NCBI RefSeq assembly: GCF_018760735.1
Contig: NZ_JAHHZN010000009.1
Span: 62,001 to 126,000, forward strand
Length of the DNA stretch: 64,000 nucleotides
Reading direction: 5' to 3'
DNA from: Hymenobacter piscis
GTDB taxonomy: Bacteria > Bacteroidota > Bacteroidia > Cytophagales > Hymenobacteraceae
A model generated the notes under the pieces. That model was not told the origin of the DNA and made no database searches. It was given only the letters and a program-made list of their open reading frames with translations. Made by a program: the position numbers and the translations under genes. Below are positions 1 to 64,000 of this stretch, in pieces (position 1 is the stretch's first letter; each line of letters starts with the position of its first letter).

Positions 1-1
1 G

Positions 2-3000
2 AGCCAGGCGCTGACCTACGCCGCGGCCGGCCCCACGGCCAGCTCCTATCGCTGGACGGTGCAGGGCGGTACCATTCAGGGTTCCGCCACGGCCCGCAGC
101 GTACAGGTGCTCTGGGGCACGGGCGCCACCGGCACCATCACGCTGCGTAGCCTCTCGGCCGGGGGCTGCGCCACCGATTCCATTTCCCGCCGCGTGACCT
201 TCGGCCAGGGTACGCTGAACGTGACGCCCAACGTGACTATCTGCGCGGGGGCCGCCACCACGCTGACCGCCAGCGGGGGCCAAGCCTACGCCTGGACCAG
301 CAGCACCGGCCAGACCTTCACCGGCGCCAGCATCACCGTTTCGCCCACCCAGACGACCACCTACACCGTCACTACCACCGGTACTACCTGCGCACTCAGC
401 CGCCAGGTAACCGTGACGGTAAATGCCACCGCCGTAGCCAACGCGGGCGCCAACCGGGCCGTGTGCGCGGGCACTACCACCACCCTCGGGGCCGCGGCCC
501 TCACCGGCTACACGTACCAGTGGAGCCCGGCCGCCGGCCTGAGCAGCGCCACCAGCGCCCAGCCCGTGTTCACGGCCTCCACTCCCGGCACCTACACGTT
601 TACCCTCACGGCCACGGCCCCGGGCAATTGCACCGCGACGAATACCGTGACCATCACTGTAAACCCGGCCGCCGTAGCCAATGCCGGGGCCAACCGGGCC
701 CTGTGCTCGGGCGAGGCCACTACGCTCGGGGCAGCCGCCCTCACTGGCTACACCTACCAGTGGAGCCCGGCCACGGGCCTGAGCAGCAGCACCAGCGCCC
801 AGCCCACGCTCACGCTCACCAATGCCACCGGTGCCCCCGTCACGGCCACCTACACGCTCACGGCCACCACGGCCCAGGGCTGCACGGCCACCAGCACCGT
901 CACGGTGACGGTCAATCCGGCGGCCGTGGCCAACGCCGGGGCCAACCGGGCTCTATGTTCGGGAAGCAGCGTGACGCTGGGCTCGGCGGCCCTCACTGGC
1001 TACACCTACCAGTGGAGCCCGGCCACCGGCCTGAGCAGTGCCACCGCGGCGCAGCCTACGCTCACGCTCACCAATACCACCGGCGCCCCCGTCACGGCCA
1101 CCTACACGCTCACAGCCACCACGGCCCAGGGCTGCACGGCTACCAGCACCGTAACCATCACCGTGAACCCCGCCGCCGTAGCCAACGCCGGGGCCAACCG
1201 GGCCCTGTGTTCGGGCGAGGCCACTACCCTCGGCACGGCCGCCCTCCGCGGCTACACCTACCAGTGGAGCCCGGCCACGGGCCTGAGCAGCAGCACCAGC
1301 GCCCAGCCCACGCTCACGCTCACCAACACCACCGGTGCCCCTACCACGGCCACCTACACGCTCACGGCCACCACGGCCCAGGGCTGCACGGCTACCAGCA
1401 CCGTAACCGTCACCGTGAACCCCGCCGCCGTAGCCAGTGCCGGGGCCAACCGGGCCCTGTGTTCGGGCGAGGCCACTACCCTGGGCACGGCCGCCCTCAG
1501 CGGCTACACCTACCAGTGGAGTCCGGCCACGGGCCTGAGCAGTGCCACCAGCGCCCAGCCCGTGTTCAGCCAGCCGAACACCGGCGCCCCCGTCACGGCC
1601 ACCTACACGCTCACGGCCACCACGGCCCAGGGCTGCACGGCCACCAGCACCGTAACCGTCACCGTGAACCCCGCGGCCGTAGCCAACGCCGGGGCCAACC
1701 GGGCCCTGTGCTCGGGCGAGGCCACTACCCTCGGCACGGCCGCCCTCAGCGGCTACACCTACCAGTGGAGCCCGGCCACGGGCCTTAGCAGCGCCACCAG
1801 CGCCCAGCCCGTGTTCACGGCCCGCAACGCCACTTCGGCCCCGATTACGCTTACCTACATCCTCTCGGCCACTACCGCCCGGGGCTGCCTGACCCGCGAC
1901 ACGCTGCGCCTGACGGTGAACCCACGCCCCGCGCCCGACAGCATCCGGGGCTCGGTTTCGGTCTGCCCCACGGTGCAGGGCGTGGCCTATAGCATTCTGA
2001 ACCCCACCAACTCGGCCTACCAGTGGGAGGTGACGGGCGGCACCATTGCCAGCGGCCAGGGCACGGCGGCCATTACCGTGAACTGGGGCGCGGCCACTGC
2101 CAACGCCTCGGTGCAGGCCTTCCAGTTTAACTCCTTCGGCTGTTCTTCTGACACCATCCGCCTGCCGGTGCGGGTGAATCGGCAGCTGGCCACGGCCCGG
2201 CCCACCGGCCCGCTGCGGGTCTGCCTCGCCGATGGCCCCTTCACTTACCAGACCGCCTACACCAACGGCTCGGTGTATGCCTGGCAGCTTGTGGGCGGCA
2301 CCCAGGTCAGCACCAGCCAGGCCGCGGTGCAGGTACGCTTCACCCAGCCCGGCGTGGCCAAGCTGGTGGTAACCGAATCCAGCAACCCGGCCGGCGGCAT
2401 CTGCCGGGGCCAGAGCGATACGCTCTACGTGACGGTGCTGCCTTCCCCGGCCACCACTCTCACCGTAGCCGGCCCCGACCGGGTGTGCGGGGCCAGCGGT
2501 GACCTGACCTTTACGCTGCCCGGCTCCGCTACCTCGGCCTACGTGTTCACGCTGAACGGCGCCCCCGTAACCTGCACCGGCAACACCGTTACGCTGCCCG
2601 TGCCCGCCGTGAGTGCCACGCCCTACACGCTCAGCGTCCGGGAAACCAACGCCAACGGCTGCGCCGGCCCGCTCTACAGCAAAATCTTTCTGGTAGTGCC
2701 CCCGCTCGCCATTACCGGGCCGGCCAACTACTGCCCCGAGTCCCGCACGGGTCTGCGCTTCACGGTGCCGGCCTACGCGGGCGGCCAGTTCCAGTGGTCG
2801 GCCCCCGGGGCCACCATTACCGGCGGCCAGGGCACCAATACGCTCACCCTCGATGTGCCCGCCGGCTCCACCAACGTCACGCTCAGCGTCACCGATGCCA
2901 ACCCCGCCGCCCAGAGCTGCGCGGCCACTTTCACGCTGCGGCCCGATAACGCCGCCGTGGCCCTGAGCACGGCCTCGGTGGAAGCCGCCGGCCAGGACCG

Positions 3001-3769
3001 CAGCATCACGCTGGCCCTGGCCGTGCCCAACAACACGGGCAACGGCAACCGCGTCCGGATTCTGCGCCGCGACGCGGGCAGCACCGCCGCCTACGCAGCC
3101 GTGGGCGACGTGGCCAACACGGCTACCAGCTTCACCGATATCGGCGTGGACGCCGACGCCCGCGCCTACCAGTACCGCCTCGACCTGACCAATGCCTGCG
3201 GCACCGTGCTCAGCAGTGAGGAGCACACCACCATCCTGGCCACGGCCACCGCCACGGAAAGCCCCGACCCGCGCCAGGCCGGCATGGTTCAGGTGAGCTG
3301 GACGGCTTACCAGGGCTTCCCGGTGCAGGAATACCGCATCAGCCGGGTGGCCGACAACGGCGCGGCCGAGCTGGTGGCCACCGTCAGCGGCACCACCCTG
3401 AGCCTGGAGCAGGCCAGCGGCACGGCCGGCTTCAGCCAGTGCTTCCGGGTGCAGGCCGTCAGCACCGAGGCCACGGCCCGCACGGCCTTCTCCAACGATG
3501 CCTGCGTATCGTTTGATAACAAGCTGGGCTTCTACAACATCATCACCCCCAACGGCGACGGCAAAAACGACGTGCTCACCATCAACAACGTGCACCTCTA
3601 CCCCGCCAACACGCTCACCGTGTACAACCGCTGGGGCAAGCAGCTCTACGAAACCCGCAACTACCGCAACACCTTCGGGGGCGAGGGCTGCAGCCCGGGC
3701 ATGTACTACTACCTCTTCCAGCTCGATAACGGCACCAGCTACAAAGGCTGGTTTCAGATTGTCCGCTAG
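2..3769 (+). CDS. Giant Ig/PKD-like repeat surface protein with T9SS type B (CHU_C) C-terminal domain, 5' end outside window
   Basis: The reading frame is open from base 2, so the GTG at 59 is not the start and the N-terminus lies upstream; 1255 residues are visible. Six near-identical Ig/PKD-like repeats of about 83 residues (period 240-252 bp, key words NAGANRALCSGEATTLG and YTYQWSPATGLSS) fill bases 437-1920. Further PKD-like and FN3-like modules follow, each with paired Cys. The last 85 residues hold the gliding-motility-associated C-terminal domain (IITPNGDGKNDVL, then VYNRWGKQLYE), the sorting signal of T9SS type B cargo. By family knowledge the protein is exported through the Sec system and T9SS and placed at the cell surface or secreted. 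The repeats suggest adhesion (inference). A strong hairpin terminator follows the stop. Confidence 0.9.
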   Translation, partial: SQALTYAAAGPTASSYRWTVQGGTIQGSATARSVQVLWGTGATGTITLRSLSAGGCATDSISRRVTFGQGTLNVTPNVTICAGAATTLTASGGQAYAWTSSTGQTFTGASITVSPTQTTTYTVTTTGTTCALSRQVTVTVNATAVANAGANRAVCAGTTTTLGAAALTGYTYQWSPAAGLSSATSAQPVFTASTPGTYTFTLTATAPGNCTATNTVTITVNPAAVANAGANRALCSGEATTLGAAALTGYTYQWSPATGLSSSTSAQPTLTLTNATGAPVTATYTLTATTAQGCTATSTVTVTVNPAAVANAGANRALCSGSSVTLGSAALTGYTYQWSPATGLSSATAAQPTLTLTNTTGAPVTATYTLTATTAQGCTATSTVTITVNPAAVANAGANRALCSGEATTLGTAALRGYTYQWSPATGLSSSTSAQPTLTLTNTTGAPTTATYTLTATTAQGCTATSTVTVTVNPAAVASAGANRALCSGEATTLGTAALSGYTYQWSPATGLSSATSAQPVFSQPNTGAPVTATYTLTATTAQGCTATSTVTVTVNPAAVANAGANRALCSGEATTLGTAALSGYTYQWSPATGLSSATSAQPVFTARNATSAPITLTYILSATTARGCLTRDTLRLTVNPRPAPDSIRGSVSVCPTVQGVAYSILNPTNSAYQWEVTGGTIASGQGTAAITVNWGAATANASVQAFQFNSFGCSSDTIRLPVRVNRQLATARPTGPLRVCLADGPFTYQTAYTNGSVYAWQLVGGTQVSTSQAAVQVRFTQPGVAKLVVTESSNPAGGICRGQSDTLYVTVLPSPATTLTVAGPDRVCGASGDLTFTLPGSATSAYVFTLNGAPVTCTGNTVTLPVPAVSATPYTLSVRETNANGCAGPLYSKIFLVVPPLAITGPANYCPESRTGLRFTVPAYAGGQFQWSAPGATITGGQGTNTLTLDVPAGSTNVTLSVTDANPAAQSCAATFTLRPDNAAVALSTASVEAAGQDRSITLALAVPNNTGNGNRVRILRRDAGSTAAYAAVGDVANTATSFTDIGVDADARAYQYRLDLTNACGTVLSSEEHTTILATATATESPDPRQAGMVQVSWTAYQGFPVQEYRISRVADNGAAELVATVSGTTLSLEQASGTAGFSQCFRVQAVSTEATARTAFSNDACVSFDNKLGFYNIITPNGDGKNDVLTINNVHLYPANTLTVYNRWGKQLYETRNYRNTFGGEGCSPGMYYYLFQLDNGTSYKGWFQIVR
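437..1920 (+). repeat. Six in-frame tandem repeats of about 250 bp
   Basis: The segment GCCAACGCCGGGGCCAACC recurs with small changes at 437, 677, 929, 1181, 1433 and 1682, giving periods of 240, 252, 252, 252 and 249 bp. All periods are multiples of three and each unit encodes one Ig/PKD-like module. Units 2-6 are closer to each other at DNA level than unit 1 is, which suggests recent expansion or gene conversion. Confidence 0.95.
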
Positions 3770-3786
3770 AGCCCGTCTGCTCACCC

Positions 3787-3826
3787 AAAAAGCGTCGTTC
3801 AGGTCCCATCTGAACGACGCTTTTTT
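3787..3826 (+). terminator. Rho-independent terminator of the T9SS type B gene
   Basis: Arms AGCGTCGTTCAG (3791-3802) and CTGAACGACGCT (3810-3821) pair perfectly around a 7-nt loop, with A-rich sequence before and a T6 run after. It starts 18 nt after the stop codon. Confidence 0.9.
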
Positions 3827-3861
3827 GCGTGCACGCCTTCCCTTATTTGTCACGCAGCCTC

Positions 3862-4113
3862 TCCGACACGAACTCCGGGGCTTTCGACACGACTCCCAGC
3901 CCCTTCGACACGACTCCCAGAGCGTCCGATACGACTTTCAGAGCGTCCGACACGACTCCCAGAGCGTCCGATACGACTTTCAGAGCGTCCGACACGACTC
4001 CCAGAGCGTCCGATACGACTTCCAGAGCGTTTGACACGACTTCCGGAGCGTCCGATACGACTTTCAGAGCGTTCGACACGACTTCCGGGCCCTTCGACAC
4101 GACTTCCGGAACG
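3862..4113. repeat. 12-unit, 21-bp tandem repeat between terminator and rlmD
   Basis: Twelve exact-length 21-bp units run without a break. The unit is t(c/t)cgayacgactyycagagcg with variation at a few positions, mostly C/T changes. It can be read on the plus strand as a heptapeptide like SDTTPRA (open 3829-4152) and on the minus strand as one like VVSDALG (open 3843-4100). No convincing start context or known family supports either, so I annotate it as a repeat rather than a gene. It fills most of the 400-bp gap between the two genes. Confidence 0.93.
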
Positions 4114-4161
4114 CTATCCGCAGAATCCGTGCAATCCGATGCATCCGTCTGAATTCGTGAT

Positions 4162-4169
4162 TACCTTTG
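4162..4169 (+). promoter_or_regulatory. Bacteroidota -7 element of rlmD
   Basis: TACCTTTG matches TAnnTTTG exactly and ends 4 nt before the GTG start codon at 4174, so the transcript would be leaderless or nearly so. No clear TTG -33 element is present. Confidence 0.6.
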
Positions 4170-4173
4170 CAGC

Positions 4174-5583
4174 GTGAGAAAATCCGTTAAAAACATCCCG
4201 GCGGAGCTGCTCCGCGAAGTCGAAATTACCGACATGGTGGCCGAGGGCAAGTGCCTGGTGCGCCGCGAAAACCTGGTCATCTTCGTGACGCAAGTGGCCC
4301 CCGGCGACGTGGTGGACCTGCGCGTGACCAAGGCCAAAAAGAACTTCCTGGAGGCCGTGCCCACGCACTTCCACAAGTATTCGGAGCTGCGCGTGCAGCC
4401 GTTCTGTGAGCATTTCGGTACCTGCGGGGGCTGCAAGTGGCAGCATTTGGGCTACGAAACCCAGCTCCAGTTCAAGCACCAGCAGGTGGCCGACACCCTG
4501 CAGCGCATCGGTAAGGTGGCCCTGCCCGACATCCTACCGATTCAGGCCTCCCCCGACCAGACCTACTACCGCAACAAGCTGGAGTACACCTTCAGCCACA
4601 ACGGCTGGCTCACCAACGAGCAGATTGCCAGCGGCCACAACTACGAGCGGCGCGTGTTGGGCTTCCACACCCCCGGCCGCTTCGATAAGATTCTCGACAT
4701 CAACCACTGCTGGCTGCAGCCCGACCCCAGCAACCAGATCCGGCTGGCCGTGCGCGACTACGCCCTGGAGCACGACCTGCCCTTCAACAACCTCGTGACC
4801 CAGGAAGGCTTCCTGCGCAACCTCATCATCCGCACGGCCAACACCGGCGACCTGATGGTGATTCTGCAGTGCTACTATGCCCACGACGCGCTGTTTCCGC
4901 TGCTGGATTTCCTGCACGAGCGGTTCCCGCACATCACCTCCCTCAACTACGTGCTCAACGACAAGGGCAACGAAACCTTCCACGACCTGGAGGTGGTGTG
5001 CTACCGGGGTGAGCCGCACATTCACGAGGAAATGGAAGGCCTGCGCTTCCGCGTCGGTCCGAAATCGTTCTACCAGACCAACTCCGAGGGGGCCTTCAAC
5101 CTCTACAAAATCACCCGCGACTTCGCCCAGCTCACTGGCTCGGAGCTGGTGTATGACCTCTACACCGGGGCCGGCACCATCGCCAACTTCGTGGCCCGGC
5201 AGGCCAAGCACGTAGTCGGTGTGGAGTATGTGGAATCGGCCGTGCAGGACGCCTACATCAACTCCGAAATCAACGGCACCACCAACACCGAGTTCTACGC
5301 CGGCGACATGAAGGACGTGCTCAACGCTGAGTTCATTGCCAAACACGGCCGCCCCGACGTGGTCATCACCGACCCGCCCCGCGCCGGCATGCACCCCGAC
5401 GTAGTGGCCCGCCTCCTCGAAATGCGCGCCCCCCGCATCGTGTACGTCAGCTGCAACCCCGGCACCCAGGCCCGCGACCTGGAGTTGCTGGACGAAGCCT
5501 ACCAAGTGGTGAAAGTGCAGCCCGTAGATATGTTCCCCCACACCCACCACGTAGAGAATGTGGTATTGCTGGAGTTGAAGTAG
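4174..5583 (+). CDS. rlmD: 23S rRNA (uracil-C5)-methyltransferase RlmD/RumA family
   Basis: 469 aa. An N-terminal TRAM domain (about residues 10-65) is followed by a 4Fe-4S cysteine set (C78, C84, C87 in CEHFGTCGGC, and probably C179). The SAM-binding motif reads YDLYTGAGTIANF, and the catalytic Cys lies in YVSCNPGTQ (C427). The C-terminus has the family motif DMFPHTHHVE. It would methylate a uridine of 23S rRNA in the cytoplasm. The GTG start keeps the whole TRAM domain; the next ATG (4234) would cut into it. A perfect -7 element ends 4 nt before the GTG. A decayed copy of this gene's 3' end lies 480 bp further on. RlmCD- or TrmA-type specificity cannot be excluded from sequence alone. Confidence 0.93.
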   Translation: MRKSVKNIPAELLREVEITDMVAEGKCLVRRENLVIFVTQVAPGDVVDLRVTKAKKNFLEAVPTHFHKYSELRVQPFCEHFGTCGGCKWQHLGYETQLQFKHQQVADTLQRIGKVALPDILPIQASPDQTYYRNKLEYTFSHNGWLTNEQIASGHNYERRVLGFHTPGRFDKILDINHCWLQPDPSNQIRLAVRDYALEHDLPFNNLVTQEGFLRNLIIRTANTGDLMVILQCYYAHDALFPLLDFLHERFPHITSLNYVLNDKGNETFHDLEVVCYRGEPHIHEEMEGLRFRVGPKSFYQTNSEGAFNLYKITRDFAQLTGSELVYDLYTGAGTIANFVARQAKHVVGVEYVESAVQDAYINSEINGTTNTEFYAGDMKDVLNAEFIAKHGRPDVVITDPPRAGMHPDVVARLLEMRAPRIVYVSCNPGTQARDLELLDEAYQVVKVQPVDMFPHTHHVENVVLLELK

Positions 5584-5588
5584 CTGGT

Positions 5589-5963
5589 GTGGCTGCCGAG
5601 GAACACATACCTATTATCTGGCAGAATCAGGAAATCGGGACTCTCCTGAATCCGGTGCCAGATATGTGGTATCTAGAAGGTTCCTGGGTTAGCAACAACA
5701 CTCCATCTGCAAATTCCTTTGAGTCAGCAGCCAGAGCGCTCAATGCCACAGCCACATTCAACAATCTAAAGGAGGGGATTGAGGTTTCGTTACAGGATAA
5801 TGAAGGCAGTCAGACACTCGCCATTGTTATTTCCTTAACTGACCCGCATACCCTGTTCTTACGAAGGATAAATAGCAGCTTACATGACGTACCGGCTGAG
5901 ACAACTGAAAGTATTTTCAGTTCAATTCTTCGAAAAATCACTGCCTTGATAACCCAACTGTAG
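5589..5963 (+). CDS. Hypothetical protein, low-GC orphan downstream of rlmD
   Basis: 124 aa from a GTG start, 5 nt after the rlmD stop. No family recognised for certain. Visible features: an N-terminal beta-rich stretch with PDMWYLEGSW, then a mixed segment and a C-terminal amphipathic helix. There is no signal peptide or membrane segment, so it is probably cytosolic. Base composition is clearly more AT-rich than rlmD and thiL, with codons such as AAT, ATT and TTA that neighbours avoid, suggesting transfer. Size and context resemble immunity-type or other accessory proteins, but that is only a guess. The next item downstream is a remnant of an rlmD 3' end and a second low-GC gene. Confidence 0.6.
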   Translation: MAAEEHIPIIWQNQEIGTLLNPVPDMWYLEGSWVSNNTPSANSFESAARALNATATFNNLKEGIEVSLQDNEGSQTLAIVISLTDPHTLFLRRINSSLHDVPAETTESIFSSILRKITALITQL

Positions 5964-6027
5964 TAACAAGTTGACTACGAACCACACCAAAGCTCTCTAA
6001 CTGAATAATTAAGTACCTCAGCACCAC

Positions 6028-6115
6028 TACCAAGTATTTTGCAGAGTTGCGGCCGGCACATATGTTTCCCCACACCTGTCACAGAAAAAGCCTGATGCTA
6101 CTGAAACTGAAGTAA
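6028..6115 (+). pseudogene. Decayed copy of an rlmD 3' end
   Basis: From ATG 6062 the frame reads MFPHTCHRKSLMLLKLK and stops. The rlmD C-terminus reads MFPHTHHVENVVLLELK and stops at the same length: 10 of 17 residues and about 35 of 54 bases agree without gaps. Upstream similarity continues weakly (TACCAAGT in both, then CGGCCGGCACATATG against CAGCCCGTAGATATG) with an indel. It is followed at once by the start of the next low-GC gene, just as the real rlmD end is followed by the first one. Confidence 0.6.
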
Positions 6116-6116
6116 A

Positions 6117-6503
6117 ATGCGACCTATGGGTGTTCAGTTCGAACTAGTAAACCTTGATAAGGAGGAGGTTATTTCTTTTGCAGGGATTGATGCCGGCAAT
6201 AAGATGCGAGAACTCGCTGGGACAATTGTTACCAGTAACATTGTAACATGGTACTTGCTCCAAAATATTGGGGACCGAATAAGTTTTGTAAATGACACAA
6301 ATGAGTCGCATGTCTTGTTCGGTCGTACTTACAGCAAAGACACCTTAGCCGCTTATCGAGATGTTACGCATCAATCAATCAACCAATTGATTGATGCTGG
6401 CATATTACGTCAAGCAGGAAATAAGATGGTTGATGAAGAAGAAGGGCTTTCTTATCAAGTCTTGCTCAACATTTGGGATCCAGCCATTCCAAGTAATAAA
6501 TAA
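6117..6503 (+). CDS. Hypothetical protein, second low-GC orphan
   Basis: 128 aa; ATG 1 nt after the stop of the rlmD-like remnant. No family recognised. There is no signal peptide or membrane helix. The middle (YSKDTLAAYRDVTHQSINQLIDAGILR) is helical and a little like a winged-helix DNA-binding segment, but too weak to call. Low GC and AT-ending codons as in the gene at 5589. The two small genes look like cargo acquired at the rlmD 3' end. An internal ATG at 6129 would give 124 aa. Confidence 0.55.
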   Translation: MRPMGVQFELVNLDKEEVISFAGIDAGNKMRELAGTIVTSNIVTWYLLQNIGDRISFVNDTNESHVLFGRTYSKDTLAAYRDVTHQSINQLIDAGILRQAGNKMVDEEEGLSYQVLLNIWDPAIPSNK

Positions 6504-6507
6504 CGTA

Positions 6508-6882
6508 ATGGACTACACCAACGACCCCGAACTGAACGGCAAATACCTCGGCACCATCACCAAGGATTTCGCTACCGTTTCTGATACGCTGAGCGAGGCT
6601 TCCTCGCAGATCCGCAAGCGGGATATTTCCAAGTATCCCATCTTCGTGTTTGCCCGCCAGGAGGTGCCGCTGGGCGGCCTGCTCATCAACGCCGATGAGC
6701 TGAACCTGGAGTGGCACGTGTTTGCCAGCTACCTGGAGCTGTTCGTGCAGCAGGGCATCGTGGGCCAGGACGGCATCGAAGCCTTCCAAAGCACCTACCG
6801 CGACCCAAACGAGTACTGCTGCCTGTTCGTGCTCGATGAGGAGTTCACCAACTTCGTCTACATCCCCTACCCGGAGGATTAA
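6508..6882 (+). CDS. Conserved hypothetical cytosolic protein
   Basis: 124 aa from ATG 6508, 4 nt after the previous stop. GC content and codon use return to the host norm, so this is probably the native neighbour of rlmD. Acidic and soluble, without signal or membrane segments; ends in FVYIPYPED. No domain recognised. An earlier in-frame ATG at 6391 lies inside the preceding gene and is not chosen. A long inverted repeat starts 2 nt after the stop and separates it from the convergent thiL. Confidence 0.7.
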   Translation: MDYTNDPELNGKYLGTITKDFATVSDTLSEASSQIRKRDISKYPIFVFARQEVPLGGLLINADELNLEWHVFASYLELFVQQGIVGQDGIEAFQSTYRDPNEYCCLFVLDEEFTNFVYIPYPED

Positions 6883-6883
6883 C

Positions 6884-6997
6884 AAACCCTGTCATCCTGA
6901 GCAAAGCGAAGGACCTTATCACGTATGAACGACAATCGTATCAACGACTCGTTCCAGCGTGATAAGGTCCTTCGCTTTGCTCAGGATGACAGGGTTT
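6884..6997. repeat. 40-bp perfect inverted repeat between convergent genes
   Basis: Left arm 6884-6923 and right arm 6958-6997 are exact reverse complements (40 of 40) around a 34-nt loop; the arms contain CTGTCATCCTGAGCAAAGC. Placed between convergent genes, it can act as a two-way terminator. The arm sequence has the look of a dispersed intergenic repeat. Confidence 0.92.
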
Positions 6998-7011
6998 TTA
7001 TTCTACTCCCC

Positions 7012-8043
7012 CTACTCAAAATGCTCAAACCCCTGCGCCTTCAGCGGCACCGGCTGGCCGGCTTTGGTGATGAGGTTGGCGCCTTCGCTCTTGTCGACCA
7101 TGTGGCCGATGATAGTGATGTCGGGGTGGTTTTTGATTTTGGCGTGGTCGGCGAGCGGGACGGTGAACAGGAGCTCGTAGTCTTCGCCGCCGTTGAGCAT
7201 GCACATGATGGGGTCGAGGTTGAACTCCTCGGCCACTTCCAGCGTGGGGTTGGCAATGGGCAGGTTCTCGGTGAAGATGCGCGCCCCGGTGCCGCTGGCC
7301 TGGCAGAGGTGGAGCACCTCGGAAGCCAGCCCGTCGGACACGTCAATCATGCTGGTGGGCGTCACGCCCAGGTCGCGCAGCTCGTGCACCACGTCCATGC
7401 GGGCTTCGGGACGGAGCTGGCGCTGGAGCACGTAGGGGTATTTGCCGAGCTCGGGCTGGGTTTCGGGGTCGGCCTGCCAGGCCTGCTTCTCGCGCTCCAG
7501 CACCTGCAGGCCCAGGTAGGCCCCGCCCAGGTCGCCGGTTACGCAGAGCAGGTCGTTGGGGCCGGCCCCGCTGCGGCGCACGGCTTTGCCGGCTTCGGCC
7601 TGGCCCAGGGCCGTGATGCTGATGGTCAGGCCGCCGCGGCTGCCGGTGGTGTCGCCGCCCACCAGGTCCACGTTGTAGGCTTCGCAGGCCAGCTTGATGC
7701 CCTCGAACAGCTCCTCCACGGCTTCCACCGTGAAGCGGGCCGGAATGCTGACCGCCACCACTAGCTGGGTGGGCAGGGCGTTCATGGCGGCCACGTCCGA
7801 TACGTTGACGGCCACGGCTTTATAGCCCAGGTGTTTGAGGGGGCAGAACGTGAGGTCGAAGTGCACGCCTTCCACCAGTAAATCGGTGCTGATAACCAGT
7901 TCCTGACCGGCGGCCGGGGCCAGAATGGCCGCGTCGTCGCCGATGCCGAGGATGGTGCTGGGTTGGGTGAGCTGCACGGTTTGCTGAATCCGGCGGATCA
8001 GGCCAAACTCGCCTACTTGGTCAAGGGGCGTCATATTCATCAC
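7012..8043 (-). CDS. thiL: Thiamine-monophosphate kinase
   Basis: 343 aa. It carries out the last step of thiamine diphosphate synthesis, ATP-dependent phosphorylation of thiamine monophosphate. Seen: the AIRS-type N-terminal half with LGIGDDAAIL and STDLLVEGVHFD (Mg-ATP ligands), KAVAVNVSDVAAMNA, then LVGGDTTGS, and C-terminal DVSDGLASEVLHLC. Length is typical for the family (about 325-345). Two starts are possible, ATG 8043 (MMNMTPLDQ) and ATG 8034 (MTPLDQ); the longer is given. It is transcribed away from the TetR gene. A -7-like box lies 70 nt upstream. No TPP riboswitch is visible in the leader. Confidence 0.95.
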   Translation of the reverse strand: MMNMTPLDQVGEFGLIRRIQQTVQLTQPSTILGIGDDAAILAPAAGQELVISTDLLVEGVHFDLTFCPLKHLGYKAVAVNVSDVAAMNALPTQLVVAVSIPARFTVEAVEELFEGIKLACEAYNVDLVGGDTTGSRGGLTISITALGQAEAGKAVRRSGAGPNDLLCVTGDLGGAYLGLQVLEREKQAWQADPETQPELGKYPYVLQRQLRPEARMDVVHELRDLGVTPTSMIDVSDGLASEVLHLCQASGTGARIFTENLPIANPTLEVAEEFNLDPIMCMLNGGEDYELLFTVPLADHAKIKNHPDITIIGHMVDKSEGANLITKAGQPVPLKAQGFEHFE

Positions 8044-8362
8044 AGATTACGTTGATTTCTCACTGATTTCGCTGATGCAAACGGCGCGGGGCCGTCTGGG
8101 GCCAAAACAACCGCAAAGGTAAGGCGGCCGCAAGTAAGGGCCCGTCCGGCGTCGGTGCCGGCCAGGACAGGGTTTCCCCGGGACCTTTTGCCCGCAACCA
8201 GCGGCACTTTCGATGGGCCCGGCTCCTGCCCTTACCCTTCGCCTTGCCGGGCAGCCGGCGCCCGTCCCGGAAGAGAATCGGCTTCGTGAGGCAGGCCCCA
8301 GCCACCCCTACTTATCCCTGATTCTGTGCAGAATAGCGAAGAGAAGGAGTCCAAACTTTTTC
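8044..8362. other. Intergenic region between divergent thiL and tetR
   Basis: About 320 bp, GC-rich. A minus-strand -7 box (TACCTTTG on the complement, 8114-8121) probably drives thiL. The rest holds no credible gene: the minus-strand open frame at 8060-8305 has a low-complexity, basic translation and no homology signal. No riboswitch fold was recognised. Confidence 0.55.
8114..8121 (-). promoter_or_regulatory. Candidate -7 element for thiL
   Basis: The complement reads TACCTTTG, an exact TAnnTTTG match, about 70 nt upstream of the thiL start. No matching TTG was found at the expected -33 distance. Confidence 0.45.
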
Positions 8363-8393
8363 TTGCTAACGAACGTTAGCAATGGTATATTTG
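8363..8393 (+). promoter_or_regulatory. tetR promoter with embedded 20-bp palindromic operator
   Basis: TTG at 8363-8365 and TATATTTG at 8386-8393 are separated by 20 nt, the Bacteroidota -33/-7 layout. The palindrome TTGCTAAC-GAAC-GTTAGCAA (8363-8382, perfect 8-bp arms) starts at the -33 box and fills the spacer. A repressor bound there would block RNA polymerase. This fits TetR-family autoregulation. Confidence 0.85.
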
Positions 8394-8420
8394 ACCTGCT
8401 TTTCCCGCCCGCTCCTCCCC

Positions 8421-9008
8421 ATGGAACCCACCCTGCTTTCCCGCAAAGACCAGATCGACCACGTGGCTACGGCCCTGTTCCGCACCCGGGGCTTTGCGGC
8501 CACCAGCATGCGCGAGCTGGCCACGGCCCTGGGCATGGAAGCGGGCAGCATCTACTCCCACATCCGCAGCAAGGAGGAAATCCTGCACCGCATTTGCTTC
8601 CGGCTTGCCGACCGCTTCTTTGCGGCTTTCGAAGACGCTGCAAAGAACGATACGCTGCCCGTGGCCGACCGCCTGCGCCGTGCCATAGAAAGCCACGTGC
8701 AGGTGCTCACGGAGGATGTGGCCGCTTCAGCCGTGTTTTTGCACGAGTGGCGCCACCTTTCCGAGCCGGCCCGCACCGAGTTTCTGGCCCTGCGGGAGCG
8801 GTACGAAGCGGGGTTCCGCCAGCTGCTCGGCAGCGGGGCCGCCGCCGGCACGCTGTATGCTCCCGACCCTGCTTTTGCGGCCCTTACCCTGCTGGCCTCC
8901 CTTAACTGGCTGCCCGCGTGGTACTCGCCTGAGGGCAAGCTGGCCCCGCCCGACATTGCCCACCGCCTCGCCAATCAGCTCCTGTTTGGGCTGGAAGTGC
9001 GGGCTTAG
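8421..9008 (+). CDS. TetR/AcrR-family regulator, probable PaaR-like repressor of the paa genes
   Basis: 195 aa. The N-terminal helix-turn-helix (about residues 8-54) shows the TetR pattern: ATALFRTRGFAATSMRELA, ALGMEAGSIYSHIRSKEEIL. The C-terminal part is an all-helical ligand and dimer domain. I chose ATG 8421 because the upstream in-frame ATG 8382 lies inside the promoter, overlapping the operator and the -7 box. The gene directly precedes paaA in the same direction. By analogy with PaaR repressors its ligand may be phenylacetyl-CoA (inference). A 10-bp half match of its operator occurs ahead of paaA at 9041-9050. Confidence 0.85.
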   Translation: MEPTLLSRKDQIDHVATALFRTRGFAATSMRELATALGMEAGSIYSHIRSKEEILHRICFRLADRFFAAFEDAAKNDTLPVADRLRRAIESHVQVLTEDVAASAVFLHEWRHLSEPARTEFLALRERYEAGFRQLLGSGAAAGTLYAPDPAFAALTLLASLNWLPAWYSPEGKLAPPDIAHRLANQLLFGLEVRA

Positions 9009-9123
9009 TATTGAGTAGTTGGTAGTGAGTAGTTAGATGGCGTTCGTTAGAACCCATTTTCAATTTCTACTCTTAATCTACGTTTCAAAGTCTCAATACT
9101 TCATACCAATTACTCAGTACTAA
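9005..9123. repeat. Imperfect inverted repeat spanning the tetR-paaA gap
   Basis: Left arm 9005-9037 overlaps the TAG stop of tetR; its reverse complement with several mismatches is 9091-9123, ending 17 nt before paaA. The arms are made of repeated TAGT and GAGTA words. The loop carries the operator half-site (9041-9050) and a near-consensus -7 box (9079-9086). Confidence 0.7.
9041..9086 (+). promoter_or_regulatory. Candidate paaA promoter with TetR half-operator
   Basis: CGTTCGTTAG (9041-9050) is identical to 10 consecutive bases of the complement of the tetR operator. TACGTTTC (9079-9086) differs from TAnnTTTG by one base. The half-site lies about 28 bp upstream of the -7 box, near the -33 position. 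The full palindrome is not kept. Confidence 0.45.
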
Positions 9124-9140
9124 CTCAAAACCCCACCACC

Positions 9141-10130
9141 ATGTACGGCTCCGCTTCCACCCACGATATACCCGCCAAAGCCACCACCGGCCTCGAGAAC
9201 GAAGACCCCATCCTGCTGGCCGAATTTGAGGCCCGCATTGCCCGGGGCGAAAAAATCGAGCCCACCGACTGGATGCCCCAGCTCTACCGCAAGCAGCTCA
9301 CGCGCATGATTGAGCAGCACGCCCACTCCGAAATCATCGGCTCCCTGCCCGAGGGCACCTGGATTACGCGCGCCCCCGGCTTCCGCCGCAAAATGGCCCA
9401 GATGGCCAAGGTGCAGGATGAAGTGGGCCATGCCCAGCTGCTGTACTCGGCTGCCGAAACCCTGGGCAAAACCCGGGAGCAGATGCTCTCGGACCTAGTG
9501 AACGGCAAGAGCAAGTACAGCAACGTGTTCAATTACCCCACTCCCACCTGGGCCGACTCGAACGTAATTTCCTGGCTGATTGACGCGGGCGCCATCGTCA
9601 ACCAGATGGCCAATGCCAAGGGCAGCTACGGCCCCTACTGCCGGGCCCTGGACCGGATCTGCGCCGAGGAGGCCTTCCACCTCAAATACGGCCACGACGC
9701 CGTGGTGCATATGGCTACCGGCACGCCTGTTCAGCGCAAGATGATGCAGGAAGCCCTCAACCGCTGGTGGCCCGCCATCATGACCTTCTTCGGTCCTTCC
9801 GACAAGATGAGCGTGCACACCGAAATCCTGATGCGCTGGAAGGTGAAGATGGCCACCAACGACGCCTGCCGCCAGCAGTTCCTGGATATGTACGTGCCCA
9901 AAATCTGGGAAATCGGCCTGACGTTGCCCGATGCCAACCTGCGCAAGAACGAAGACGGTGTGTGGGAATTCACGGAGCCCGACTGGGAAGATTTCAAGCG
10001 CGTGATTAACGGCGACGGCCCCTGCAACGCCGAGCGCATTGCCGTACGCCGCGCGGCCGAGGAAAACGGTGCCTGGGTGCGCCGCGCCCTGCTGCAGCCC
10101 CAGGCCCGCTACGTCCGCCCGCTGGCGTAA
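9141..10130 (+). CDS. paaA: 1,2-phenylacetyl-CoA epoxidase, catalytic subunit PaaA
   Basis: 329 aa. This is the di-iron oxygenase subunit of the PaaABC(D)E complex, which epoxidises the ring of phenylacetyl-CoA. Seen: ferritin-like helices with two EXXH iron motifs, [10 protein letters not shown] (E94, H97) and [12 protein letters not shown], and typical family words such as [18 protein letters not shown] and [10 protein letters not shown]. Length agrees with family members (about 310-330). It is the first gene of paaA-paaB-paaC-(membrane gene)-paaD. Start ATG 9141 is the only good candidate near the promoter region. Confidence 0.96.
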
Positions 10131-10133
10131 TTT

Positions 10134-10228
10134 CTAATGTGTTGAATGTGGGAAATGTGTTGAATGTGCCGAGGGTGTACTCAACTCATTTTCCACACTC
10201 TGCACATTTTCCACATTCTGCACATTAG
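10134..10228. repeat. Imperfect inverted repeat of 9-mers between paaA and paaB
   Basis: Left arm 10134-10170 is built of AATGTGnnn units; right arm 10193-10228 is its reverse complement with a few two-base differences. CTAATGTG and CACATTAG form the perfect ends. It begins 4 nt after the paaA stop and ends 6 nt before the paaB start, so it fills the gap. It would fold into a long hairpin inside the operon mRNA. Confidence 0.8.
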
Positions 10229-10233
10229 CCAAA

Positions 10234-10860
10234 ATGCTTTCCTCCTTCGATCCGCGCATCAACCGGTTGGGCCTGCCCGAATCGGCCCCGCCCCCGCCCG
10301 ATAAGGCGGCCCTGGACCAGTTCCCGACTTACGAAGTGTTCCACCAGCGCAAAGAAAACGCGGCCTACGCCTACGTGGGGCCGGTGCACGCGCCCGAGGC
10401 CGACGTTGCCTTCCTCTTTGCCAAGGAGCAGTTCAGCCGGCGCTTTCCGTGCACCGGTCTGTGGGTGGTGCCCACCAGCGCCATTCAGGTAACCGGGTAC
10501 GTCGGCGACCAGGAATCGGTGTACGACCAGTTGCCGCTGCTGCCGGCCGATGCGCTGCCCGCCGCTGCTGCCGCAACGGATGAAGCCTACGATATCTTTC
10601 ACCTAAAAAAGCGCGGCAAGGCGCACGCCCACGTGGGTCAGGTGCGCGCCGCCTCGCCCGAAGCCGCCTTGCAGCAGGCCAAAGCTGCCTTCGGCGACCA
10701 GCGCCCGGTCGTGAACGTGTGGGTGATTTGCAGCGCCGATGTGCTGCGCTCCGACGACGACGACCGGGACATGTGGACGACCACCCCCGACAAGAAGTAC
10801 CGCGAGGCCATTGCCTACAAAGTGCAGGACCGCATCGACCGGTTCAAGCAGGAAGGCTGA
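10234..10860 (+). CDS. paaB: 1,2-phenylacetyl-CoA epoxidase subunit PaaB, tandem-duplicated form
   Basis: 208 aa, about twice the roughly 95 aa of the enterobacterial subunit. Two PaaB-like units are visible. Residues about 28-95 contain YEVFHQRKENAAYAYVGPVH, then FAKEQFSRR and LWVVPTSAI. Residues about 120-185 contain YDIFHLKKRGKAHAHVGQV, then AKAAF and VWVICSADVL. PaaB is a structural bridge in the epoxidase complex, so one chain could take two subunit positions (inference). The C-terminus is acidic, then basic (RSDDDDRDMWTTTPDKKY). It lies 103 nt after paaA and 95 nt before paaC; both gaps contain inverted repeats. Confidence 0.9.
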   Translation: MLSSFDPRINRLGLPESAPPPPDKAALDQFPTYEVFHQRKENAAYAYVGPVHAPEADVAFLFAKEQFSRRFPCTGLWVVPTSAIQVTGYVGDQESVYDQLPLLPADALPAAAAATDEAYDIFHLKKRGKAHAHVGQVRAASPEAALQQAKAAFGDQRPVVNVWVICSADVLRSDDDDRDMWTTTPDKKYREAIAYKVQDRIDRFKQEG

Positions 10861-10867
10861 TTTTTTT

Positions 10868-10950
10868 AATGTGACTGAATATGGAAATGTGGGTGAATGT
10901 GCACCGGGCATTTTCACATTCACCCACATTTCGCCCATTTCCCACATCAC
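10868..10950. repeat. Inverted repeat between paaB and paaC
   Basis: GAAATGTGGGTGAATGTG (10884-10901) and its exact reverse complement (10915-10932) form an 18-bp perfect stem around a 13-nt loop. More AATGTG-like words lie outside it. It is the same design, with related words, as the element between paaA and paaB. Confidence 0.85.
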
Positions 10951-10955
10951 AATCG

Positions 10956-11705
10956 ATGAACCCCACCCTCGACCTTCTTTACCGCCTCGCCGACGACCAG
11001 CTGATTCTGGGCCACCGCAACTCCGAATGGAACGGACTGGGTCCGATTCTGGAGGAAGACATTGCCTTTTCGAGCATGGCCCAGGACAAGCTCGGCCACG
11101 CCCTGCAGCTCTACACCCTGCTCCACGAGCTGGGCGAGGCGGAGCCCGACACCGTGGCTTTCACCCGCAACGCCCCTCAGTTTCACTGCTGCCAGCTCAC
11201 GGAACTGCCCATCGGCGAGTACGACTTCAGCCTGATCCGCCACTTCCTCTTCGACCACGCCGAGCTGCTGCGCTTCGAGGCCCTGGCTGGCAGCTCCTAC
11301 GAGCCCCTGGCCCAGGTGGCGCGCAAGGTGAAGGGCGAGCTCAAATACCACGTGCTGCACGCCAACACCTGGGTCAAGCGCCTGGGCTCGGCCACCGAGG
11401 AAGCCATCGGGCGGATGCAGGCGGCGCTGGAGTTCACCCTGCCCTACGCCCTGGGCATTTTCGAAACCACGGACGCCGAGCCCGACATTATCCGCAGCGG
11501 CCTGTTCATTGGCGAAGCCGAGTTGCAGGCGCGCTGGGAAGCCAGCATTGGCAAGGTACTGGCCCAAACCGCCCTCACGCTGCCCGATCTGCGCACCCTC
11601 ACGCCCGTCGGCGGCGGCCGCCGCGGCCAGCATACCGAGTACCTGCAGCCCCTGCTGGACGAAATGGCCGAAGTATTCCGCCTCGACCCCACCGCTGACT
11701 GGTAA
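10956..11705 (+). CDS. paaC: 1,2-phenylacetyl-CoA epoxidase subunit PaaC
   Basis: 249 aa. This is the ferritin-like partner of PaaA, structural and lacking the complete di-iron site. Seen: LADDQLILGHRNSEWNGLGP and EEDIAFSSMAQDKLGHALQL, both family landmarks, then helices through the C-terminus. I chose ATG 10956 (MNPTLDLLYRLADD) over the upstream in-frame ATG 10881, because the latter would encode the inverted-repeat hairpin. Only 6 nt separate it from the next gene. Confidence 0.93.
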   Translation: MNPTLDLLYRLADDQLILGHRNSEWNGLGPILEEDIAFSSMAQDKLGHALQLYTLLHELGEAEPDTVAFTRNAPQFHCCQLTELPIGEYDFSLIRHFLFDHAELLRFEALAGSSYEPLAQVARKVKGELKYHVLHANTWVKRLGSATEEAIGRMQAALEFTLPYALGIFETTDAEPDIIRSGLFIGEAELQARWEASIGKVLAQTALTLPDLRTLTPVGGGRRGQHTEYLQPLLDEMAEVFRLDPTADW

Positions 11706-11711
11706 GGCTAG

Positions 11712-12191
11712 ATGAAATTATTGGATTACGCTAGAACGGCCACGCTGGTGAGTCGGCACCCGCCCCACGAAATTGCGCGCCGCCTGACCGTGGAAACTGC
11801 TCCTACCAAGTGGTATGATATCTTCACTATGCAGCAATTCGTAGGCGATGTTTATGCGGAGAGTGGCTTCCGTATTCAACAGACCGGCCGCAGTCAACTT
11901 CGCATTCAGGGTAGCATAAGGCCGCTGGATTTCGGGGGTAGTCAGATTGATTTGACGTTTGAGAATAGGACTTCTAATAAAGTGTCCCGAGCTGTTCTGC
12001 TTCTCATCGTCAGCGTTTTTCTGCTGACAGCCTGCATTTTTATCTGGCGCGAGGGTTTTTCCTTTACACATCTGTACTTTGTCTTGATTCCGCTTTTGAT
12101 GGTGATTTTGATAAATCTAGGGCCTAACATGGAGTACGACCTTAGTCTGATGAGGCTTCGTGAGTTGCTCAATGCAAAAAATGCCGAATAA
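11712..12191 (+). CDS. Hypothetical membrane protein inserted in the paa operon
   Basis: 159 aa, not a Paa family. Residues 1-90 are soluble and beta-rich. Two hydrophobic segments follow (about 92-112, AVLLLIVSVFLLTACIFIW, and about 118-138), then a short charged tail. It would be an inner-membrane protein with a sizeable N-terminal domain. The DNA is more AT-rich than paaC and paaD (TTTTTATCTGG, AATAAAGTG), suggesting separate origin. It starts 6 nt after paaC, so it is probably co-transcribed. A role in phenylacetate uptake or regulation cannot be shown from sequence. Confidence 0.65.
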   Translation: MKLLDYARTATLVSRHPPHEIARRLTVETAPTKWYDIFTMQQFVGDVYAESGFRIQQTGRSQLRIQGSIRPLDFGGSQIDLTFENRTSNKVSRAVLLLIVSVFLLTACIFIWREGFSFTHLYFVLIPLLMVILINLGPNMEYDLSLMRLRELLNAKNAE

Positions 12192-12314
12192 AACGGGTTG
12201 ACCAGTTAGGTAGCGGCGGAATCAATTGTAGGTAACGGGGTAAGTCTTTGGCTGAAACCTGTTCCTCGCTGACCTATTCACAAAGCCCTGTCACCCCTCA
12301 ACCCCACCCCACCC

Positions 12315-12803
12315 ATGCCCACCACCGAAGCGCAAATTCTCGACTGGCTGCAAGCCGTGACGGACCCCGAGATTCCGACGATTTCGCTCGTGGATCTGGG
12401 GGTGATTCGGGAGGTGCGGGTGGAGGACGACGGGGGCGTGCACGTGCGTCTGACGCCTACCTTCGCCGGCTGCCCGGCCATGGACTACATGCGCCGCGAC
12501 GTGGAAACGACCCTGCTGGCCCATGGCATCCCGCGCGTCACCACCGAAATCAGCCTGCGTGACCCCTGGACCTCGGATATGGTCACGGACCGGGGCCGGG
12601 AGGGGTTGCGCCGGCACGGGCTGGCCACCCCGCCCAAGCTCAACGGCGGCCTGCTCGACCTCGATATTCTGGAGTACGCCGAGTGCCCGCGCTGCCACAC
12701 CACCAACACGGAGCTGCGCACGCCCTTCGGGGCCACGCTCTGCCGGGCCGTGCACTACTGCCACGACTGCCGCCAGCTTTTCGAGCAGTTTAAACCTATT
12801 TGA
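12315..12803 (+). CDS. paaD: 1,2-phenylacetyl-CoA epoxidase subunit PaaD (MIP18/SufT-like)
   Basis: 162 aa. The N-terminal MIP18/DUF59 domain shows VTDPEIPTISLVDLGVIREV and PTFAGCPAMDYM; such domains take part in iron or Fe-S maturation, and PaaD is thought to help mature the epoxidase. The C-terminal zinc-ribbon has CPRC and CHDC with a further Cys between. The order fits the family (about 165 aa). PaaE, the reductase subunit, is not in the window. Confidence 0.93.
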   Translation: MPTTEAQILDWLQAVTDPEIPTISLVDLGVIREVRVEDDGGVHVRLTPTFAGCPAMDYMRRDVETTLLAHGIPRVTTEISLRDPWTSDMVTDRGREGLRRHGLATPPKLNGGLLDLDILEYAECPRCHTTNTELRTPFGATLCRAVHYCHDCRQLFEQFKPI

Positions 12804-12922
12804 CGGGTTGGGCGGCCCGGTTGTGGCCGGTTAACCAGCGCTGATTTTTTTTCAGGCAGAACCGATTGATTTTCGGGTGGTTTTCGTTGGGCTGCTACAC
12901 GTTTTTTTTCGCCTGCCTGTCT

Positions 12923-13510
12923 ATGAAGCGCTTTACCTCGCTGCTGCTGCTACTCACGGCCCTGCTTTCGGCCAGCTGTAACCGGACTCCCAAACCTCTC
13001 GATCCGGCTTCGGCAGAAGCGGTAAGGGTGCAGCTCAACATTCTGCGCGATACCGTGGCGGCCAGTTGGAGCGAAATGCTGGCCTCCGACGACGCCAAAC
13101 TGCGCGATACCCGCCAGTTGCTGCGTGAACTCACCGCCCAACCCGGCCCCGACCGCGCCCAACTGGCTCAGCTCCAATACGCCAACGACCGGCTGCCCGG
13201 GCGCCGCTACAACCAGCTGACCATGGCCGAGTCGGCCCGCATTGATGCCTATGATGCGGCTCAGGATTCCTTATTACAGGTGGTGTACCGCCTAGCGCTG
13301 CCGGCCGACCGGGAGCCCAGCCCCATGGTGAAGGAGCTGACTGCCCGGATTCAGGCTGCCGACGCCGACCTGATTGCCTACCGCGTCCACTACGATCAGG
13401 CTGTCACCCGCTTCAACGATTACCTGGTGGAGCACGCTTCGGAGCTGCAGCAGCTTGGTGGCGCTTACGCTACACTAGAACCCCTGCCCCGGTTTACTAT
13501 CGGGAAATAA
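12923..13510 (+). CDS. Hypothetical lipoprotein
   Basis: 195 aa. Type II signal peptide MKRFTSLLLLLTALLSASC with lipobox LSAS-C at residue 19. ATG 12923 is chosen over an earlier in-frame ATG (12866) because it gives a clean signal. The mature part is almost all helical and charged (two long helices, coiled-coil-like). No domain recognised. Probably anchored to the outer or inner membrane facing the periplasm. It converges on the gene at 13528 with only 17 nt between the stops. Confidence 0.7.
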   Translation: MKRFTSLLLLLTALLSASCNRTPKPLDPASAEAVRVQLNILRDTVAASWSEMLASDDAKLRDTRQLLRELTAQPGPDRAQLAQLQYANDRLPGRRYNQLTMAESARIDAYDAAQDSLLQVVYRLALPADREPSPMVKELTARIQAADADLIAYRVHYDQAVTRFNDYLVEHASELQQLGGAYATLEPLPRFTIGK

Positions 13511-13527
13511 CAATCAACGTTCCAGCC

Positions 13528-15057
13528 TTATTTCCAGTCGGGCCGGGTCGCATTCTGGAACAGCCGCACACGGTTGCGTCCATCTAGGTCCATCACCCAA
13601 ACCTCCGGCACCGACTGGGCTACGTTGTTGACCTGCACAAAAATAATCCGGGCCCCATCCGGGGCGTAGCGGGGCAGCACATCGTTAAAGCCCAGTGGCT
13701 TGCCCGAGGTGGACGTACCGCTTACTCCGGCTGACACATCGGTTACACCAGTACCATCCAGATTCTGCGTGAACACGTGCGCGTTGAGCTGGCGGCCGGT
13801 TCCATCCTCGAAACCGTCCAGGTCGCGGGTATAGAGCAGGCGGCGACCATCCACGCTGAAAGAAGGTGAATCGAGCCGGCCGGGCTGGTTGCGGACGGCC
13901 AGCGTCAGGTTGGTGCCATCGGCATTGAGCAGGTAGATTTCCGCGTCGTAGACGTTCACGCCTACCGTTTGCACCGCAATGCGGTTACCGAGCGCCGTCC
14001 AGTCGCACTCCCGGAAATGGCGGTTGGCGGGGGCCGTGGCCAGCAGCGTCAGCCCGGTTCCGTCGCGGTTAATGCGGTAGAGCTTGTTGTAGCTGCTGTA
14101 AATCAGCTGGGACCCATCGGGCGACCACCGGTAGCCGATGCCCTGGTTGAAATAACCATCCACCGGCTGCAACGTTACCTGCCGGCTGTCCGAACCGTCA
14201 CGGTTCATCGTGTAGAGCTGAAACTGCCCGGTTGCGTTGGAAGTATACGCCACCCGGTCGCGGTTGGGGCTGAGCTGAGGGGCCGTTTCGATGAACGGAG
14301 AGGACGTGAGCCGGAGCAGATTGGCGCCGGTTTCATCGGAGGAATAAATATCGGTATTGCCATTCTCAGTGCGGGCAAACAGGTAGCGGTTGTCCGGCTG
14401 GCTTTTGGTCTGGAAGCTCCAGACCTCACCCCGCACGGTTTCGCCGGCCTTGTCGCGCACCGTTACCTGCCAGAAATAGGTGGTATTGTATTTCAGGTTC
14501 GTGACGGTCACCATCGTGTCGCGGGAGTTGCTCAACAGTTGGCGACGGTCGGTAGAGTTGCTTTCGTAGAGCAGCACATCGTTACGGAGCGTGTCGCTTT
14601 TGCCATCGGGGTCGCTGACGCGCCACGTCAGCGTGAGGCTGGCATTTTGGTCGGAGGCTTTGTCGGCAGGGCTGGGGCTGGCGGGCCCGTTGGGCCGGCG
14701 ATTGGTACCCACCGCTTCTTCCAGCAGGATGCGCACCTCCGTCGTAGCATCCAGATTTACCTGCACGTTCACGGTTTCCTGCTTGTAATCCGTCTTCTTG
14801 ACGCTCAGTGCATACTTCCCCACTGCCAGATTGGAGATATCGAATTTACCCTGGGCATCGGTGGTATAGGAGGAAGTAGCCGGGTTGGTGGTAATGACCA
14901 CGTTGGCTAAGGGTTGATTGTCCTGACTATCGAGCACCACGCCCGAGAGGCTTCCGTTTTGAGCCGGTTCAATTGTCGTATCCTCACATCCCAACAGGGC
15001 TTGCACGCATAGTACAACCATCAGCAGCCGGGCTGCCAGGCGCAGATAAGATAACAT
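13528..15057 (-). CDS. Lipoprotein with carboxypeptidase-regulatory-like, FN3 and PD40/TolB-type propeller domains
   Basis: 509 aa from ATG 15057; the longer frame (15084) adds only nine residues ahead of the signal peptide. Lipobox at LCVQALLGC. Then come a carboxypeptidase-regulatory-like domain (about 30-110: GSLSGVVLDSQDNQPLANVVI), an FN3-like domain (about 120-220: YFWQVTVRDKAGETV), and a C-terminal TolB-like beta-propeller with repeated DGSDSRQVT, SPDGSQLIYSS and DGTGLTLLA words (PD40 repeats). It would sit in the outer membrane. It is the last gene on the strand of the curli cluster, 66 nt after csgH, so it may be an accessory factor (inference). Confidence 0.8.
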   Translation of the reverse strand: MLSYLRLAARLLMVVLCVQALLGCEDTTIEPAQNGSLSGVVLDSQDNQPLANVVITTNPATSSYTTDAQGKFDISNLAVGKYALSVKKTDYKQETVNVQVNLDATTEVRILLEEAVGTNRRPNGPASPSPADKASDQNASLTLTWRVSDPDGKSDTLRNDVLLYESNSTDRRQLLSNSRDTMVTVTNLKYNTTYFWQVTVRDKAGETVRGEVWSFQTKSQPDNRYLFARTENGNTDIYSSDETGANLLRLTSSPFIETAPQLSPNRDRVAYTSNATGQFQLYTMNRDGSDSRQVTLQPVDGYFNQGIGYRWSPDGSQLIYSSYNKLYRINRDGTGLTLLATAPANRHFRECDWTALGNRIAVQTVGVNVYDAEIYLLNADGTNLTLAVRNQPGRLDSPSFSVDGRRLLYTRDLDGFEDGTGRQLNAHVFTQNLDGTGVTDVSAGVSGTSTSGKPLGFNDVLPRYAPDGARIIFVQVNNVAQSVPEVWVMDLDGRNRVRLFQNATRPDWK

Positions 15058-15123
15058 CAGAGGGGGAAAACGGGTGGGAAACAAGCGGGAGAAAGAGCGG
15101 AAGAGGTGGGTAAAACCAGTGAA

Positions 15124-15486
15124 TCAGAGCCGGACGAGAGAATCCTGGGCCAGCAGGCGGTTATCGGCCCCAAACAGGCGCAGATGCACCCGGTACTGAT
15201 CGGCCTCGCCCACGTTCAGGGTACTTTGCGAAAGCACCCCACTCTCCCGGGCCCCAATCGTGAGGTATCCCGATTGTGCATTGTGGCTGGTACCGGCCGC
15301 GCCGCGCCGGTCGGTCACCATTTCGTAGCGGACTTCCAGCGTTTGGTCGGATGTATTATGGCAGCGGCCTACCAGCGTCAGGAGCGCCCCTTCGCGCCGG
15401 GCATCCAGGTGTACCTGGCAAGGGCTGGGCGACTGCGGCCATATTCCGCCCAGCGGGGCGAGCAACAAATATAAAAAGGGGTTCAT
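15124..15486 (-). CDS. csgH: CsgH-like curli chaperone
   Basis: 120 aa. Signal-like N-terminus (MNPFLYLLLAPLGGIWPQ), then a small beta-sandwich with PCQVHLDARREGALLTLVGRC (a possible disulphide), YEMVTDRRG.AGTSHNAQSG, and LSQSTLNVG. The pattern fits the CsgH-like domain, a periplasmic inhibitor of premature curlin polymerisation described in alphaproteobacteria and found in curli loci of other phyla. Position between the curlin-like gene and the end of the cluster supports this. A hairpin at 15516-15555 precedes it, so it may be expressed at a level different from the curlin genes. Confidence 0.75.
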   Translation of the reverse strand: MNPFLYLLLAPLGGIWPQSPSPCQVHLDARREGALLTLVGRCHNTSDQTLEVRYEMVTDRRGAAGTSHNAQSGYLTIGARESGVLSQSTLNVGEADQYRVHLRLFGADNRLLAQDSLVRL

Positions 15487-15515
15487 ACGACTGGCTTTTA
15501 GCGAATTGGCAAAAC

Positions 15516-15555
15516 CTTACGAAGCACTCCGGGCAAACCCGGAATGCTTCGTAAG
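15516..15555 (-). terminator. Hairpin between the minor curlin and csgH
   Basis: CTTACGAAGCACTCCGGG and CCCGGAATGCTTCGTAAG pair with one mismatch around a 4-nt loop; the minus-strand transcript then reads GTTTTGCC. It probably ends or attenuates transcription after the curlin-like gene. Confidence 0.7.
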
Positions 15556-15562
15556 AGGATAT

Positions 15563-16153
15563 TCAGGGCAGTTGGGTGGCTTTGCCCTGCTCAATCATCA
15601 CGTTGATGCCGTTGCCGCGCATCGTTACGTTGTAGCCCGGGGCATTGCCCCCGGTTTCACGTTGCAGCAGGTTGTTGTTATTGCCCTGCTGCTCCACTGA
15701 ATAGCGCTGGTTGTCGCGCACCAGTTGCTGATCCACTTGGTTGCGGTTGCCGTTCTGCAGAATGTTCGACTCGGTATTGTAGCCCGTCAGGTCGCTGACG
15801 GCCACGTTGCCTGTGCCCACCTGCGTGATGGTAGTGCGGTTAGCCAGCCCCGTTTGCAGGGCGGCGGCGGCATTGCCGTTGCCGGTTTGCAGAATGGTAG
15901 CCACATTGCCCCGGCCAGCACTCAGCAAGTGTTGCTCAATAGTCGCTTGGTTGCCGTTGCCCTGTTGGGTAAGCAGGGCCTGGTTCTGGTTGTCGGGGCT
16001 AGCAGCGGGCAGCAACGCCGGGGTGGCACCGGCCTGCTGAATCAGCTGCTGGCCCGTACTGATATCCTCCGGATCTTGGCTCCGCTGCGCCCGGGCCTGC
16101 GTAGCGGCCAGCAGTGCCAGGCCCCAGAACAAATGCTTGATTGATGGTATCAT
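15563..16153 (-). CDS. Curlin-repeat protein, probable CsgB-like minor subunit
   Basis: 196 aa from ATG 16153; the upstream in-frame ATG (16192) precedes the signal peptide. Signal peptide MIPSIKHLFWGLALLAATQARA. The mature protein has curlin-type repeats with Gln, Gly and Asn spacing, such as LTQQGNGNQATIEQ, ILQTGNGNAAAALQ, TQVGTGNVAVSD and ILQNGNRNQVDQQ. It would form amyloid strand-turn-strand units at the cell surface. Compared with the other curlin gene it has fewer repeats and a repeat-poor N-terminal segment (residues 23-55), fitting a nucleator or minor subunit, but this is inference. An AT-rich promoter region lies upstream. Confidence 0.85.
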   Translation of the reverse strand: MIPSIKHLFWGLALLAATQARAQRSQDPEDISTGQQLIQQAGATPALLPAASPDNQNQALLTQQGNGNQATIEQHLLSAGRGNVATILQTGNGNAAAALQTGLANRTTITQVGTGNVAVSDLTGYNTESNILQNGNRNQVDQQLVRDNQRYSVEQQGNNNNLLQRETGGNAPGYNVTMRGNGINVMIEQGKATQLP

Positions 16154-16240
16154 ACATTGAAATTGAAAACGTGAAGAGAAGGCGTAGTACACTATATGTA
16201 GCCGGAACCGATGCTTTTACCAGTTAGCTATTATAAAAAT

Positions 16241-16279
16241 AAGTTTAATTATTAACAATAAAATTATAAAATTAAACTT
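16241..16279. promoter_or_regulatory. Inverted motif upstream of the minor curlin gene
   Basis: AAGTTTAATT (16241-16250) and its exact reverse complement AATTAAACTT (16270-16279) flank a 19-bp AT-rich spacer. The near copy starts 88 bp upstream of the gene's start codon. The same decamer sits 90 bp upstream of the other curlin gene. Confidence 0.6.
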
Positions 16280-16291
16280 TATGATAAACCA

Positions 16292-16333
16292 TAAAAGCAC
16301 CCGCCGACTACATGCAGTGGCGTGGTGCTTTTA
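16292..16333 (-). terminator. Terminator downstream of the major curlin gene
   Basis: TAAAAGCACC and GGTGCTTTTA pair perfectly; CGCC and GGCG extend the stem with small bulges. On the minus strand it lies 165 nt after the stop of the 317-aa curlin. Confidence 0.65.
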
Positions 16334-16497
16334 CTAGGAGAGAACAGATGCACGAGGTACTGCAGTCAGCTCGGTATACGTCAGCAGGCAATGAATCCGA
16401 TAGTGCTGGCAAGGAGGCCGACTGATCCGGCGGGATTCAGTCTGACCGCCCTTCGCCATGCTGCCCGGGCCATGCGCTGCTGACCGGCGGGAGCCGA

Positions 16498-17451
16498 CTA
16501 CGGATGGTTTTGCTTTACCAGGCTGGTGTTATTGCTGCCAATCTGGAGTACGTCGCTGGAGTTACCGGTCATGCCCTGGTAGGTTGAAGCCGAGTTGCTG
16601 GAGCCCAACTGACGCTGACGGGCGTAGTGGTCGTCGCCATCCTGATCGATGTAGGCGCTGTTACCGGGCCGGAAGTCGGCGGCGGCACTCTGCTCCTGCA
16701 CGGCCGTGTTGCGGTAGCCGTCCTGCTCGATGCGGGCATTCTGCTCATCCAGCAACTGGGTCTGGGAGGCGCGGTTGTTACCCCCAATCTGCTCCACGTA
16801 GGCCCGGCTGTTGTAGCTGTGAATCAGGCCACCCTGGGTCTGCTTGGAGATGTTCTCGTAGCCGCTTTGCGTGGCCGTTGCTTCGTTGTACAGGCCCCGC
16901 TGGTCCTGATCGGCATTGTTGGCCCGGCCAATCTGCGAGATGCTGGCTTTGTTGCTCAGAGCGCTATAGTCGAGGGAGGCACGCTGGCGCTGGCGGGCGA
17001 CGTTGCCTTCGCTGCCACTCTGGAAAATGGTGGCCTCGTTGGTCGTTCCGGTCTGCTCCTGGGTTGAGGTATTCATACCGCTAAGCTGAGTAGCCGTGGC
17101 TTTGTTGCCATTGCCAACCTGCGTCTGGGTGGCCGTGTTGCCATTGTCGCGCGGAATAAAGTCGCCCTGAGTTACCTGCGCCTGGTTATTATTACCAGTT
17201 TGGGTTTGGGTAGATGTCTGGAAGCTGTTTTTCTGAACCGAAGAAGCGGAGTTGGATGAGCCCGCGTTCTGAGTCTGGGTGATGCTGTTGCTGTTGCCCG
17301 TCTGCGTACCCGAGGCCGTGCTCGAGCTACCTGCCTGCGTAACTGTAACGCTGTTGCTGTTACCGAGAGAGGAAGAAGACTGCGTATTGCCCTGAGCGAA
17401 GGCACCACCGGCAATCAACAGGGAGGCGGCAAGGAAAGTGAGCTTTTTCAT
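16498..17451 (-). CDS. Curlin-repeat protein, probable major amyloid subunit (CsgA-like)
   Basis: 317 aa. Signal peptide MKKLTFLAASLLIAGGAFAQ. The mature part is rich in Gln, Asn, Ser, Thr and Gly with about a dozen curlin-like units, for example TQAGSSSTASGTQTGNSNSI, TQTQVGNGNKATATQ, ISQIGRANNADQDQRG and LQIGSNNTSLVKQ. It is about twice the length of the E. coli subunit (151 aa). It is exported through CsgG and polymerises outside the cell (family knowledge). Irregular linkers such as FIPRDNGN and LDYSALSNK break the periodicity. Conserved AT-rich upstream DNA is shared with the minor curlin. Confidence 0.9.
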   Translation of the reverse strand: MKKLTFLAASLLIAGGAFAQGNTQSSSSLGNSNSVTVTQAGSSSTASGTQTGNSNSITQTQNAGSSNSASSVQKNSFQTSTQTQTGNNNQAQVTQGDFIPRDNGNTATQTQVGNGNKATATQLSGMNTSTQEQTGTTNEATIFQSGSEGNVARQRQRASLDYSALSNKASISQIGRANNADQDQRGLYNEATATQSGYENISKQTQGGLIHSYNSRAYVEQIGGNNRASQTQLLDEQNARIEQDGYRNTAVQEQSAAADFRPGNSAYIDQDGDDHYARQRQLGSSNSASTYQGMTGNSSDVLQIGSNNTSLVKQNHP

Positions 17452-17540
17452 GATGAGAGTGGGATTTTACGTAAAGTTTACTTGCATTAAAGAACTATTT
17501 TTTATTACCTCCGGAGTAATAACATAAATCTATATCAATA

Positions 17541-17584
17541 AAGTTTAATTGCAAGCATGTGTTAAATAAAAATTGTTAAACTTA
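17541..17584. promoter_or_regulatory. Inverted motif upstream of the major curlin gene
   Basis: AAGTTTAATT (17541-17550) lies 90 bp upstream of the start codon, and TTAAACTT (17577-17584) forms a partial inverted copy. The same decamer is at almost the same distance from the minor curlin gene, so a shared activator site is plausible. Confidence 0.55.
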
Positions 17585-17661
17585 ACTTTAAAATAATCAT
17601 ATATAAAGTGAACACCGCCAACAAGGCCCCATAAAACACTGATAAACAACACCATCTGCAT

Positions 17662-19068
17662 TTAGCGAAGGGACTGGCGTTGGCCGGCGGGGTTGCGACC
17701 CAGATAAAAAGTGAGACCACCACGCAAGGAGCCATATGAATCATTATACGTTCCCAGCGTAATCCTATCGAGCTGATCAGTCAAAAAGTAACGCCCCTCC
17801 AGGCCCACACTCAGGCCCACCCGATCGGTAAGCAGGTACTCCACTCCCACGCCGGCCGTGAGATGCCCCAGAGCAGCACGGGCATTAGTCCCTCGTGCTC
17901 GGGCCGTAACGCCGCCGCCGGCCAGCACAAATGGCGTAAACCGATCCTGAGGAAACAACCGGTACTGGCCGCACGCTTCCAGGTAGTTAAAGGTTTCCCG
18001 GTAAAAGTCGCCGGCCCCCAGCTCAAAGCGTCCCAGGTGCACGGATGCGGCCAGCTTCGGGTTTACGGCCTGATAATGCAGACTCAGCTGGCCACCGGCC
18101 CGCAGCTGCGGGCTTTTGAAGTCACCGTTGTAGCGGGTAGCGGCTCCGCTCAGGCTTAGTCCCAGGCGCCCGCGCCGCTCCCGCTGCACACGGCCCAGCA
18201 CGTCAGTCTGCTGGTTTTCGGCTTTCTCGCGCAGATAAGCGGCCACGGCGGGCCCTTGCACATCGGCCTCGTTCAAGGGCGACCACAGGTTATCACGAAT
18301 GCCTTCATAAATCAGGGCTTCCACCGATTTTTCAATGGCCTCCTTCACCGCCATCTCGGTGGGCTCATTGTACGTGAAGCCGGTTTCAGTTTCCAGCAGG
18401 CGCTTAAAGTTCACGAACCGGAACAGACTGGCATCTACCTGCTGAGAGAGAATGGTTTTGGAGGTGTATACGGTTTTGAGAATTTCGCCCGTGCTGGTAC
18501 TGATGGCCCGCAGATACACCGTTACGCGGTCCTGACGGTACTGGCCCGAGGCCCCGGCCCCAAAATAGCGCAACCCCGCCCCGCCCGTAATCACGTTGGC
18601 ATCGTAGGATACTACCCCGCCTTCGAGCAGAATGCCAGCGAACAACAGGGAAGGCAGCGCCGGTTGCCGCTGGCCGGTCAGGTCCTGGTATTCGGCCCGG
18701 CTGGAACGGATGATTTTGCGCTCGTTGAGCAGGTTGCCCAGGTTTTCGCGCTCAATGGGATTAAACCAGCGTGATTCCTCCAGGGCCCGCAGCAAAATGC
18801 TGGTACTTCCCTGGGTGATGGCCGTTGAGAAACTCGACCCGTTTTGGCTGGGCTTGTACTGACCGGTCTGGTCGCGGAACTTATAGACGGCAGCCACAAT
18901 CCGCTCCCGGGGCGGCGGCAGCTGATAGAGCGCCCGGTTGCCCTCCACATCGGCTCCCAGCCGGGCCTTTTCCGGCGTAAACGACTGATGAAAAAACGGG
19001 GCGCAGGCCGTAGCTGCCCCCCAAACCCCCACTCCCAACAACACCCGACGACACAAGGAACGTAGCAT
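17662..19068 (-). CDS. csgG: CsgG curli secretion channel fused to a C-terminal outer-membrane beta-barrel-like domain
   Basis: 468 aa against 277 in E. coli. Lipobox AATAC (C22) as in CsgG lipoproteins. Residues about 50-290 are the CsgG domain: VAAVYKFRDQTGQYKPS, SSFSTAITQGSTSILLRALE, FNPIERENLGNLLNERKIIR and FAGILLEGGVVSYDANV. After about residue 300 comes a 165-residue segment of alternating hydrophobic strands and turns (LGLSLSGAATRYNGDF, FVLAGGGVTARARG, VGLSVGLEGRYF, SLRGGLTFYLG), typical of an OmpA-like or OprF-like barrel. CsgG forms a nonameric pore that exports curlins. The added domain may be a separate barrel or periplasmic collar (inference). It lies between csgF and the curlin genes. 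Confidence 0.92.
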   Translation of the reverse strand: MLRSLCRRVLLGVGVWGAATACAPFFHQSFTPEKARLGADVEGNRALYQLPPPRERIVAAVYKFRDQTGQYKPSQNGSSFSTAITQGSTSILLRALEESRWFNPIERENLGNLLNERKIIRSSRAEYQDLTGQRQPALPSLLFAGILLEGGVVSYDANVITGGAGLRYFGAGASGQYRQDRVTVYLRAISTSTGEILKTVYTSKTILSQQVDASLFRFVNFKRLLETETGFTYNEPTEMAVKEAIEKSVEALIYEGIRDNLWSPLNEADVQGPAVAAYLREKAENQQTDVLGRVQRERRGRLGLSLSGAATRYNGDFKSPQLRAGGQLSLHYQAVNPKLAASVHLGRFELGAGDFYRETFNYLEACGQYRLFPQDRFTPFVLAGGGVTARARGTNARAALGHLTAGVGVEYLLTDRVGLSVGLEGRYFLTDQLDRITLGTYNDSYGSLRGGLTFYLGRNPAGQRQSLR

Positions 19069-19086
19069 AGGTAGCAGTAGGCCGCA

Positions 19087-19521
19087 TTAAAAGTAAGGCA
19101 CCGTAACGGTGGTCTGGTTGCCGGTATTGGTATCGGTGATCTGGATGGAAAAGCCTCCGCTGGAGGGCACCACGTTGATCTGGTAGGAGCCGACGTTGTA
19201 GTTGCCCGCCTGCAGGCCCTGCCCGGCGCTGCCGAACTGATTGCCCACGAGCTTCTGAGCCAGCTGCCCCAGAATCTGCTGATTCAGGTTCTGCTCAAAC
19301 TGCTTGATTGGGTCCTGTTGGAACGGGTTAGACGTGGAAGCCGCCGGGTCAGCAATGGAGTTCTGAGACTGAGCCGAGCTCAGCAGCCAGGAATAATTGA
19401 ACGTGTTGCCTCCCCCGAAAGCGGGGTTTTTGGGCTCGTACACGAAATCCTGGCCCATTGCGCCATGCGCAAACAACGCGAGCAGGGCCACCAGCGCGGC
19501 ACGGAGGATGGAAGAGTTCAT
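19087..19521 (-). CDS. csgF: Curli assembly factor CsgF
   Basis: 144 aa from ATG 19521, which starts a clean signal peptide (MNSSILRAALVALLALFAHGAMGQ); the frame continues upstream to 19626 inside csgE and is not used. The mature N-terminus DFVYEPKNPAFGGGNTFNYSWL is the CsgF signature that plugs the CsgG pore. The C-terminal beta part ends QTTVTVPYF. It couples secretion to nucleation at the cell surface. The gap to csgG is 18 nt, so they are co-transcribed. Confidence 0.95.
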   Translation of the reverse strand: MNSSILRAALVALLALFAHGAMGQDFVYEPKNPAFGGGNTFNYSWLLSSAQSQNSIADPAASTSNPFQQDPIKQFEQNLNQQILGQLAQKLVGNQFGSAGQGLQAGNYNVGSYQINVVPSSGGFSIQITDTNTGNQTTVTVPYF

Positions 19522-19564
19522 ACCAATGAAATGGGTGGAGTAAGACGAATCAGAATCGGGAGGC

Positions 19565-20200
19565 TCAGAATACTTCGGGCGGAACGCGGCCCCCGCGCTC
19601 CAGCTGGCGGCTTTCGTCGCGGGCACGCGCCAGGAACTCCTGGGCCACTGATAAAGCGTAGGCGGCCAGCTCCTCTACTACTTCCGCCTTGGGCTGAAGC
19701 GGCAATTCGAGCAGCTCGTTGTCGTTCACTTCGAGCGAAATCAGGGTACTGGTGCCGCGGGCGGGCTTTTCGCGCACCACAATGGTGAAATCCGTTACGC
19801 CCGGCGGCACTTCCCAGTGGGTGTAAAACTCGTCGTAGAAGTCGTGGCCAAACTTGGAAATCGTCTGATCCATGACCAGCCCGTCGATTTCAGTAGCCTT
19901 GAACTGGCGCCGCTCCTGCCCCGCCGACGAGTCGCCTACTGCCTGTAGCAACAGGCGCAGGGCTTCTTCGAGCTTTTTGGGCGGCAACGGTACGGCCTCC
20001 GACTCCTTGGTGGCGGCCGGTGGAGCAGGTTTGAGAGGTGGTTTAGGAGGTGGTTTAGGAGGTGTAACCTGAGCGGCCGCGCTCAGGCTCAGCAACACCA
20101 GCATCAGGCAACTTACCCCCAGGGCCCACGGCCGCCACCACAGATAATACACCACGGGACGCGCGGGTTTTTCAGACGAGGACGTGGATGTTGCAGGCAT
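19565..20200 (-). CDS. csgE: Curli secretion specificity factor CsgE
   Basis: 211 aa; larger than E. coli CsgE (129 aa) because of the N-terminus. Residues 1-45 carry a charged stretch and a long hydrophobic segment (signal peptide or anchor: WALGVSCLMLVLLSLSAAAQ). A Pro/Lys-rich linker follows (TPPKPPPKPPLKPAPP, about 46-65), then the CsgE domain (about 78-205: GLVMDQTISKFGHDFYDEFY, then FTIVVREKPARGTSTLI, ALSVAQEFLAR). It caps the CsgG channel on the periplasmic side and selects curlin. It is the first gene of the csgE-csgF-csgG unit, preceded by about 140 bp of AT-rich DNA. Confidence 0.92.
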   Translation of the reverse strand: MPATSTSSSEKPARPVVYYLWWRPWALGVSCLMLVLLSLSAAAQVTPPKPPPKPPLKPAPPAATKESEAVPLPPKKLEEALRLLLQAVGDSSAGQERRQFKATEIDGLVMDQTISKFGHDFYDEFYTHWEVPPGVTDFTIVVREKPARGTSTLISLEVNDNELLELPLQPKAEVVEELAAYALSVAQEFLARARDESRQLERGGRVPPEVF

Positions 20201-20416
20201 AACACAGTAGTTACCAACCGAGCAGCAGACGAACTGTAGAAGCCAGATTCAAGAATTGAATCATAACAAGTATTATTCGCCACTAAATCGACATAAATGT
20301 AATTATATAATAAAATAATACAAATAAATAATTGATTTATTCAGCGCCTTTTCTCAGCTTACTACTCGCCTGGCTTCCACACACAACCTAACCACTTCAC
20401 AGTCAGGCGCAAAATA

Positions 20417-20457
20417 GCGGCATTCACCTGACTCCTTATGGATCAGACGAATGCCGC
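20417..20457 (-). terminator. Hairpin after murI
   Basis: GCGGCATTC (20417-20425) and GAATGCCGC (20449-20457) pair perfectly; on the minus strand the hairpin is followed by TATTTT. It lies between the 3' end of murI and the start region of csgE. Confidence 0.6.
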
Positions 20458-20491
20458 ATCGACTCTAAGAACAAAAGCGAGCTGCTACTCG

Positions 20492-21328
20492 CTACTCCCA
20501 GAGCGGGTAATGCTCCAGGTGCACTTCCTGCCCGAAGAAGATGCGGGTGCTCTCTTCAAAGGAGCGCGTAAAATCCGACACGTAGAAGTGATGGCGGGGC
20601 GGGGTCGCACCCGCTTCGGCCAGCAGCTGCCGGCTTTCCAGGTAGCGGCGCACGTGCTGGGCCACTATGTCGGAGGCGTCCAGCACTTCGGTGCGGCCCT
20701 GGTAGAACTCGGCAATCTGCTGCTTGATGAGCGGGTAGTGGGTGCAGGCCAGCACCAGCGCCTCAATCCCGTCGAGGGCGGGGTTGGAGAGGTAGGTTTC
20801 GATGACGTTGCTGGCAATGGAGTCGTTGAAGAAGCCTTCCTCTATCATGGGCGCCAGCAGCGGCGTGGCCAGGCTGCGCAGCTGCACCTGGGCATCCAGG
20901 TCGTCGATTTTCTTCCGGTACACGTTGCTGTTGACCGTCTGCTTGGTGCCAATCAGGCCCACCGTGCGGCCCGCGTATTCCTGCCCCACGTGGGCCACAA
21001 TGGGGTCGATGACGTTCAGCACCTGGGCCTTGGAGCCCACGTATTCGCGCACCAGCTCGTAGGCGGCCGCCGAGGCGGAGTTACAGGCAATCAGGATGAC
21101 TTTGCACTGTTGCTTGAGCAGCAGGTCGCAGATTTTGACCGCGTAAGCTTGAATGGCGGCCGTGCTTTTGTCGCCGTAGGGCAGGTGGGCCGTGTCGCCG
21201 AAGTACACCAGCCGCTCGTGGGGCAGCACGCGGGCCACCGCCCGGGCCACCGTGAGGCCACCAATGCCGCTATCGAATACGCCGATGGGGCGCGTGGTCA
21301 GGTCGGGGGAAGAAGTCGGGGAAGTCAT
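20492..21328 (-). CDS. murI: Glutamate racemase
   Basis: 278 aa from ATG 21328. It makes D-glutamate for peptidoglycan. Seen: IGVFDSGIGGLTVARA at the N-terminus (catalytic Asp region), YFGDTAHLPYG, and the two catalytic Cys in IACNSASAAA (C82) and LACTHYPL (C195). Length is standard. The frame is open further upstream to 21649, but that part overlaps recQ and is not Met-rich or conserved. A near-consensus -7 box (TACCTTCG on the complement, 21335-21342) lies 6 nt upstream of the start. Confidence 0.96.
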   Translation of the reverse strand: MTSPTSSPDLTTRPIGVFDSGIGGLTVARAVARVLPHERLVYFGDTAHLPYGDKSTAAIQAYAVKICDLLLKQQCKVILIACNSASAAAYELVREYVGSKAQVLNVIDPIVAHVGQEYAGRTVGLIGTKQTVNSNVYRKKIDDLDAQVQLRSLATPLLAPMIEEGFFNDSIASNVIETYLSNPALDGIEALVLACTHYPLIKQQIAEFYQGRTEVLDASDIVAQHVRRYLESRQLLAEAGATPPRHHFYVSDFTRSFEESTRIFFGQEVHLEHYPLWE

Positions 21329-21426
21329 GGAAGGCGAAGGTACGGGATGCGGGCAGGGTTTCGCCGGACGTAAGTGGGGCCACAACTGAAAAAGCCGAAA
21401 CTCCACGTCCGTCAGGGGCCACTCCC

Positions 21427-23352
21427 CTACCCACTCAGCCGCCCGTCGGCGGCGTAGCGCAGCTCCCCCAGCTCGACTAAGTCGCGGAGCAGGGCCGTGA
21501 CGGCGGAGGCCTGGCCGGGGGTGTAGTGGGTGAGCACCTCGCGGGGCGTGAGGGGCGTGGCTTTCACCAAATCCAGCAGCTGAGTCCGGAGCTCGGGCAG
21601 CGGGGTGGCTTCCTGGCGGGCTTTTTTGCGGGCCAGGCAGAAGTCGCACACCCCGCAGACCGGCGCGTCCAGCTCCCCGAAATACTCCAGCAGCAGCTGC
21701 TGGCGGCAGCGCCCCCCGGCGGCGTACCGAATCACGGAGTCGGTTTTATGGATGGCCAGGTCGCGCTGCTGGTGTAGGCGCTTTTGCTCCAGTGGGAGCT
21801 TATCGGCATCGAAGCGCGGGGTCGTGAACAGGGCCTGGGGCGACTCGTGGCGGGGCTGAAACTGAATAATGCCCGAGCGGTGCAAAAACACCAGCATCTT
21901 GCGCAAATCCACCACGCTCAGGCGCAGGTGCTGGGCCAGGCTGTTCTCCGAAATCCGCTGGAAACCCGCGAACAGCTCACCCCCATGAAAGCGCAGCAGA
22001 CTCTTGATAAGCTGGTCGTGCTGGGCGTTGGCCACTTGGAAGCGGTAGAGGTCGGTGTGGTCGATGGGGATGTGGACGCGGGCGGGGTTGTTGACGGCCT
22101 CATTCACCTGCACGAACCCCTCCCGCGTCAGCGTCCGGAGACTGTTGTGGGCATCGAGGGCCCGGATGCGGTAGGTTTCGGCGAACTGCTGGAGGTCGAA
22201 GTCGAAGGTCACCAGCTCGCCCCCGCCCACGGCCGTGCGCGAAAAGTTGGCCAGGGCCTGGTACACCCGCCGCACGGTATCGAGGGGCGGAAAGCTCTGG
22301 CGGGTGCGGCGGCCCAGCTCATCGGCATCATTAGGGCCAGTGAGCAGCACGGCAAAGGCGTATTTCTCGTCGCGGCCGGCGCGGCCCGCCTCCTGGTAGT
22401 AGGCCTCCAGGTTGTCGGGCGCTTCCAGGTGCACCACCAAGCGCACGTCGGGTTTGTCGATGCCCATGCCGAAGGCGTTGGTGGCCACAATGCAGCGGGT
22501 TTTGTTCTGCATCCAGTCCTGCTGCACGCGGGTGCGCTGGTCGGCGGGCAGGCCGGCATGGTAGGCGGCGGCGGCAATGCGCTGCTGCTGCAGGTAGTGG
22601 GCCGCGTCCTCGGTCTGGCGGCGGGTGCGGGCGTACACGATGCTCGTTTTATCGGCCCCCACCCCGCGCACCACTTCCAGCATGCGCCGGAGCTTGTCCT
22701 CGGTAGGGAGCACCGAGTACGAGAGGTTGGGCCGGGCGAAGCTCTGCTGAAAAACGCGGTGCGAGGCCCCGAAATGCAGCTTGTCCACAATATCCTGGCG
22801 CACCTGCTCGGTGGCGGTGGCCGTGAGGGCGATGCAGGGCACGTTCGGCAGCAGCTCCCGCAGCTCGGCAATGCGCAGGTAGGGCGGGCGGAAATCGTAA
22901 CCCCACTGGGAAAGGCAGTGCGCTTCGTCGATGGCCAGCAGGCTCACCTTCATCTTCGATACCCGGGCCCGGAACATATCCGTCAGCAGCCGCTCGGGGC
23001 TCACGTAGAGAAACTTCACCGGACCGTACACGCAGTTGTCGAGGGTCTGGTCGATTTCCTGGTGGCTCAGGCCCGCGTACACGGCTTCGGCCTTGATGCC
23101 GCGCTTGCGCAGGTTTTCCACCTGGTCCTTCATCAAGGCAATGAGCGGCGACACGACCAGGCACAAGCCCGGCCGGGCCAGGGCCGGCACCTGGAAGCAG
23201 ATGCTCTTGCCCCCGCCGGTGGGCAGCAGGGCCAGCGTATCCTGCCCGGCCAGCACCGAGCGGATGATGTCTTCCTGCAAAGGCCGAAACCGGGAGTGTC
23301 CCCAGGTCTGGCGCAGCACGAGCAGGATGTCATCGGTGGCGTGTTCAGGCAT
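21427..23352 (-). CDS. recQ: ATP-dependent DNA helicase RecQ
   Basis: 641 aa from ATG 23352. Seen: Walker A LLPTGGGKS (residues 43-51), the DEAH box in LLAIDEAHCLSQWGYDFRPPY, motif VI region YYQEAGRAGRD, and the zinc-binding Cys set (CRQQLLLEYF, CGVCDFCL) with winged helix. The C-terminus is short and has no clear HRDC domain. It unwinds recombination and replication intermediates. ATG 23352 is supported by a perfect -7 box 4 nt upstream; the frame reaches 23454 but that part overlaps the terminator of the next gene. Confidence 0.96.
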   Translation of the reverse strand: MPEHATDDILLVLRQTWGHSRFRPLQEDIIRSVLAGQDTLALLPTGGGKSICFQVPALARPGLCLVVSPLIALMKDQVENLRKRGIKAEAVYAGLSHQEIDQTLDNCVYGPVKFLYVSPERLLTDMFRARVSKMKVSLLAIDEAHCLSQWGYDFRPPYLRIAELRELLPNVPCIALTATATEQVRQDIVDKLHFGASHRVFQQSFARPNLSYSVLPTEDKLRRMLEVVRGVGADKTSIVYARTRRQTEDAAHYLQQQRIAAAAYHAGLPADQRTRVQQDWMQNKTRCIVATNAFGMGIDKPDVRLVVHLEAPDNLEAYYQEAGRAGRDEKYAFAVLLTGPNDADELGRRTRQSFPPLDTVRRVYQALANFSRTAVGGGELVTFDFDLQQFAETYRIRALDAHNSLRTLTREGFVQVNEAVNNPARVHIPIDHTDLYRFQVANAQHDQLIKSLLRFHGGELFAGFQRISENSLAQHLRLSVVDLRKMLVFLHRSGIIQFQPRHESPQALFTTPRFDADKLPLEQKRLHQQRDLAIHKTDSVIRYAAGGRCRQQLLLEYFGELDAPVCGVCDFCLARKKARQEATPLPELRTQLLDLVKATPLTPREVLTHYTPGQASAVTALLRDLVELGELRYAADGRLSG

Positions 23353-23356
23353 GCAG

Positions 23357-23364
23357 CAAAAGTA
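23357..23364 (-). promoter_or_regulatory. -7 element of recQ
   Basis: The complement reads TACTTTTG, an exact TAnnTTTG match, ending 4 nt before the ATG. The same spacing is seen at rlmD, which suggests leaderless transcription. Confidence 0.55.
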
Positions 23365-23407
23365 CGAACTCAACCCCTCCCCTCCGGGAGAGGCATGGGG
23401 GTGGGGC

Positions 23408-23438
23408 AAAAAAAGCCCGGCTCCTTGCGAAGCCGGGC
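23408..23438 (-). terminator. Terminator between the 24256 gene and recQ
   Basis: On the minus strand GCCCGGCT and AGCCGGGC pair around an 8-nt loop and are followed by T7. Confidence 0.85.
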
Positions 23439-23461
23439 GTGAGCAGAGAAACATCGGGAGC

Positions 23462-24256
23462 TTAAGCGGCAGCAGACGTCTGGCCGTTTTCGCGGTCGTC
23501 GATGGCCGCTTTCAGCTTGGCGATGGCCTGGGTGGCGCGCTCCTGGTCGAGGCGGTTAATGTTGAGCAGCATCTTGGTTTTCTCAGCCCGGGAGATAACC
23601 GGGTGGTTGAGCAACCGAATGATTTCTTCCTTCTGCGAAGCCGTGGCGTAAGCCAGGGCCGCAGGCTCAGCGACGGCTTCCGCCGGAACGGCCTTCATGG
23701 CCACCGGCGCGGGGGCCGCGGCGGCAGGCTGGGATGCCGGAGCGGCGGGAGCTTCTGCCACGGCGGGTACATTGCCGGCGTAATCCATTTCCTCGGCCGG
23801 AGTGGGCTCGTAGCCGGCGGCGCGGATAATCCACGCCAGAATGTTGCGGTAGGCCTTGCCGATGGCCCGGGTCTGGGCCATGCTCATGATGGCAAATTCC
23901 TGGTAGAATTTCTTGCCCTGCTCCTTGCTTGAGCACACGGCAAAGCCGGCGCCCACCGTCTGCCCGCTCTTCAGATCAAAGAGAATGACTTTGGCCTGGT
24001 ACTTTATTTCCTGCTCGTTGCTGACGTTGATGACGTGCTCCACCACGGGCACGATGCCCAGGCGGGAGCCGGCGTACTGCCAGCCTTCCACGTTCACGAA
24101 CTCCTTGCCCTGCACGTTGGTAGTGAGCTTATTTTCCTTGATGAACTTCGCCAGATCCGTGGCCAGGTGCAGCGTCTCGTCGGAGTGCGACAGGTCGTAG
24201 CTCTCAACTTTGGGCTTGCGGACGGGCTCTTTGGGGGCTTTCACTGCTTGGCTCAT
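23462..24256 (-). CDS. Conserved protein, possibly phage-type recombination (single-strand annealing-like) protein
   Basis: 264 aa. No catalytic motif is visible. The N-terminal 175 residues are a compact alpha/beta domain containing MSMAQTRAIGKAYRNILAWI and AAGYEPTPAEEM; similar words (AQTRA, R-N/A-A, GYE-TPAEEM) occur in phage and actinobacterial proteins annotated around DNA recombination. Then comes an Ala/Pro-rich linker (about 177-215) and a C-terminal helical unit (SQKEEIIRLLNHPVISRAEK and IAKLKAAIDDRE) of a kind often found at the end of phage recombinases. It is next to recQ on the same strand but separated by a strong terminator, so probably its own unit. The family call is tentative. 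Confidence 0.5.
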   Translation of the reverse strand: MSQAVKAPKEPVRKPKVESYDLSHSDETLHLATDLAKFIKENKLTTNVQGKEFVNVEGWQYAGSRLGIVPVVEHVINVSNEQEIKYQAKVILFDLKSGQTVGAGFAVCSSKEQGKKFYQEFAIMSMAQTRAIGKAYRNILAWIIRAAGYEPTPAEEMDYAGNVPAVAEAPAAPASQPAAAAPAPVAMKAVPAEAVAEPAALAYATASQKEEIIRLLNHPVISRAEKTKMLLNINRLDQERATQAIAKLKAAIDDRENGQTSAAA

Positions 24257-24382
24257 GGTTTGTTTCCGTTAGGTTCCTGTAATACCGTGTTTGTTTACGT
24301 GAATATAACCAACAGCCCCCTTAAAAGGTGCAGTTTTTAGCAGTTTTTTTATCAATTTTTACCATTGATTATCAGACTATTA

Positions 24383-24390
24383 CAAAAGTA
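24383..24390 (-). promoter_or_regulatory. -7 element of the gene at 23462-24256
   Basis: The complement reads TACTTTTG (TAnnTTTG), about 127 nt upstream of the start codon in an AT-rich region, implying a leader of about 120 nt. Confidence 0.5.
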
Positions 24391-24471
24391 TAATCCAATT
24401 ATTTTAGCCACATAATTTCCAATCACTTTCAACTAACCACATTCGCACCGCCGGGCCGGTCATGCCACTAA

Positions 24472-24521
24472 AAAAACCCGCAGCTCCGTCTGCTTGCGCG
24501 TCAACGGAATTGCGGGTTTTG
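24472..24521. terminator. Two-way hairpin
   Basis: AAAACCCGCA and TGCGGGTTTT pair at the base of a long hairpin with an inner CCGT/ACGG pairing and A and T runs on both sides. Probably isolates the neighbouring units. Confidence 0.65.
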
Positions 24522-24659
24522 CTGCACGGTCCGGCTCTGGGCGGACGCGTGACCGGGGTCGAGTACTTAATTAACCCTTATTAGTCTCGGTTTAGTTGCC
24601 CGCGGACCGGTGCAAAATACGGGGAATGGCCCTTTTGGCTGTCTGACAACGCATCAGGC

Positions 24660-24693
24660 CAGCAAAAAGCCGGCCCGGGGCCGGCTTTTGCTG
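24660..24693 (-). terminator. Terminator of the LolD-like ABC gene
   Basis: CAGCAAAAAGCCGGCC and GGCCGGCTTTTGCTG pair with one bulged base; on the minus strand it follows the stop at 24749 by about 55 nt. Confidence 0.8.
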
Positions 24694-24748
24694 AATCAGA
24701 AATCTGTGCTCCTGGGCGTAGATGCCAGGGCGGAATGATGCCCAGCGC

Positions 24749-25411
24749 TTAATGGCCGCCTTCCCAGATGTTGCCATCCTTCATGGTAATCGTGCGGTCA
24801 GCCATTTCGGCCAGCTGGTCGTTGTGGGTCACAATCACGAAGGTCTGGCCCAACTCCTTGCGCAGCAGGAAGAAAATTTGGTGCAGCTCCTGGGCGTTCT
24901 GGGAATCGAGGTTGCCGCTGGGCTCATCGGCGAAGATAATTTCCGGGGAGTTGATCAGGGCCCGGGCTACGGCCGTGCGCTGCTGCTCGCCCCCGCTCAT
25001 TTCGGAAGGCTTGTGGTCGGCGCGGCGCTCCAGGTTCAGCATCCCGAGCAATTCGCGGGCCCGCACCCGGGTTTCCTTTTCCGAGCGTCCTGCCAGATAA
25101 GCCGGCAAACACACGTTTTCGAGGGCCGTGAATTCGGGCAGCAGGTTATGAAACTGGAAGATGAAGCCGATGTGCCGGTTGCGGAACCGGGCCAGATCGG
25201 AGCGGCCCAGGGAGCTGACCGACTCGCCATCGAAGAGCACCTCGCCCGAATCGGGGTTATCGAGGGTGCCCAGGATGTGGAGCAGCGTGCTTTTGCCGGC
25301 CCCCGACGAGCCCACGATAGAGACGATTTCCGACTTTTCAATGGTCAGGTCGATGCCTTTGAGCACCTCCAGCGTATTGTAGCTTTTACGGACGTTGATG
25401 GCTTGCAGCAA
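24749..25411 (-). CDS. lolD: ABC transporter ATP-binding protein, LolD type
   Basis: 220 aa from TTG 25411, giving the usual LolD N-terminus ([20 protein letters not shown]); the frame extends to 25519 but that part has no conserved sequence. Seen: Walker [10 protein letters not shown]-loop [17 protein letters not shown], signature MSGGEQQR, Walker B IIFADEP and the switch His in VTHN. LolD is the ATPase that drives lipoprotein release from the inner membrane to LolA. The LolC/E permease is not beside it here, so a MacB-like or FtsE-like role is possible. Divergent from the GH113-like gene. Confidence 0.82.
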
Positions 25412-25549
25412 AACGGAGCGAGGAAGTAAAGTGAGCCGGAGTACGGAAAACAAATCTACGGAATGTCGGGCGTTGCGGTGGTAAATAAGCACGACTTGTC
25501 GAGTGAAGCTACCCGACACCTCCTTGATTCTCTTATCTTCCCTCTCCCT

Positions 25550-26680
25550 ATGTCCGTTTTTGCCTTGTCCAACCGCTTTTCCCTGTCGTCGCGGCTCCTG
25601 CTGGGGCTGGTATTGCTATTGCTGCTGGCTTCGGGCTGGTGGCTGCGGCCCCGCTGGGCCTCAGTGGCGGCCCCGGCAGGCCCCGGCCCGATTACCGCCG
25701 TTCCCGGGGCCCGGGCCCCGGAACGGATGCGCGGCGTGAGCTGGGTGGGCACCGATTCGGTTCCATCCCTGGATCTGGGCCCGCTGACCCGGGCCGGCGT
25801 GAGCTGGATTGCCCAGACGCCCTTCGGCTGGCAGGCCGGCGCAGCCACACCCGCCGTGCGCGTGAGCACCGGCAAGGGAAACCGTCATTACTGGGGCGAG
25901 AGCGACGCGGGCCTGACCTTCACCACCCAGCGGGCCCGCCAACAAGGGATCCGGACGCTGCTCAAGCCCCATTTGTGGCTGCGCGGCGGGGGCGGCACCT
26001 GGCCCGGCGACGTGAAGATGACCTCCGAAGCCGACTGGCAAACCTGGTTCGCCAGTTACACTATCTTTATGCTACACTATGCCCACCTGGCCGAGCAGGA
26101 GCAGATGGATGGCCTGTGCATCGGGACGGAGCTGGCCCAGACGGTGAGCCACGAGGCCGAGTGGCGGGCCTTAATTAAGCAGGTGCGGCAGGTCTACCAT
26201 GGACCGTTGACCTACGCAGCCAACTGGAGCGGGGAGTTTGAGCAGGTCCGTTTCTGGGATGCGCTGGACTTCATCGGGGTGCAGGCCTACTTCCCGCTCA
26301 GCACCACCGAGCGGCCCACCAAGGCGGCCCTGCTGGTCGCCTGGCGGGAGCCCCTGCGCCGCCTGGAGGCCGTGCAGAAGCGGTACAAGAAGCCCCTCGT
26401 CTTCACCGAAATCGGCTACAAAACCACTCCCAACGCCGCCATTGAGCCCTGGGCCTGGCCCGACCACCTCAACGTGCTTACGCCCCCCGACGAGGCCACC
26501 CAGGCGGCCTGCTACGCGGCCATGTTCGAGACGTTCTGGCCCCGGCCCTGGTTCGGGGGCCTGTTCATCTGGAAATGGTACCCCGGCCTCCAGCCCGACG
26601 GCCCCGCCCGCCGCCACCTCGACTTCACGCCCCAGCACAAACCCGCTGAGCGCATCATGGCCGAGTGGTTCCGGAAGTGA
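25550..26680 (+). CDS. Glycoside hydrolase family 113-like TIM-barrel protein, membrane-anchored or secreted
   Basis: 376 aa from ATG 25550. A hydrophobic N-terminal segment (residues about 15-32, [17 protein letters not shown]) acts as signal or anchor. The rest is a TIM barrel: RMRGVSWVG at strand 1, [24 protein letters not shown] (putative acid/base Glu), [12 protein letters not shown], and [11 protein letters not shown] (putative nucleophile Glu), [10 protein letters not shown]. This layout fits GH113 beta-mannanases and related proteins; the substrate is not proven. Its stop codon lies in the first heptamer of a GAAGTGA repeat. Confidence 0.75.
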
Positions 26681-26708
26681 GAAGTGAGAAGTGAGAAATG
26701 AGAAGTGG
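26674..26708. repeat. Five heptamer repeats (GAAGTGA) overlapping a stop codon
   Basis: GAAGTGA x3, GAAATGA, GAAGTGG in exact 7-bp register. The first unit supplies the TGA stop (26678-26680) of the GH113-like gene. No inverted partner was found nearby. Confidence 0.9.
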
Positions 26709-26908
26709 TACGAAGGCCGGGCACAACCGGCCGCTTCACCGGGAGCGAAATAGACATTGTTACAGGGTTGAAATATATCGTGGGGACGGCTGGGGCGGCA
26801 GGGTCATATTGGGCGCTGCGCCGCCGAGGCCCTCGTTTTCGCCCGTTTCCCGGCCGCCGGGTGCCAACTATTCCCGCCGGCTTGCCAACTCCCAACGCAA
26901 TTCTCCCT

Positions 26909-26916
26909 ACTTTCGC
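26909..26916 (+). promoter_or_regulatory. Near-consensus -7 element upstream of sucC
   Basis: TACTTTCG differs from TAnnTTTG by one base, 41 nt before the start codon; TTG at 26882-26884 is 24 nt upstream, slightly further than usual. Confidence 0.45.
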
Positions 26917-26957
26917 GGTTAGAAACCACCCCCATAACGGATCCATAACTGACCTCT

Positions 26958-28160
26958 ATGAACATTCACGAGTATCAGGGCAAAGACATTCTGAAGCGCT
27001 ACGGCGTGCGCGTGCAGGAAGGCATCGTGGCCGATACGGCCGAAGAAGCCGTGGCAGCGGCCCAAAAGCTGACGGAACAAACCGGCACCAGCTGGTACGT
27101 TATCAAGGCCCAGATTCATGCGGGCGGCCGCGGCAAAGGGGGCGGGGTGAAACTCGCCAAAAACCTGGAGCAGGTGAAGGAAATTGCCGGCCAGATCATC
27201 GGCATGCAGCTCGTAACCAAGCAAACCGGCGCCGAAGGCCGTAAAGTCCACAAGGTGCTCATCGCCCAGGACGTGTACTACCCCGGCGAGTCGGAAACCC
27301 AGGAGTTCTACATGAGCGTGCTGCTGGACCGCGCGACCGGCAAGAACGTGATTATCTATACCACCGAAGGCGGCATGGACATCGAGGAGGTAGCGGAGGC
27401 GCACCCCGAGAAAATTCACCGCGAACATATCGACCCGCGCGTGGGCCTGCGCCCCTTCCAGGCGGCTAAAATTGCCTTCAACCTGGGTCTCACCGGCCCC
27501 GCCCAGAAGGAGATGGTGAAGTTCGTGATGGCCCTCTACAAAGCTTACGACGAAACCGACTCGGCCATGTTCGAAATCAACCCCGTGTTGAAAACGTCGG
27601 ACAACAAGATTCTGGCCGTGGACGCCAAGGTAACCCTCGACGAAAACGCCCTCTACCGTCACAAAGACTTCATTGAGCTGCGCGACACCAACGAGGAAGA
27701 CCCGCTGGAAGTAGAAGCCTCGGCCTCGAACCTGAACTACGTGAAGCTCGACGGCAACGTGGGCTGCATGGTGAACGGCGCCGGTCTGGCCATGGCCACG
27801 ATGGACATCATCAAGCTCAGCGGCGGCGAGCCAGCCAACTTCCTCGACGTAGGGGGTGGAGCCAACGCCCAGACCGTGGAAGCCGGTTTCCGCATCATCC
27901 TGAAGGACCCGAACGTGAAAGCCATCCTCATCAACATCTTCGGGGGCATCGTGCGCTGCGACCGGGTGGCCAATGGCGTGGTGGAAGCCTACAAGAACAT
28001 CGGCGACATCAAGGTGCCCATCATCGTGCGCCTGCAAGGCACCAACGCGGAGGAAGGCGCCCGCATCATCGACGAGAGCGGCCTGAAGGTGTTCTCGGCC
28101 GTGCTGCTGAAGGATGCCGCCGAAAAAGTAAAAGAAGTGCTGGCCTCGCAGGGCATCTAA
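26958..28160 (+). CDS. sucC: Succinyl-CoA synthetase (ADP-forming), beta subunit
   Basis: 400 aa. TCA cycle enzyme linking succinyl-CoA to substrate-level phosphorylation. Seen: [17 protein letters not shown], the ATP-grasp fold with [47 protein letters not shown] and FLDVGGGA, then [10 protein letters not shown] near the active site. Length is a little above E. coli (388). The alpha-subunit gene is not adjacent. A strong terminator follows. Confidence 0.97.
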
Positions 28161-28191
28161 TTTGCTCATTTCGGCTGTTTTGCCACTCACT

Positions 28192-28222
28192 AAGCTCGTC
28201 CGTACCCACGGACGAGCTTTTT
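28192..28222 (+). terminator. Terminator of sucC
   Basis: AAGCTCGTCCG and CGGACGAGCTT pair perfectly around a 6-nt loop, followed by T5. Confidence 0.92.
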
Positions 28223-28286
28223 GTTTGTCGCCTGCCCAACCTCTTGCAGAATACTTCGTTAGAAGCAGTAAAATTGACTTTATCGT

Positions 28287-29156
28287 ATGATAAATAAGAC
28301 TTTTACTTTGCTGGCAGCTGCATTCTGTTTTTCGTTTGCCGTTCAGGCACAGGATGCCGAGCGTGATTACCCCTACCTGACTACGCTCGATTCTACCCCT
28401 TACCCCTTTGAGTTTAGTTCCCCGACCACCCCCTATCTGACCCGCTTTCGGGAAATGTTCGGGCTCAAGGGTGTAATCGGTAAGGAAACGTCTGATCTGG
28501 GGCGTGCGCGGGCTTTGTGCGAATGGGTGCATTTCCGGCTCGAGCACGACGGCCACAAATCGTTCAAGTCCCAGGACCCGTTCGCCATTCTTAAAGCGGC
28601 TCAGGCTGGTCAGCAGGTGCAATGCGTGGAATATGGACTGGTACTGGCCGCGGCCTTCAACGCCGTAGGTATTCCGGCTCGCCCCCTTTACCTGAAAGCC
28701 GCCGATGTACAGACTCGTCGCTCGGCTGCCGGGCATGCGCTGGCCGAAGCCTGGCTGCCTGATTTAGGTAAATGGGTAATGGTAGATGCGCAGGCTAATA
28801 TCATTCCCCTGCTCGGCAGCAAGCCCCTTAATGCGGTGGAACTGCAACAGGCACTGCTGGCCAAGCGCGACGATCTGACGGTCCTTAGTTCAACCAGAGC
28901 ACCGGCCGGCTCCTATTTTCGCTGGGTTGACCAGTACCTGTTCTACTTTGATACCGTGATGGACAACCGCTACGATGTTAAGTCGGCCCGTACCGGGCTG
29001 ATGCTGGTTCCTGTGGGGGCTCATAAGCCCGTAGTTTTTCAGCGTACTGAATCCATCCATAATATTCGCTACACAAATTCCGTGGCTACCTTTTACGCTT
29101 CTCCCTCGCAGGCTGATCTGCCAATTGCCACGTCGGGTAGCGCAGCCGGCCACTAA
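28287..29156 (+). CDS. Secreted transglutaminase-like (cysteine peptidase-fold) protein
   Basis: 289 aa. Signal peptide MINKTFTLLAAAFCFSFAVQAQ. A papain-like transglutaminase core with the likely triad C113 (VQCVEYG), H150 (AAGHALAEAW) and D167 (VMVDAQAN). The C-terminal 110 residues are beta-rich and unassigned. Such proteins may hydrolyse or cross-link peptides or act as peptidoglycan-linked proteases; the substrate is unknown. It is flanked by terminators and appears monocistronic. Confidence 0.78.
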   Translation: MINKTFTLLAAAFCFSFAVQAQDAERDYPYLTTLDSTPYPFEFSSPTTPYLTRFREMFGLKGVIGKETSDLGRARALCEWVHFRLEHDGHKSFKSQDPFAILKAAQAGQQVQCVEYGLVLAAAFNAVGIPARPLYLKAADVQTRRSAAGHALAEAWLPDLGKWVMVDAQANIIPLLGSKPLNAVELQQALLAKRDDLTVLSSTRAPAGSYFRWVDQYLFYFDTVMDNRYDVKSARTGLMLVPVGAHKPVVFQRTESIHNIRYTNSVATFYASPSQADLPIATSGSAAGH

Positions 29157-29178
29157 AAGGCCGGACGCGTATGTTTCT

Positions 29179-29227
29179 AGACGCTAAACGGCCCCGGAAT
29201 CCTGGATTCCGGGGCCGTTTAGCGTCT
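29179..29227. terminator. Two-way terminator with 24-bp perfect stem
   Basis: Arms 29179-29202 and 29204-29227 are exact reverse complements around one base (CTAAACGGCCCCGGAATCC at the core). It lies between convergent genes. Confidence 0.9.
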
Positions 29228-29244
29228 TGCGCAATGAGAAGAGC

Positions 29245-29700
29245 TTACTTGGCTGCGACGGGCACTACCTCGCCTTTCACGCGCAGTTCCACTTCCATAT
29301 TGCCGCGGGTGCCTACCGAGTACGGACAAATCTGATGCGCCTGGCGCACCATATCCAGGGTTTTCTGCTCGTCGAAAGCCTTCAGATCAACGTCGAGCAC
29401 GGCACTCAGGCCATAGCTTTCCCCTTCCTGAAATAAGGCAACGGAGCACTTCACTTCTGTCTGCGGGTCGAGCTTGTCGCCAGCCCGCTGGGCAATTACG
29501 AGCAGGGCCTGCTGAAAGCAGGAGGCGTACCCGGCGGCGAACAGTTCTTCGGGGTTGGTAGCCCCCTTCTTGCCGCCCAGTCCTTCGGGCACCGACATTT
29601 CCATATCAATGACACCGGTAGCGGAACGAACGTGGCCGCTCCGGCCGCCTACGGCAGTAGCATCGGCGGTGTACAGGGTCTTCTTTTCAGTGTTGGCCAT
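29245..29700 (-). CDS. ohr: Organic hydroperoxide resistance protein (Ohr/OsmC family)
   Basis: 151 aa. Thiol peroxidase that reduces organic hydroperoxides in the cytoplasm. Reactive Cys pair C61 (GYASCFQQAL) and C125 (HQICPYSVGT), with the Arg of HVRSATG nearby; NPEELFAAGY is an Ohr landmark. Length is typical (about 140-150). It is usually controlled by the MarR-type OhrR, but no such gene is adjacent. Confidence 0.93.
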   Translation of the reverse strand: MANTEKKTLYTADATAVGGRSGHVRSATGVIDMEMSVPEGLGGKKGATNPEELFAAGYASCFQQALLVIAQRAGDKLDPQTEVKCSVALFQEGESYGLSAVLDVDLKAFDEQKTLDMVRQAHQICPYSVGTRGNMEVELRVKGEVVPVAAK

Positions 29701-29848
29701 AAAAAAATACTAGACGGGGAATGATTTGCTATACATAACTCCCCTGTGGGCCGCAAGGTTACCTTAAACCAGTACATGATTTTGCAGAAAAAGCGCCGCC
29801 TGGTTTGGCGAACAAGGGTTTTCTATCTAGTTTTGCGCCTCACTACCG

Positions 29849-29920
29849 GGTTGCGTAGTACAACGGATAGTATGGGAGCCTCCGAAGCTCTAGATCTAGG
29901 TTCGATTCCTAGCGCGACCA
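29849..29920 (+). tRNA. tRNA-Arg (anticodon CCG)
   Basis: Full cloverleaf over 72 nt. Acceptor GGTTGCG pairs with CGCGACC (one G-T). D-stem GTAC/GTAT, anticodon stem GGAGC/GCTCT with loop CTCCGAA (anticodon CCG, reads CGG), T-arm CTAGG-TTCGATT-CCTAG, discriminator A. The 3' CCA is not encoded directly after the discriminator. A terminator follows at once. Confidence 0.95.
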
Positions 29921-29924
29921 CACC

Positions 29925-29957
29925 AAAGCCCCTATACGGTCTGTATAGGGGCTTTTT
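29925..29957 (+). terminator. Terminator of tRNA-Arg
   Basis: AAGCCCCTATAC and GTATAGGGGCTT form a perfect 12-bp stem with a 5-nt loop, followed by TTT-rich sequence. Confidence 0.92.
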
Positions 29958-30093
29958 GCTTTTCCCGGGGGCAGCTCACGGGACGGCGGTCCACGGTAAC
30001 TCTGCTTCAGCCGCAACGGCCGGCGCGTAAACCGAACACGGTAAAAGGGCCTCGGGTACAGAGGCTTTGCGCGGCCACAAGCCGGGCGAGGCA

Positions 30094-30288
30094 TTATGTA
30101 CCTGTTTCACCCGGTTCCAGGCCCTCCTCCCGGGCCTCAAGCTTTTCTAATTCGTGGAGCTCCTCGATAATCTGGCTCGGAGTAAACAAGCCCGTCAGCG
30201 CTACGACGTCTTCAATCTTGGGCAGCAGATGAGCCTCGTCTTTGGGCAATTGATCTGATGTGGGTTGGGTGGGTTTGAGCGTATCCAT
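30094..30288 (-). CDS. Small hypothetical acidic protein
   Basis: 64 aa. Hydrophilic; the core PKIEDVVALTGLFTPSQIIEELHELEKLEA is helical. No family recognised, no signal or membrane part. Codon use is like the host. It could be a real small gene, but nothing besides the open frame, composition and ATG supports it. Confidence 0.45.
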   Translation of the reverse strand: MDTLKPTQPTSDQLPKDEAHLLPKIEDVVALTGLFTPSQIIEELHELEKLEAREEGLEPGETGT

Positions 30289-30430
30289 AATGACAAGAAC
30301 CTAAAATTCTGTCATACAGTAACCATTCAGCAACTGTCTGACAGGGATAGGCCCTAATTCAATAAGCAGGATCTGCTCCGTTTGCCCCACGGCCTGGGGC
30401 ATACACGAACACACAGGCCGCAAAAAGCCT

Positions 30431-30491
30431 CCCCATGGCACGGCAAAGGCCCATCAGCAGTGTGCTGATGGGCCTTTGCCGTGCCATGGGG
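30431..30491 (-). terminator. Hairpin with 29-bp perfect arms after the Roadblock pair
   Basis: 30431-30459 and 30463-30491 are exact reverse complements around a 3-nt loop (GTG). On the minus strand T5 follows 4 nt after the stem. It ends the unit of the two Roadblock-like genes. Confidence 0.9.
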
Positions 30492-30501
30492 ATTGCACTA
30501 G

Positions 30502-30870
30502 TTAGTCTAGTACTGAAACCTGGCTTTTCATGATCTGGCGGGCCATGGCCAGGTTGGTATCGGCTGAGTTTACAGCCAGGTAAATGAATTTGCCGCCATC
30601 GGCAGAAAGCCGGAGCAGGTGCAGCTGATCGGTTAGCGTCAGCAGGATATCCTGGATAGTCTGATTCAGCTTCAGGGCCTGGATTGCCTTCATTTTCTGC
30701 TTTACTACCTCCGTGTTGTAAGCGGCGGCCGTCTCGGCATCAAACGAGGCCAAATTAGAGTGGTGAGCCAGGGGCATGCCGGTCTCCGTCTCTACTACGG
30801 CCACGGCTACCAGAGAAGGAAGCTCTTTCAGAATGTTTTGTACTACTTCTTTGGGCGTTAAAACAGCCAT
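30502..30870 (-). CDS. Roadblock/LC7-like domain protein (second of a pair)
   Basis: 122 aa from ATG 30870; the frame is open to 30960 inside the intergenic leader. The whole protein is one Roadblock-like domain: a helix with ILKELPSLVAVAVVETETGM, a strand pair, a long helix, then LTDQLHLLRLSADGGKFIYLAVNSADTNLAMAR, the usual pattern of two strands and a final helix. In bacteria such proteins (MglB relatives) regulate small Ras-like GTPases of polarity or motility, or form scaffold dimers. No MglA-type GTPase is in the window. It is a paralogue of the next gene upstream. Confidence 0.72.
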   Translation of the reverse strand: MAVLTPKEVVQNILKELPSLVAVAVVETETGMPLAHHSNLASFDAETAAAYNTEVVKQKMKAIQALKLNQTIQDILLTLTDQLHLLRLSADGGKFIYLAVNSADTNLAMARQIMKSQVSVLD

Positions 30871-30907
30871 TGAGATAAAGAAAAAGAGTGTGAGATGTGA
30901 GGTTATT

Positions 30908-31330
30908 TTATGTTGTATGACGCCGCAATACGTCCCGGACCAGGGACATATTCGTGTCAATGGAACGCACTACGAGGTAGCAAATCTGCCGGCCTTGCCC
31001 CATAGGGCGCAGACAGTGCAGTTGCTCATCCAATACTACGATCATATCGGTTACCTGTTGTGCTTGCAGCCACGGGGTCTGGAGCATGCGGTGCAGGGTG
31101 CGCAGCAGATCAGCGCTACGGGCCGTAAGCTTATAAGGATCGAACTTAGCCGTGGCAGTATAGGCGGCTACCATTTTACTGGAGGCGGCATCGACCACTG
31201 CCACTGCCACTAGCTCGGGTAGCTCCCGTAACAGATCCTGAATCAGCGCGTCAGCCCGGCTACGCGTCGCTCCGACAGCATCTCCCGTAATTTTTTTCAC
31301 CACCAACTGGTTTAGAAACGGGATACGCAT
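30908..31330 (-). CDS. Roadblock/LC7-like domain protein (first of a pair)
   Basis: 140 aa. Like its neighbour in layout: LIQDLLRELPELVAVAVVDAASSKMVA, a helical middle, then VLDEQLHCLRPMGQGRQICYLVVRSIDTNMSLVR. The extra N-terminal 25 residues (MRIPFLNQLVVKKI...) are amphipathic and could mediate partner or membrane contact. The two genes are 37 nt apart and surely co-transcribed, which would allow a heterodimer (inference). Confidence 0.72.
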   Translation of the reverse strand: MRIPFLNQLVVKKITGDAVGATRSRADALIQDLLRELPELVAVAVVDAASSKMVAAYTATAKFDPYKLTARSADLLRTLHRMLQTPWLQAQQVTDMIVVLDEQLHCLRPMGQGRQICYLVVRSIDTNMSLVRDVLRRHTT

Positions 31331-31437
31331 GGAGTTTGTGCTATTTGCAGTTCTTAGATTAATAAACTATTCAAGCTGAGTTTCTGCTCTGGCCGGGCGT
31401 TTCGGCCATTACCAGGCAGCGTCACCCGCCAGACGGC

Positions 31438-31494
31438 TGCAACGGAAAGAACCGACGGGTTTCCCGATAAGAGGATACAGTCCCTTCCGTTGCA
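31438..31494. repeat. Inverted repeat upstream of the Roadblock pair
   Basis: TGCAACGGAA (31438-31447) and TTCCGTTGCA (31485-31494) are exact reverse complements 37 nt apart. Position after the gene ending at 31504 and before the Roadblock genes fits a weak terminator or regulatory stem; no T run is present. Confidence 0.45.
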
Positions 31495-31503
31495 ACGGCT
31501 GCC

Positions 31504-32178
31504 TTAAAAAAACAGCCAGCGTTTCTTGGCGGCCCGGACTTTATTGCCGCGGGGCAGCAGCGTTACGTTAGCGGTGCCGCCCTTCGAGCGGATTACCTCT
31601 TCCTCGGTATAGCCAGCGTAGCCATACTGCAGGATAGTAGGCCGGCCGGCCGCCATGCGCAGGTTATAGCGTCCCTGGCCATCGGTGCTGACACCCGTTT
31701 GAGTGCCTTTTACCCACACGGTAGCGCCCACCAGGGGCTTACCATTCTCGTCCAGAATCTGGCCGGCTACGGTAGTAAGGCGCAGCGCGTTGGCGTCGGC
31801 GGCCGTTTCGGCCAGTTCCGTTGGTGCTGGCAACGCCTCGGTGGGCGTATTGGGCAGGTTAGCGCCGGCAAATACGGCTCCGCTTACCAAGGCCCCGCCG
31901 GCCACCAGAGAAGCCGCCCGACGACGGAAACGCTCCGGCTCCGTGCGCAGCAAGTCAAACTGGCGCTGCACCCACCCTACGGGCTGTACCTGATGGCCTT
32001 TTTGCTTGAGCTCATGGAACCGCTCCAGCGTTTCATCAGCCAGTTGTTTGTCCGACTTTAGAAAGGCGTCTACCAGTTCCGTGTTGTGGCTCGACAGGTC
32101 ACCGCGCAGGTACGCGTCCCGGTAAGCCGGCAATAGTTCCCCTGTGACGGGGTGAAATGGGTTGGCATTTAGTTTCAT
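31504..32178 (-). CDS. Membrane protein with carboxypeptidase-regulatory-like domain
   Basis: 224 aa from ATG 32178 (MKLNANPFHPVTGELLPAYR); upstream in-frame Met residues precede no conserved sequence. Residues 1-95 are cytoplasmic and helical, a layout reminiscent of anti-sigma factors. One membrane segment follows (about 99-118, ASLVAGGALVSGAVFAGAN). The C-terminal 75 residues are a carboxypeptidase-D regulatory-like beta domain (VAGQILDENGKPLVGATVWV, then TDGQGRYNL and ILQYGYAGY). No sigma factor lies next to it, so an anti-sigma role is only a possibility. Confidence 0.7.
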   Translation of the reverse strand: MKLNANPFHPVTGELLPAYRDAYLRGDLSSHNTELVDAFLKSDKQLADETLERFHELKQKGHQVQPVGWVQRQFDLLRTEPERFRRRAASLVAGGALVSGAVFAGANLPNTPTEALPAPTELAETAADANALRLTTVAGQILDENGKPLVGATVWVKGTQTGVSTDGQGRYNLRMAAGRPTILQYGYAGYTEEEVIRSKGGTANVTLLPRGNKVRAAKKRWLFF

Positions 32179-32883
32179 TCTGAGAATGTAAAGGTGTGAT
32201 ACGTAAGAGAAACCCGCCTGCATGTTATGGATAACTGAACGCAAAGTTGCTTACTACAGCCTGGAAATGACCATGTACGAGTTAGCCTTTTCGTTGGTTA
32301 GCTACTTTCAGCGGTTAAAGCCATCTTTTCACAAGGCGAAACGCCGTTCCCATTTTAGGAATAGCCCTAATTTTGTATGTATAAATATCTATACTTCCTT
32401 TCCACCAGTTCTACCCGGCCGTCAGCATGGCCCAGCAATACCAAAAGTTACTATAGTACTATTACCTGTTGAGCTTACTCCACTCTGCTTCCCGGCCGTG
32501 CCAAACCTTGCGCTGACCTAAAACTGATTAATTCGCCGCTGAAAGGACCTATATAGCGTATTCGTGAACGATGTATCTCGGTTGTAGAGACGCAGTATTT
32601 TGCTTCTCGTCGTTGCTGATGTTGACTGACCCATACCGTCGTTCAACAATGAGACGCAAAATATTGCGTCTCTACACTACAGGATACGCCGTTCAGGAAA
32701 CTGCTATATGTGGAAAAGTTGATAACCGGCTGTCGGCATGCGAGGCGGCATCATCGGAATAAATTCAGGACAGGACCAGGGCCCACGCTAACATAGGGGT
32801 CTGACTATATCTTTTACTGGCTGACCACCGTATAAGGCGGCACCCGATTCCCGGGTAGATTTTCCATCCTAACCCCCTGCGCA
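32179..32883. other. Long intergenic region with an inverted repeat element
   Basis: 705 bp between divergent genes. 32220-32560 is moderately AT-rich with short open frames that look spurious. 32581-32676 is the inverted repeat described separately. The rest (32677-32883) shows no gene, tRNA or riboswitch that I can recognise. Confidence 0.6.
32581..32676. repeat. MITE-like inverted repeat with GTAGAGACGC ends
   Basis: GTTGTAGAGACGCAGTATTT near 32581-32600 is mirrored by AAATATTGCGTCTCTACA at 32659-32676, with a mismatch or two. The right arm is itself a near palindrome (GAGACGC...GCGTCTC, 32651-32672). I know GTAGAGACGC...GCGTCTCTAC as a word common in intergenic repeats of Bacteroidota and cyanobacteria; no transposase is present. 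Confidence 0.8.
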
Positions 32884-33609
32884 ATGAACAAGTACCTGCT
32901 TTCCGCTTTGGCCCTTTCGTTTACCCTCACTACTGGCTCGGCTGTGGCTCAGGGCCGGATGAAAAAGAAATCGGACGACGAAAAAACCAAGGTCACCACC
33001 GACGACGGCATGATGACCAAAACCAAAGTAGCCGACGATGGCAAAACCAAAGTCAAAGGCAAATCGGGTAACGGGGCCAAGATGAAGGCCACCACCAAGC
33101 CCCGCGAGGGAGCCGAGATGAAGGATATGTCGATGAGCAACAGCGCCGGTGTGATGGTGGGCGGGGCTATGATGACGCCCGACAAGGACATTGTGGACAA
33201 CGCCGTGAATTCGGCCGACCATACGACCCTGGTAGCGGCCGTGAAAGCCGCCGACCTGGTAGGCACGCTTAAAAGCGACGGTCCGTTCACGATTTTTGCC
33301 CCTACTAACGCTGCTTTCGATAAGCTGCCCGCCGGCACCGTCAGCACCCTGGTGATGCCCGAAAACAAGGAAAAACTCACTACTATTCTTACCTATCACG
33401 CTGTACCGGGCCGTCTGATGGCCGCCGACCTGCAGGATGGCCAGACCCTGACCACGGTAGAAGGTGAAACCCTGACCGTGCATCGCTCGGGCAATACCGT
33501 CATGATCCATGACGCCAAGGGGGGCATGGCCACGGTGGTAGTAGCCGATGCCGTATCGAAGAATGGCGTTACCCACGTCATTGACACCGTGCTGATGCCG
33601 ACCCGCTAA
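32884..33609 (+). CDS. Secreted fasciclin (FAS1) domain protein
   Basis: 241 aa. Signal peptide MNKYLLSALALSFTLTTGSAVAQ. A highly charged Lys/Asp/Thr/Met-rich linker of about 75 residues (KKKSDDEKTKVTT, then GKTKVKGKSGNGAKMKA) precedes the FAS1 domain (about 102-241: IVDNAVNSADHTTLVAAVKA, FTIFAPTNAAFDKLP, LTYHAVPGRLMA, HVIDTVLMP with the H-box and C-terminal motif). FAS1 proteins act in adhesion and envelope structure. The repeated lysines and methionines of the linker are unusual. Confidence 0.9.
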   Translation: MNKYLLSALALSFTLTTGSAVAQGRMKKKSDDEKTKVTTDDGMMTKTKVADDGKTKVKGKSGNGAKMKATTKPREGAEMKDMSMSNSAGVMVGGAMMTPDKDIVDNAVNSADHTTLVAAVKAADLVGTLKSDGPFTIFAPTNAAFDKLPAGTVSTLVMPENKEKLTTILTYHAVPGRLMAADLQDGQTLTTVEGETLTVHRSGNTVMIHDAKGGMATVVVADAVSKNGVTHVIDTVLMPTR

Positions 33610-33631
33610 CCCGGCTTTCGTTCCTGATTAC

Positions 33632-33665
33632 CGGCACTGCCAGCCCCCGGGGGCTGGCAGTGCCG
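33632..33665 (+). terminator. 34-bp perfect palindrome after the FAS1 gene
   Basis: CGGCACTGCCAGCCCCC (33632-33648) is directly followed by its exact reverse complement (33649-33665). There is no T run, so termination may depend on another factor. Confidence 0.75.
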
Positions 33666-33768
33666 CGTTTATACCAGTCGAAGTCAGCTGAAACGGTGGT
33701 AATCCTGAAAGTTTCCCGACCTTTGGAGTCAGTTCTCTTTTGTACCCACACACCTGATTAACTGCTTC

Positions 33769-36099
33769 ATGAAACACCTCTTCGCCTGGATGCTGGCGGC
33801 CACCTTGGGCTTGGGCCTGAGTTCGGCCACGGCCCAAACGCTCCCCCCCGCCCCCGCCACCAGCCTGCAGGGGCAGGCCCTGAAAGACTGGCTGCGCGAG
33901 AACTGGTACGACGGCAAACGTGTGGAGCTGAGCTACAGCGAGGCCCGCGGCCGGATGTACAACTTCATCGACAACCAGGATGGCCGGGTGGTATGCGTGT
34001 ACTCGGGCTACACCGAAACCGTCAGGCTGGACTCTTCCAATACCAGCCCCGGGGTGGTTCGCCGCATCAACTGCGAGCATACCGTGCCCCAGTCGTGGTT
34101 TGATGAGGTAGTGCGCATGCGCTCCGACATTCACCACCTGTTTCCGACCTACGACACCTGGAACTCGAACCGGGGCTCTGATCCGTTTGCTGAAATTCCG
34201 GACAGCCAGACCCAGCTCTGGATGCGCGACGCCCAGAGCCAGACCTCGATTCCGACTGCCAACCTCGACGAGTACAGCGAAGACACGAACTCGCAGTTTG
34301 AGCCCCGCGAAGACCACAAGGGCAACCTGGCCCGCGCCGTCTTCTACTTCTACACCATGCACCAGGGTCAGCGGTTCGATAGTGGCAAAGGCGTAATTAC
34401 GGCCGCCGCCGACCTCAACACCCTCTACCAGTGGCACCTGGCCGACCCCGTGGACGCCCGGGAGCGGGAGCGGAACCGGCGCACGGCCAAGAGCCAGGGC
34501 AACTTCAACCCTTACATTGCCTACCCCGATCTGGTGGCCCGCGCCTGGGGCTTCCAGGTACTGCCCACGTTCTCGTTTGCTACTGCCACCGGCAGCATCG
34601 TGGAAGGCAATGCCGGCACCAGCACTTACACCGTTAACGTAACGGTTACCCCCGCGCCCACGGCTCCGCTTACGGTGCAGGTCGGTTTCGAGGCGGGCAG
34701 CTCCACGGCCGTTAGCGGCCAGGATTTCACCTTCAGCTCGCCCCAGACGCTGACCTTCGCCGCGGGCCAGACGTCGCAGCCGGTTACCGTGACGGTGAAC
34801 GGCGATGCGACGCCCGAGGCCGATGAAACGCTGGTGCTGGCCCTGCGCAACCCTTCCAGCGGCGCGGCCGTGGGCGGCCCGGCCCAGCACGAGCTTACGC
34901 TCACCAACGACGACGGCCCGGCCCCGACCATCCGCTTCGCCGCGGCCACGGGCACCCTGCCGGAAGGCGATGCCGGCTCGAGCACCTATTCGGTGAATGT
35001 GACGCTGAGCGGCAGCGCGCCCTCGGCCGCCGTCACCATTCCGGTAAGCGTGAGCACCAGCGGCACCACGGCCACCTCGCCCGCCGACTACACCCTGAAC
35101 ACGACTTCGCTCACCTTTGTGGCCGGCCAGGCCAGCCAGTCGTTCCCAGTGACGGTGACGGTGGCGGGTGATGCCCAGCCCGAACCCAACGAAACCATCC
35201 GGCTGGTGCTGGGCACGCCCACCACGGGCGGCGCGGTGCTGGGCTCCCCGGTAGCCCACGTGCTCACCATCACCAACGACGACCAGACGCCCCCCAGTTC
35301 GCCCTGCACCGACCTGTACTTCTCGGAGTACGTGGAAGGCGCGGCCAGTAACTCCAAGGCTATCGAAATCTATAACCCCTCTACCGCGCCCATCAGCCTG
35401 AGCGGCATCGAAGTCCGGCTGTTTGGTAACGGCGCAACCACTCCCAACGCCATCCAGGCCCTGAGCGGTACCCTTGCCCCCGGCGACGTGTACGTGATTG
35501 CCAATACCGGCGTGGCCTCACCCGTGGTGCTGGCCCAGACCGACCTGCAATCCAGCGTGGGCTTTTTCAACGGCGATGATGCCCTGCTGCTCATGGACGG
35601 CACCGATACGCTCGACATCATTGGGGTGATTGGCCAGCAGCCGGCGGGCGGCTGGCAGCTACCGGGCGGAGGCAGCACCACCAATGCCACCCTCGTGCGC
35701 AAAGCCACGGTGCAGGGCGGCCGGAAGCGCTGGAGTGAGGCCGCCGCCGAGTGGCAGTTCCTGGGCACCGACGTGTACACCAGCGTAGGCAGCCACACCA
35801 GCACCTGCGCCACGGCCACGCCTACTGCCCAGGCCGCACCCCTGAACCGCGGCATTGAGGTATTCCCGAACCCGGCCGCCAGCAGCCTGCAGGTACGCCT
35901 GCCGGGCCTGCGCGGCCGCCAGACGGCCGTTATCAGCCTCTGCAACGCCCTGGGTCAGGAAGTACTGCGCTCCACTCAGGCTCTGACGGGGCCGCAAGCG
36001 GCCACGCTGCCGGTTGAATCTCTGGCCAGCGGCCTGTACTTTGTGCGCGTTACGGCCGAGGGCGTGCGCTACACCAGCCGCGTAGCCGTACAACACTAA
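33769..36099 (+). CDS. Secreted endonuclease I with Calx-beta, lamin-tail and T9SS type A sorting domains
   Basis: 776 aa. Signal peptide MKHLFAWMLAATLGLGLSSATAQ. Endonuclease I domain (about 25-265) with the active-site block INCEHTVPQSWF and DIHHLFPTYDTWNSNRG. Two Calx-beta domains (about 267-385 and 386-505, each ending LTITNDD or LTLTNDD). Lamin-tail domain (about 515-640: LYFSEYVEGAASNSKAIEIY, DDALLLMDG). The T9SS type A C-terminal domain starts about 695 (GIEVFPNPAASSLQV). It would be secreted or surface-held and degrade extracellular DNA, for nutrition or biofilm turnover. Confidence 0.93.
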   Translation: MKHLFAWMLAATLGLGLSSATAQTLPPAPATSLQGQALKDWLRENWYDGKRVELSYSEARGRMYNFIDNQDGRVVCVYSGYTETVRLDSSNTSPGVVRRINCEHTVPQSWFDEVVRMRSDIHHLFPTYDTWNSNRGSDPFAEIPDSQTQLWMRDAQSQTSIPTANLDEYSEDTNSQFEPREDHKGNLARAVFYFYTMHQGQRFDSGKGVITAAADLNTLYQWHLADPVDARERERNRRTAKSQGNFNPYIAYPDLVARAWGFQVLPTFSFATATGSIVEGNAGTSTYTVNVTVTPAPTAPLTVQVGFEAGSSTAVSGQDFTFSSPQTLTFAAGQTSQPVTVTVNGDATPEADETLVLALRNPSSGAAVGGPAQHELTLTNDDGPAPTIRFAAATGTLPEGDAGSSTYSVNVTLSGSAPSAAVTIPVSVSTSGTTATSPADYTLNTTSLTFVAGQASQSFPVTVTVAGDAQPEPNETIRLVLGTPTTGGAVLGSPVAHVLTITNDDQTPPSSPCTDLYFSEYVEGAASNSKAIEIYNPSTAPISLSGIEVRLFGNGATTPNAIQALSGTLAPGDVYVIANTGVASPVVLAQTDLQSSVGFFNGDDALLLMDGTDTLDIIGVIGQQPAGGWQLPGGGSTTNATLVRKATVQGGRKRWSEAAAEWQFLGTDVYTSVGSHTSTCATATPTAQAAPLNRGIEVFPNPAASSLQVRLPGLRGRQTAVISLCNALGQEVLRSTQALTGPQAATLPVESLASGLYFVRVTAEGVRYTSRVAVQH

Positions 36100-36140
36100 C
36101 GGCCTTTCTCGGCGGGCCCCAGCCCATCAGCCCAAACCCC

Positions 36141-36177
36141 GTACGCCCCGGTTTCCTGCACGGAAGCCGGGGCGTAC
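36141..36177. terminator. Two-way hairpin between the nuclease and the GNAT gene
   Basis: GTACGCCCCGGTTTCC (36141-36156) and GGAAGCCGGGGCGTAC (36162-36177) pair with one G-T-type mismatch. The genes on both sides converge on it. Confidence 0.75.
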
Positions 36178-36252
36178 TGCGTTCTGCCACTCTGTGTAGC
36201 TGCCCGGGGCAATGGGCAGCGCCCGTTATGGGCGCCAGGCTCAGGACCGGGA

Positions 36253-36534
36253 CTACTGCGCCAGCAGCGGCGCGTATTCGGCGTGGTCGGCCACAAACTG
36301 CCGCATAAACGAGCAGCTGGTACGTACCTGTAGCTGCTGCTCGCGGGCGTAGGCCAGGGCGGCCCGGGCCAGCTCGGCGCCCACGCCCTGCCCGCGCAGG
36401 CCCTCATCGACGAAGGTGTGGGTGAAATCAATTACCCCATCGGCGGGCCGACTGTAGGCCAGCTCAGCCGAGAGGCCGCCCTGCTCAACGGTAAATTCCT
36501 GGTTTTCGGGATGATGCGCAACGGTAGTGGCCAT
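36253..36534 (-). CDS. Small GNAT-like N-acetyltransferase
   Basis: 93 aa from ATG 36534. A compact GNAT fold of the short YidJ/Gtn-like kind: LSAELAYSRPADGVIDFTHT, acetyl-CoA motif GLRGQGVGAELARAALAYAR, and the C-terminal FMRQFVADHAEYAPLL that is typical of this subfamily. Cytosolic. The acceptor is unknown. Confidence 0.85.
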   Translation of the reverse strand: MATTVAHHPENQEFTVEQGGLSAELAYSRPADGVIDFTHTFVDEGLRGQGVGAELARAALAYAREQQLQVRTSCSFMRQFVADHAEYAPLLAQ

Positions 36535-36687
36535 AGTGGAGAAGAGGAAAAGTGACGTCATGCCGACGGGCCACCGGCAGCTTCTGCTGCTGGGCACCGC
36601 CATTTCCCGCAGCTTTACGTATGAAGCACAACGGCGGCCATTTACCGGGCTGCCGCTTCCCTATTCTTCCCTTCTACTCTCCGTCTC

Positions 36688-37170
36688 ATGCACAACGACG
36701 CGCCCAATTCCCCCACTACGCCCTCCAATCCGGCCAACGGCCACGACACGCCCCAGTACGGCGACTTTGGCAAACCGCAGCATGCCGCTTCCGATGCCAC
36801 TACGCCCGATGAAAGCGTAACCCACGGCGGCCAGGCAGCTCCTTCGGTCGCCTTCCCCGAGCAGCGCGGCAGCAGCCCCCAGAACCTCGACCCGGCCGCC
36901 GTGCGCAAAGTGGAGGACGCTGAGTACGAAGAGCAGCGCGAAGGCTGGGCCAAGGACGACCCCCGCTATGGCGGTGGCACCCGCAACTGGGCTACCAACG
37001 AGCCGGCCAACGCCACGCAGGCTCCGGCCTCAGAAGAACGCGAGGAGCGCAACCCGAACGTAGGCAGCAACGACAACCCCGACGAATTCAGCGCCTTCCG
37101 CAACGATGAGGGCCGCGGCATTCCCGGGGCGGGCAAAGAGGATGAAATGCCGAAGCCGGACCAGCAGTAA
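36688..37170 (+). CDS. Hydrophilic, intrinsically disordered protein
   Basis: 160 aa. Almost no hydrophobic residues; rich in Asn, Pro, Glu, Asp, Ala and Gly (SVTHGGQAAPSVAFPEQRGS, KVEDAEYEEQREGW, ending KEDEMPKPDQQ). There is no signal or domain. It lies 44 nt ahead of a second disordered gene. Such composition resembles stress or desiccation proteins, but no signature motif is present. Confidence 0.6.
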   Translation: MHNDAPNSPTTPSNPANGHDTPQYGDFGKPQHAASDATTPDESVTHGGQAAPSVAFPEQRGSSPQNLDPAAVRKVEDAEYEEQREGWAKDDPRYGGGTRNWATNEPANATQAPASEEREERNPNVGSNDNPDEFSAFRNDEGRGIPGAGKEDEMPKPDQQ

Positions 37171-37214
37171 AGTGGTTTGCGTCCAATTTCACTCACCTTC
37201 CTTTCCCTGTACTC

Positions 37215-37508
37215 ATGAGCACTGATCAGAAAAAAGACTCCCACCAGGAGCCGAACCAGGACCCCGCCGCGGCCCTCAACGCCCAGGATACCAACCTCAC
37301 TCCCGAGCAGCTCAAGCACCGCCAGGAGCTCTACGGCTACAAGCGCGATGAGGAAGGCACCCTGGATACCTCGGCCCGCCTCGAAAATGCCATGTCGGGC
37401 ACGCCTGCCGGCAGTGCCACCACTGGCCCCGATCCGGACAATTCCAGCATGACCGACGAGCTGATGAACCCGGGTTTCAATAACCCCATCAACGACAACA
37501 ACCGCTAA
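37215..37508 (+). CDS. Small hydrophilic, disordered protein
   Basis: 97 aa. Charged and Asn/Pro-rich; central NLTPEQLKHRQELYGYKRDEEG may form a helix. No domain or signal. It is probably in one operon with the gene at 36688 and ends at a good terminator. The next gene codes for a universal stress protein, so a stress setting is plausible (inference). Confidence 0.6.
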   Translation: MSTDQKKDSHQEPNQDPAAALNAQDTNLTPEQLKHRQELYGYKRDEEGTLDTSARLENAMSGTPAGSATTGPDPDNSSMTDELMNPGFNNPINDNNR

Positions 37509-37535
37509 GTCTGGCTTTGCCGCCCGCTGGTATTG

Positions 37536-37570
37536 CCCCCCCTTTCGCCCCATGGCGGAAGGGGGTTTTT
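37536..37570 (+). terminator. Terminator of the disordered-protein pair
   Basis: C-rich arm CCCCCCTTTCGCC pairs with GGCGGAAGGGGG (one bulge) and is followed by T5. Confidence 0.85.
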
Positions 37571-37765
37571 GTTGCCGGTAACCGCGCCGTCGGCCAGAGG
37601 CCCGGGCCGCGTTGGCAAGCATTCCTGCGTTCCGGGCCTGGAAGGGTATAGGAATGCTTGGGCAGTATGCTATTTTTTGGCCGAAAAGCGCGGTCTGGTG
37701 GGGGTTTTTGCGTATACTGGCCGGGCTATTTTCTTGGTATTTCCTGCTCCTAATCCGCTGTTGCC

Positions 37766-38587
37766 ATGGCTGCCTCCTTTCTCGTGCTGACTGACTTTAC
37801 CCCGGCCGCCGACCAGGCCCTGCGCTACGCGGCCGCCCTGGCCGAACCCGCGCAGGCGTCCCTGATTCTGCTTCATATCCGGCGCGAAACCCTGCTCGAC
37901 CCCGACATCTTCAACGGCAGCATCCGGCACCTGAGCGAGGGCGAAATAGCCGCCGCCCTGCAGGAGCGCGTGGCCCCGCTGAACGTGCCGACCACTGTGG
38001 AGTCGGCCGTGGATGGGGTGGAGGCCGCCCTGACGGAGGCCGTGCGCCGCCACGCTCCCCACCTGGTGATACTGGGCAAGCCCAATACCGAGCGCACACC
38101 CGATGAGCTGGTGACCAGCACTGCGCTGAAACTGTTGCGCGTCACGCGCACGCCCCTGCTGGTAGTGCCTCAGGCCAGTACGGCAACCGTCCCGCCCCGG
38201 CGCGTAACCGTGGCGGCCGATAAAACCGCCATTGCGCTCAAACCGCAGTCGGAAGGCGTGCGGGAACTGCTGCGGGCCCTGCAACCCTGCCTGACGGTGG
38301 CCCACGTGGCCCAGCCCGAGGACAACGACAATTGTACCGATTCGCTGGATGCGGTGGTGAGCAGCGGCCTGATTCAGGGTATCGAGACCCGCATTCATAC
38401 CCACGGCACCCGGCATCGGCGGATACCGGAAGGCATTGTGCAGGCCGCCACCGAAACCCGGGCCGATTTGCTGCTGCTCGTGGCCCGCCGACGCAGCTTC
38501 CTGGGCCAGCTGTTCAACCGCAGCGTTACGTCGCAGGTAATTTTACACGGCCGGTTGCCCATGCTGCTGGTGCCGGCCCTGAGTTAG
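37766..38587 (+). CDS. Universal stress protein with two UspA domains
   Basis: 273 aa. The N-terminal UspA unit (about 1-140: FLVLTDFTPAADQALRYAAALA, LVILGKP) and a more diverged C-terminal one (about 148-273: RVTVAADKTAI, DLLLLVARRRSFLGQLFNRSVTSQVILHG, the usual ending with the G-x-S/T-V region). A tandem form is common in Bacteroidota. The ATP-binding G-2x-G-9x-G(S/T) pattern is not clear in either half. Cytosolic stress role. Confidence 0.88.
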   Translation: MAASFLVLTDFTPAADQALRYAAALAEPAQASLILLHIRRETLLDPDIFNGSIRHLSEGEIAAALQERVAPLNVPTTVESAVDGVEAALTEAVRRHAPHLVILGKPNTERTPDELVTSTALKLLRVTRTPLLVVPQASTATVPPRRVTVAADKTAIALKPQSEGVRELLRALQPCLTVAHVAQPEDNDNCTDSLDAVVSSGLIQGIETRIHTHGTRHRRIPEGIVQAATETRADLLLLVARRRSFLGQLFNRSVTSQVILHGRLPMLLVPALS

Positions 38588-38603
38588 CTGCCGGCCTCAG
38601 GGT

Positions 38604-39110
38604 TTACGCGCCCACCACGGGGCTGCGGCGCTCCAGCAGGCATACGTCGCGCCAGTGCCCATGGAGTTGGCCCAGCTTTTCGCGGATGCCCACCAGCCGA
38701 AAACCGGCCCGCTCGTGCAGGCGCAGGCTGGGCGTATTTTCGCGCAGAATACCGGCCTGCAGCGTCCAGATTCCGTGGGCTTCCGAATCCTGAATCAGCC
38801 GCTTGAGCAACTCAAGACCCAGGCCGCGGCCCCGGCGGGCGGCGGCCACATACACGCTCACTTCGGCCACCCCGCAGTACACACACCGTCCCGAAACGGG
38901 CGTGAGGGCCGCCCAGCCACCCAAAACACCGCTTTCATCTTCCATAACCCAGCGGCTGTGGGGCAGGTGGGCCGCGTCCCAGGCTTCCCAGGTGGGGACT
39001 TCGGTGGTGAGGGTGGCCTGGCCGGTGGCAATGCCTTCGGCATAGACGGCGGCTACGGCCGGATAATGGGCCGCTTGTAGGGGCAGCAGACGGGCAGCAG
39101 AAACTGACAT
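38604..39110 (-). CDS. GNAT N-acetyltransferase, phosphinothricin acetyltransferase-like
   Basis: 168 aa from ATG 39110. GNAT fold with RLLPLQAAHYPAVAAVYAEGI, WVMEDESGVLGGWAALTPVS, EVSVYVAAARRGRGLGLELL (acetyl-CoA loop), and LHERAGFRLVG.REKLGQLHGHWRD, words typical of the PAT/MnaT (L-methionine sulfoximine) group. It may detoxify amino-acid analogues, but acceptor specificity cannot be read from sequence. A near-consensus -7 box (TACCTTCG, complement 39224-39231) lies 114 nt upstream. Confidence 0.85.
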   Translation of the reverse strand: MSVSAARLLPLQAAHYPAVAAVYAEGIATGQATLTTEVPTWEAWDAAHLPHSRWVMEDESGVLGGWAALTPVSGRCVYCGVAEVSVYVAAARRGRGLGLELLKRLIQDSEAHGIWTLQAGILRENTPSLRLHERAGFRLVGIREKLGQLHGHWRDVCLLERRSPVVGA

Positions 39111-39304
39111 AGTACGAGGCAGCAGCAGGCGTTGGCGAAGCGAAGAAAACCGCAATGCCACGGAGTAGGCAGCTGTTTCGGCCGGCACCCGGCCACCGGC
39201 TTCAGGCGGGCTGAGTGTGGCGGCGAAGGTAAAAAGAAGTTGGCCGGCCGCAACGCCCGCCCGCCGCCCGCCGTTGAGGCTACTTCCGCCATTTGGTCCT
39301 GCGT

Positions 39305-40468
39305 ATGCTCCCCACTGATTCTTTCCGCTCCTCTTCTTCATCCCGGCGACAGTTTCTGCGCCGCGCCGGCCTGGCTACTGCCGTAGCCGCCGTGGCGGGC
39401 CCGGCTGCCGCCTTATCCCCGTCGCCCGCGACTATGCAGTACGCCAATGAAAAAAAGCTCGGGTTTGCCATTGTCGGCCTGGGCAAATTTGCCACCGAGC
39501 AGATGATGCCCGCCTTCCGGGACTGTAAACACGCCCGCATTACGGCCCTGGTAAGCGGCTCGCCGGCCAAGGCCGAGCGTCTGGCCCGCGAGTATGGCGT
39601 GGCGGCCGACAGCATTTACACCTACCAGAATTTCGACTCGATCAAAGACAACCCGGCCGTCGACGTAGTGTATATTGTGCTGCCGCCGGCCCTGCACGCC
39701 GAGTACACGGTGCGGGCGGCCCGGGCGGGCAAGCACGTGCTGTCGGAAAAGCCCATGGCTCCCTCAGTGAAGGAATGCGAGCAAATGATTGAAGCCTGCC
39801 GCAAGGCCGGCAAGAAGCTCATGGTGGCCTACCGCGCCCAGTACGAACCCTTCAACCTCGACGCCATCGCCCGCATCCGCAAAGGCGAACTGGGCCGGGT
39901 GATGCAGCTAACGGCCGACCACGGCCGCATCGTGGACCCCACCGGCGACAAGGCCGATGCGTGGCGGGTGGTCAGGAAAATGGCCGGCGGCGGCTCGCTC
40001 ATGGACATCGGCATTTACTCGCTCAACGCGGCGCGCTACCTCACCGGTGAGGAGCCCGTGGAAGTAACGGCCACGGACATGACCGACAAATCGGACCCGC
40101 GCTTCCAGGAGGTCGAGGACCGGATTCATTTCACGCTGCGCTTCCCGGGCGGCGTGCTGGCCACCTGCACCAGCGCCTACAGCATTGCAGAGGTGAAGCG
40201 CTTTCGCGTGTTCGGCGACAAAGCCTGGCTCGACCTCGACCCGGCCACCGATTACTACCAGCACACCATGACCATCGGCACCAAGCAGGGCAAGCAGCAG
40301 ATTGCCCTGCGCGAAGGCAACCAGTTCGCCGCCGAACTCGACCACATGGCCGAGTGCGTGCTCCAGAACAAAACGCCCAAAACGCCCGGCGAAGAAGGCC
40401 TGCGCGACATCCGTCTCATCCAGGCCATCTACGAAGCCGCCCGCACCGGCAAAACAGTGAAGGTGTAG
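39305..40468 (+). CDS. Gfo/Idh/MocA-family oxidoreductase with Tat-like signal
   Basis: 387 aa from ATG 39305; a TTG at 39293 would add four residues. The N-terminus has a twin-arginine motif (SSRRQFLRRAGLATAVAAV), so export by Tat is likely, as in glucose-fructose oxidoreductase relatives. The Rossmann fold has GFAIVGLGKFATEQMMPAF, then VYIVLPPALHAEYTVRAA and HVLSEKPMAPS (the EKP motif). The C-terminal substrate domain has YRAQYEPFNLDAI and GGGSLMDIGIYSLNAARYL. It uses NAD(P) on a sugar or related substrate that remains unknown. Its TAG stop abuts an 8-mer repeat element. Confidence 0.9.
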   Translation: MLPTDSFRSSSSSRRQFLRRAGLATAVAAVAGPAAALSPSPATMQYANEKKLGFAIVGLGKFATEQMMPAFRDCKHARITALVSGSPAKAERLAREYGVAADSIYTYQNFDSIKDNPAVDVVYIVLPPALHAEYTVRAARAGKHVLSEKPMAPSVKECEQMIEACRKAGKKLMVAYRAQYEPFNLDAIARIRKGELGRVMQLTADHGRIVDPTGDKADAWRVVRKMAGGGSLMDIGIYSLNAARYLTGEEPVEVTATDMTDKSDPRFQEVEDRIHFTLRFPGGVLATCTSAYSIAEVKRFRVFGDKAWLDLDPATDYYQHTMTIGTKQGKQQIALREGNQFAAELDHMAECVLQNKTPKTPGEEGLRDIRLIQAIYEAARTGKTVKV

Positions 40469-40583
40469 GTGAGGTGGTGAGATAGTGAAATGGTGAGGTG
40501 ATGTTCGGGAACCTTGATGGCGCTGTATGCGCCGATAGGAGCTCCGAACATCACCTCACCATTTCACTATCTCACCACCTCAC
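40469..40583. repeat. 40-bp perfect inverted repeat made of 8-mers, starting at a stop codon
   Basis: Left arm 40469-40508 starts one base after the oxidoreductase stop and is GTGAGGTG-GTGAGATA then GTGAAATG-GTGAGGTG plus ATGTTCGG. Right arm 40544-40583 is its exact reverse complement (40 of 40). The loop is 35 nt. Beyond the right arm more complementary units run into the stop codon of the TonB receptor (40588-40590). The element fills the gap between two convergent genes. Confidence 0.95.
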
Positions 40584-40587
40584 TATC

Positions 40588-42702
40588 TCACCATTTCACC
40601 GCTACGCCGGCGTACCAGTTGCGGGCGGGGGCGGGCTGGAAGTAGCGGCTGCCAAAGGCGTTCAGGTCGTTGCCCAGGGAGTAGCGCCGGTCCGTCAGGT
40701 TTTCGCCGCCTCCGAATACATCCAAAGCCAGCGGGCCGAGGCGACCGCGCCAGCCGCCCCGGCTGCCGAAGGTCCAGTAGCCGGCCGCGTACTCGGTGTT
40801 GGCATCGTTGAGCGGCAGGCGGCTCTGGTGGCTGACGGTGGGGCTGAGGTAGAAGCCGTAACGCTGGCGAAAATCGAGGCCGGCCGTGAGCGTGTGCGGG
40901 GCGGTGCCCGTGAGACGGTTACCGCCGAAGTCCTGCCCACCGGTTTCGTAGTTTCCGAAGCGGTAGTAGTTGTAAGCGTAGCTCACAAAGGCGCGGAGGC
41001 TGGATTCGGTAAAGGTATTTTGGTGTGTACCTCCTACAAAGTACTGGTTTCGCACCCATCTTTCCTGCCACAACAGCCCGCTCAATGCCACTTCAACGCC
41101 GCGCTGGCGGGTGGTGCCGGCGTTGGTGAACAGTTGAGTGCCCAGGTCGGTGGTGCGGGTGGTGATGGTCTGGCGCAGGCGCTGGTCGTAGAGGGCCACG
41201 TCGTAGTGCAGGCGCCGGCGCCCAAAGTCGCCCCGGGCGCCGACCTCGTAGCTGGTGGCCCGCTCGGCCTGCAGGGCCCGGTTGATGGACCCGTCAGAAG
41301 GCCGGATTTCCTCCTCGGTAGGCGGCGAGAAGCCGGTGCTCACGCTGCCGTACACCGTCAGCCCCGCTCCAAATTCGCGCAGCAGCGCCACCCTCGGCGA
41401 CACCTGGGGTTGGAAGTTGCGCGCCAGCTCGTAGCCAGCGGGGTTGGTAGCCGCGTCGGAGAGGCGGCTGATGCGGTAGCGCAGGCGGTTGTAGCTGGCC
41501 CCGGCCGTGAGTTGTAGCCCGGCGGGCAGCTCGTAGTCGGCCTGGGCGAAGGCGAAGCCGGTGAGGGTCCGGATTTCATCGTCGTAGCGCAGAGCCCCGG
41601 GCTGGCCGGCGCGGTTCTGGTAGTTGCGGGAGCTTTCGAAGCTGGTCTGGGCTTCGGCCCCGGCCTGCAGGCGCAGGGTGCGGCCGGCCAGGGCGGTGCG
41701 GTAGCTGAGCACCGTGCGCCCGCCCCCGCCCAGTAGGGTGTTGCGCTCGAAGTCGATGAGGAAGGGCGTGTTGATGCGGCTGCCGCTCAGGTAGAGCATG
41801 GAGTTCAGTCGCCAGCGGTCCGAGAGCCGGGCTTCGTGAGTGGCACCGAGCAGGGCGGCGCGGGCGGCGTAGTAGGTGCGCTGCTGCACGGTGCCGGGCG
41901 CGGTACCCGTGCCCGGCCGGGCCTGGCGCGGGTCGGCCCGAAACTGGGCCCGCGTCAGGCCGCCGGGCAGCTGGTAGCGGATATCAGCGAAGAGCGCGTG
42001 CAGGCCAACGGTCTGCCGGGCCGTGGGCTGCCATTCCCCATCGAGCGTAAGCACGTCGCGGCGCAGGGCACTCTGCTCCCGGTAGCCGTCGAGGCTCTGG
42101 CGGGCGTAGGCGGCGCGCAGGTAGCCAGTGGCCGAGCCCGTTTCCACGGCCACCGTAGTGCGCCGTAGCCCGAAGCTGCCGGCGGTGAAGCCCGCCGACA
42201 CGGTGGTTTCATCGGCGGCCGGGCGGCGGCCGGTCAGGAGCACGGCCCCGCCGGTGCCGGCCCCGTACACGCTGGCGGCCGGCCCTTTTATCACTTCCAG
42301 CCCGCCCAGCAGACTGGGGTCGAGCAGGTTCAGGGGGGTGCTGCCGCTGGCTTCGGTGAGCGGGATGCCCTGGTAGTAGACCTTGGTATTGCGCACCCCG
42401 AAGGGTGAGCGGAGCGTGCTGCCCCGCACGCTGAGCCGGTAGCTGGCCGTGGCCCGCTCTTCCAGCCGCACTCCGGGCAGCGTGTTCACGGCCTGGGTAA
42501 GGGCATTCTGCGGGAACCGCTCAAAGTCGCGGGCCTGCAGGACACCCACGGCGGCGGCGGTGCGGCGCAGGGGCAGCTGCTGGCCGTAGCCGGTAATGGT
42601 GGCTTCGGGCAGGGCCACGGCGCGGGCAGTATCGGGCGGGGCGGTTTGGGCCAGGGCAGTAACGGGCAGCAGCCAGAGTGGCGCGGCGTAGCGGTAGGGC
42701 AT
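40588..42702 (-). CDS. TonB-dependent outer-membrane receptor
   Basis: 704 aa from ATG 42702, which starts a signal peptide (MPYRYAAPLWLLPVTALAQ). Plug domain about 30-165: LPEATITGYGQQLPLRRTAA (TonB-box-like), ALTQAVNTLPGVRLEERATA, LEVIKGPAASVYGAGTGGAVL. The barrel about 170-704 has alternating aromatic strands and ends WYAGVAVKW. There is no N-terminal carboxypeptidase-like domain, so it is not of the SusC type. The ligand is unknown; siderophore, vitamin or metal uptake are all possible, and no cobalamin or TPP riboswitch is visible upstream. Confidence 0.92.
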   Translation of the reverse strand: MPYRYAAPLWLLPVTALAQTAPPDTARAVALPEATITGYGQQLPLRRTAAAVGVLQARDFERFPQNALTQAVNTLPGVRLEERATASYRLSVRGSTLRSPFGVRNTKVYYQGIPLTEASGSTPLNLLDPSLLGGLEVIKGPAASVYGAGTGGAVLLTGRRPAADETTVSAGFTAGSFGLRRTTVAVETGSATGYLRAAYARQSLDGYREQSALRRDVLTLDGEWQPTARQTVGLHALFADIRYQLPGGLTRAQFRADPRQARPGTGTAPGTVQQRTYYAARAALLGATHEARLSDRWRLNSMLYLSGSRINTPFLIDFERNTLLGGGGRTVLSYRTALAGRTLRLQAGAEAQTSFESSRNYQNRAGQPGALRYDDEIRTLTGFAFAQADYELPAGLQLTAGASYNRLRYRISRLSDAATNPAGYELARNFQPQVSPRVALLREFGAGLTVYGSVSTGFSPPTEEEIRPSDGSINRALQAERATSYEVGARGDFGRRRLHYDVALYDQRLRQTITTRTTDLGTQLFTNAGTTRQRGVEVALSGLLWQERWVRNQYFVGGTHQNTFTESSLRAFVSYAYNYYRFGNYETGGQDFGGNRLTGTAPHTLTAGLDFRQRYGFYLSPTVSHQSRLPLNDANTEYAAGYWTFGSRGGWRGRLGPLALDVFGGGENLTDRRYSLGNDLNAFGSRYFQPAPARNWYAGVAVKW

Positions 42703-43190
42703 TATGCAGAAGAAGGGAGAAATCAGAAGGGAGAACCAAGATGCGAAGCCGCGCTGGTTCGGATTTGCTAACCTAAAATCAGCGGTTAGGGTTGGGGAAA
42801 ATCGAATTGGGAGTTGGCACGCGTTTTTGAGCGAGCAGTTAGTCCGACTACCCATGGGGCTTGTTGCGGTGGGTTGCGTTGAACGCCCGGCATATCAGTG
42901 CCGGGCGAGCGACTGGTGTAGTGGCAGCAACGGCCCCTTGAAGCGCCGCTTCCTACAAGAACGAGCCTATCAGGCTCTTACCGGCAAACGGCTAGTATAG
43001 AATAAAGGGAATCTATTGTGCTTTTTCGAGCTTATTGCCTGATTTCCGGAATTTTACAGTTGATTTGTTTCGCGTGAGAATCCGGTTAACCGTCGGATTT
43101 CATCCTTGATTCCCTCTCGCAAGTCTGGTCTGCACGTCGGGCCCTCCCTAACCACTACTGCCCCCTTTCCAATCACCTACACTTACTCGT
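42703..43190. other. Divergent promoter region
   Basis: 488 bp between the TonB receptor and the large surface protein. Contains a perfect 9-bp hairpin (CGCCCGGCA/TGCCGGGCG, 42884-42907). A loose GCTAACC...GGTTAG pair lies at about 42768-42790. No exact TAnnTTTG box, riboswitch or gene was found. Confidence 0.55.
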
Positions 43191-46100
43191 ATGACTTCAC
43201 CCTTATTCTCCCGGTGCTGGCTGCCGTTGTTGGCGGCCTTACTGACGGTTCTGCCGGGTCGGGCCCAGAACCTGCTGACCAACCCCGATTTTGAAAGTGG
43301 TAACACGGGTTTCACGTCGCAGTACACGTACGTAGCTACTCCCGCCGGCAACTCCACGGCCGGTCGCTACGCCCTGGTTACCGACAGTAAGACCTTCAAC
43401 ACGGCCTTCGGTTCTTTCGGCGACCACACTACCGGCTCCGGCCAGTATCTGATTGCCGACGGAGCTACCTCGGCTACCACCATCCTGTGGGAACAGACCG
43501 TTACCGGACTTACCCCGAATCAGAATTACCAATTCTCCTTCTGGCTGCTGAATGCCATTAACACGAACCGGGCGCAGATCCAGGTTTCCGCTAACGGCAC
43601 CGATGTCGGTACTTCGTTCACGAATCCCAACGACGGGGGAAACTGGCAGCTTAACACCGTGACGGTAAATCCCGGCAGCGGCACGCAACTCATCCTGCGC
43701 CTGCGCAACCTGAGAACGGCAACGGGTGGCAACGACTTCGGCATCGACGATGTGGCGCTGACGGCCCCGATGGCCAACAACCAGCTCACAGCAAACAACG
43801 TCACGACGGCGGTCATCAGTACGTCGGCTACCACTTTTCCCACTCAGATCAGCCCCCTGCGTGCCACCATCACCGGCCCGGCCGGGGCTACGGTGTCTTA
43901 TTTCACGCTGCTGACCATTCCCGCCTCGGGAACCCTGCGCCTGGGTAGCAACGGTCCGCTCCTGACGGCCGGACAGTCGCTGAACGCAACGGAAGCTGGT
44001 CAGCTCTTCTATACGCCAGCCAGCTCCACCACGCAGAATCTGACCTTCACCTACCGCGTGACCGACAGCAACGGCAACTTCAGCCCGTCCGCGGCCACTT
44101 ACACCATTCCCCTTGTGGCTCCTGCTCCGCCCGCCAACTGCGGACCGGCCTACGGCGGCGGGGCCCCTTCGAGTGGTCTCTCGGCCAATTACTACCCCGG
44201 ATATTTTGCTGACAACCTGAATTTCTTTGCCACTACTACACCCGGGCTCACGCGCATCGATCCGCAGCTGAACTTTGGCGGCAGCAGCTGGGGCAACATT
44301 GTGCCCCCGGCTACAGGCACTGCCACCAACCCGAATCAGTTTTCGACCCGCCACCGTGGGAGCGTGTACGTTCCTGCCACGGGCGCTTACACCTTCTATC
44401 TGACTTCCGATGATGCGTCCTTCATGTGGATAGATGGCAATGCCTTCTCTCCTACCGTTGCGAATGCCTTCATTAACAACGGGGGTCTGCACGGATCGAG
44501 AACTGTACAAAACACCGTCACCCTGTCGGCCGGCCTGCACAACGTGTTGGTCTACTATGGCGAAGACGGTGGGGGCGATGTGCTGACGTTGGAATACAGC
44601 AGCGCGGCCGGCGCAGGCATCAGCCGGCAGGTTGTTCCCAACAGCGCCCTGTGCGCCGGGCAGAGTGCCTTGCCGCCCACGGCGACCAACGTAACCAACT
44701 CGCCGGCCATGCCCAGCAGCAATGCCGCTACCGGTATTGCCGCTCTGGCCGGCTCCGACCCCAACGCGGGCGGCTCAGTCACGCGCTATCTGATTGCCAG
44801 CCTGCCGGCTCCCGCCAGCGGCATCCTGTACCTGGGGCAGGGCGGCGCGCCCATCACGCTCAACCAGTCGTTGACGGCGGCGGAGGCGGCCACGCTTAGC
44901 TTCGACCCGGAACCTGGTTTCACGGGTAACGCCACGTTTACGTTTTACGCCGTTAACAACGCCGGCATCAGCTCCAACACGCCCGCTACGTACACCATTC
45001 CGGTGGTAGGACCGGTGGCCGATGTGACGACTTCCCTGAGCGGCCCCGCCACACTGGGCGCCAACCTGTCGTCGGGCACGTTTACTGTCACGTTCACCAA
45101 TAATGGACCTCAGCCGGCTACTCAGGTCACGCAGACCGTGCGCCTGCCCACGGGTGCCACCATGACGGCAGCTCAACAGGCGGCCCTGCCTTCTACGGCT
45201 GGTTACGATGCGGCCACCAACACCATCAACTTTGGTACAGTACCCGTGCTCAACAGCGGTACTACCAACACCTATACATTCAGTTTCCGCTCCCCCGCTA
45301 CGCAGGGCGCCAATACCCTGGTCAGTAACGTGGGCACCACCACCAGTCAGGGCTCAAACAGCGCCGTCGACCAGTTCACGCTGAACGTAACAGTGCAGGC
45401 CGGCAACTTCTTTGTAACCAACGACGACTCCAACGAAGTACCCGCCAATACCACCAAAACGGGCAACATCATCCTCAACGATGCCAACCCGCAGAACTTA
45501 GCTAATAACGGCTTCGAAGTGCAGCTGGTAGGCGCCGGGGTCAGCCACGGCACGCTTACGCTCAACGCCAACGGCAGCTACAGCTACACGCCCGTAGGCG
45601 GCTACCTGGGTCCCGATACGTTCACGTACCGCGTGCGCGTACCGGGTGCCTCGCCCGAGTTTTCCAACATCTCCACCGTTACCCTGAACGTGTATGACAG
45701 CAATCAGGTGTGTACCATCGGCACGGGTAACAACCTGGTGGTGAACCCCAGCTTCACGGATGGCAACACGGGCTTTAGCTCCGCTTACGGCTACGTGGTT
45801 GATGACCCGGCCACCAACCGCGAGCTGGTACCCGAAGCCCTGTACGGGGTTGGTGCCGAAGCCGCCAACTACCATCCCTCCTTCAGTGGCACGGGCCGCA
45901 ATGGCGTGGGCGACAACTTCATGATTGTGAACGGCTCGCAGAACCTGTCGGTGGTTTACCAGCAAATCATCAATGTGCAGCCCAACACGTACTACAGCTT
46001 CTCGGCCTATGCCAACAGCGTTAACGGTAACAGTCCGGCCCAGCTTGGCTTCGTCATCAATGGCAAGTCGACCTCGAACGTTACCACGCTCGATGGCACC

Positions 46101-47129
46101 CGTAACTACACCCAGATTGCCGACCTCTGGTTTTCGGGCAGCAGCACCACGGCCGTGTTTGAAATCCGGGATGTGAACAAGGCCACGGGTGGCAACGACT
46201 TCGGCCTCGACGATATTTACTTCGGTACCTGCACGGTAGGCCTGACGGCCAACGACGTAAACAACCGCTTTATGAGCAACGAGGCGCCGGCCACCAGCAT
46301 TGCCGCTCTGAGCGCTACCGTGACGGCCGGTCCGGCCCTGAATTCGTTTATCATTCAGACCCTGCCCAACGCTGATGCGGGCGTGCTCTTCCTCGATAAC
46401 GTGGTGGTCATTCCGGGGCAGGAAATTATGCTGGCCGATGCTGGCAAGCTTTTCTTTGACCCCAAAGCTGCTTACGTAGGCACGGCCCAATTTACCTACA
46501 CTGCCACCGATGTCAGCGGGGCCGGTAGCCGCAATACGGCTACGTACAGCCTGCCCGTTGGCAACCAGCCCCTGCCGGTTACCCTCACGGGTTTCGAGGC
46601 TCAGCTCAGCGGCCGCACCGATGCGCTGCTGACCTGGGAAACGGCCGCCGAGCTCAACAATGACCACTTCGAGGTGGAGCGCAGCCTGGATGGCCGCACC
46701 TTTGGCATCATCACCCGCGTAGCCGGCCGCGGCACTACCAACCAGGCCACCCGCTACGCGCACACCGATGCCGGGGTGGGCGCCCGCAGCACTGGCCTCG
46801 TATACTACCGCCTGCGCCAGGTAGACCGTGATGGCACGGCCACTTACTCCGGCATCCGGACGGTTACCTTCCGCCCCGATGTAACGGCTGATATTACCCT
46901 CTACCCCAACCCTGCCACCGCCCTCACCCGCCTCGATATGCGCCTGCTGCCCGCCGGCACCTACCAGGTTCGGGTATTGGATAATGTGGGACGTGAGGTG
47001 CTACACCTGAGCGCCGAAGGTGGTGCCGAGCCCGCCCTGGACCTGCATGCCGTGGCCTCTGGCACCTACATCGTGCTGGTGCGGGCCGAAAATGGCCAGC
47101 AGTTCACGAAACGTCTGGTGAAGGAATAG
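43191..47129 (+). CDS. Large multidomain surface protein with PA14, DUF11-like, cadherin-like and T9SS type A domains
   Basis: 1312 aa. Signal peptide ends about residue 25 (LTVLPGRAQ). Order as I read it: jelly-roll carbohydrate-binding-like domain (26-195, LLTNPDFESGNTGF); cadherin-like module (196-305); PA14 domain (about 325-490, GLSANYYPGYFADN, then AYTFYLTSDDASFMWIDG); cadherin-like (495-605); DUF11-like (606-735); Ig/cadherin-like (738-835, NGSYSYTPVGGYLGPDTFTY); a second copy of the jelly-roll (840-1015, LVVNPSFTDGNTGF, ending GGNDFGLDDI like the first GGNDFGIDDV); cadherin-like; FN3-like (1125-1225); T9SS sorting domain from about 1233 (ITLYPNPATALTRL). A likely adhesin or glycan-binding surface protein. 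Confidence 0.9.
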   Translation: MTSPLFSRCWLPLLAALLTVLPGRAQNLLTNPDFESGNTGFTSQYTYVATPAGNSTAGRYALVTDSKTFNTAFGSFGDHTTGSGQYLIADGATSATTILWEQTVTGLTPNQNYQFSFWLLNAINTNRAQIQVSANGTDVGTSFTNPNDGGNWQLNTVTVNPGSGTQLILRLRNLRTATGGNDFGIDDVALTAPMANNQLTANNVTTAVISTSATTFPTQISPLRATITGPAGATVSYFTLLTIPASGTLRLGSNGPLLTAGQSLNATEAGQLFYTPASSTTQNLTFTYRVTDSNGNFSPSAATYTIPLVAPAPPANCGPAYGGGAPSSGLSANYYPGYFADNLNFFATTTPGLTRIDPQLNFGGSSWGNIVPPATGTATNPNQFSTRHRGSVYVPATGAYTFYLTSDDASFMWIDGNAFSPTVANAFINNGGLHGSRTVQNTVTLSAGLHNVLVYYGEDGGGDVLTLEYSSAAGAGISRQVVPNSALCAGQSALPPTATNVTNSPAMPSSNAATGIAALAGSDPNAGGSVTRYLIASLPAPASGILYLGQGGAPITLNQSLTAAEAATLSFDPEPGFTGNATFTFYAVNNAGISSNTPATYTIPVVGPVADVTTSLSGPATLGANLSSGTFTVTFTNNGPQPATQVTQTVRLPTGATMTAAQQAALPSTAGYDAATNTINFGTVPVLNSGTTNTYTFSFRSPATQGANTLVSNVGTTTSQGSNSAVDQFTLNVTVQAGNFFVTNDDSNEVPANTTKTGNIILNDANPQNLANNGFEVQLVGAGVSHGTLTLNANGSYSYTPVGGYLGPDTFTYRVRVPGASPEFSNISTVTLNVYDSNQVCTIGTGNNLVVNPSFTDGNTGFSSAYGYVVDDPATNRELVPEALYGVGAEAANYHPSFSGTGRNGVGDNFMIVNGSQNLSVVYQQIINVQPNTYYSFSAYANSVNGNSPAQLGFVINGKSTSNVTTLDGTRNYTQIADLWFSGSSTTAVFEIRDVNKATGGNDFGLDDIYFGTCTVGLTANDVNNRFMSNEAPATSIAALSATVTAGPALNSFIIQTLPNADAGVLFLDNVVVIPGQEIMLADAGKLFFDPKAAYVGTAQFTYTATDVSGAGSRNTATYSLPVGNQPLPVTLTGFEAQLSGRTDALLTWETAAELNNDHFEVERSLDGRTFGIITRVAGRGTTNQATRYAHTDAGVGARSTGLVYYRLRQVDRDGTATYSGIRTVTFRPDVTADITLYPNPATALTRLDMRLLPAGTYQVRVLDNVGREVLHLSAEGGAEPALDLHAVASGTYIVLVRAENGQQFTKRLVKE

Positions 47130-47149
47130 TCCTTCTTGCCTGTACGGGT

Positions 47150-47191
47150 AAACGCCCGCTTTTTCCGCTACCGGAAGAAGCGGGCGTTTTT
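47150..47191 (+). terminator. Terminator of the large surface protein gene
   Basis: AAACGCCCGCTT and AAGCGGGCGTTT form the stem with an inner CCG/CGG pairing; T5 follows. Confidence 0.9.
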
Positions 47192-47255
47192 CGTTTTCAC
47201 ACGAAAACTCCGGCCCGGACCGTTTATCTTCCGTCACTTATCCTACCCGCTACTT

Positions 47256-47957
47256 ATGTCTGCTCTACTGCTCCCCTACCCCCGTCGCACCCGCCGCCGC
47301 CTGTTGCTGCCGCCGGGTCTGCTGGCCCTGGCGTGGCTGCTGTGGCTGGGTTGCGTGGCGGTGCCGCAACTGCGGGGAGGAGCACGAATGCACTTGGTCG
47401 CACTGCTTGTTCCTGGTCCTCTGAAATTCGGCTGGCACACTAATCTACTGCAACACCGAATAGATGAAGGTATCCATGAGTTGAGTATAGCCCGTCAGGT
47501 TCAGACAGTTCCATCGTCTACTTGGCTTCGGTATTTTTACGAACAACAACTTCACTTCTCGCTGCCTCAAAATACCCAAGGAGCCACCTGGCAGGGAGTG
47601 GCTTTTCATTTTGATGGGGCTCCATCATATGGAGGAGCATCTCTGTTGGCCTCGTTAGAACGTCAATCTGACATTCTATACTGGTTTGTGAATGCTCCGG
47701 CAGGTGGAACGGCTTATGCATTTCGGATGCCGCCAGCCAATTTCGTTGAAAATGTAGGCTACATTGCCGATCCATGTATGTGTCATGATGTAATGCCATT
47801 TCAAGAACCGATGACACTGATCCGTGTCAAGGATATAATCGTGTCTGACATTGCTTTTTATCTCGCCCCCGAGTGGCGCAATACTTGGCTGCTGCTGTTA
47901 CTTCTTGCCACCCTTTCCACTTGGAAGCTACGGCGGCAGTGGTGGGTAGAGGCTTAG
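47256..47957 (+). CDS. Hypothetical membrane protein with a low-GC central part
   Basis: 233 aa from ATG 47256. N-terminal membrane segment (about 16-38, LLLPPGLLALAWLLWLGCVAV) and C-terminal one (about 208-222, WLLLLLLATLSTWKL) frame a periplasmic beta-rich domain with CMCH (about 178-181). The outer parts are GC-rich and host-like, while bases 47390-47870 are AT-richer with unlike codons (ATAGATGAAGG, TCATATGG), as if the centre came from elsewhere. No family recognised. Confidence 0.6.
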   Translation: MSALLLPYPRRTRRRLLLPPGLLALAWLLWLGCVAVPQLRGGARMHLVALLVPGPLKFGWHTNLLQHRIDEGIHELSIARQVQTVPSSTWLRYFYEQQLHFSLPQNTQGATWQGVAFHFDGAPSYGGASLLASLERQSDILYWFVNAPAGGTAYAFRMPPANFVENVGYIADPCMCHDVMPFQEPMTLIRVKDIIVSDIAFYLAPEWRNTWLLLLLLATLSTWKLRRQWWVEA

Positions 47958-48013
47958 GTTTCGCACAGTGTTTGGCAGTGAAAACAGCCTAGCGGAGTAT
48001 ATCTTGCCGGGAT

Positions 48014-49264
48014 ATGCCTAAACTGTTTCGTAACCTCACCGTGCAGGTGCTCGTGGCCATTGGGCTGGGGGTGCTGGTGGGCGCTTTGTTCCCCGCCTTC
48101 GGGGCCGGCCTCAAGCCCCTCGGCGACGCCTTCATCGGCCTCATCAAAATGCTCATCGCCCCCATCATCTTCCTGACGGTGGTGCTGGGCATGGGCAACA
48201 TCGGCGACCTGAAGAAGGTGGGCCGCCTGGGCGGCAAGGCGTTGCTCTACTTCGAGCTCGTGACCACCCTGGCCCTGGTGATTGGCGTGGCCGCCGCCAA
48301 CCTCATCCGGCCCGGCGCGGGTGTGGCCACTGGTCCGGTGGCCGCCGGGGCTGCGGCCACCCGCCAGTACAGCGAGAAAGCCGCCGACATGGACTGGCTG
48401 GCCTTCTTCACCCACATCATCCCCGATAACTTCGTGGGCGCTTTCACCAGCGGCGAGGTGCTGCAGGTGCTGCTGGTGGCCGTGCTGTTCGGGGCGGCGC
48501 TGGCCCGCGTGCCGGCTGCCGTGAGCGGGCCGCTGCTGGACACGCTGGAGCGCCTGAGCCGGGTGTTTTTCGGGGTGCTAAGCCTGGTGATGAAGCTGGC
48601 CCCGCTGGGCGCGTTCGGGGGCATGGCCTTCACCATCGGCAAGTACGGGCTGGCGGCGCTGCGGCCCCTGGCTTTGCTCATGGGCTCGGTGTACCTGACC
48701 ATGTTTCTGTTCATTTTCGGGGTGCTGGGCGGTATTGCGCGCTTCTACGGGTTCAGCTTGTGGCGGCTGCTGGTCTTTATCCGGGAGGAACTGCTGATTG
48801 TGCTGGGCACGTCGTCGTCGGAGTCGGCGCTGCCGGGGCTGCTGGACAAGCTCACGGCCTTCGGGTGCGCCCGGCCGGTGGTGGGGCTGGTGGTGCCCAC
48901 GGGCTACTCCTTCAACCTCGATGGCACGACCATCTACCTTTCAATGTGCACCATTTTCCTGGCTCAGGCCTTCCAGGTGCCGCTTACCCTGGGCCAGCAG
49001 CTCACCATCATCGGCATTCTGATGCTCACCAGCAAGGGCGCGGCGGGCGTTACGGGCTCGGGCTTTATCGTGCTGGCCTCCACGCTGGCGGCCATCAAGG
49101 TCATTCCCGTGGAAGGCATGGCCCTGCTGCTGGGCGTGGATCGGTTTATGTCGGAAGCCCGGGCCATCACCAACCTCATCGGCAATGCCGTGGCCACCGT
49201 CGTCATTGCCAAGAGCGAAGGCGAATTCGACGAGCACAAGCACCAGCTGGCCATTGGGGGATGA
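48014..49264 (+). CDS. Dicarboxylate/amino acid:cation symporter (DAACS family)
   Basis: 416 aa. About eight membrane helices plus two re-entrant loops. Hallmarks: [16 protein letters not shown], the serine-rich loop [16 protein letters not shown], the substrate/cation segment [24 protein letters not shown] (NMDGT-like), and [21 protein letters not shown], then [20 protein letters not shown]. It imports C4-dicarboxylates or acidic amino acids with H+ or Na+; DctA, GltP and related members cannot be told apart by eye. Its stop is followed at once by a repeat element. Confidence 0.93.
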
Positions 49265-49497
49265 GTGACTCGGTGAATGGGTGAATGGTCATTGCGAGGA
49301 GACACGACGAAGCAATCCGTCCTTCACGCAGTCCAAAGCCCGGAGCAAACACGAAGCCCCTGACGTGCGGACGCCAAGGGGTTTGAAATAGGTCGAAGCT
49401 GGGAAGAAGGTGAAGGACGGATTGCTTCGTCGTGTCTCCTCGCAATGACCATCCAACCATTCACCCATCCAACCATTCACCCATCCAACCTCTCTTC
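49262..49497. repeat. Long inverted repeat with 41-bp perfect arms and flanking short repeats
   Basis: Left arm 49287-49327 and right arm 49410-49450 are exact reverse complements (41 of 41; core words ATTGCGAGGAGACACGACG). Outside, GGTGAATG units at 49272-49288 are answered by CCATTCAC/CCATCCAA units at 49448-49494. The loop (82 nt) has its own small hairpin with AAGCCCCT/AGGGGTTT. The element starts at the TGA stop of the transporter and ends just before the ATG at 49501. Confidence 0.95.
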
Positions 49498-49500
49498 CCC

Positions 49501-50049
49501 ATGCCCGCCCTTTCCCCCGATCTTCGCAAAGCCTTATTCAGCCTGCCCACCAAAGAGAAAGACCAGCTGCTGGCCCGCCTCGTGGCCCAGGACGCGGTGC
49601 TCACCGAGCAGCTTGCGTTTCGGCTGCTGGAGGGTGAGGACGGGCTGGCGTTGCGCCGGGAGCGGCTGCGCCAGCAGGTCGATGACCCGGTGCGCGGCTT
49701 CCACCAGACGCCCAACGACCTGCTCCATATCCTGCGTCAGCTCCAGCAGCGGCTCACCTACCACGCGAAAATCACGGGCGACGCCACCGGCACCCTCGAC
49801 CTGAGCCTGCGTCTGCTGCGCAACGTGCTGCATCATCAGCCCGAGGCCACCGCCCGCCTCCACGGCCCCAGCCAGCCGCTGCTCCAGCACCTGGCCCGCC
49901 GCACCCAGGAGGTGCTGCAGGCCCTTGGCAAGCTCCACGAGGACTACCGGGTGGAATTCGCACCTGCCGTGAACGAGCTGCTCACCCTACTCTACGCCTC
50001 CGCCGCCGCCCCCCTGGCCCGGGAACTGGCCCTCCCTGTGAGATGGTGA
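49501..50049 (+). CDS. Conserved hypothetical helical protein
   Basis: 182 aa. ATG 49501 follows the repeat element directly; in-frame upstream codons belong to the repeat. All-helical, rich in Leu, Arg, Gln and His (LRKALFSLPTKEKDQLLARL, LLHILRQLQQRLTYHAKI). No signal or membrane segment. No known family recognised. The last codons (VRW, then TGA) already lie in the GTGAGATG repeat, so the C-terminus is partly encoded by the repeat. Confidence 0.65.
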   Translation: MPALSPDLRKALFSLPTKEKDQLLARLVAQDAVLTEQLAFRLLEGEDGLALRRERLRQQVDDPVRGFHQTPNDLLHILRQLQQRLTYHAKITGDATGTLDLSLRLLRNVLHHQPEATARLHGPSQPLLQHLARRTQEVLQALGKLHEDYRVEFAPAVNELLTLLYASAAAPLARELALPVRW

Positions 50050-50195
50050 AATGGTGAAATGGTGAGATGGTGAGTTTGACGTTCTGGAATCCTGATTGCG
50101 CGGCATAAATAACCTGCGCTATCAGGATTCCAGAACGTCAAACTCACCATCTCACTATCTCACCATTTCACCATTTCACCACTTCACCACCTCAC
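50038..50195. repeat. Inverted repeat of 8-mers spanning a stop codon
   Basis: Left part 50038-50077 is GTGAGATG-GTGAAATG, GTGAAATG-GTGAGATG, GTGAG; then a unique stem. 50064-50096 and 50121-50153 are exact reverse complements, and the right side goes on to about 50195 with CACCATTT/CACCATCT units, one unit more than the left. The unit family is the same as at 40469 but the central stem is different. It begins inside the last codons of the upstream gene and ends near the stop of the TonB-like gene. Confidence 0.93.
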
Positions 50196-50197
50196 CT

Positions 50198-50656
50198 TTA
50201 ATCCAAGGCCCGGAAGATGATGGGCAGGGTATAGGAGAAACGCACGGGTTGGCCGCCGATGCGGGCGGGCGTCCACCAGGGCATGATGCGTACCAGGCGC
50301 AGGGCCTCCTCATCGAGGCCGCCGCCGAGGCCCTTGACCACTTCCGCGTCCTGGATGTGGCCGGCTTCCGTGACGAGGAAGCGCACGTACACCCGCCCCG
50401 ACAGGCCCCGGCGCAGGGCTTCATCGGGGTAGTGCAGCTCCTTGCTCATAAATTTCTGGAAAGCTGCCGGGCCGCCCGGGAAGGCCGGCGGCTGCTCGGC
50501 CGTATGGTATACTTCGGCCGCCGCCGGGGGGGCCGGCTCCGGGCTGGCAGCCGTGGCACTGTGGCCGCTGTCGGTGAGGGCCACCGGGCCCGACTGAGCC
50601 AGCACGCCCGCGGGCAACGTGAGCAAAAGCAGTAGCAGCGGTAGTTTTGGCATCAT
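50198..50656 (-). CDS. TonB C-terminal-like periplasmic protein
   Basis: 152 aa from ATG 50656 (or ATG 50653). Signal peptide LPLLLLLLTLPAGVLAQ, a Pro/Ala-rich linker (SPEPAPPAAAEVYHT), then a TonB C-terminal domain (about 65-150: PGGPAAFQKFMSKELHYPDE and LSGRVYVRFLVTEAGHIQDAEV, WWTPARIGGQPV). It lacks the usual N-terminal membrane anchor of TonB because the signal appears cleavable, so it may be a soluble or accessory TonB-like protein rather than the energiser. Confidence 0.85.
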   Translation of the reverse strand: MMPKLPLLLLLLTLPAGVLAQSGPVALTDSGHSATAASPEPAPPAAAEVYHTAEQPPAFPGGPAAFQKFMSKELHYPDEALRRGLSGRVYVRFLVTEAGHIQDAEVVKGLGGGLDEEALRLVRIMPWWTPARIGGQPVRFSYTLPIIFRALD

Positions 50657-50831
50657 AACCAGGTAGTTGATCAGAAGTACTGCCAAAGCTAGAAAGCGGA
50701 GCAGAGCGCTGCATGAGCCTATTATTATAGTTATATTGTTGAATTGTTGGTAACACAGGTTGCGTCCTGCTTTATCAGCGCCCGGTACCATTTCCGGACT
50801 CCGTACTCCGTTTTAGTCCTTCCTGATTGCT

Positions 50832-51155
50832 ATGCCTACTACTCCCGCCCCCGACCACATGCGTGCCCCGGCCAACCTCAGTGCCGACGCCCTGCACCAG
50901 GCCCTGACCGAGCTGGACGCGAAAATCCGGACCCTGCACAACCGGGCCCACGCCACGGTGGCCGGCTCCACGGCTACCTACCACCAGCACGCGGTGGCCC
51001 TGGAGGCCAAGCGCGCCCGCCTTCAGGAGCGCCTGCATCAGACCTCGCCCGCCACGGGCACGCCGCCGGCGGCAACCCCGCAGGACCACAACGCCTGGGA
51101 TGAAATCTGGCGCGGCATCGAGCACCTGCGCCAGGATTTGCGCAACATCATCTAG
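50832..51155 (+). CDS. Small hypothetical coiled-coil-like protein
   Basis: 107 aa. Helical with heptad-like Leu spacing (LHQALTELDAKIRTLHNRAHA, then HAVALEAKRARLQERLHQ). Ends WRGIEHLRQDLRNII. No signal or membrane part. Host-like codon use. Function unknown. Confidence 0.55.
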   Translation: MPTTPAPDHMRAPANLSADALHQALTELDAKIRTLHNRAHATVAGSTATYHQHAVALEAKRARLQERLHQTSPATGTPPAATPQDHNAWDEIWRGIEHLRQDLRNII

Positions 51156-51338
51156 CGCGTTCCAGCACCGGTCGGCGGATGGCCCCCGCGCGGGGTGGGT
51201 GGCCACCATTCGGCCGGGCTGCCGAACCGTTCGGCGGCCGGTAGTACCGTTCGCCCAAAAGCAGTTTCCCGGCGCGGTTACAGGTAGTAGGTTTGACTCA
51301 TTCTTCCGTCTCACTCCTTCTCCTAACCGCTTTTCGCC

Positions 51339-52292
51339 ATGCACCTGACCACCACCTTCCGCTCCCTGACCGCCGCCCTGCTGCTCAGCACCACGCTGCC
51401 CCTGGCCGCTGCCCCTGCCGCCGCTACCGCCGGACACCCCGCCGCCGCTGCCCGGCCCACCGACAACCCGGCCGCTCACCCCAACTTCACGGTGCAGGTA
51501 GTGGGCAAGGGCCGGCCCATGCTGCTGATTCCGGGCCTGACCTGCCCCGGCGCGGTCTGGGACGAAACGGTGGCCCACTACCAGAAGCAGTACCAGTGCC
51601 ACATCATCAGTCTGGCCGGTTTCGGGGGCAATGCTGCCCCGGCCAGCACCGACCAGCTGCTGCAGAACGTGCGCGACCAGCTACTGGCCTACGTGAACAC
51701 CCAGCAGCTGAGCAAACCGGCCGTTATCGGCCACAGCCTGGGCGGATTTATGGCCCTCTGGATGAGCAGCACCGCCCCCGAGGCGCTGGGGCCGCTGGTT
51801 ATCGTGGATTCGCTGCCCTTCATCGGCGCTATCCAGAACCCGGCCGCCACCGTGGAGCAGGTACGCCCCATCGCCGAGCAGATGCGCCGGCAGATGACCC
51901 AGGGCCGTATGAACCCCGCCCAGCAGCGCCAGATGGTAGCCGGCTTGGTCACCGATACGGCCCGCATCAGCCAGGTGGCCCGTTGGGGCCAGGCCTCCGA
52001 CCCGGCCACCGTGGCCCAGGCCATGTACGATATGTACACCACCGACCTGCGCCCCGCAGTAGCCCGCATTCAGCAGCCCGTGCTGGTGTTGGGGGCCTGG
52101 GCCGCTTATCAGGCCTACGGTTCCACCAAGGAAAGCACCCGGGCCATTTTCGAGCAGCAGTACGCCAAACTCCCGCGCCACCGGGTAGAAATGTCGGAGG
52201 CCGGCCGCCACTTCCTTATGTACGACGACACCCAGTGGTTTTTCCGGCAGGCCGATGCATTCCTGAAACAGCCCGCCGTGGCCCAGAAGTAA
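51339..52292 (+). CDS. Secreted alpha/beta hydrolase
   Basis: 317 aa. Signal peptide (about 1-30, ending AAPAAA). Alpha/beta hydrolase core: MLLIPGLTCPGAVWDE (oxyanion region), nucleophile elbow VIGHSLGGFMALW, late-strand LVLGAWAAYQA with the expected acid nearby, and the C-terminal His in EAGRHFLMYDD. Substrate unknown: esters, lactones or haloalkanes are all possible for this fold. A small palindrome (CCGAAC-C-GTTCGG, 51224-51236) lies about 100 bp upstream. Confidence 0.88.
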   Translation: MHLTTTFRSLTAALLLSTTLPLAAAPAAATAGHPAAAARPTDNPAAHPNFTVQVVGKGRPMLLIPGLTCPGAVWDETVAHYQKQYQCHIISLAGFGGNAAPASTDQLLQNVRDQLLAYVNTQQLSKPAVIGHSLGGFMALWMSSTAPEALGPLVIVDSLPFIGAIQNPAATVEQVRPIAEQMRRQMTQGRMNPAQQRQMVAGLVTDTARISQVARWGQASDPATVAQAMYDMYTTDLRPAVARIQQPVLVLGAWAAYQAYGSTKESTRAIFEQQYAKLPRHRVEMSEAGRHFLMYDDTQWFFRQADAFLKQPAVAQK

Positions 52293-52382
52293 GGCGCAAC
52301 CGGGGCCGCAGCTGAAACCTGTCCGTACATTCGCGGCCCCTGCCCTGCCTTGCCCACAACACTGCTTTACTCTTCCATTGCA

Positions 52383-52985
52383 ATGCTCACTGCTTCCGAA
52401 TTCCTCGGGCTCCGGCTGGAACTCTCGGTCCGGGCCAAAAACGGCCTCGACTTCATTGTGGCCGCCACCCTCGTCTGGGCCGCCATTGCCTTCGTCTGGA
52501 CGCTGCCCTACCCCCCGGCCCGGCTCAGCTTCATTACTTTCTTCGTGGGGGCCCTGGTTCTGCCGCTGGCCGCGCTGCTGTCCAAAGCATTCGGCACCAC
52601 CTGGACGCTGCCCGATAACCCCCTGCAGCCCTTGGGCCTGTGGCTGAACTTCGCCCAGCTCTTCTATTTCCCGATGCTGCTGTTCGTGTTTAGCCGTTAT
52701 CCGCAGCACTTTATCATGGTCTATGGCATTATCACGGGTGCCCATTTTTTCCCCTACGCCTGGTTTTACAACGCCCGGCCCTACGCTCTGCTGGCCGGCC
52801 TCATTGCCGCAGGATGCGTCATCCTCGGCCTGCGCATTACCTCGGCGGCCGAGCTGTACCTGATTCCGCTGTTCCTCGTGGTGGCGCTGCTGGTGCTGGC
52901 GGGTTTGCTTTTCGTTTCTTACCGCCGCAACCGCCTGACCTACGAAGCTTCCTCTCCCTCACGCCGCCCCTCCCTGACCGCCTGA
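52383..52985 (+). CDS. DUF7010-like multi-pass membrane protein
   Basis: 200 aa from ATG 52383; a TTG at 52350 is less likely. About six hydrophobic segments, with LSVRAKNGLDFIVAATLVWA near the start and YGIITGAHFFPYAWFYNA and RPYALLAGLIAAG in the second half, words I link to the DUF7010 family. It lies 14 nt before the LytS-like kinase gene and so is probably in one operon with the two-component pair. Function unknown. Confidence 0.7.
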   Translation: MLTASEFLGLRLELSVRAKNGLDFIVAATLVWAAIAFVWTLPYPPARLSFITFFVGALVLPLAALLSKAFGTTWTLPDNPLQPLGLWLNFAQLFYFPMLLFVFSRYPQHFIMVYGIITGAHFFPYAWFYNARPYALLAGLIAAGCVILGLRITSAAELYLIPLFLVVALLVLAGLLFVSYRRNRLTYEASSPSRRPSLTA

Positions 52986-52999
52986 TTTCTCCTCGCCCC

Positions 53000-54073
53000 G
53001 TGGCCCTGTTCTCTTCCGCCCCCATTCCGCCGCCCAGCCGGGCCTACTGGTACTGTCAGGCCCTGGGCTGGACGCTGTACGCGGTGTTCAACCTGGTGCT
53101 GTTCTCGGTTTTCTCCCGGTTTTCTCCCGATTTGGTGGCTATTACGGTGGCCATTGTGCTGCCGCTGCTGGGCCTCACCCACGCCCTGCGCTACTTTATC
53201 CGGGCCCGGAACTGGGTGCAGCTGGCGCCCTTGCCGCTGCTGGGGCGGCTACTGGTTACCAACTTGGTGCTATCGGTGCTGAGTCAGGTGATTATCTGGG
53301 CCCTGATTTACTGGGTAGTGCGGCCGGCGCCCACCGGGCAGCCCCACGGCTGGGGACAGTTCGTAGGCTACGTGTTCAACGTGAACTTTATGCTCTGGCT
53401 CTGGGAGGGTTTCTACTTTGGCTGGCACTACCTGAGCCGTTCCCGGCAGGCCGAGGTGGACCAGTGGAAGCTGACCGCCGCCGTGCGCGAGGCGGAAATG
53501 CGCACCCTCAAAGCCCAGATCAACCCTCATTTCATGTTCAACGGGCTCAACAACATCCGGGCCCTGGTGATGGAAGACCCCGCCCGGGCCCGTCACATGA
53601 TTACTCACCTCTCCGATTTGCTGCGCTACTCCATCCAGCTCAACAGCACCGAGCAGGTGCCCCTGCGCCGGGAGCTCGAAATTGTGGAGCACTACCTCCA
53701 GCTCGAAGCCATTCAGCTCGAAGAGCGCCTGCGCTACTGCCTCGACGTGGACCCGGCCGCTCTCGAGGTACCCATTCCGCCCATGACGCTTCAGCTGCTG
53801 GTGGAAAACGCCATTAAGCACGGCCTCGCGCCCCGGCCGGCCGGCGGCACCATCCAGCTCACGGCCCAGCTCAACGACTCCAACACCCTGCACGTCACCG
53901 TCCGCAACACCGGGCACTACGCCCCCGCCCCCGACCACCCCGGCGTGGGCGTGCGCAACGCCCGGGAACGGCTGGCCCTGCTCTTCGGCCCCGCCGCCCA
54001 CCTGCACCTCACCAACGACCCCCACACCCCCGACACCGTAGTCGCCCACCTGCAGTTGCCGGTCAGGGATTAG
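53000..54073 (+). CDS. LytS/YehU-type sensor histidine kinase
   Basis: 357 aa from GTG 53000, which gives a short cytoplasmic start before the first membrane helix; the longer frame (from 52814) overlaps the previous gene. Four hydrophobic segments (residues about 18-145), then a His_kinase domain with LKAQINPHFMFNGLNNIRAL (phospho-acceptor H177) and an HATPase domain with PPMTLQLLVENAIKHGL and GVGVRNARERL. It signals to the LytTR regulator 130 bp downstream. The stop codon TAG lies at the junction of the first two GGGATTA repeats. Confidence 0.92.
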   Translation: MALFSSAPIPPPSRAYWYCQALGWTLYAVFNLVLFSVFSRFSPDLVAITVAIVLPLLGLTHALRYFIRARNWVQLAPLPLLGRLLVTNLVLSVLSQVIIWALIYWVVRPAPTGQPHGWGQFVGYVFNVNFMLWLWEGFYFGWHYLSRSRQAEVDQWKLTAAVREAEMRTLKAQINPHFMFNGLNNIRALVMEDPARARHMITHLSDLLRYSIQLNSTEQVPLRRELEIVEHYLQLEAIQLEERLRYCLDVDPAALEVPIPPMTLQLLVENAIKHGLAPRPAGGTIQLTAQLNDSNTLHVTVRNTGHYAPAPDHPGVGVRNARERLALLFGPAAHLHLTNDPHTPDTVVAHLQLPVRD

Positions 54074-54100
54074 GGATTAGGGATTAGGGATTAGGGATAA
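54066..54100. repeat. Five heptamer repeats (GGGATTA) overlapping the kinase stop codon
   Basis: GGGATTA x4 then GGGATAA in exact register, 54066-54100. The kinase stop codon (54071-54073) is formed by the repeat. No inverted partner nearby. Heptanucleotide tandem repeats of this sort are known in cyanobacteria as STRR sequences. Confidence 0.93.
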
Positions 54101-54202
54101 ACGGACGCGTGACCTTCTTCAGCAAAAAAATCAATGAAATCCTTTCCGTCAGCGGCAATCTGCGCGCAGGAAATCAATTTAATCAGCGTCAATTCGTGAT
54201 TC

Positions 54203-54940
54203 ATGAAAGTTCTGCTTGTTGACGACTCCCGCCTGGCCCGCACCGAGCTGCGCCACCTGCTGGCGGCCTTTCCGGAAGTGGAGGTGGTGGGCGAAGCCCG
54301 GCACGCCGAGGAAGCCCGCGCCCAGCTCCGCACGCTCCGGCCCGAGGTACTGTTTCTCGACATCCACATGCCCGGCGAAACCGGCTTCGAGCTATTGGCC
54401 TCCCTCGACGACGCGCCCCAGGTCATCTTCACCACTGCCTACGACGAGTATGCGCTGCGGGCCTTCGAGGTGAACGCCCTGGACTACCTGCTCAAGCCCA
54501 TCCAGGAAAACCGCCTCGCCGCCGCCCTCGACAAAGTGCGGCCCCGGCTGCCCGCGGCCCCGGTGGCGTCCGTCCGGCCGGAGCCGGAGGCGGCCATCAC
54601 CCCGCTCAGCGCCCAGGATCAGGTGTTTGTGAAAGATGGGGAGCGGTGCTGGTTTGTGCGTCTGGCCGAGGTGCGCCTGTTTGAAATCAACGGCAGCTAC
54701 ACCCAGATTTACTTCGACAACCACCGCCCCCTGATTCCGCGCACCCTGCAACATCTGGAACAGCGCCTCGACAACCGGGTTTTCTTCCGCGTCAACCGTC
54801 AGCAGATTATCAACCTGGAGTGGGTGGAAAGCATTGAGCCCTGGTTCAGCAACACGCTCAAGATCCGGTTGCGGGGCGGGCCGGAGGTGGAGGTATCGCG
54901 CCAGCAGTCGGGCCGGTTTCGGGAACTACTGAGCCTATAG
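54203..54940 (+). CDS. LytTR-family response regulator
   Basis: 245 aa. Receiver domain (1-120) with DD at 7-8, phospho-acceptor D53 (FLDIHMPG), T and K in TTAYDEYALRAFEVNALDYLLKPI. LytTR DNA-binding domain (about 140-243: VKDGERCWFVRLAEVRLFEI, then RVNRQQIINLEWVESIEPW). It is the partner of the LytS-like kinase. LytTR regulators bind pairs of direct repeats; targets are not visible here. Confidence 0.95.
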   Translation: MKVLLVDDSRLARTELRHLLAAFPEVEVVGEARHAEEARAQLRTLRPEVLFLDIHMPGETGFELLASLDDAPQVIFTTAYDEYALRAFEVNALDYLLKPIQENRLAAALDKVRPRLPAAPVASVRPEPEAAITPLSAQDQVFVKDGERCWFVRLAEVRLFEINGSYTQIYFDNHRPLIPRTLQHLEQRLDNRVFFRVNRQQIINLEWVESIEPWFSNTLKIRLRGGPEVEVSRQQSGRFRELLSL

Positions 54941-55072
54941 AGTGAACAGAATTCTGGCAGGATTATTCCGATCCGGGTGTATCCTTTTCGCTTTCATCGG
55001 AGTACACAGAGGAGTAAGTGGCTGATCCTCCGCCGGAATCAGCCACTACACACCACCGCATTGCTCTTTACC

Positions 55073-55336
55073 ATGAAAGTTTCATTACTCTGTTCTGCTC
55101 TCGTATTCCTGTTTTTGGGCACTTCCTGCTCCAGCGAGGATAAGATGCTGGAACGCACCGGCCGCTACGGCACCGTTTCGACTCACCGCACCAAGCGCAG
55201 CAACGATAAATCCCGGGCCTACAAACAGCGGCAGAAAATTGGTCTGGGCCTCAACCTCGACCTCAACGCCAAGGATGCCCAGAAGCACCGCACCGTGGAC
55301 GCGCCCAAAAAATACAAGTACAGCAAAGGTCGGTAG
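55073..55336 (+). CDS. Small lipoprotein
   Basis: 87 aa from ATG 55073. Lipobox FLFLGTSC at residue 19. The mature part is short, very basic (THRTKRSNDKSRAYKQRQKI, ending KKYKYSKGR) and probably disordered. No family recognised. A basic surface lipopeptide could bind peptidoglycan, LPS or DNA (inference). Confidence 0.65.
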   Translation: MKVSLLCSALVFLFLGTSCSSEDKMLERTGRYGTVSTHRTKRSNDKSRAYKQRQKIGLGLNLDLNAKDAQKHRTVDAPKKYKYSKGR

Positions 55337-55339
55337 CCT

Positions 55340-55457
55340 TTGGCTGTTGGCTGTTGGCTGTTGGCTGTTGGCTGAAAAAGTACGCCCCTCTTCCCTGATA
55401 AGCAGGTGAAGAGGGGCGTACTTTTTCAGCTAACAGCCAGCAGCCAACAGCCAATAG
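55340..55457. repeat. Heptamer repeats (TGGCTGT) plus 23-bp inverted repeat
   Basis: TGGCTGT x4 and TGGCTG run from about 55341 to 55374, starting 5 nt after a TAG stop. They lead into a perfect stem: GCTGAAAAAGTACGCCCCTC (55371-55390 and on to 55393) pairs with 55408-55430, and the far side continues with AACAGCCA and CAACAGCCAA, the complement of the heptamers. It lies between convergent genes. Confidence 0.93.
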
Positions 55458-55467
55458 CTAAAGCTAA

Positions 55468-57138
55468 CTAGGCTATCGGTTCGCGGAAGCCTACCCAGGT
55501 AAAGCGCTTGATGACAAACTCGGGGTTGGTGAAGGAGGCGTTGCCGGCGGGGTTGCCGCCCGTGACGTGGAAGTCGGAGAAGCCCGCGTTCTGGTTCACG
55601 TAGATGCCGCCCGTCAGGTTGAAGCTCACGGGAGTTCCGGCCAGGCTCATTTCGTCCATGATCTGCTCCTTGATGTCGGGGTCGGTGGTGTAGGCGCCGC
55701 AGGAGATGGCGCCGTGCTCCCGGGCCAGCTGGGCCGCCAGGCGGATGCTTTCCTGGGTGTCCCGGGTTTTGATAATCAGCATGATGGGCCCGAACAGTTC
55801 CTGGCTGAACTGCTCCACCCGGTCGGCGCTGATTTCGTGGATGCTCGGCGAACAGGTGCGCGCGTTCTGGAATACCGGATTTTCCACCGAGCCGTGGGCC
55901 AGGATGCTGCGGCCGCCTTTAAAGGCGAGCTGTTGCACCCGCTCGTGGGTGGCGGAGCTCTGAATGGCGCCCAGCACATGGGGGCCGGCTTTGGGGTTTT
56001 GAGCCAGGCCCGTTACGGCGGCGGCCAGTTTCTGCACTACTTCTTCGTAAGGCACCAGCTCGCCGGCCACCTGCACGCCATCCTGGGGAATGAAGAAGTT
56101 CTGGGGCGCGGTGCACATCTGCCCCGAGTACAAACTCACGGAAAAAGCCAGGTTCTGGGCCACCTTGTCGAGGTCGGGGCAGCTGTCGAGGATGATGGAG
56201 TTGACGCCGGTTTTCTCGGTGAACACCGTTTTGCCCTTCAGACCCTCGATGTACTCCCCGAAGGCTGAGCCGCCGGTGTAGTCAATGAGCTTCACAGCGG
56301 GGTTTTCGGCCAGTTCCTTGGCAATCAGGTGGTCGTTGGCATCCACGGCCAGCTGGCAGATGCGCGGGTCGAGGCCGTGGGCGGCCAGCACCTTCTGCAC
56401 TTCAGCCACCACGATGGCAATGGGCAGTACGGCCTTGGGGTGGGGCTTGATGATGACCGGGTTGCCGGTCACGAGCGAGGCGTACATACCGGGCACCGTG
56501 TTCCAGGTCGGGAACGTGGAGCAGCCGATAACCAGGGCCACGCCCTTGGGCACGGCCCGCCAGGTTTTGTGCAGGGTGAGGTTGTACTTGCCCATGGGCT
56601 TTTCCCAGCGGGTTTCCTCCGGGAAGCGGGTCTGCTCCTCGTAGCCGGCGGCAATGGCTTCCAGGGCCCGGTCGGCGGCGTGGGGGCCGCTGGCCTGGAA
56701 CGACATCATGTAGGCCTGCCCGGTGGTGTGCATGGTGGCGTAGGCAATTTCGAAGAAACGCTCCTTCATGCCCTCCAGGCTCTCAGTCAGCAGGGCCGCC
56801 CGCTGGGCCGGCTTGAGCTTGCGCCACTGCCCGAACACCTCCTGGGCATTATTCACCAGCGTATCGGGAGCAAAAAACGGGTAGGTAATGCCCAGGGGCT
56901 GCTGCTCGTAGGGGCTGTCTTCCTGGCCGGCCCAGGCAGTGGGCTCGCCCTGCTGCAGCTCCGTGAAGCGCTGGTCGCGGTGGGCTTTGAAGCGGGCCCG
57001 GCCTTCTTTGTCGGCCTCGGCTCCGTAGATGTCAGGCGAAGGGTTTTCGGGAAAAGCGGCGAAGAACGTGCGGCCGTGCAGGGCCTCCACGGCCGCGTCG
57101 AGGGTGGCCTGGTGCTTCTGGGTGGTTTCGGTGGTCAT
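55468..57138 (-). CDS. paaN: Phenylacetic acid degradation protein PaaN (aldehyde dehydrogenase family)
   Basis: 556 aa. A complete aldehyde-dehydrogenase fold with GCSTFPTWNTVPGMYASLVTGN, FTEKTGVNS (general-base Glu region) and the catalytic Cys in SGQMCTAPQNFF; C-terminal NLTGGIYVNQNAGFSDFHVTGGN. The MaoC-like hydratase domain of PaaZ is absent, which with the length points to the PaaN_2 type. It would oxidise the ring-opened semialdehyde of the phenylacetyl-CoA route. It is 43 kb from paaABCD; no copy of the TetR operator is visible in its upstream 160 bp. Confidence 0.88.
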   Translation of the reverse strand: MTTETTQKHQATLDAAVEALHGRTFFAAFPENPSPDIYGAEADKEGRARFKAHRDQRFTELQQGEPTAWAGQEDSPYEQQPLGITYPFFAPDTLVNNAQEVFGQWRKLKPAQRAALLTESLEGMKERFFEIAYATMHTTGQAYMMSFQASGPHAADRALEAIAAGYEEQTRFPEETRWEKPMGKYNLTLHKTWRAVPKGVALVIGCSTFPTWNTVPGMYASLVTGNPVIIKPHPKAVLPIAIVVAEVQKVLAAHGLDPRICQLAVDANDHLIAKELAENPAVKLIDYTGGSAFGEYIEGLKGKTVFTEKTGVNSIILDSCPDLDKVAQNLAFSVSLYSGQMCTAPQNFFIPQDGVQVAGELVPYEEVVQKLAAAVTGLAQNPKAGPHVLGAIQSSATHERVQQLAFKGGRSILAHGSVENPVFQNARTCSPSIHEISADRVEQFSQELFGPIMLIIKTRDTQESIRLAAQLAREHGAISCGAYTTDPDIKEQIMDEMSLAGTPVSFNLTGGIYVNQNAGFSDFHVTGGNPAGNASFTNPEFVIKRFTWVGFREPIA

Positions 57139-57415
57139 AAAAGGAGTGGGATGGAAGTTAAAAGCAGCGCACGCGCTGGCACTGGTGGGGAGGTGACAGG
57201 TAAAGTCAGCCGTTGGGGCGCAAAATGAATACGTTGGTCGAAACGTCTGCTTACGGGCTGGCTTGGGGGGTTAAAGTGGCTAAATTTACATAATCACCCC
57301 CGAACCGTTCTAGCCCAACCCACCCGGCCCTTTACTGCGTTTATACTGACCGCGTTACGCCTGCGGGCGCGGCTCCTTACTTATTCGCGGCCCTCGGCCA
57401 TCTACAGGTTTACCT

Positions 57416-60223
57416 ATGCTCCTACCATTACTCCGGAGAATTCTTACCGGCAGCCTACTATTGCTGCTCGCCGGGCCGATGCTGGGCCCCGGGGTCTGCG
57501 CTCAAGCCGTAGCGCCCGCCAAAACCGTGCTGCCGGGGTGTTTGGTTTTTAAGCTCAAGCCGGGCCACGCTACTCCCCCACCGGCCCTGCGAGCCGCCCT
57601 GGCCCGCCTCGGCGCCATGTCGCTCCGGCCCAAGTATCCGCACAGCCGCCCGCCCGGCCCCGACCAACCCGGCGCGGTGGACCTGAGCCGGTTGTACCAG
57701 GTAACGCTACCGGCCGAGGTTAGGGTAGCGGAAGCCTGCCAGACCCTCCGCAAAACCGGCGCGGTAGACTACGCCGAACCACTCTACAGCTACCCTCCCC
57801 TGGCGCAACCCTCCGATCCGCTGGCCGACTCCACCCGTAGCGGGGGGCAGTATCATTTGAAAAATATTCAGGCCTATCGCGCCTGGAACATTACCAAGGG
57901 CGATACCAGCTTGCTTATCGGTATCATCGACGGCGGTACCCGCCTGACCCACGAAGACCTGGCCTCCCAGTTTCAGCCCAACCGCCTGGACCCAATCGAC
58001 GGCTTGGACAACGATAACGACGGCTACGTGGACAACTACTCTGGTTGGGATTTTGCCGATGCTGACAACAACCCCGGCCGCGACCCGCGCAGTGTCCACG
58101 GCATTCTGGTAGCCGGTTGCGCGGCCGGCGCCACGGACAACGGCAAAGGCATAGCCGGCGTGGGTTACCAGTGCCGCTTTCTGCCCCTGAAAATCTTCCC
58201 GAGTACCGCCACCGGCTCCTTCGCGGGCTACGAGGCCATCGTATACGCCGCCGACCACGGCTGCCAGGTCATCAACCTGTCCTGGGGCGCCCCCGGCGGC
58301 TACTCCCAGTATGAGCAGGACGTCATCAACTACGCCGCCATCAACCACGATGTGGTGGTAGTGGCCGCCGCCGGCAATACTCCCGCCGAGCTTGACTTCT
58401 ACCCGGCCAGCTACGACAACGTGCTGTCCGTGGCTTTTACTTCGGTAAGGGACGAGCGTAGTAGCAGTGCTACCTACAGCCGCCGGATTGACCTTTCGGC
58501 CCCCGGGGTGAGCGTCCTGACGACATGGGGCGATACGGATTCTGACTACGTTGCCGTCACTGGCTCTTCCTTTGCTGCCCCGCTGGTGGCGGGAGCGGCG
58601 GGACTGGTCCGGACGCGGTTTCCGCAGTTTACGGCCGCTCAGGTAGCCGCCCAGCTGCGGCGCACTACCGATAATGTGGACGCCCTGCCCGGCAATGTAG
58701 CTTACGCCGGTCGGCTCGGCTCAGGCCGCCTGAACGTGTACCGGGCCGTTACGGAAGCTCAGTATTCGGCCCGCATTCAGCAAACCACCTACGTGCCCGA
58801 CTGTCCGGCTTACGGCGCCGGCGACACCATGCGGCTGGCCGTGCGTGTACAGAACCTGCTGCAGCCGCTCAACAACCTCACCGTGAAGCTCACTTCGCTT
58901 TCTGCCTACCTCACCGTCCGCCAGGATTCTTTTGCCGTGGGGCCGCTCGTTACGCTGGAGCAGCGCGCCAACGAGCGTGTGCCCTTCCGGCTGGAAGTAG
59001 CCTCTTCAGTGCCTTCCAATACCCGGGCCGTTCTGCGCTTCCGCCTCCGGGACGCGGCTACCGGCTACCAGGAAGATCAGTACGAAACCGTATTGCTGAA
59101 CCCCAACTACGTGGTGCTGGAAGCTAACAACCTTTCCCTCACGCTCACGGGCCGGGGCAATATTGGCTACGACGGGCTGAATACCACGGCCGGCTGGGGC
59201 GTGCGCTACCTGCAAGGCCCCCCGCTGCTGTCCGAAGGGGGACTGCTGCTAGGCACTTCGGCGACCCGCGTATCCGACAACGTGCGCTCAACGCCAGGCC
59301 AGAGCAACACCGATTTCTCGACCCTGGCCCACGTGGCCTACGTGCCCGGCCCACCCCGGGCCGACCAGGAGGCGGTAGGCCGGCTGCGCGACGCCCTGCC
59401 TACGGTGGCCCGCCCCCGGGCTGTGGGGGTGCATATCCGCCAGCACGCCCTGGCCTGGACCGCTGCCCCGCACCAAGATTACGTGGTGCTGGATTACCGC
59501 CTGACCAACCTCACGGCCGATACCCTGAAGCCATTGCGCCTGGGCTTGTTCATGGACTGGGATCTGCCCGGGGAGCCGGCCCGCAACGTGGCCGCCTGGG
59601 ATTCCGTCCGCCAGCTCGGCTACGTGTACGACCCCGTTACCGCGGGGCAGTACACGGGGGTGCAATTGCTGACCGGCGGTACCCCCAGCGCCTACGCCAT
59701 CGACAACCAGGCCCCGGCCGGTGCAGAAATCCGACTCGCTGATGGCTTCAGTACCGCTGAGAAATGGCTGGCGCTGAGCAGCGGAACCACGCACGCCGCC
59801 AGTGTGTCCAGCACGGGCACCGATATTTCCCAGGTAATTGGAGCCCGGTTGCCTTACCTGGCACCTGCCGACTCGGCCACTGTGGTTTTTGCGGTGCTGG
59901 CCGCGCCTTCGCTGGCCCAGCTACAGGCCGCCGCCGATGCAGCCCGGACCCGGTATCAGCAGGTACTGCCCGTGCGGTCTGCAGCCACCCTGCCGGGGGT
60001 GCTGGTTTATCCCAATCCTACTGCCGGTCAGCTGCGGCTAACGCTGCCGGGAGGCCTTACCGGCGTACAAATACTTTCCGTGCTGGGCCAGGAACTGGGC
60101 ACGTATTCTTTCCACCAGACCACTGCCACCCTGGACCTGAGCACCTATCCGGCTGGCGTGTACCTGGTGAAAATCCGCAATGGTCAGCGCACCGCCACTT
60201 ACCGGGTGCTGCGCCAGCCCTGA
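57416..60223 (+). CDS. Secreted subtilisin-like (S8) serine protease with T9SS type A sorting domain
   Basis: 935 aa. Signal peptide about 1-30 (ending GVCAQ). Propeptide-like region about 35-125. S8 catalytic domain about 150-455 with D172 (GIIDGGTRLTHEDL), H229 (RSVHGILVAG), oxyanion N321 (AAAGNTPAE) and S385 (TGSSFAAPLVAG). The usual His motif HGTHVAG is changed to HGILVAG, but the catalytic His is kept. A long beta-rich region follows, then the T9SS type A domain from about 855 (VLVYPNPTAGQLRL, SVLGQELGTY). It acts outside the cell on proteins. Confidence 0.93.
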   Translation: MLLPLLRRILTGSLLLLLAGPMLGPGVCAQAVAPAKTVLPGCLVFKLKPGHATPPPALRAALARLGAMSLRPKYPHSRPPGPDQPGAVDLSRLYQVTLPAEVRVAEACQTLRKTGAVDYAEPLYSYPPLAQPSDPLADSTRSGGQYHLKNIQAYRAWNITKGDTSLLIGIIDGGTRLTHEDLASQFQPNRLDPIDGLDNDNDGYVDNYSGWDFADADNNPGRDPRSVHGILVAGCAAGATDNGKGIAGVGYQCRFLPLKIFPSTATGSFAGYEAIVYAADHGCQVINLSWGAPGGYSQYEQDVINYAAINHDVVVVAAAGNTPAELDFYPASYDNVLSVAFTSVRDERSSSATYSRRIDLSAPGVSVLTTWGDTDSDYVAVTGSSFAAPLVAGAAGLVRTRFPQFTAAQVAAQLRRTTDNVDALPGNVAYAGRLGSGRLNVYRAVTEAQYSARIQQTTYVPDCPAYGAGDTMRLAVRVQNLLQPLNNLTVKLTSLSAYLTVRQDSFAVGPLVTLEQRANERVPFRLEVASSVPSNTRAVLRFRLRDAATGYQEDQYETVLLNPNYVVLEANNLSLTLTGRGNIGYDGLNTTAGWGVRYLQGPPLLSEGGLLLGTSATRVSDNVRSTPGQSNTDFSTLAHVAYVPGPPRADQEAVGRLRDALPTVARPRAVGVHIRQHALAWTAAPHQDYVVLDYRLTNLTADTLKPLRLGLFMDWDLPGEPARNVAAWDSVRQLGYVYDPVTAGQYTGVQLLTGGTPSAYAIDNQAPAGAEIRLADGFSTAEKWLALSSGTTHAASVSSTGTDISQVIGARLPYLAPADSATVVFAVLAAPSLAQLQAAADAARTRYQQVLPVRSAATLPGVLVYPNPTAGQLRLTLPGGLTGVQILSVLGQELGTYSFHQTTATLDLSTYPAGVYLVKIRNGQRTATYRVLRQP

Positions 60224-60414
60224 AGCCCAAAATTTCACTATCCATCTTAGCAAGTCATTTGTCTAACTGTGGGTTGCTATATAGTATGATTCTATTCCAG
60301 AAAACATCATCATAGGTTGCCTGGAAGCAAAATAACCTCTTTATGAGATGAAATTTTGCAGCTGTCAACGCAAAATTTACAGCTAATATATTTAGTAAAA
60401 ACTGGTAATATTCG

Positions 60415-60422
60415 TACCTTTG
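60415..60422 (+). promoter_or_regulatory. -7 element 3 nt before a start codon
   Basis: TACCTTTG is an exact TAnnTTTG match; only GAT separates it from ATG 60426. The sequence before it is AT-rich. Confidence 0.6.
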
Positions 60423-60425
60423 GAT

Positions 60426-60674
60426 ATGTCAAAAACGAAGCTCCCCGTTCCTCTTCCCGTGCAGCAATACGCGCGTTGTGTGGATGCCCTCGGACGCCCC
60501 GCGGACCACATCGGCGACTGGCCTACGGCCGGTCAGGTTTATCCCGTTCAGATGCGGCGCAATGCCCGAACCGGCCGCTTGCAGGTGCACGTGCTGGGCT
60601 TCTATGCCGAGCGCCCCTACGGTGCTTTTGCCCGCCACCGCTTCGAGCCCGTAGCCCAGATCTGGCTGAACTAG
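60426..60674 (+). CDS. Small hypothetical protein
   Basis: 82 aa from ATG 60426. Basic, beta-rich, with RCVDALGRPADHIGDWPTAG and YPVQMRRNARTGRLQVHVLG; the pattern suggests a small barrel-like fold but no family is recognised. Probably translated from a leaderless transcript. A strong terminator follows. Confidence 0.65.
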   Translation: MSKTKLPVPLPVQQYARCVDALGRPADHIGDWPTAGQVYPVQMRRNARTGRLQVHVLGFYAERPYGAFARHRFEPVAQIWLN

Positions 60675-60695
60675 CCTTTTTTCCACCTCTTTACT

Positions 60696-60732
60696 GGCTG
60701 CTTTCAGAACCTGTTCTGAAAGCAGCCTTTTT
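60696..60732 (+). terminator. Terminator of the 60426 gene
   Basis: GGCTGCTTTCAGAAC and GTTCTGAAAGCAGCC form a perfect 15-bp stem around a 2-nt spacer, followed by T5. Confidence 0.95.
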
Positions 60733-60863
60733 GTTATGCGGCTTGCGCAGGCCTGCCTTGGTCAAGCCTTCACTTACGCAAAGTGCCAGCCACCGAGCTG
60801 CCCCATATATGGGAAAGCCCGGCAGCTGGCAACGTGTACTAACCCCGTCGTTCCGACGACGGA

Positions 60864-61583
60864 TTAAACCCGCTCGGACTCTTCCTTGGCTTTGGAGGCA
60901 ATTTCCTCGGCTGGGTTTTCGGGGTCCTGCTCGTAGGTGAACAGGGGTTCGTCGCCCAGGTTATAGATGGCCTGAATGTCGTGGAGCATCTTCTCGTAGT
61001 CGAGTTTGAGGTCCTTCAGCAGGCCGGTTTTCAGATCGAACACCCAGCCGTGCACAATGGGAGTTTTTCGGTTGAGGTAGCTTTTCTGGACCACAGCCGT
61101 TTTAATGACGTTGGCACACTGCTCCTGCACGTTCAGCTCCACCAGCCGGTCGTAGCGGGCATCGGCATCCTCAATGGCGTCCAGTTCCTCGTGGTGCAGC
61201 CGGTACACGTCGCGGATGTTGCGCAGCCAGGGATTCATAATACCCAGGTCTTTCGACTGCATGGCCGCTTTCACGCCCCCGCAGCCATAGTGCCCGCACA
61301 CCACAATGTGCTTGACGTGCAGATGGGCTACCGCATACTCCACCACCGACATGGCGTTCAGGTCGATGTTGTTCACCAGGTTGGCCACATTGCGATGCAC
61401 GAACACTTCTCCCGGCGCCACTCCCATCAGGTCCTCGGCCGTTACGCGCGAGTCGCTGCATCCGATGTAGAGGTAATCCGGCTTCTGATCGGCGGCCAGA
61501 TGCTTGAGAAAGTCCGAATTGGAGGCCGAGTTGGAGGCCACCCAGTTGCGGTTGTTGTCGAATATTTCGTCGTATGTCGTCAT
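60864..61583 (-). CDS. can: Beta-class carbonic anhydrase
   Basis: 239 aa from ATG 61583. It interconverts CO2 and bicarbonate. Zinc ligands C42, D44 and R46 (GCSDSRV), H98 and C101 (CGHYGCGGV), as in type II-like beta enzymes. DLMGVAPGEVFVHRNVANLV is a family hallmark. The C-terminal acidic tail (DPENPAEEIASKAKEESERV) goes beyond the fold. A perfect -7 box (TAGCTTTG, complement of 61639-61646) lies 55 nt upstream. Confidence 0.96.
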   Translation of the reverse strand: MTTYDEIFDNNRNWVASNSASNSDFLKHLAADQKPDYLYIGCSDSRVTAEDLMGVAPGEVFVHRNVANLVNNIDLNAMSVVEYAVAHLHVKHIVVCGHYGCGGVKAAMQSKDLGIMNPWLRNIRDVYRLHHEELDAIEDADARYDRLVELNVQEQCANVIKTAVVQKSYLNRKTPIVHGWVFDLKTGLLKDLKLDYEKMLHDIQAIYNLGDEPLFTYEQDPENPAEEIASKAKEESERV

Positions 61584-61638
61584 GGAAATTCTATACGTTG
61601 CGGCGGCCACTTGGATACCTGGGCCGCGCATTTTGAAA

Positions 61639-61646
61639 CAAAGCTA
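61639..61646 (-). promoter_or_regulatory. -7 element of the carbonic anhydrase gene
   Basis: The complement reads TAGCTTTG, an exact TAnnTTTG match. It is between the stop of the upstream gene (61655) and the start at 61583, so the carbonic anhydrase has its own promoter. Confidence 0.55.
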
Positions 61647-61654
61647 AGCCGGTT

Positions 61655-62356
61655 TTAACGGTACTGCCAGAAAATCCCGAAGTCGAAGGGCGTCCAGAGG
61701 GCCGCTTTCTGACCCGCCACTTTCAATCCTTCATTCGCCCAGGTGTTGCAGGTATAGAAGAGGTTGTAGGTGCGGCGGGCTTCGTAGAAGGCATCATGGC
61801 GACCGTAGCTATGGCCGGTAAGGTGCCGGGGCCGGCCTGCTGCATCAGGCGCAAAGCTGGCCTGAATGAACTGAATCAGGCGAGTGTACTCGGCGGGCGT
61901 CAGATTCAGGCGTACGCAATCTTCCCCCACGGCGGGGCGGTGGTGGAAGGTGGTATGCATGGCCGTGGTGCTGAGCCAGAACATGGCTTTGAGGCCGGTG
62001 CTGAGCTTGAGTTCGGCCCAGGTGGGCGTTTCGAGATAAAAGCCCTTGTCGCCCCATCCAAACCCGATAAACTGCCGGCTCTGGTCAGCGGCGGGCGTAT
62101 CGGCGTAGGGCAGTAGCTGCGACCAGTCCATCTGGGCCGTCCGCACGGGCACCACCAAGTCGGTATGCACGCCGTTGGAGAGGATGTAGGCCTCAATAAA
62201 CTCCTCACCGGGTGCCGGCGGGGCCTCTGCGCCCGCCACCGGTATAGCGGATAGTGCGGCCCCGGCCGCCAAGTAAAGCGCCACCGTTCCCACCACGCCT
62301 CCCCCCGTCCAGGCTAGTACTTTGGCGGTTTTCTTGATCAGATCGGACGTGTTCAT
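61655..62356 (-). CDS. TIGR02117/DUF2459-family protein
   Basis: 233 aa. One N-terminal membrane segment (about 17-35). The rest is a periplasmic or outer domain with ILSNGVHTDLVVPVRTAQMDW, IGFGWGDKGFYLETPTWAEL, and LTGHSYGRHDAFYEARRTYN, FYTCNTWANEGLKVAG, which are the family landmarks. Function is not established; the family has been noted near urease genes in some bacteria. The Cys-His-Asn set (CNTW, GHSYG) resembles a papain-like hydrolase, which is inference. Confidence 0.82.
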   Translation of the reverse strand: MNTSDLIKKTAKVLAWTGGGVVGTVALYLAAGAALSAIPVAGAEAPPAPGEEFIEAYILSNGVHTDLVVPVRTAQMDWSQLLPYADTPAADQSRQFIGFGWGDKGFYLETPTWAELKLSTGLKAMFWLSTTAMHTTFHHRPAVGEDCVRLNLTPAEYTRLIQFIQASFAPDAAGRPRHLTGHSYGRHDAFYEARRTYNLFYTCNTWANEGLKVAGQKAALWTPFDFGIFWQYR

Positions 62357-62470
62357 GCAGAATAAGGAAGTACGGGTTGGGCTCCCTATACGCAGCCCGC
62401 CTAAAAAAGCTGAACTACGCGCTGATGCAGTTGTGGCAATCGGCTGATTCTGCCTCTAAGCACAACACGC

Positions 62471-62944
62471 TTATGGCGTTACTTCTACCTCTACCCGCAC
62501 CGTTTCGGTGGGTCCTAGTTTGGGTACCAGCGCGTGGTAGCTACGGAAGCCGAAGTCGGCGGTGAGGCCCGGCTTAAGCATCACGCGGAGCACCCGCTCC
62601 TTGGCGGGACAGGTGAACTGATAAGAGTAGGTCACGCTGGACGAGCTGCTGCCGCTCATCTGCTGCTGGCCGATCACTAGATCAAACCTGGTGAAATCGA
62701 TCTGCGGGTGGCACTCGCCACTGACCCGCCGGTCGAAGTCGGCTTGGGTACGAATAACGACGGCGGATTCAAGCGGTTGCGAATTCAGGAAGCGCGTGTC
62801 AGAACAGCCATACTCGGTTTCCAGACTACTGATGATCAGTGGCTGTGGTGCACAGGGCTCTGGTTCCAGGCCGCAGTTGGTGGCACAGCCGTGCAGGCCC
62901 AGGGTCAGCAACAGGGCGGCACTGAATTCGGTTACTCGATTCAT
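62471..62944 (-). CDS. Hypothetical lipoprotein
   Basis: 157 aa. Lipobox LTLGLHGC at residue 19 (MNRVTEFSAALLLTLGLHGC). The mature part is beta-rich with paired Cys (CATNCGLEPEPC, then C in ETEYGC, GECHPQ, FTCPAK), suggesting disulphides, and FTRFDLVIGQQQMSGSSSS, a segment seen in small protease-inhibitor-like lipoproteins, though not enough for a call. Located in a membrane facing the periplasm. Confidence 0.68.
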   Translation of the reverse strand: MNRVTEFSAALLLTLGLHGCATNCGLEPEPCAPQPLIISSLETEYGCSDTRFLNSQPLESAVVIRTQADFDRRVSGECHPQIDFTRFDLVIGQQQMSGSSSSSVTYSYQFTCPAKERVLRVMLKPGLTADFGFRSYHALVPKLGPTETVRVEVEVTP

Positions 62945-63012
62945 AGAAAATGTTATGAAACAGTGACAGGATACTCAGTAGAGCACCACGAGCACCGGCG
63001 GGTTGCAAGGAC

Positions 63013-63045
63013 AAAAAAAATGCCTCCCGGTCAGGGAGGCATTTT
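63013..63045 (-). terminator. Terminator of the aconitase gene
   Basis: AAAATGCCTCCC and GGGAGGCATTTT pair perfectly around a 5-nt loop; on the minus strand T8 follows. It starts 25 nt after the aconitase stop. Confidence 0.92.
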
Positions 63046-63069
63046 CTGGTCAACGCAGATCCGAAAGAC

Positions 63070-64000
63070 CTAGCGGGCCGACAGTTCGGCTCCGCCGGCT
63101 TCTTTCTGGCGGATCAGGTTCAGGGCCGAACCGGCTTTGAACCACTCAATCTGCCCCTCATTGTAGGTATGGTTCACCGTGATGAGGTCCGTGTCGCCGT
63201 CCTCGTGGTGCAGGCGTACCTGCAGGGGCTGGCCGGGCTGGAAGTCCGTCAGGCCGAGGATGTCGATGGTGTCATTTTCCTCCACCAAGTCGTAATCGGC
63301 CTTGTTGGCGAAGGTCAGGGCCAACATGCCCTGCTTCTTGAGGTTGGTTTCGTGAATCCGGGCGAAGGATTTCACCAGCACGGCGCGCACGCCCAGGTGG
63401 CGGGGCTCCATGGCGGCGTGCTCGCGGGAGCTGCCTTCGCCGTAGTTTTCGTCGCCAATCACCACCGAGCCGATGCCCTGGCCCTTGTAGTTACGGGCCA
63501 CCTGGGGCACCGTGCCGTACGGCGTACCCGAGGTAAGCTGGTCCTTCACCGAGTTAGCTTCCTCATTGAAGGCGTTGATGGCCCCGATGAGCATGTTGTT
63601 GGAGATGTTGTCCAAATGGCCACGGTACTTGAGCCAGGGGCCGGCCATGGAAATGTGGTCGGTGGTGCACTTGCCTTTGGCCTTGATGAGCAGACGCAGA
63701 CCCAGCAGGTTGGAGCCTTCCCAAGGCTTGAAGGGGTCAAGCAGCTGGAGACGGTCCGAATTCTCGTCTACGAGCACCTGCACACCCGAGCCATCTTCGG
63801 CGGGCGCCTGGTAGCCGGCATCCTCCACGGCGAAACCGCGGGGGGGTAGTTCAATGCCCTGGGGCTCATCAAATTTCACCTGCTGGCCGTCTTTGGTGGT
63901 CAGCGTGTCGGTGAGGGGGTTGAAGGTCAGGTCGCCGGCAATGGCGAAGGCCGTCACGATTTCGGGCGAGGCCACGAAGGCGTGGGTGTTGGGGTTGCCG
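63070..64000 (-). CDS. Aconitate hydratase, C-terminal part (gene continues beyond the window)
   Basis: About 310 C-terminal residues are visible. The frame is open to the window edge ([15 protein letters not shown]), so the start lies outside. Seen: [40 protein letters not shown] (the active-site SREH segment of the swivel domain) and [22 protein letters not shown]. This is the mitochondrial-type aconitase (AcnA/ACO2-like, about 750 aa) of the TCA cycle. The Fe-S cysteines lie in the missing part. Confidence 0.95.

Follow-up and report, generated by a model that had tools for sequence, protein, structure and literature searches.

Sequence searches and structure prediction point to a Bacteroidota curli pore in which each CsgG protomer would end in its own eight-stranded, OmpA-type barrel, the nine satellite barrels serving mainly as membrane anchors; we put the probability of this reading at roughly two in three. 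No amyloid exporter has been studied better than CsgG, which is also well known as a nanopore. The gene in question belongs to Hymenobacter piscis and lies in a stretch of 64,000 nt (contig NZ_JAHHZN010000009.1, positions 62,001 to 126,000), hereafter referred to as the window. As judged from sequence, the fused form is widespread in Bacteroidota. No description of a barrel fused to CsgG was found in the open-licence literature, although one may exist elsewhere.

A curli operon with a fused csgG gene

Read leftwards, the operon comprises csgE, csgF, csgG, two curlin-repeat genes, a gene for a CsgH-type chaperone and a lipoprotein gene (Table 1). The csgG gene is a single open reading frame of 468 codons with an ATG start and zero internal stops, and the nearest named relative of its product, from Hymenobacter rubripertinctus, is 90% identical. 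A preliminary description, made from the DNA letters, had presented this gene as a CsgG with a C-terminal barrel-like domain; its coordinates, strand and length were right, and both parts are borne out by the PF03783 match and the AlphaFold2 barrel described below. The CsgH-type chaperone was matched in 33 of the 50 csg loci collected from named genomes. In the main text of Dueholm 2012 (PMC3521004), csgH is described for Alphaproteobacteria.

Table 1 Features of the curli operon and of the fused csgG gene in the window.
Feature	Position	Strand	Evidence
csgE	19565..20200	-	PF10627, E 9.3e-24
csgF (frame as called; real start probably downstream)	19087..19626	-	PF10614, E 5.8e-43
csgG-barrel fusion gene	17662..19068	-	468 aa; single open frame; PF03783 and weak OMP_b-brl
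Lipoprotein signal peptide, residues 1-22, Cys22 as lipidation site	19003..19068	-	Cys22 in 51/51 homologues; lipobox by eye
CsgG pore domain, residues 50-264	18277..18921	-	PF03783, E 8e-66; E. coli CsgG structures, E ~1.5e-63
Linker, residues 287-301, from last CsgG helix (273-286) to first barrel strand	18166..18210	-	AlphaFold2 secondary structure
Predicted eight-stranded transmembrane barrel domain, residues 302-456	17701..18165	-	AlphaFold2, Foldseek, VIA, face pattern
Loop between strands 7 and 8, residues 429-442	17743..17784	-	Length 14 in 51/51; predicted extracellular
C-terminal strand with BAM-type beta-signal R449-x-G451-x-x-F454-x-L456	17701..17724	-	Column counts, 51 homologues
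Curlin-repeat fibre subunit	16498..17451	-	PF07012, 7 stretches, E 2.8e-21
Second curlin-repeat subunit	15563..16192	-	PF07012, 4 stretches, E 4.1e-11
CsgH-type curli chaperone	15124..15486	-	NF041112, E 4e-15, 55.6 bits (cut-off 35)
Predicted surface lipoprotein	13528..15084	-	CarboxypepD_reg, fn3 and PD40 matches

The fusion protein seems to retain an ordinary CsgG pore

The PF03783 match scored 221.8 bits against a cut-off of 20.8 and covered profile positions 3-208 of 210. Structures of E. coli CsgG aligned to residues 42-279 of the fusion protein, the alignment ending at 278-279, which leaves about 189 residues beyond it. The extension had initially been put at about 165 residues, an estimate close to the 155 residues of the modelled barrel. 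The protein seems to keep an ordinary CsgG pore, because residues 145-279, which we take to be the stretch holding both CsgG transmembrane hairpins, align with E. coli CsgG free of gaps. In the full-length AlphaFold2 model, the presumed hairpin region reached pLDDT values of 26-57 (ten-residue blocks), as would be expected if these strands find their pairing partners only in neighbouring protomers.

A full-length PF03783 match above the cut-off, a lipoprotein cysteine and csgE, csgF and curlin genes alongside together mark the protein as a curli pore. Its score against NF011731, the NCBIfam equivalog for E. coli-type CsgG, was below the cut-off (229.5 versus 505 bits), so that by sequence it is homologous to this model, yet outside the narrow equivalog. 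The lipidation cysteine is kept in 51/51 homologues, none of which has an acidic residue at positions +2 to +7 after it; for that reason the CsgG part should stay on the periplasmic side, as does E. coli CsgG.

The constriction loop of the fusion protein (residues 73-80; 18829-18852, minus strand) differs from that of E. coli CsgG, in which a passage of PMC9245180 places the constriction residues Y51, N55 and F56. The fusion CsgG has one inserted residue in this loop and a serine in place of Y51, and the residues common at that position across the 51 homologues are non-aromatic. The N55 position is Ser or Thr, and the F56 position F, Y or W, in 51/51.

Structure prediction supports a transmembrane barrel at the C-terminus

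AlphaFold2 predicted, for the full-length protein, eight antiparallel strands (residues 302-314, 320-333, 339-352, 356-370, 377-390, 400-412, 417-428 and 443-456), forming a barrel of 155 residues that follows a linker of about 15 residues. Monomer modelling, a check that the preliminary description had proposed, thereby returned an eight-strand barrel whose pLDDT was 70-95 in ten-residue blocks, mostly at least 85, with strands mostly at 85-95. Modelled alone, the domain reached a mean pLDDT of 87.8 and a pTM of 0.80.

Besides CsgG entries, a Foldseek search against the PDB returned NspA (6e-8), followed by OmpA, Ail, OmpX, PagL and OprF. For the isolated barrel, VIA gave a Z score of 19.2 against a Dot/Icm-associated porin and of 17.9 against NspA, while the best entries for OmpA and OprF reached 17.1-17.7. 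Lower down came OmpX entries (Z 11.4-12.0), designed soluble barrels (11.9-12.6), which thus score as high as OmpX entries, and soluble PsbO barrels (about 10). The reading of the C-terminal extension as a transmembrane, eight-stranded barrel of the OmpA/NspA type is well supported by these models. These relatives share the fold, whereas the matched OmpA, NspA and OmpX entries are, by their titles, not fused to a secretion pore.

Against the Pfam family OMP_b-brl (PF13505), the H. piscis protein itself scored below the cut-off of 28.7 bits, both as a whole (17.2 bits) and with its C-terminal part (21.2 bits). The same profile matched 33 of 45 homologous barrel domains at E ≤ 0.01 (best 6.8e-13), and the PorG profile matched 43 of the 45, the set being the 51 homologues minus six close relatives.

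The barrel is conserved and evolves faster than the pore domain

The preliminary description had noted alternating hydrophobic strands. Across the 51 homologues this holds for strands 2, 5, 6, 7 and 8, whose more hydrophobic face is 0-1% charged as compared to 11-38% on the opposite face, and fails for strands 1, 3 and 4, which have no clean hydrophobic face (10% charged on the more hydrophobic versus 1% on the other face for strand 1; 5% and 29% versus 16% and 14% for strands 3 and 4). Among the turns, T2 and T3 have short, constant lengths (6 and 4), with T1 varying between 4 and 6; loops L2 and L3 are variable (3-6 and 6-14), and L1 and L4 constant (5 and 14). As a sequence-based argument, these lengths support in part a placement of both barrel ends in the periplasm. 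Within the invariably 14-residue loop between strands 7 and 8, D431 is invariant and D434 is present in at least 90% of homologues.

In the last strand, R or K occupies position 449 in 35 of the 51 homologues, G451 is kept in 46, F, L, Y or W stands at 454 in 50 and L, F or I at 456 in 49. The resulting pattern fits what we take to be the consensus of the BAM beta-signal.

The ratio dN/dS of the barrel was 0.028-0.254 in seven of nine species pairs with computable dS (one near saturation, dS 2.3), and that of the CsgG domain was at most 0.115 in all nine. By this measure the barrel is under purifying selection, which is weaker than on the CsgG domain, and evolves faster. Given this selection, and near-full-length homologues at 43-90% identity in 50/50 loci, the extension is not a product of chance.

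A related barrel was seen as a gene of its own in a flavobacterial-type genome (G226; locus L155, 4995-5669). It encodes a free-standing 224-aa barrel with its own signal peptide by eye, matches the CsgG-barrel profile at E 3.4e-35 and is 28% identical to the barrel of the fused locus L156. The genome has zero PF03783 matches, and the gene directly adjoins another that is 80% identical to one flanking the curli operon in L156. Since a related barrel occurs as a free gene, the domain can exist as an autonomous unit.

The fused form accompanies every strong csgF match in a phylum sample

The 50 loci returned by a pattern scan of named genomes all aligned near full length. Within the genus, 55 of 101 genomes carry the gene, which is split in one of them (G458), and CsgG and barrel shared a single frame in 29/29 loci tested. 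In a sample of 395 genomes from the phylum, 125 had some PF03783 match; as this family includes paralogues, csgF was used for a clean count. Strong CsgF matches (E 2e-29 or better) occurred in 41 genomes, and weak ones (E 1.9e-6 to 5.1e-4) in nine others. The same 41 genomes are those whose CsgG match runs to profile position 456-468 of 470, i.e. through the barrel. Direct inspection showed an open frame that continues from CsgG into the barrel in 37 of the 41 (30 loci, six more and L157; 29 of the 30 passed the filter of the frame script and L131 was judged from ranges), and the open frames of the remaining four (G119, G104, G042 and G231) measure 460-504 aa. The survey of CsgG length suggested by the preliminary description thus returned barrel-length CsgG in 41/41 genomes with strong csgF. 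On this sequence evidence, the fused CsgG is no peculiarity of H. piscis and occurs alongside each strong csgF of the phylum sample.

CsgG without a barrel was found in one family (f18), which we call green-sulfur-like because PF02327, the FMO bacteriochlorophyll protein of green sulfur bacteria, matches nine of its ten genomes (as compared to 0/4 other sample genomes). Its 11 CsgG matches, in the ten genomes, end at profile position 282-312, within open frames of 296-344 aa. In seven of the ten a weak CsgF match adjoins CsgG, with curlin-like repeats nearby by eye. An unfused counterpart, i.e. a short CsgG with a separate barrel gene beside it, found no support in the six f18 loci read (of ten genomes): five had no barrel match, and the sixth (L153) had a single weak match (E 4e-6), located on the opposite strand some 4 kb away from csgG. 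Eight other short f18 matches (L111-L118) belong to a different CsgG-domain paralogue of about 240-270 aa, with E values of 7e-9 to 6e-6 against the curli profile.

As a control we used a phylum presumed to be Pseudomonadota, entered via the Alteromonadaceae-labelled MAG G493. CsgG was matched in 28 of 349 genomes. G493 itself was left out, its fused gene lying on a 5-kb contig with 90% identity to Gilvibacter and probably being misbinned. In the other 27 genomes, all 28 CsgG matches end at profile position 265-302, before the barrel, and none of the five loci tested directly had a barrel after CsgG. Two control CsgG with long frames (G632 and G662) have tails that by eye look low-complexity or disordered rather than barrel-like.

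In a tree of 27 CsgG domains, 18 fused sequences lie on one side of a branch and six short ones on the other (support 100/100). Fused csgG genes were also seen on MAG contigs labelled Sulfurovum (L042) and Alteromonadaceae (L048). The former nests with Lutibacter-type genes in the tree, the latter is 90% identical to Gilvibacter, and both contigs are probably misbinned. Further barrel matches lie inside plasmid genes of Hymenobacter and Salinibacter (NZ_CP043645, NZ_CP043649, NZ_CP030372 and NC_014157), where all four records name the barrel-bearing protein 'CsgG/HfaB family protein'.

A companion lipoprotein accompanies the fused loci

Of the 50 csg loci, mostly from Hymenobacter, 47 have a homologue of the lipoprotein encoded at the end of the operon, as have 25 of 35 additional loci with the fusion. 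In 30 of these 35 the sequence on either side extends for just about 1.5 kb; two genomes occur twice, three loci were matched by their own sequence as the query, and the window's own genome was missed as its flank was too short. No homologue was found in the six barrel-less green-sulfur-type loci, or in eight control loci, the latter being a weak comparison since seven of them are about 4 kb or less. The 75 loci examined yielded 70 homologues, in each of which the five positions that follow the cysteine include one to three acidic residues (at least two in 60). These residues resemble the lipoprotein export signal described in Lauber 2016 (PMC5080379), on account of which the companion is predicted to reside on the cell surface, the side to which the outer loops of the barrels would be exposed. 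It is a candidate partner of the barrel, an interaction being a guess at this stage, and possibly an unrecognised Bacteroidota curli component.

These observations bear on an alternative in which the barrel would serve chiefly for docking, with outer loops that hold the companion lipoprotein or curli subunits at the pore exit, and anchoring would be secondary. The co-occurrence of companion and fused gene, as opposed to 0/6 at barrel-less loci, speaks for docking, as do the acidic residues that every companion homologue (70/70) but no CsgG (51/51) carries after the cysteine, and a loop between strands 7 and 8 of constant length with an invariant aspartate. However, the co-occurrence is confounded by common ancestry, and the conserved loop may be a general trait of PorG-like barrels, given the PorG profile matches in 43/45. 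We regard docking as the main function as doubtful.

Equally tentative is an extension of the same thought, namely a distinct Bacteroidota curli secreton, with nine fused 8-strand barrels around a 36-strand CsgG pore. The outer loops of these barrels would bind a dedicated lipoprotein at the surface (CarboxypepD_reg, with a propeller or lacking one), giving an amyloid-assembly surface platform absent in E. coli. If true, BAM-inserted barrels, a lipidated pore facing the periplasm and a surface lipoprotein that has been flipped would all belong to one outer-membrane complex.

A proposed architecture with nine satellite barrels

Under the preferred reading, barrels as anchors, the CsgG part would be lipidated, face the periplasm and assemble into the familiar CsgG nonamer, whose protomers jointly form a 36-strand pore. 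The C-terminal barrel would be inserted by BAM beside the ring, with both of its ends periplasmic and the conserved loop between strands 7 and 8 facing outwards. As the preliminary description had suggested, nine small barrels probably surround the assembled pore, carried on short linkers in its finished state; most likely they anchor the ring to the outer membrane, and they may also form a surface platform. By standard barrel formulas, nine 8-strand barrels (about 26 Å wide) fit round a 36-strand barrel with a neighbour spacing of 32-37 Å.

E. coli CsgG reportedly assembles without BamA or TamA, going by the title of Dunstan's 2015 study, for which reason the fusion would combine two assembly routes in one chain. 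The barrel might then be mainly a biogenesis tag, by which BAM delivers CsgG to the outer membrane, and have no role after pore assembly. The C-terminal beta-signal would suit such a tag, and a BAM-type barrel would open another route besides the E. coli-type assembly just mentioned. Yet the lipidated cysteine is kept in 51/51 homologues and a conserved outer loop would be superfluous for a pure tag, so that we consider this explanation unlikely, more so than docking.

The possibility that the extension is disordered or soluble, or results from a frame error joining two genes, which the preliminary description had named as what would refute it, is very improbable and is rejected: the tails of the two control CsgG with long frames and some soluble barrels among the VIA matches lean that way, but the barrel models are confident, the best fold matches are transmembrane barrels (with PsbO at only Z ~10 and designed barrels at 11.9-12.6), and a single frame without internal stop runs through the gene and through 30 phylum and 29 genus loci, just G458 being split among 55 genus genomes.

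Relation to known systems

Like the fusion protein, E. coli CsgG is a lipoprotein with PF03783 encoded beside csgE and csgF, but at 277 aa it ends before the barrel. Among solved structures, five distinct CsgG sequences were matched, of 262-285 residues and without a barrel. The green-sulfur-type CsgG shares the CsgG domain, and some of its loci a weak CsgF neighbour, yet it too lacks the barrel. As both green-sulfur-type and E. coli CsgG do without it, the barrel is not needed for secretion as such. In the main text of Dueholm 2012 (PMC3521004), CsgA size is stated not to affect CsgG size, and the words 'C-terminal' and 'barrel' are absent.

By analogy, PorG would be a close precedent for covalent barrel anchoring. 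Passages of PMC12635249 describe it as an eight-stranded Bacteroidota outer-membrane barrel covalently joined to the outer-membrane lipoprotein ring of the type IX system, and, together with passages of PMC7463736, they report a disulfide that ties it to the lipoprotein ring or track formed by PorK/GldK. The likeness lies in a barrel tied covalently to a lipoprotein ring and in the PorG profile matches reported above. PorG is a separate protein linked by a disulfide via a Cys-bearing periplasmic C-terminal tail, whereas in the fusion the barrel shares the CsgG chain. A cysteine after residue 456 is absent in 51/51 fused homologues, and the PorG model NF052316 scored 28.6 bits, below its cut-off of 130.

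The preliminary description had raised the prospect of a new outer-membrane secretion architecture. What stands is an extra barrel on the curli pore; because the fused CsgG keeps the known pore and adds to it, it counts as a variant within the curli (type VIII) system, not as a secretion system of a new kind.

The fused locus also points to a curli-locus lipoprotein for which no description was found in the open-licence literature. If the fused form is the Bacteroidota norm, it would be a second case, after PorG, of small barrels covalently fixed to a lipoprotein ring in this phylum. A BAM-type barrel and a reportedly BAM-independent pore would then reside in one chain, and the view of how the curli pore enters, and is seated in, the outer membrane would have to widen.
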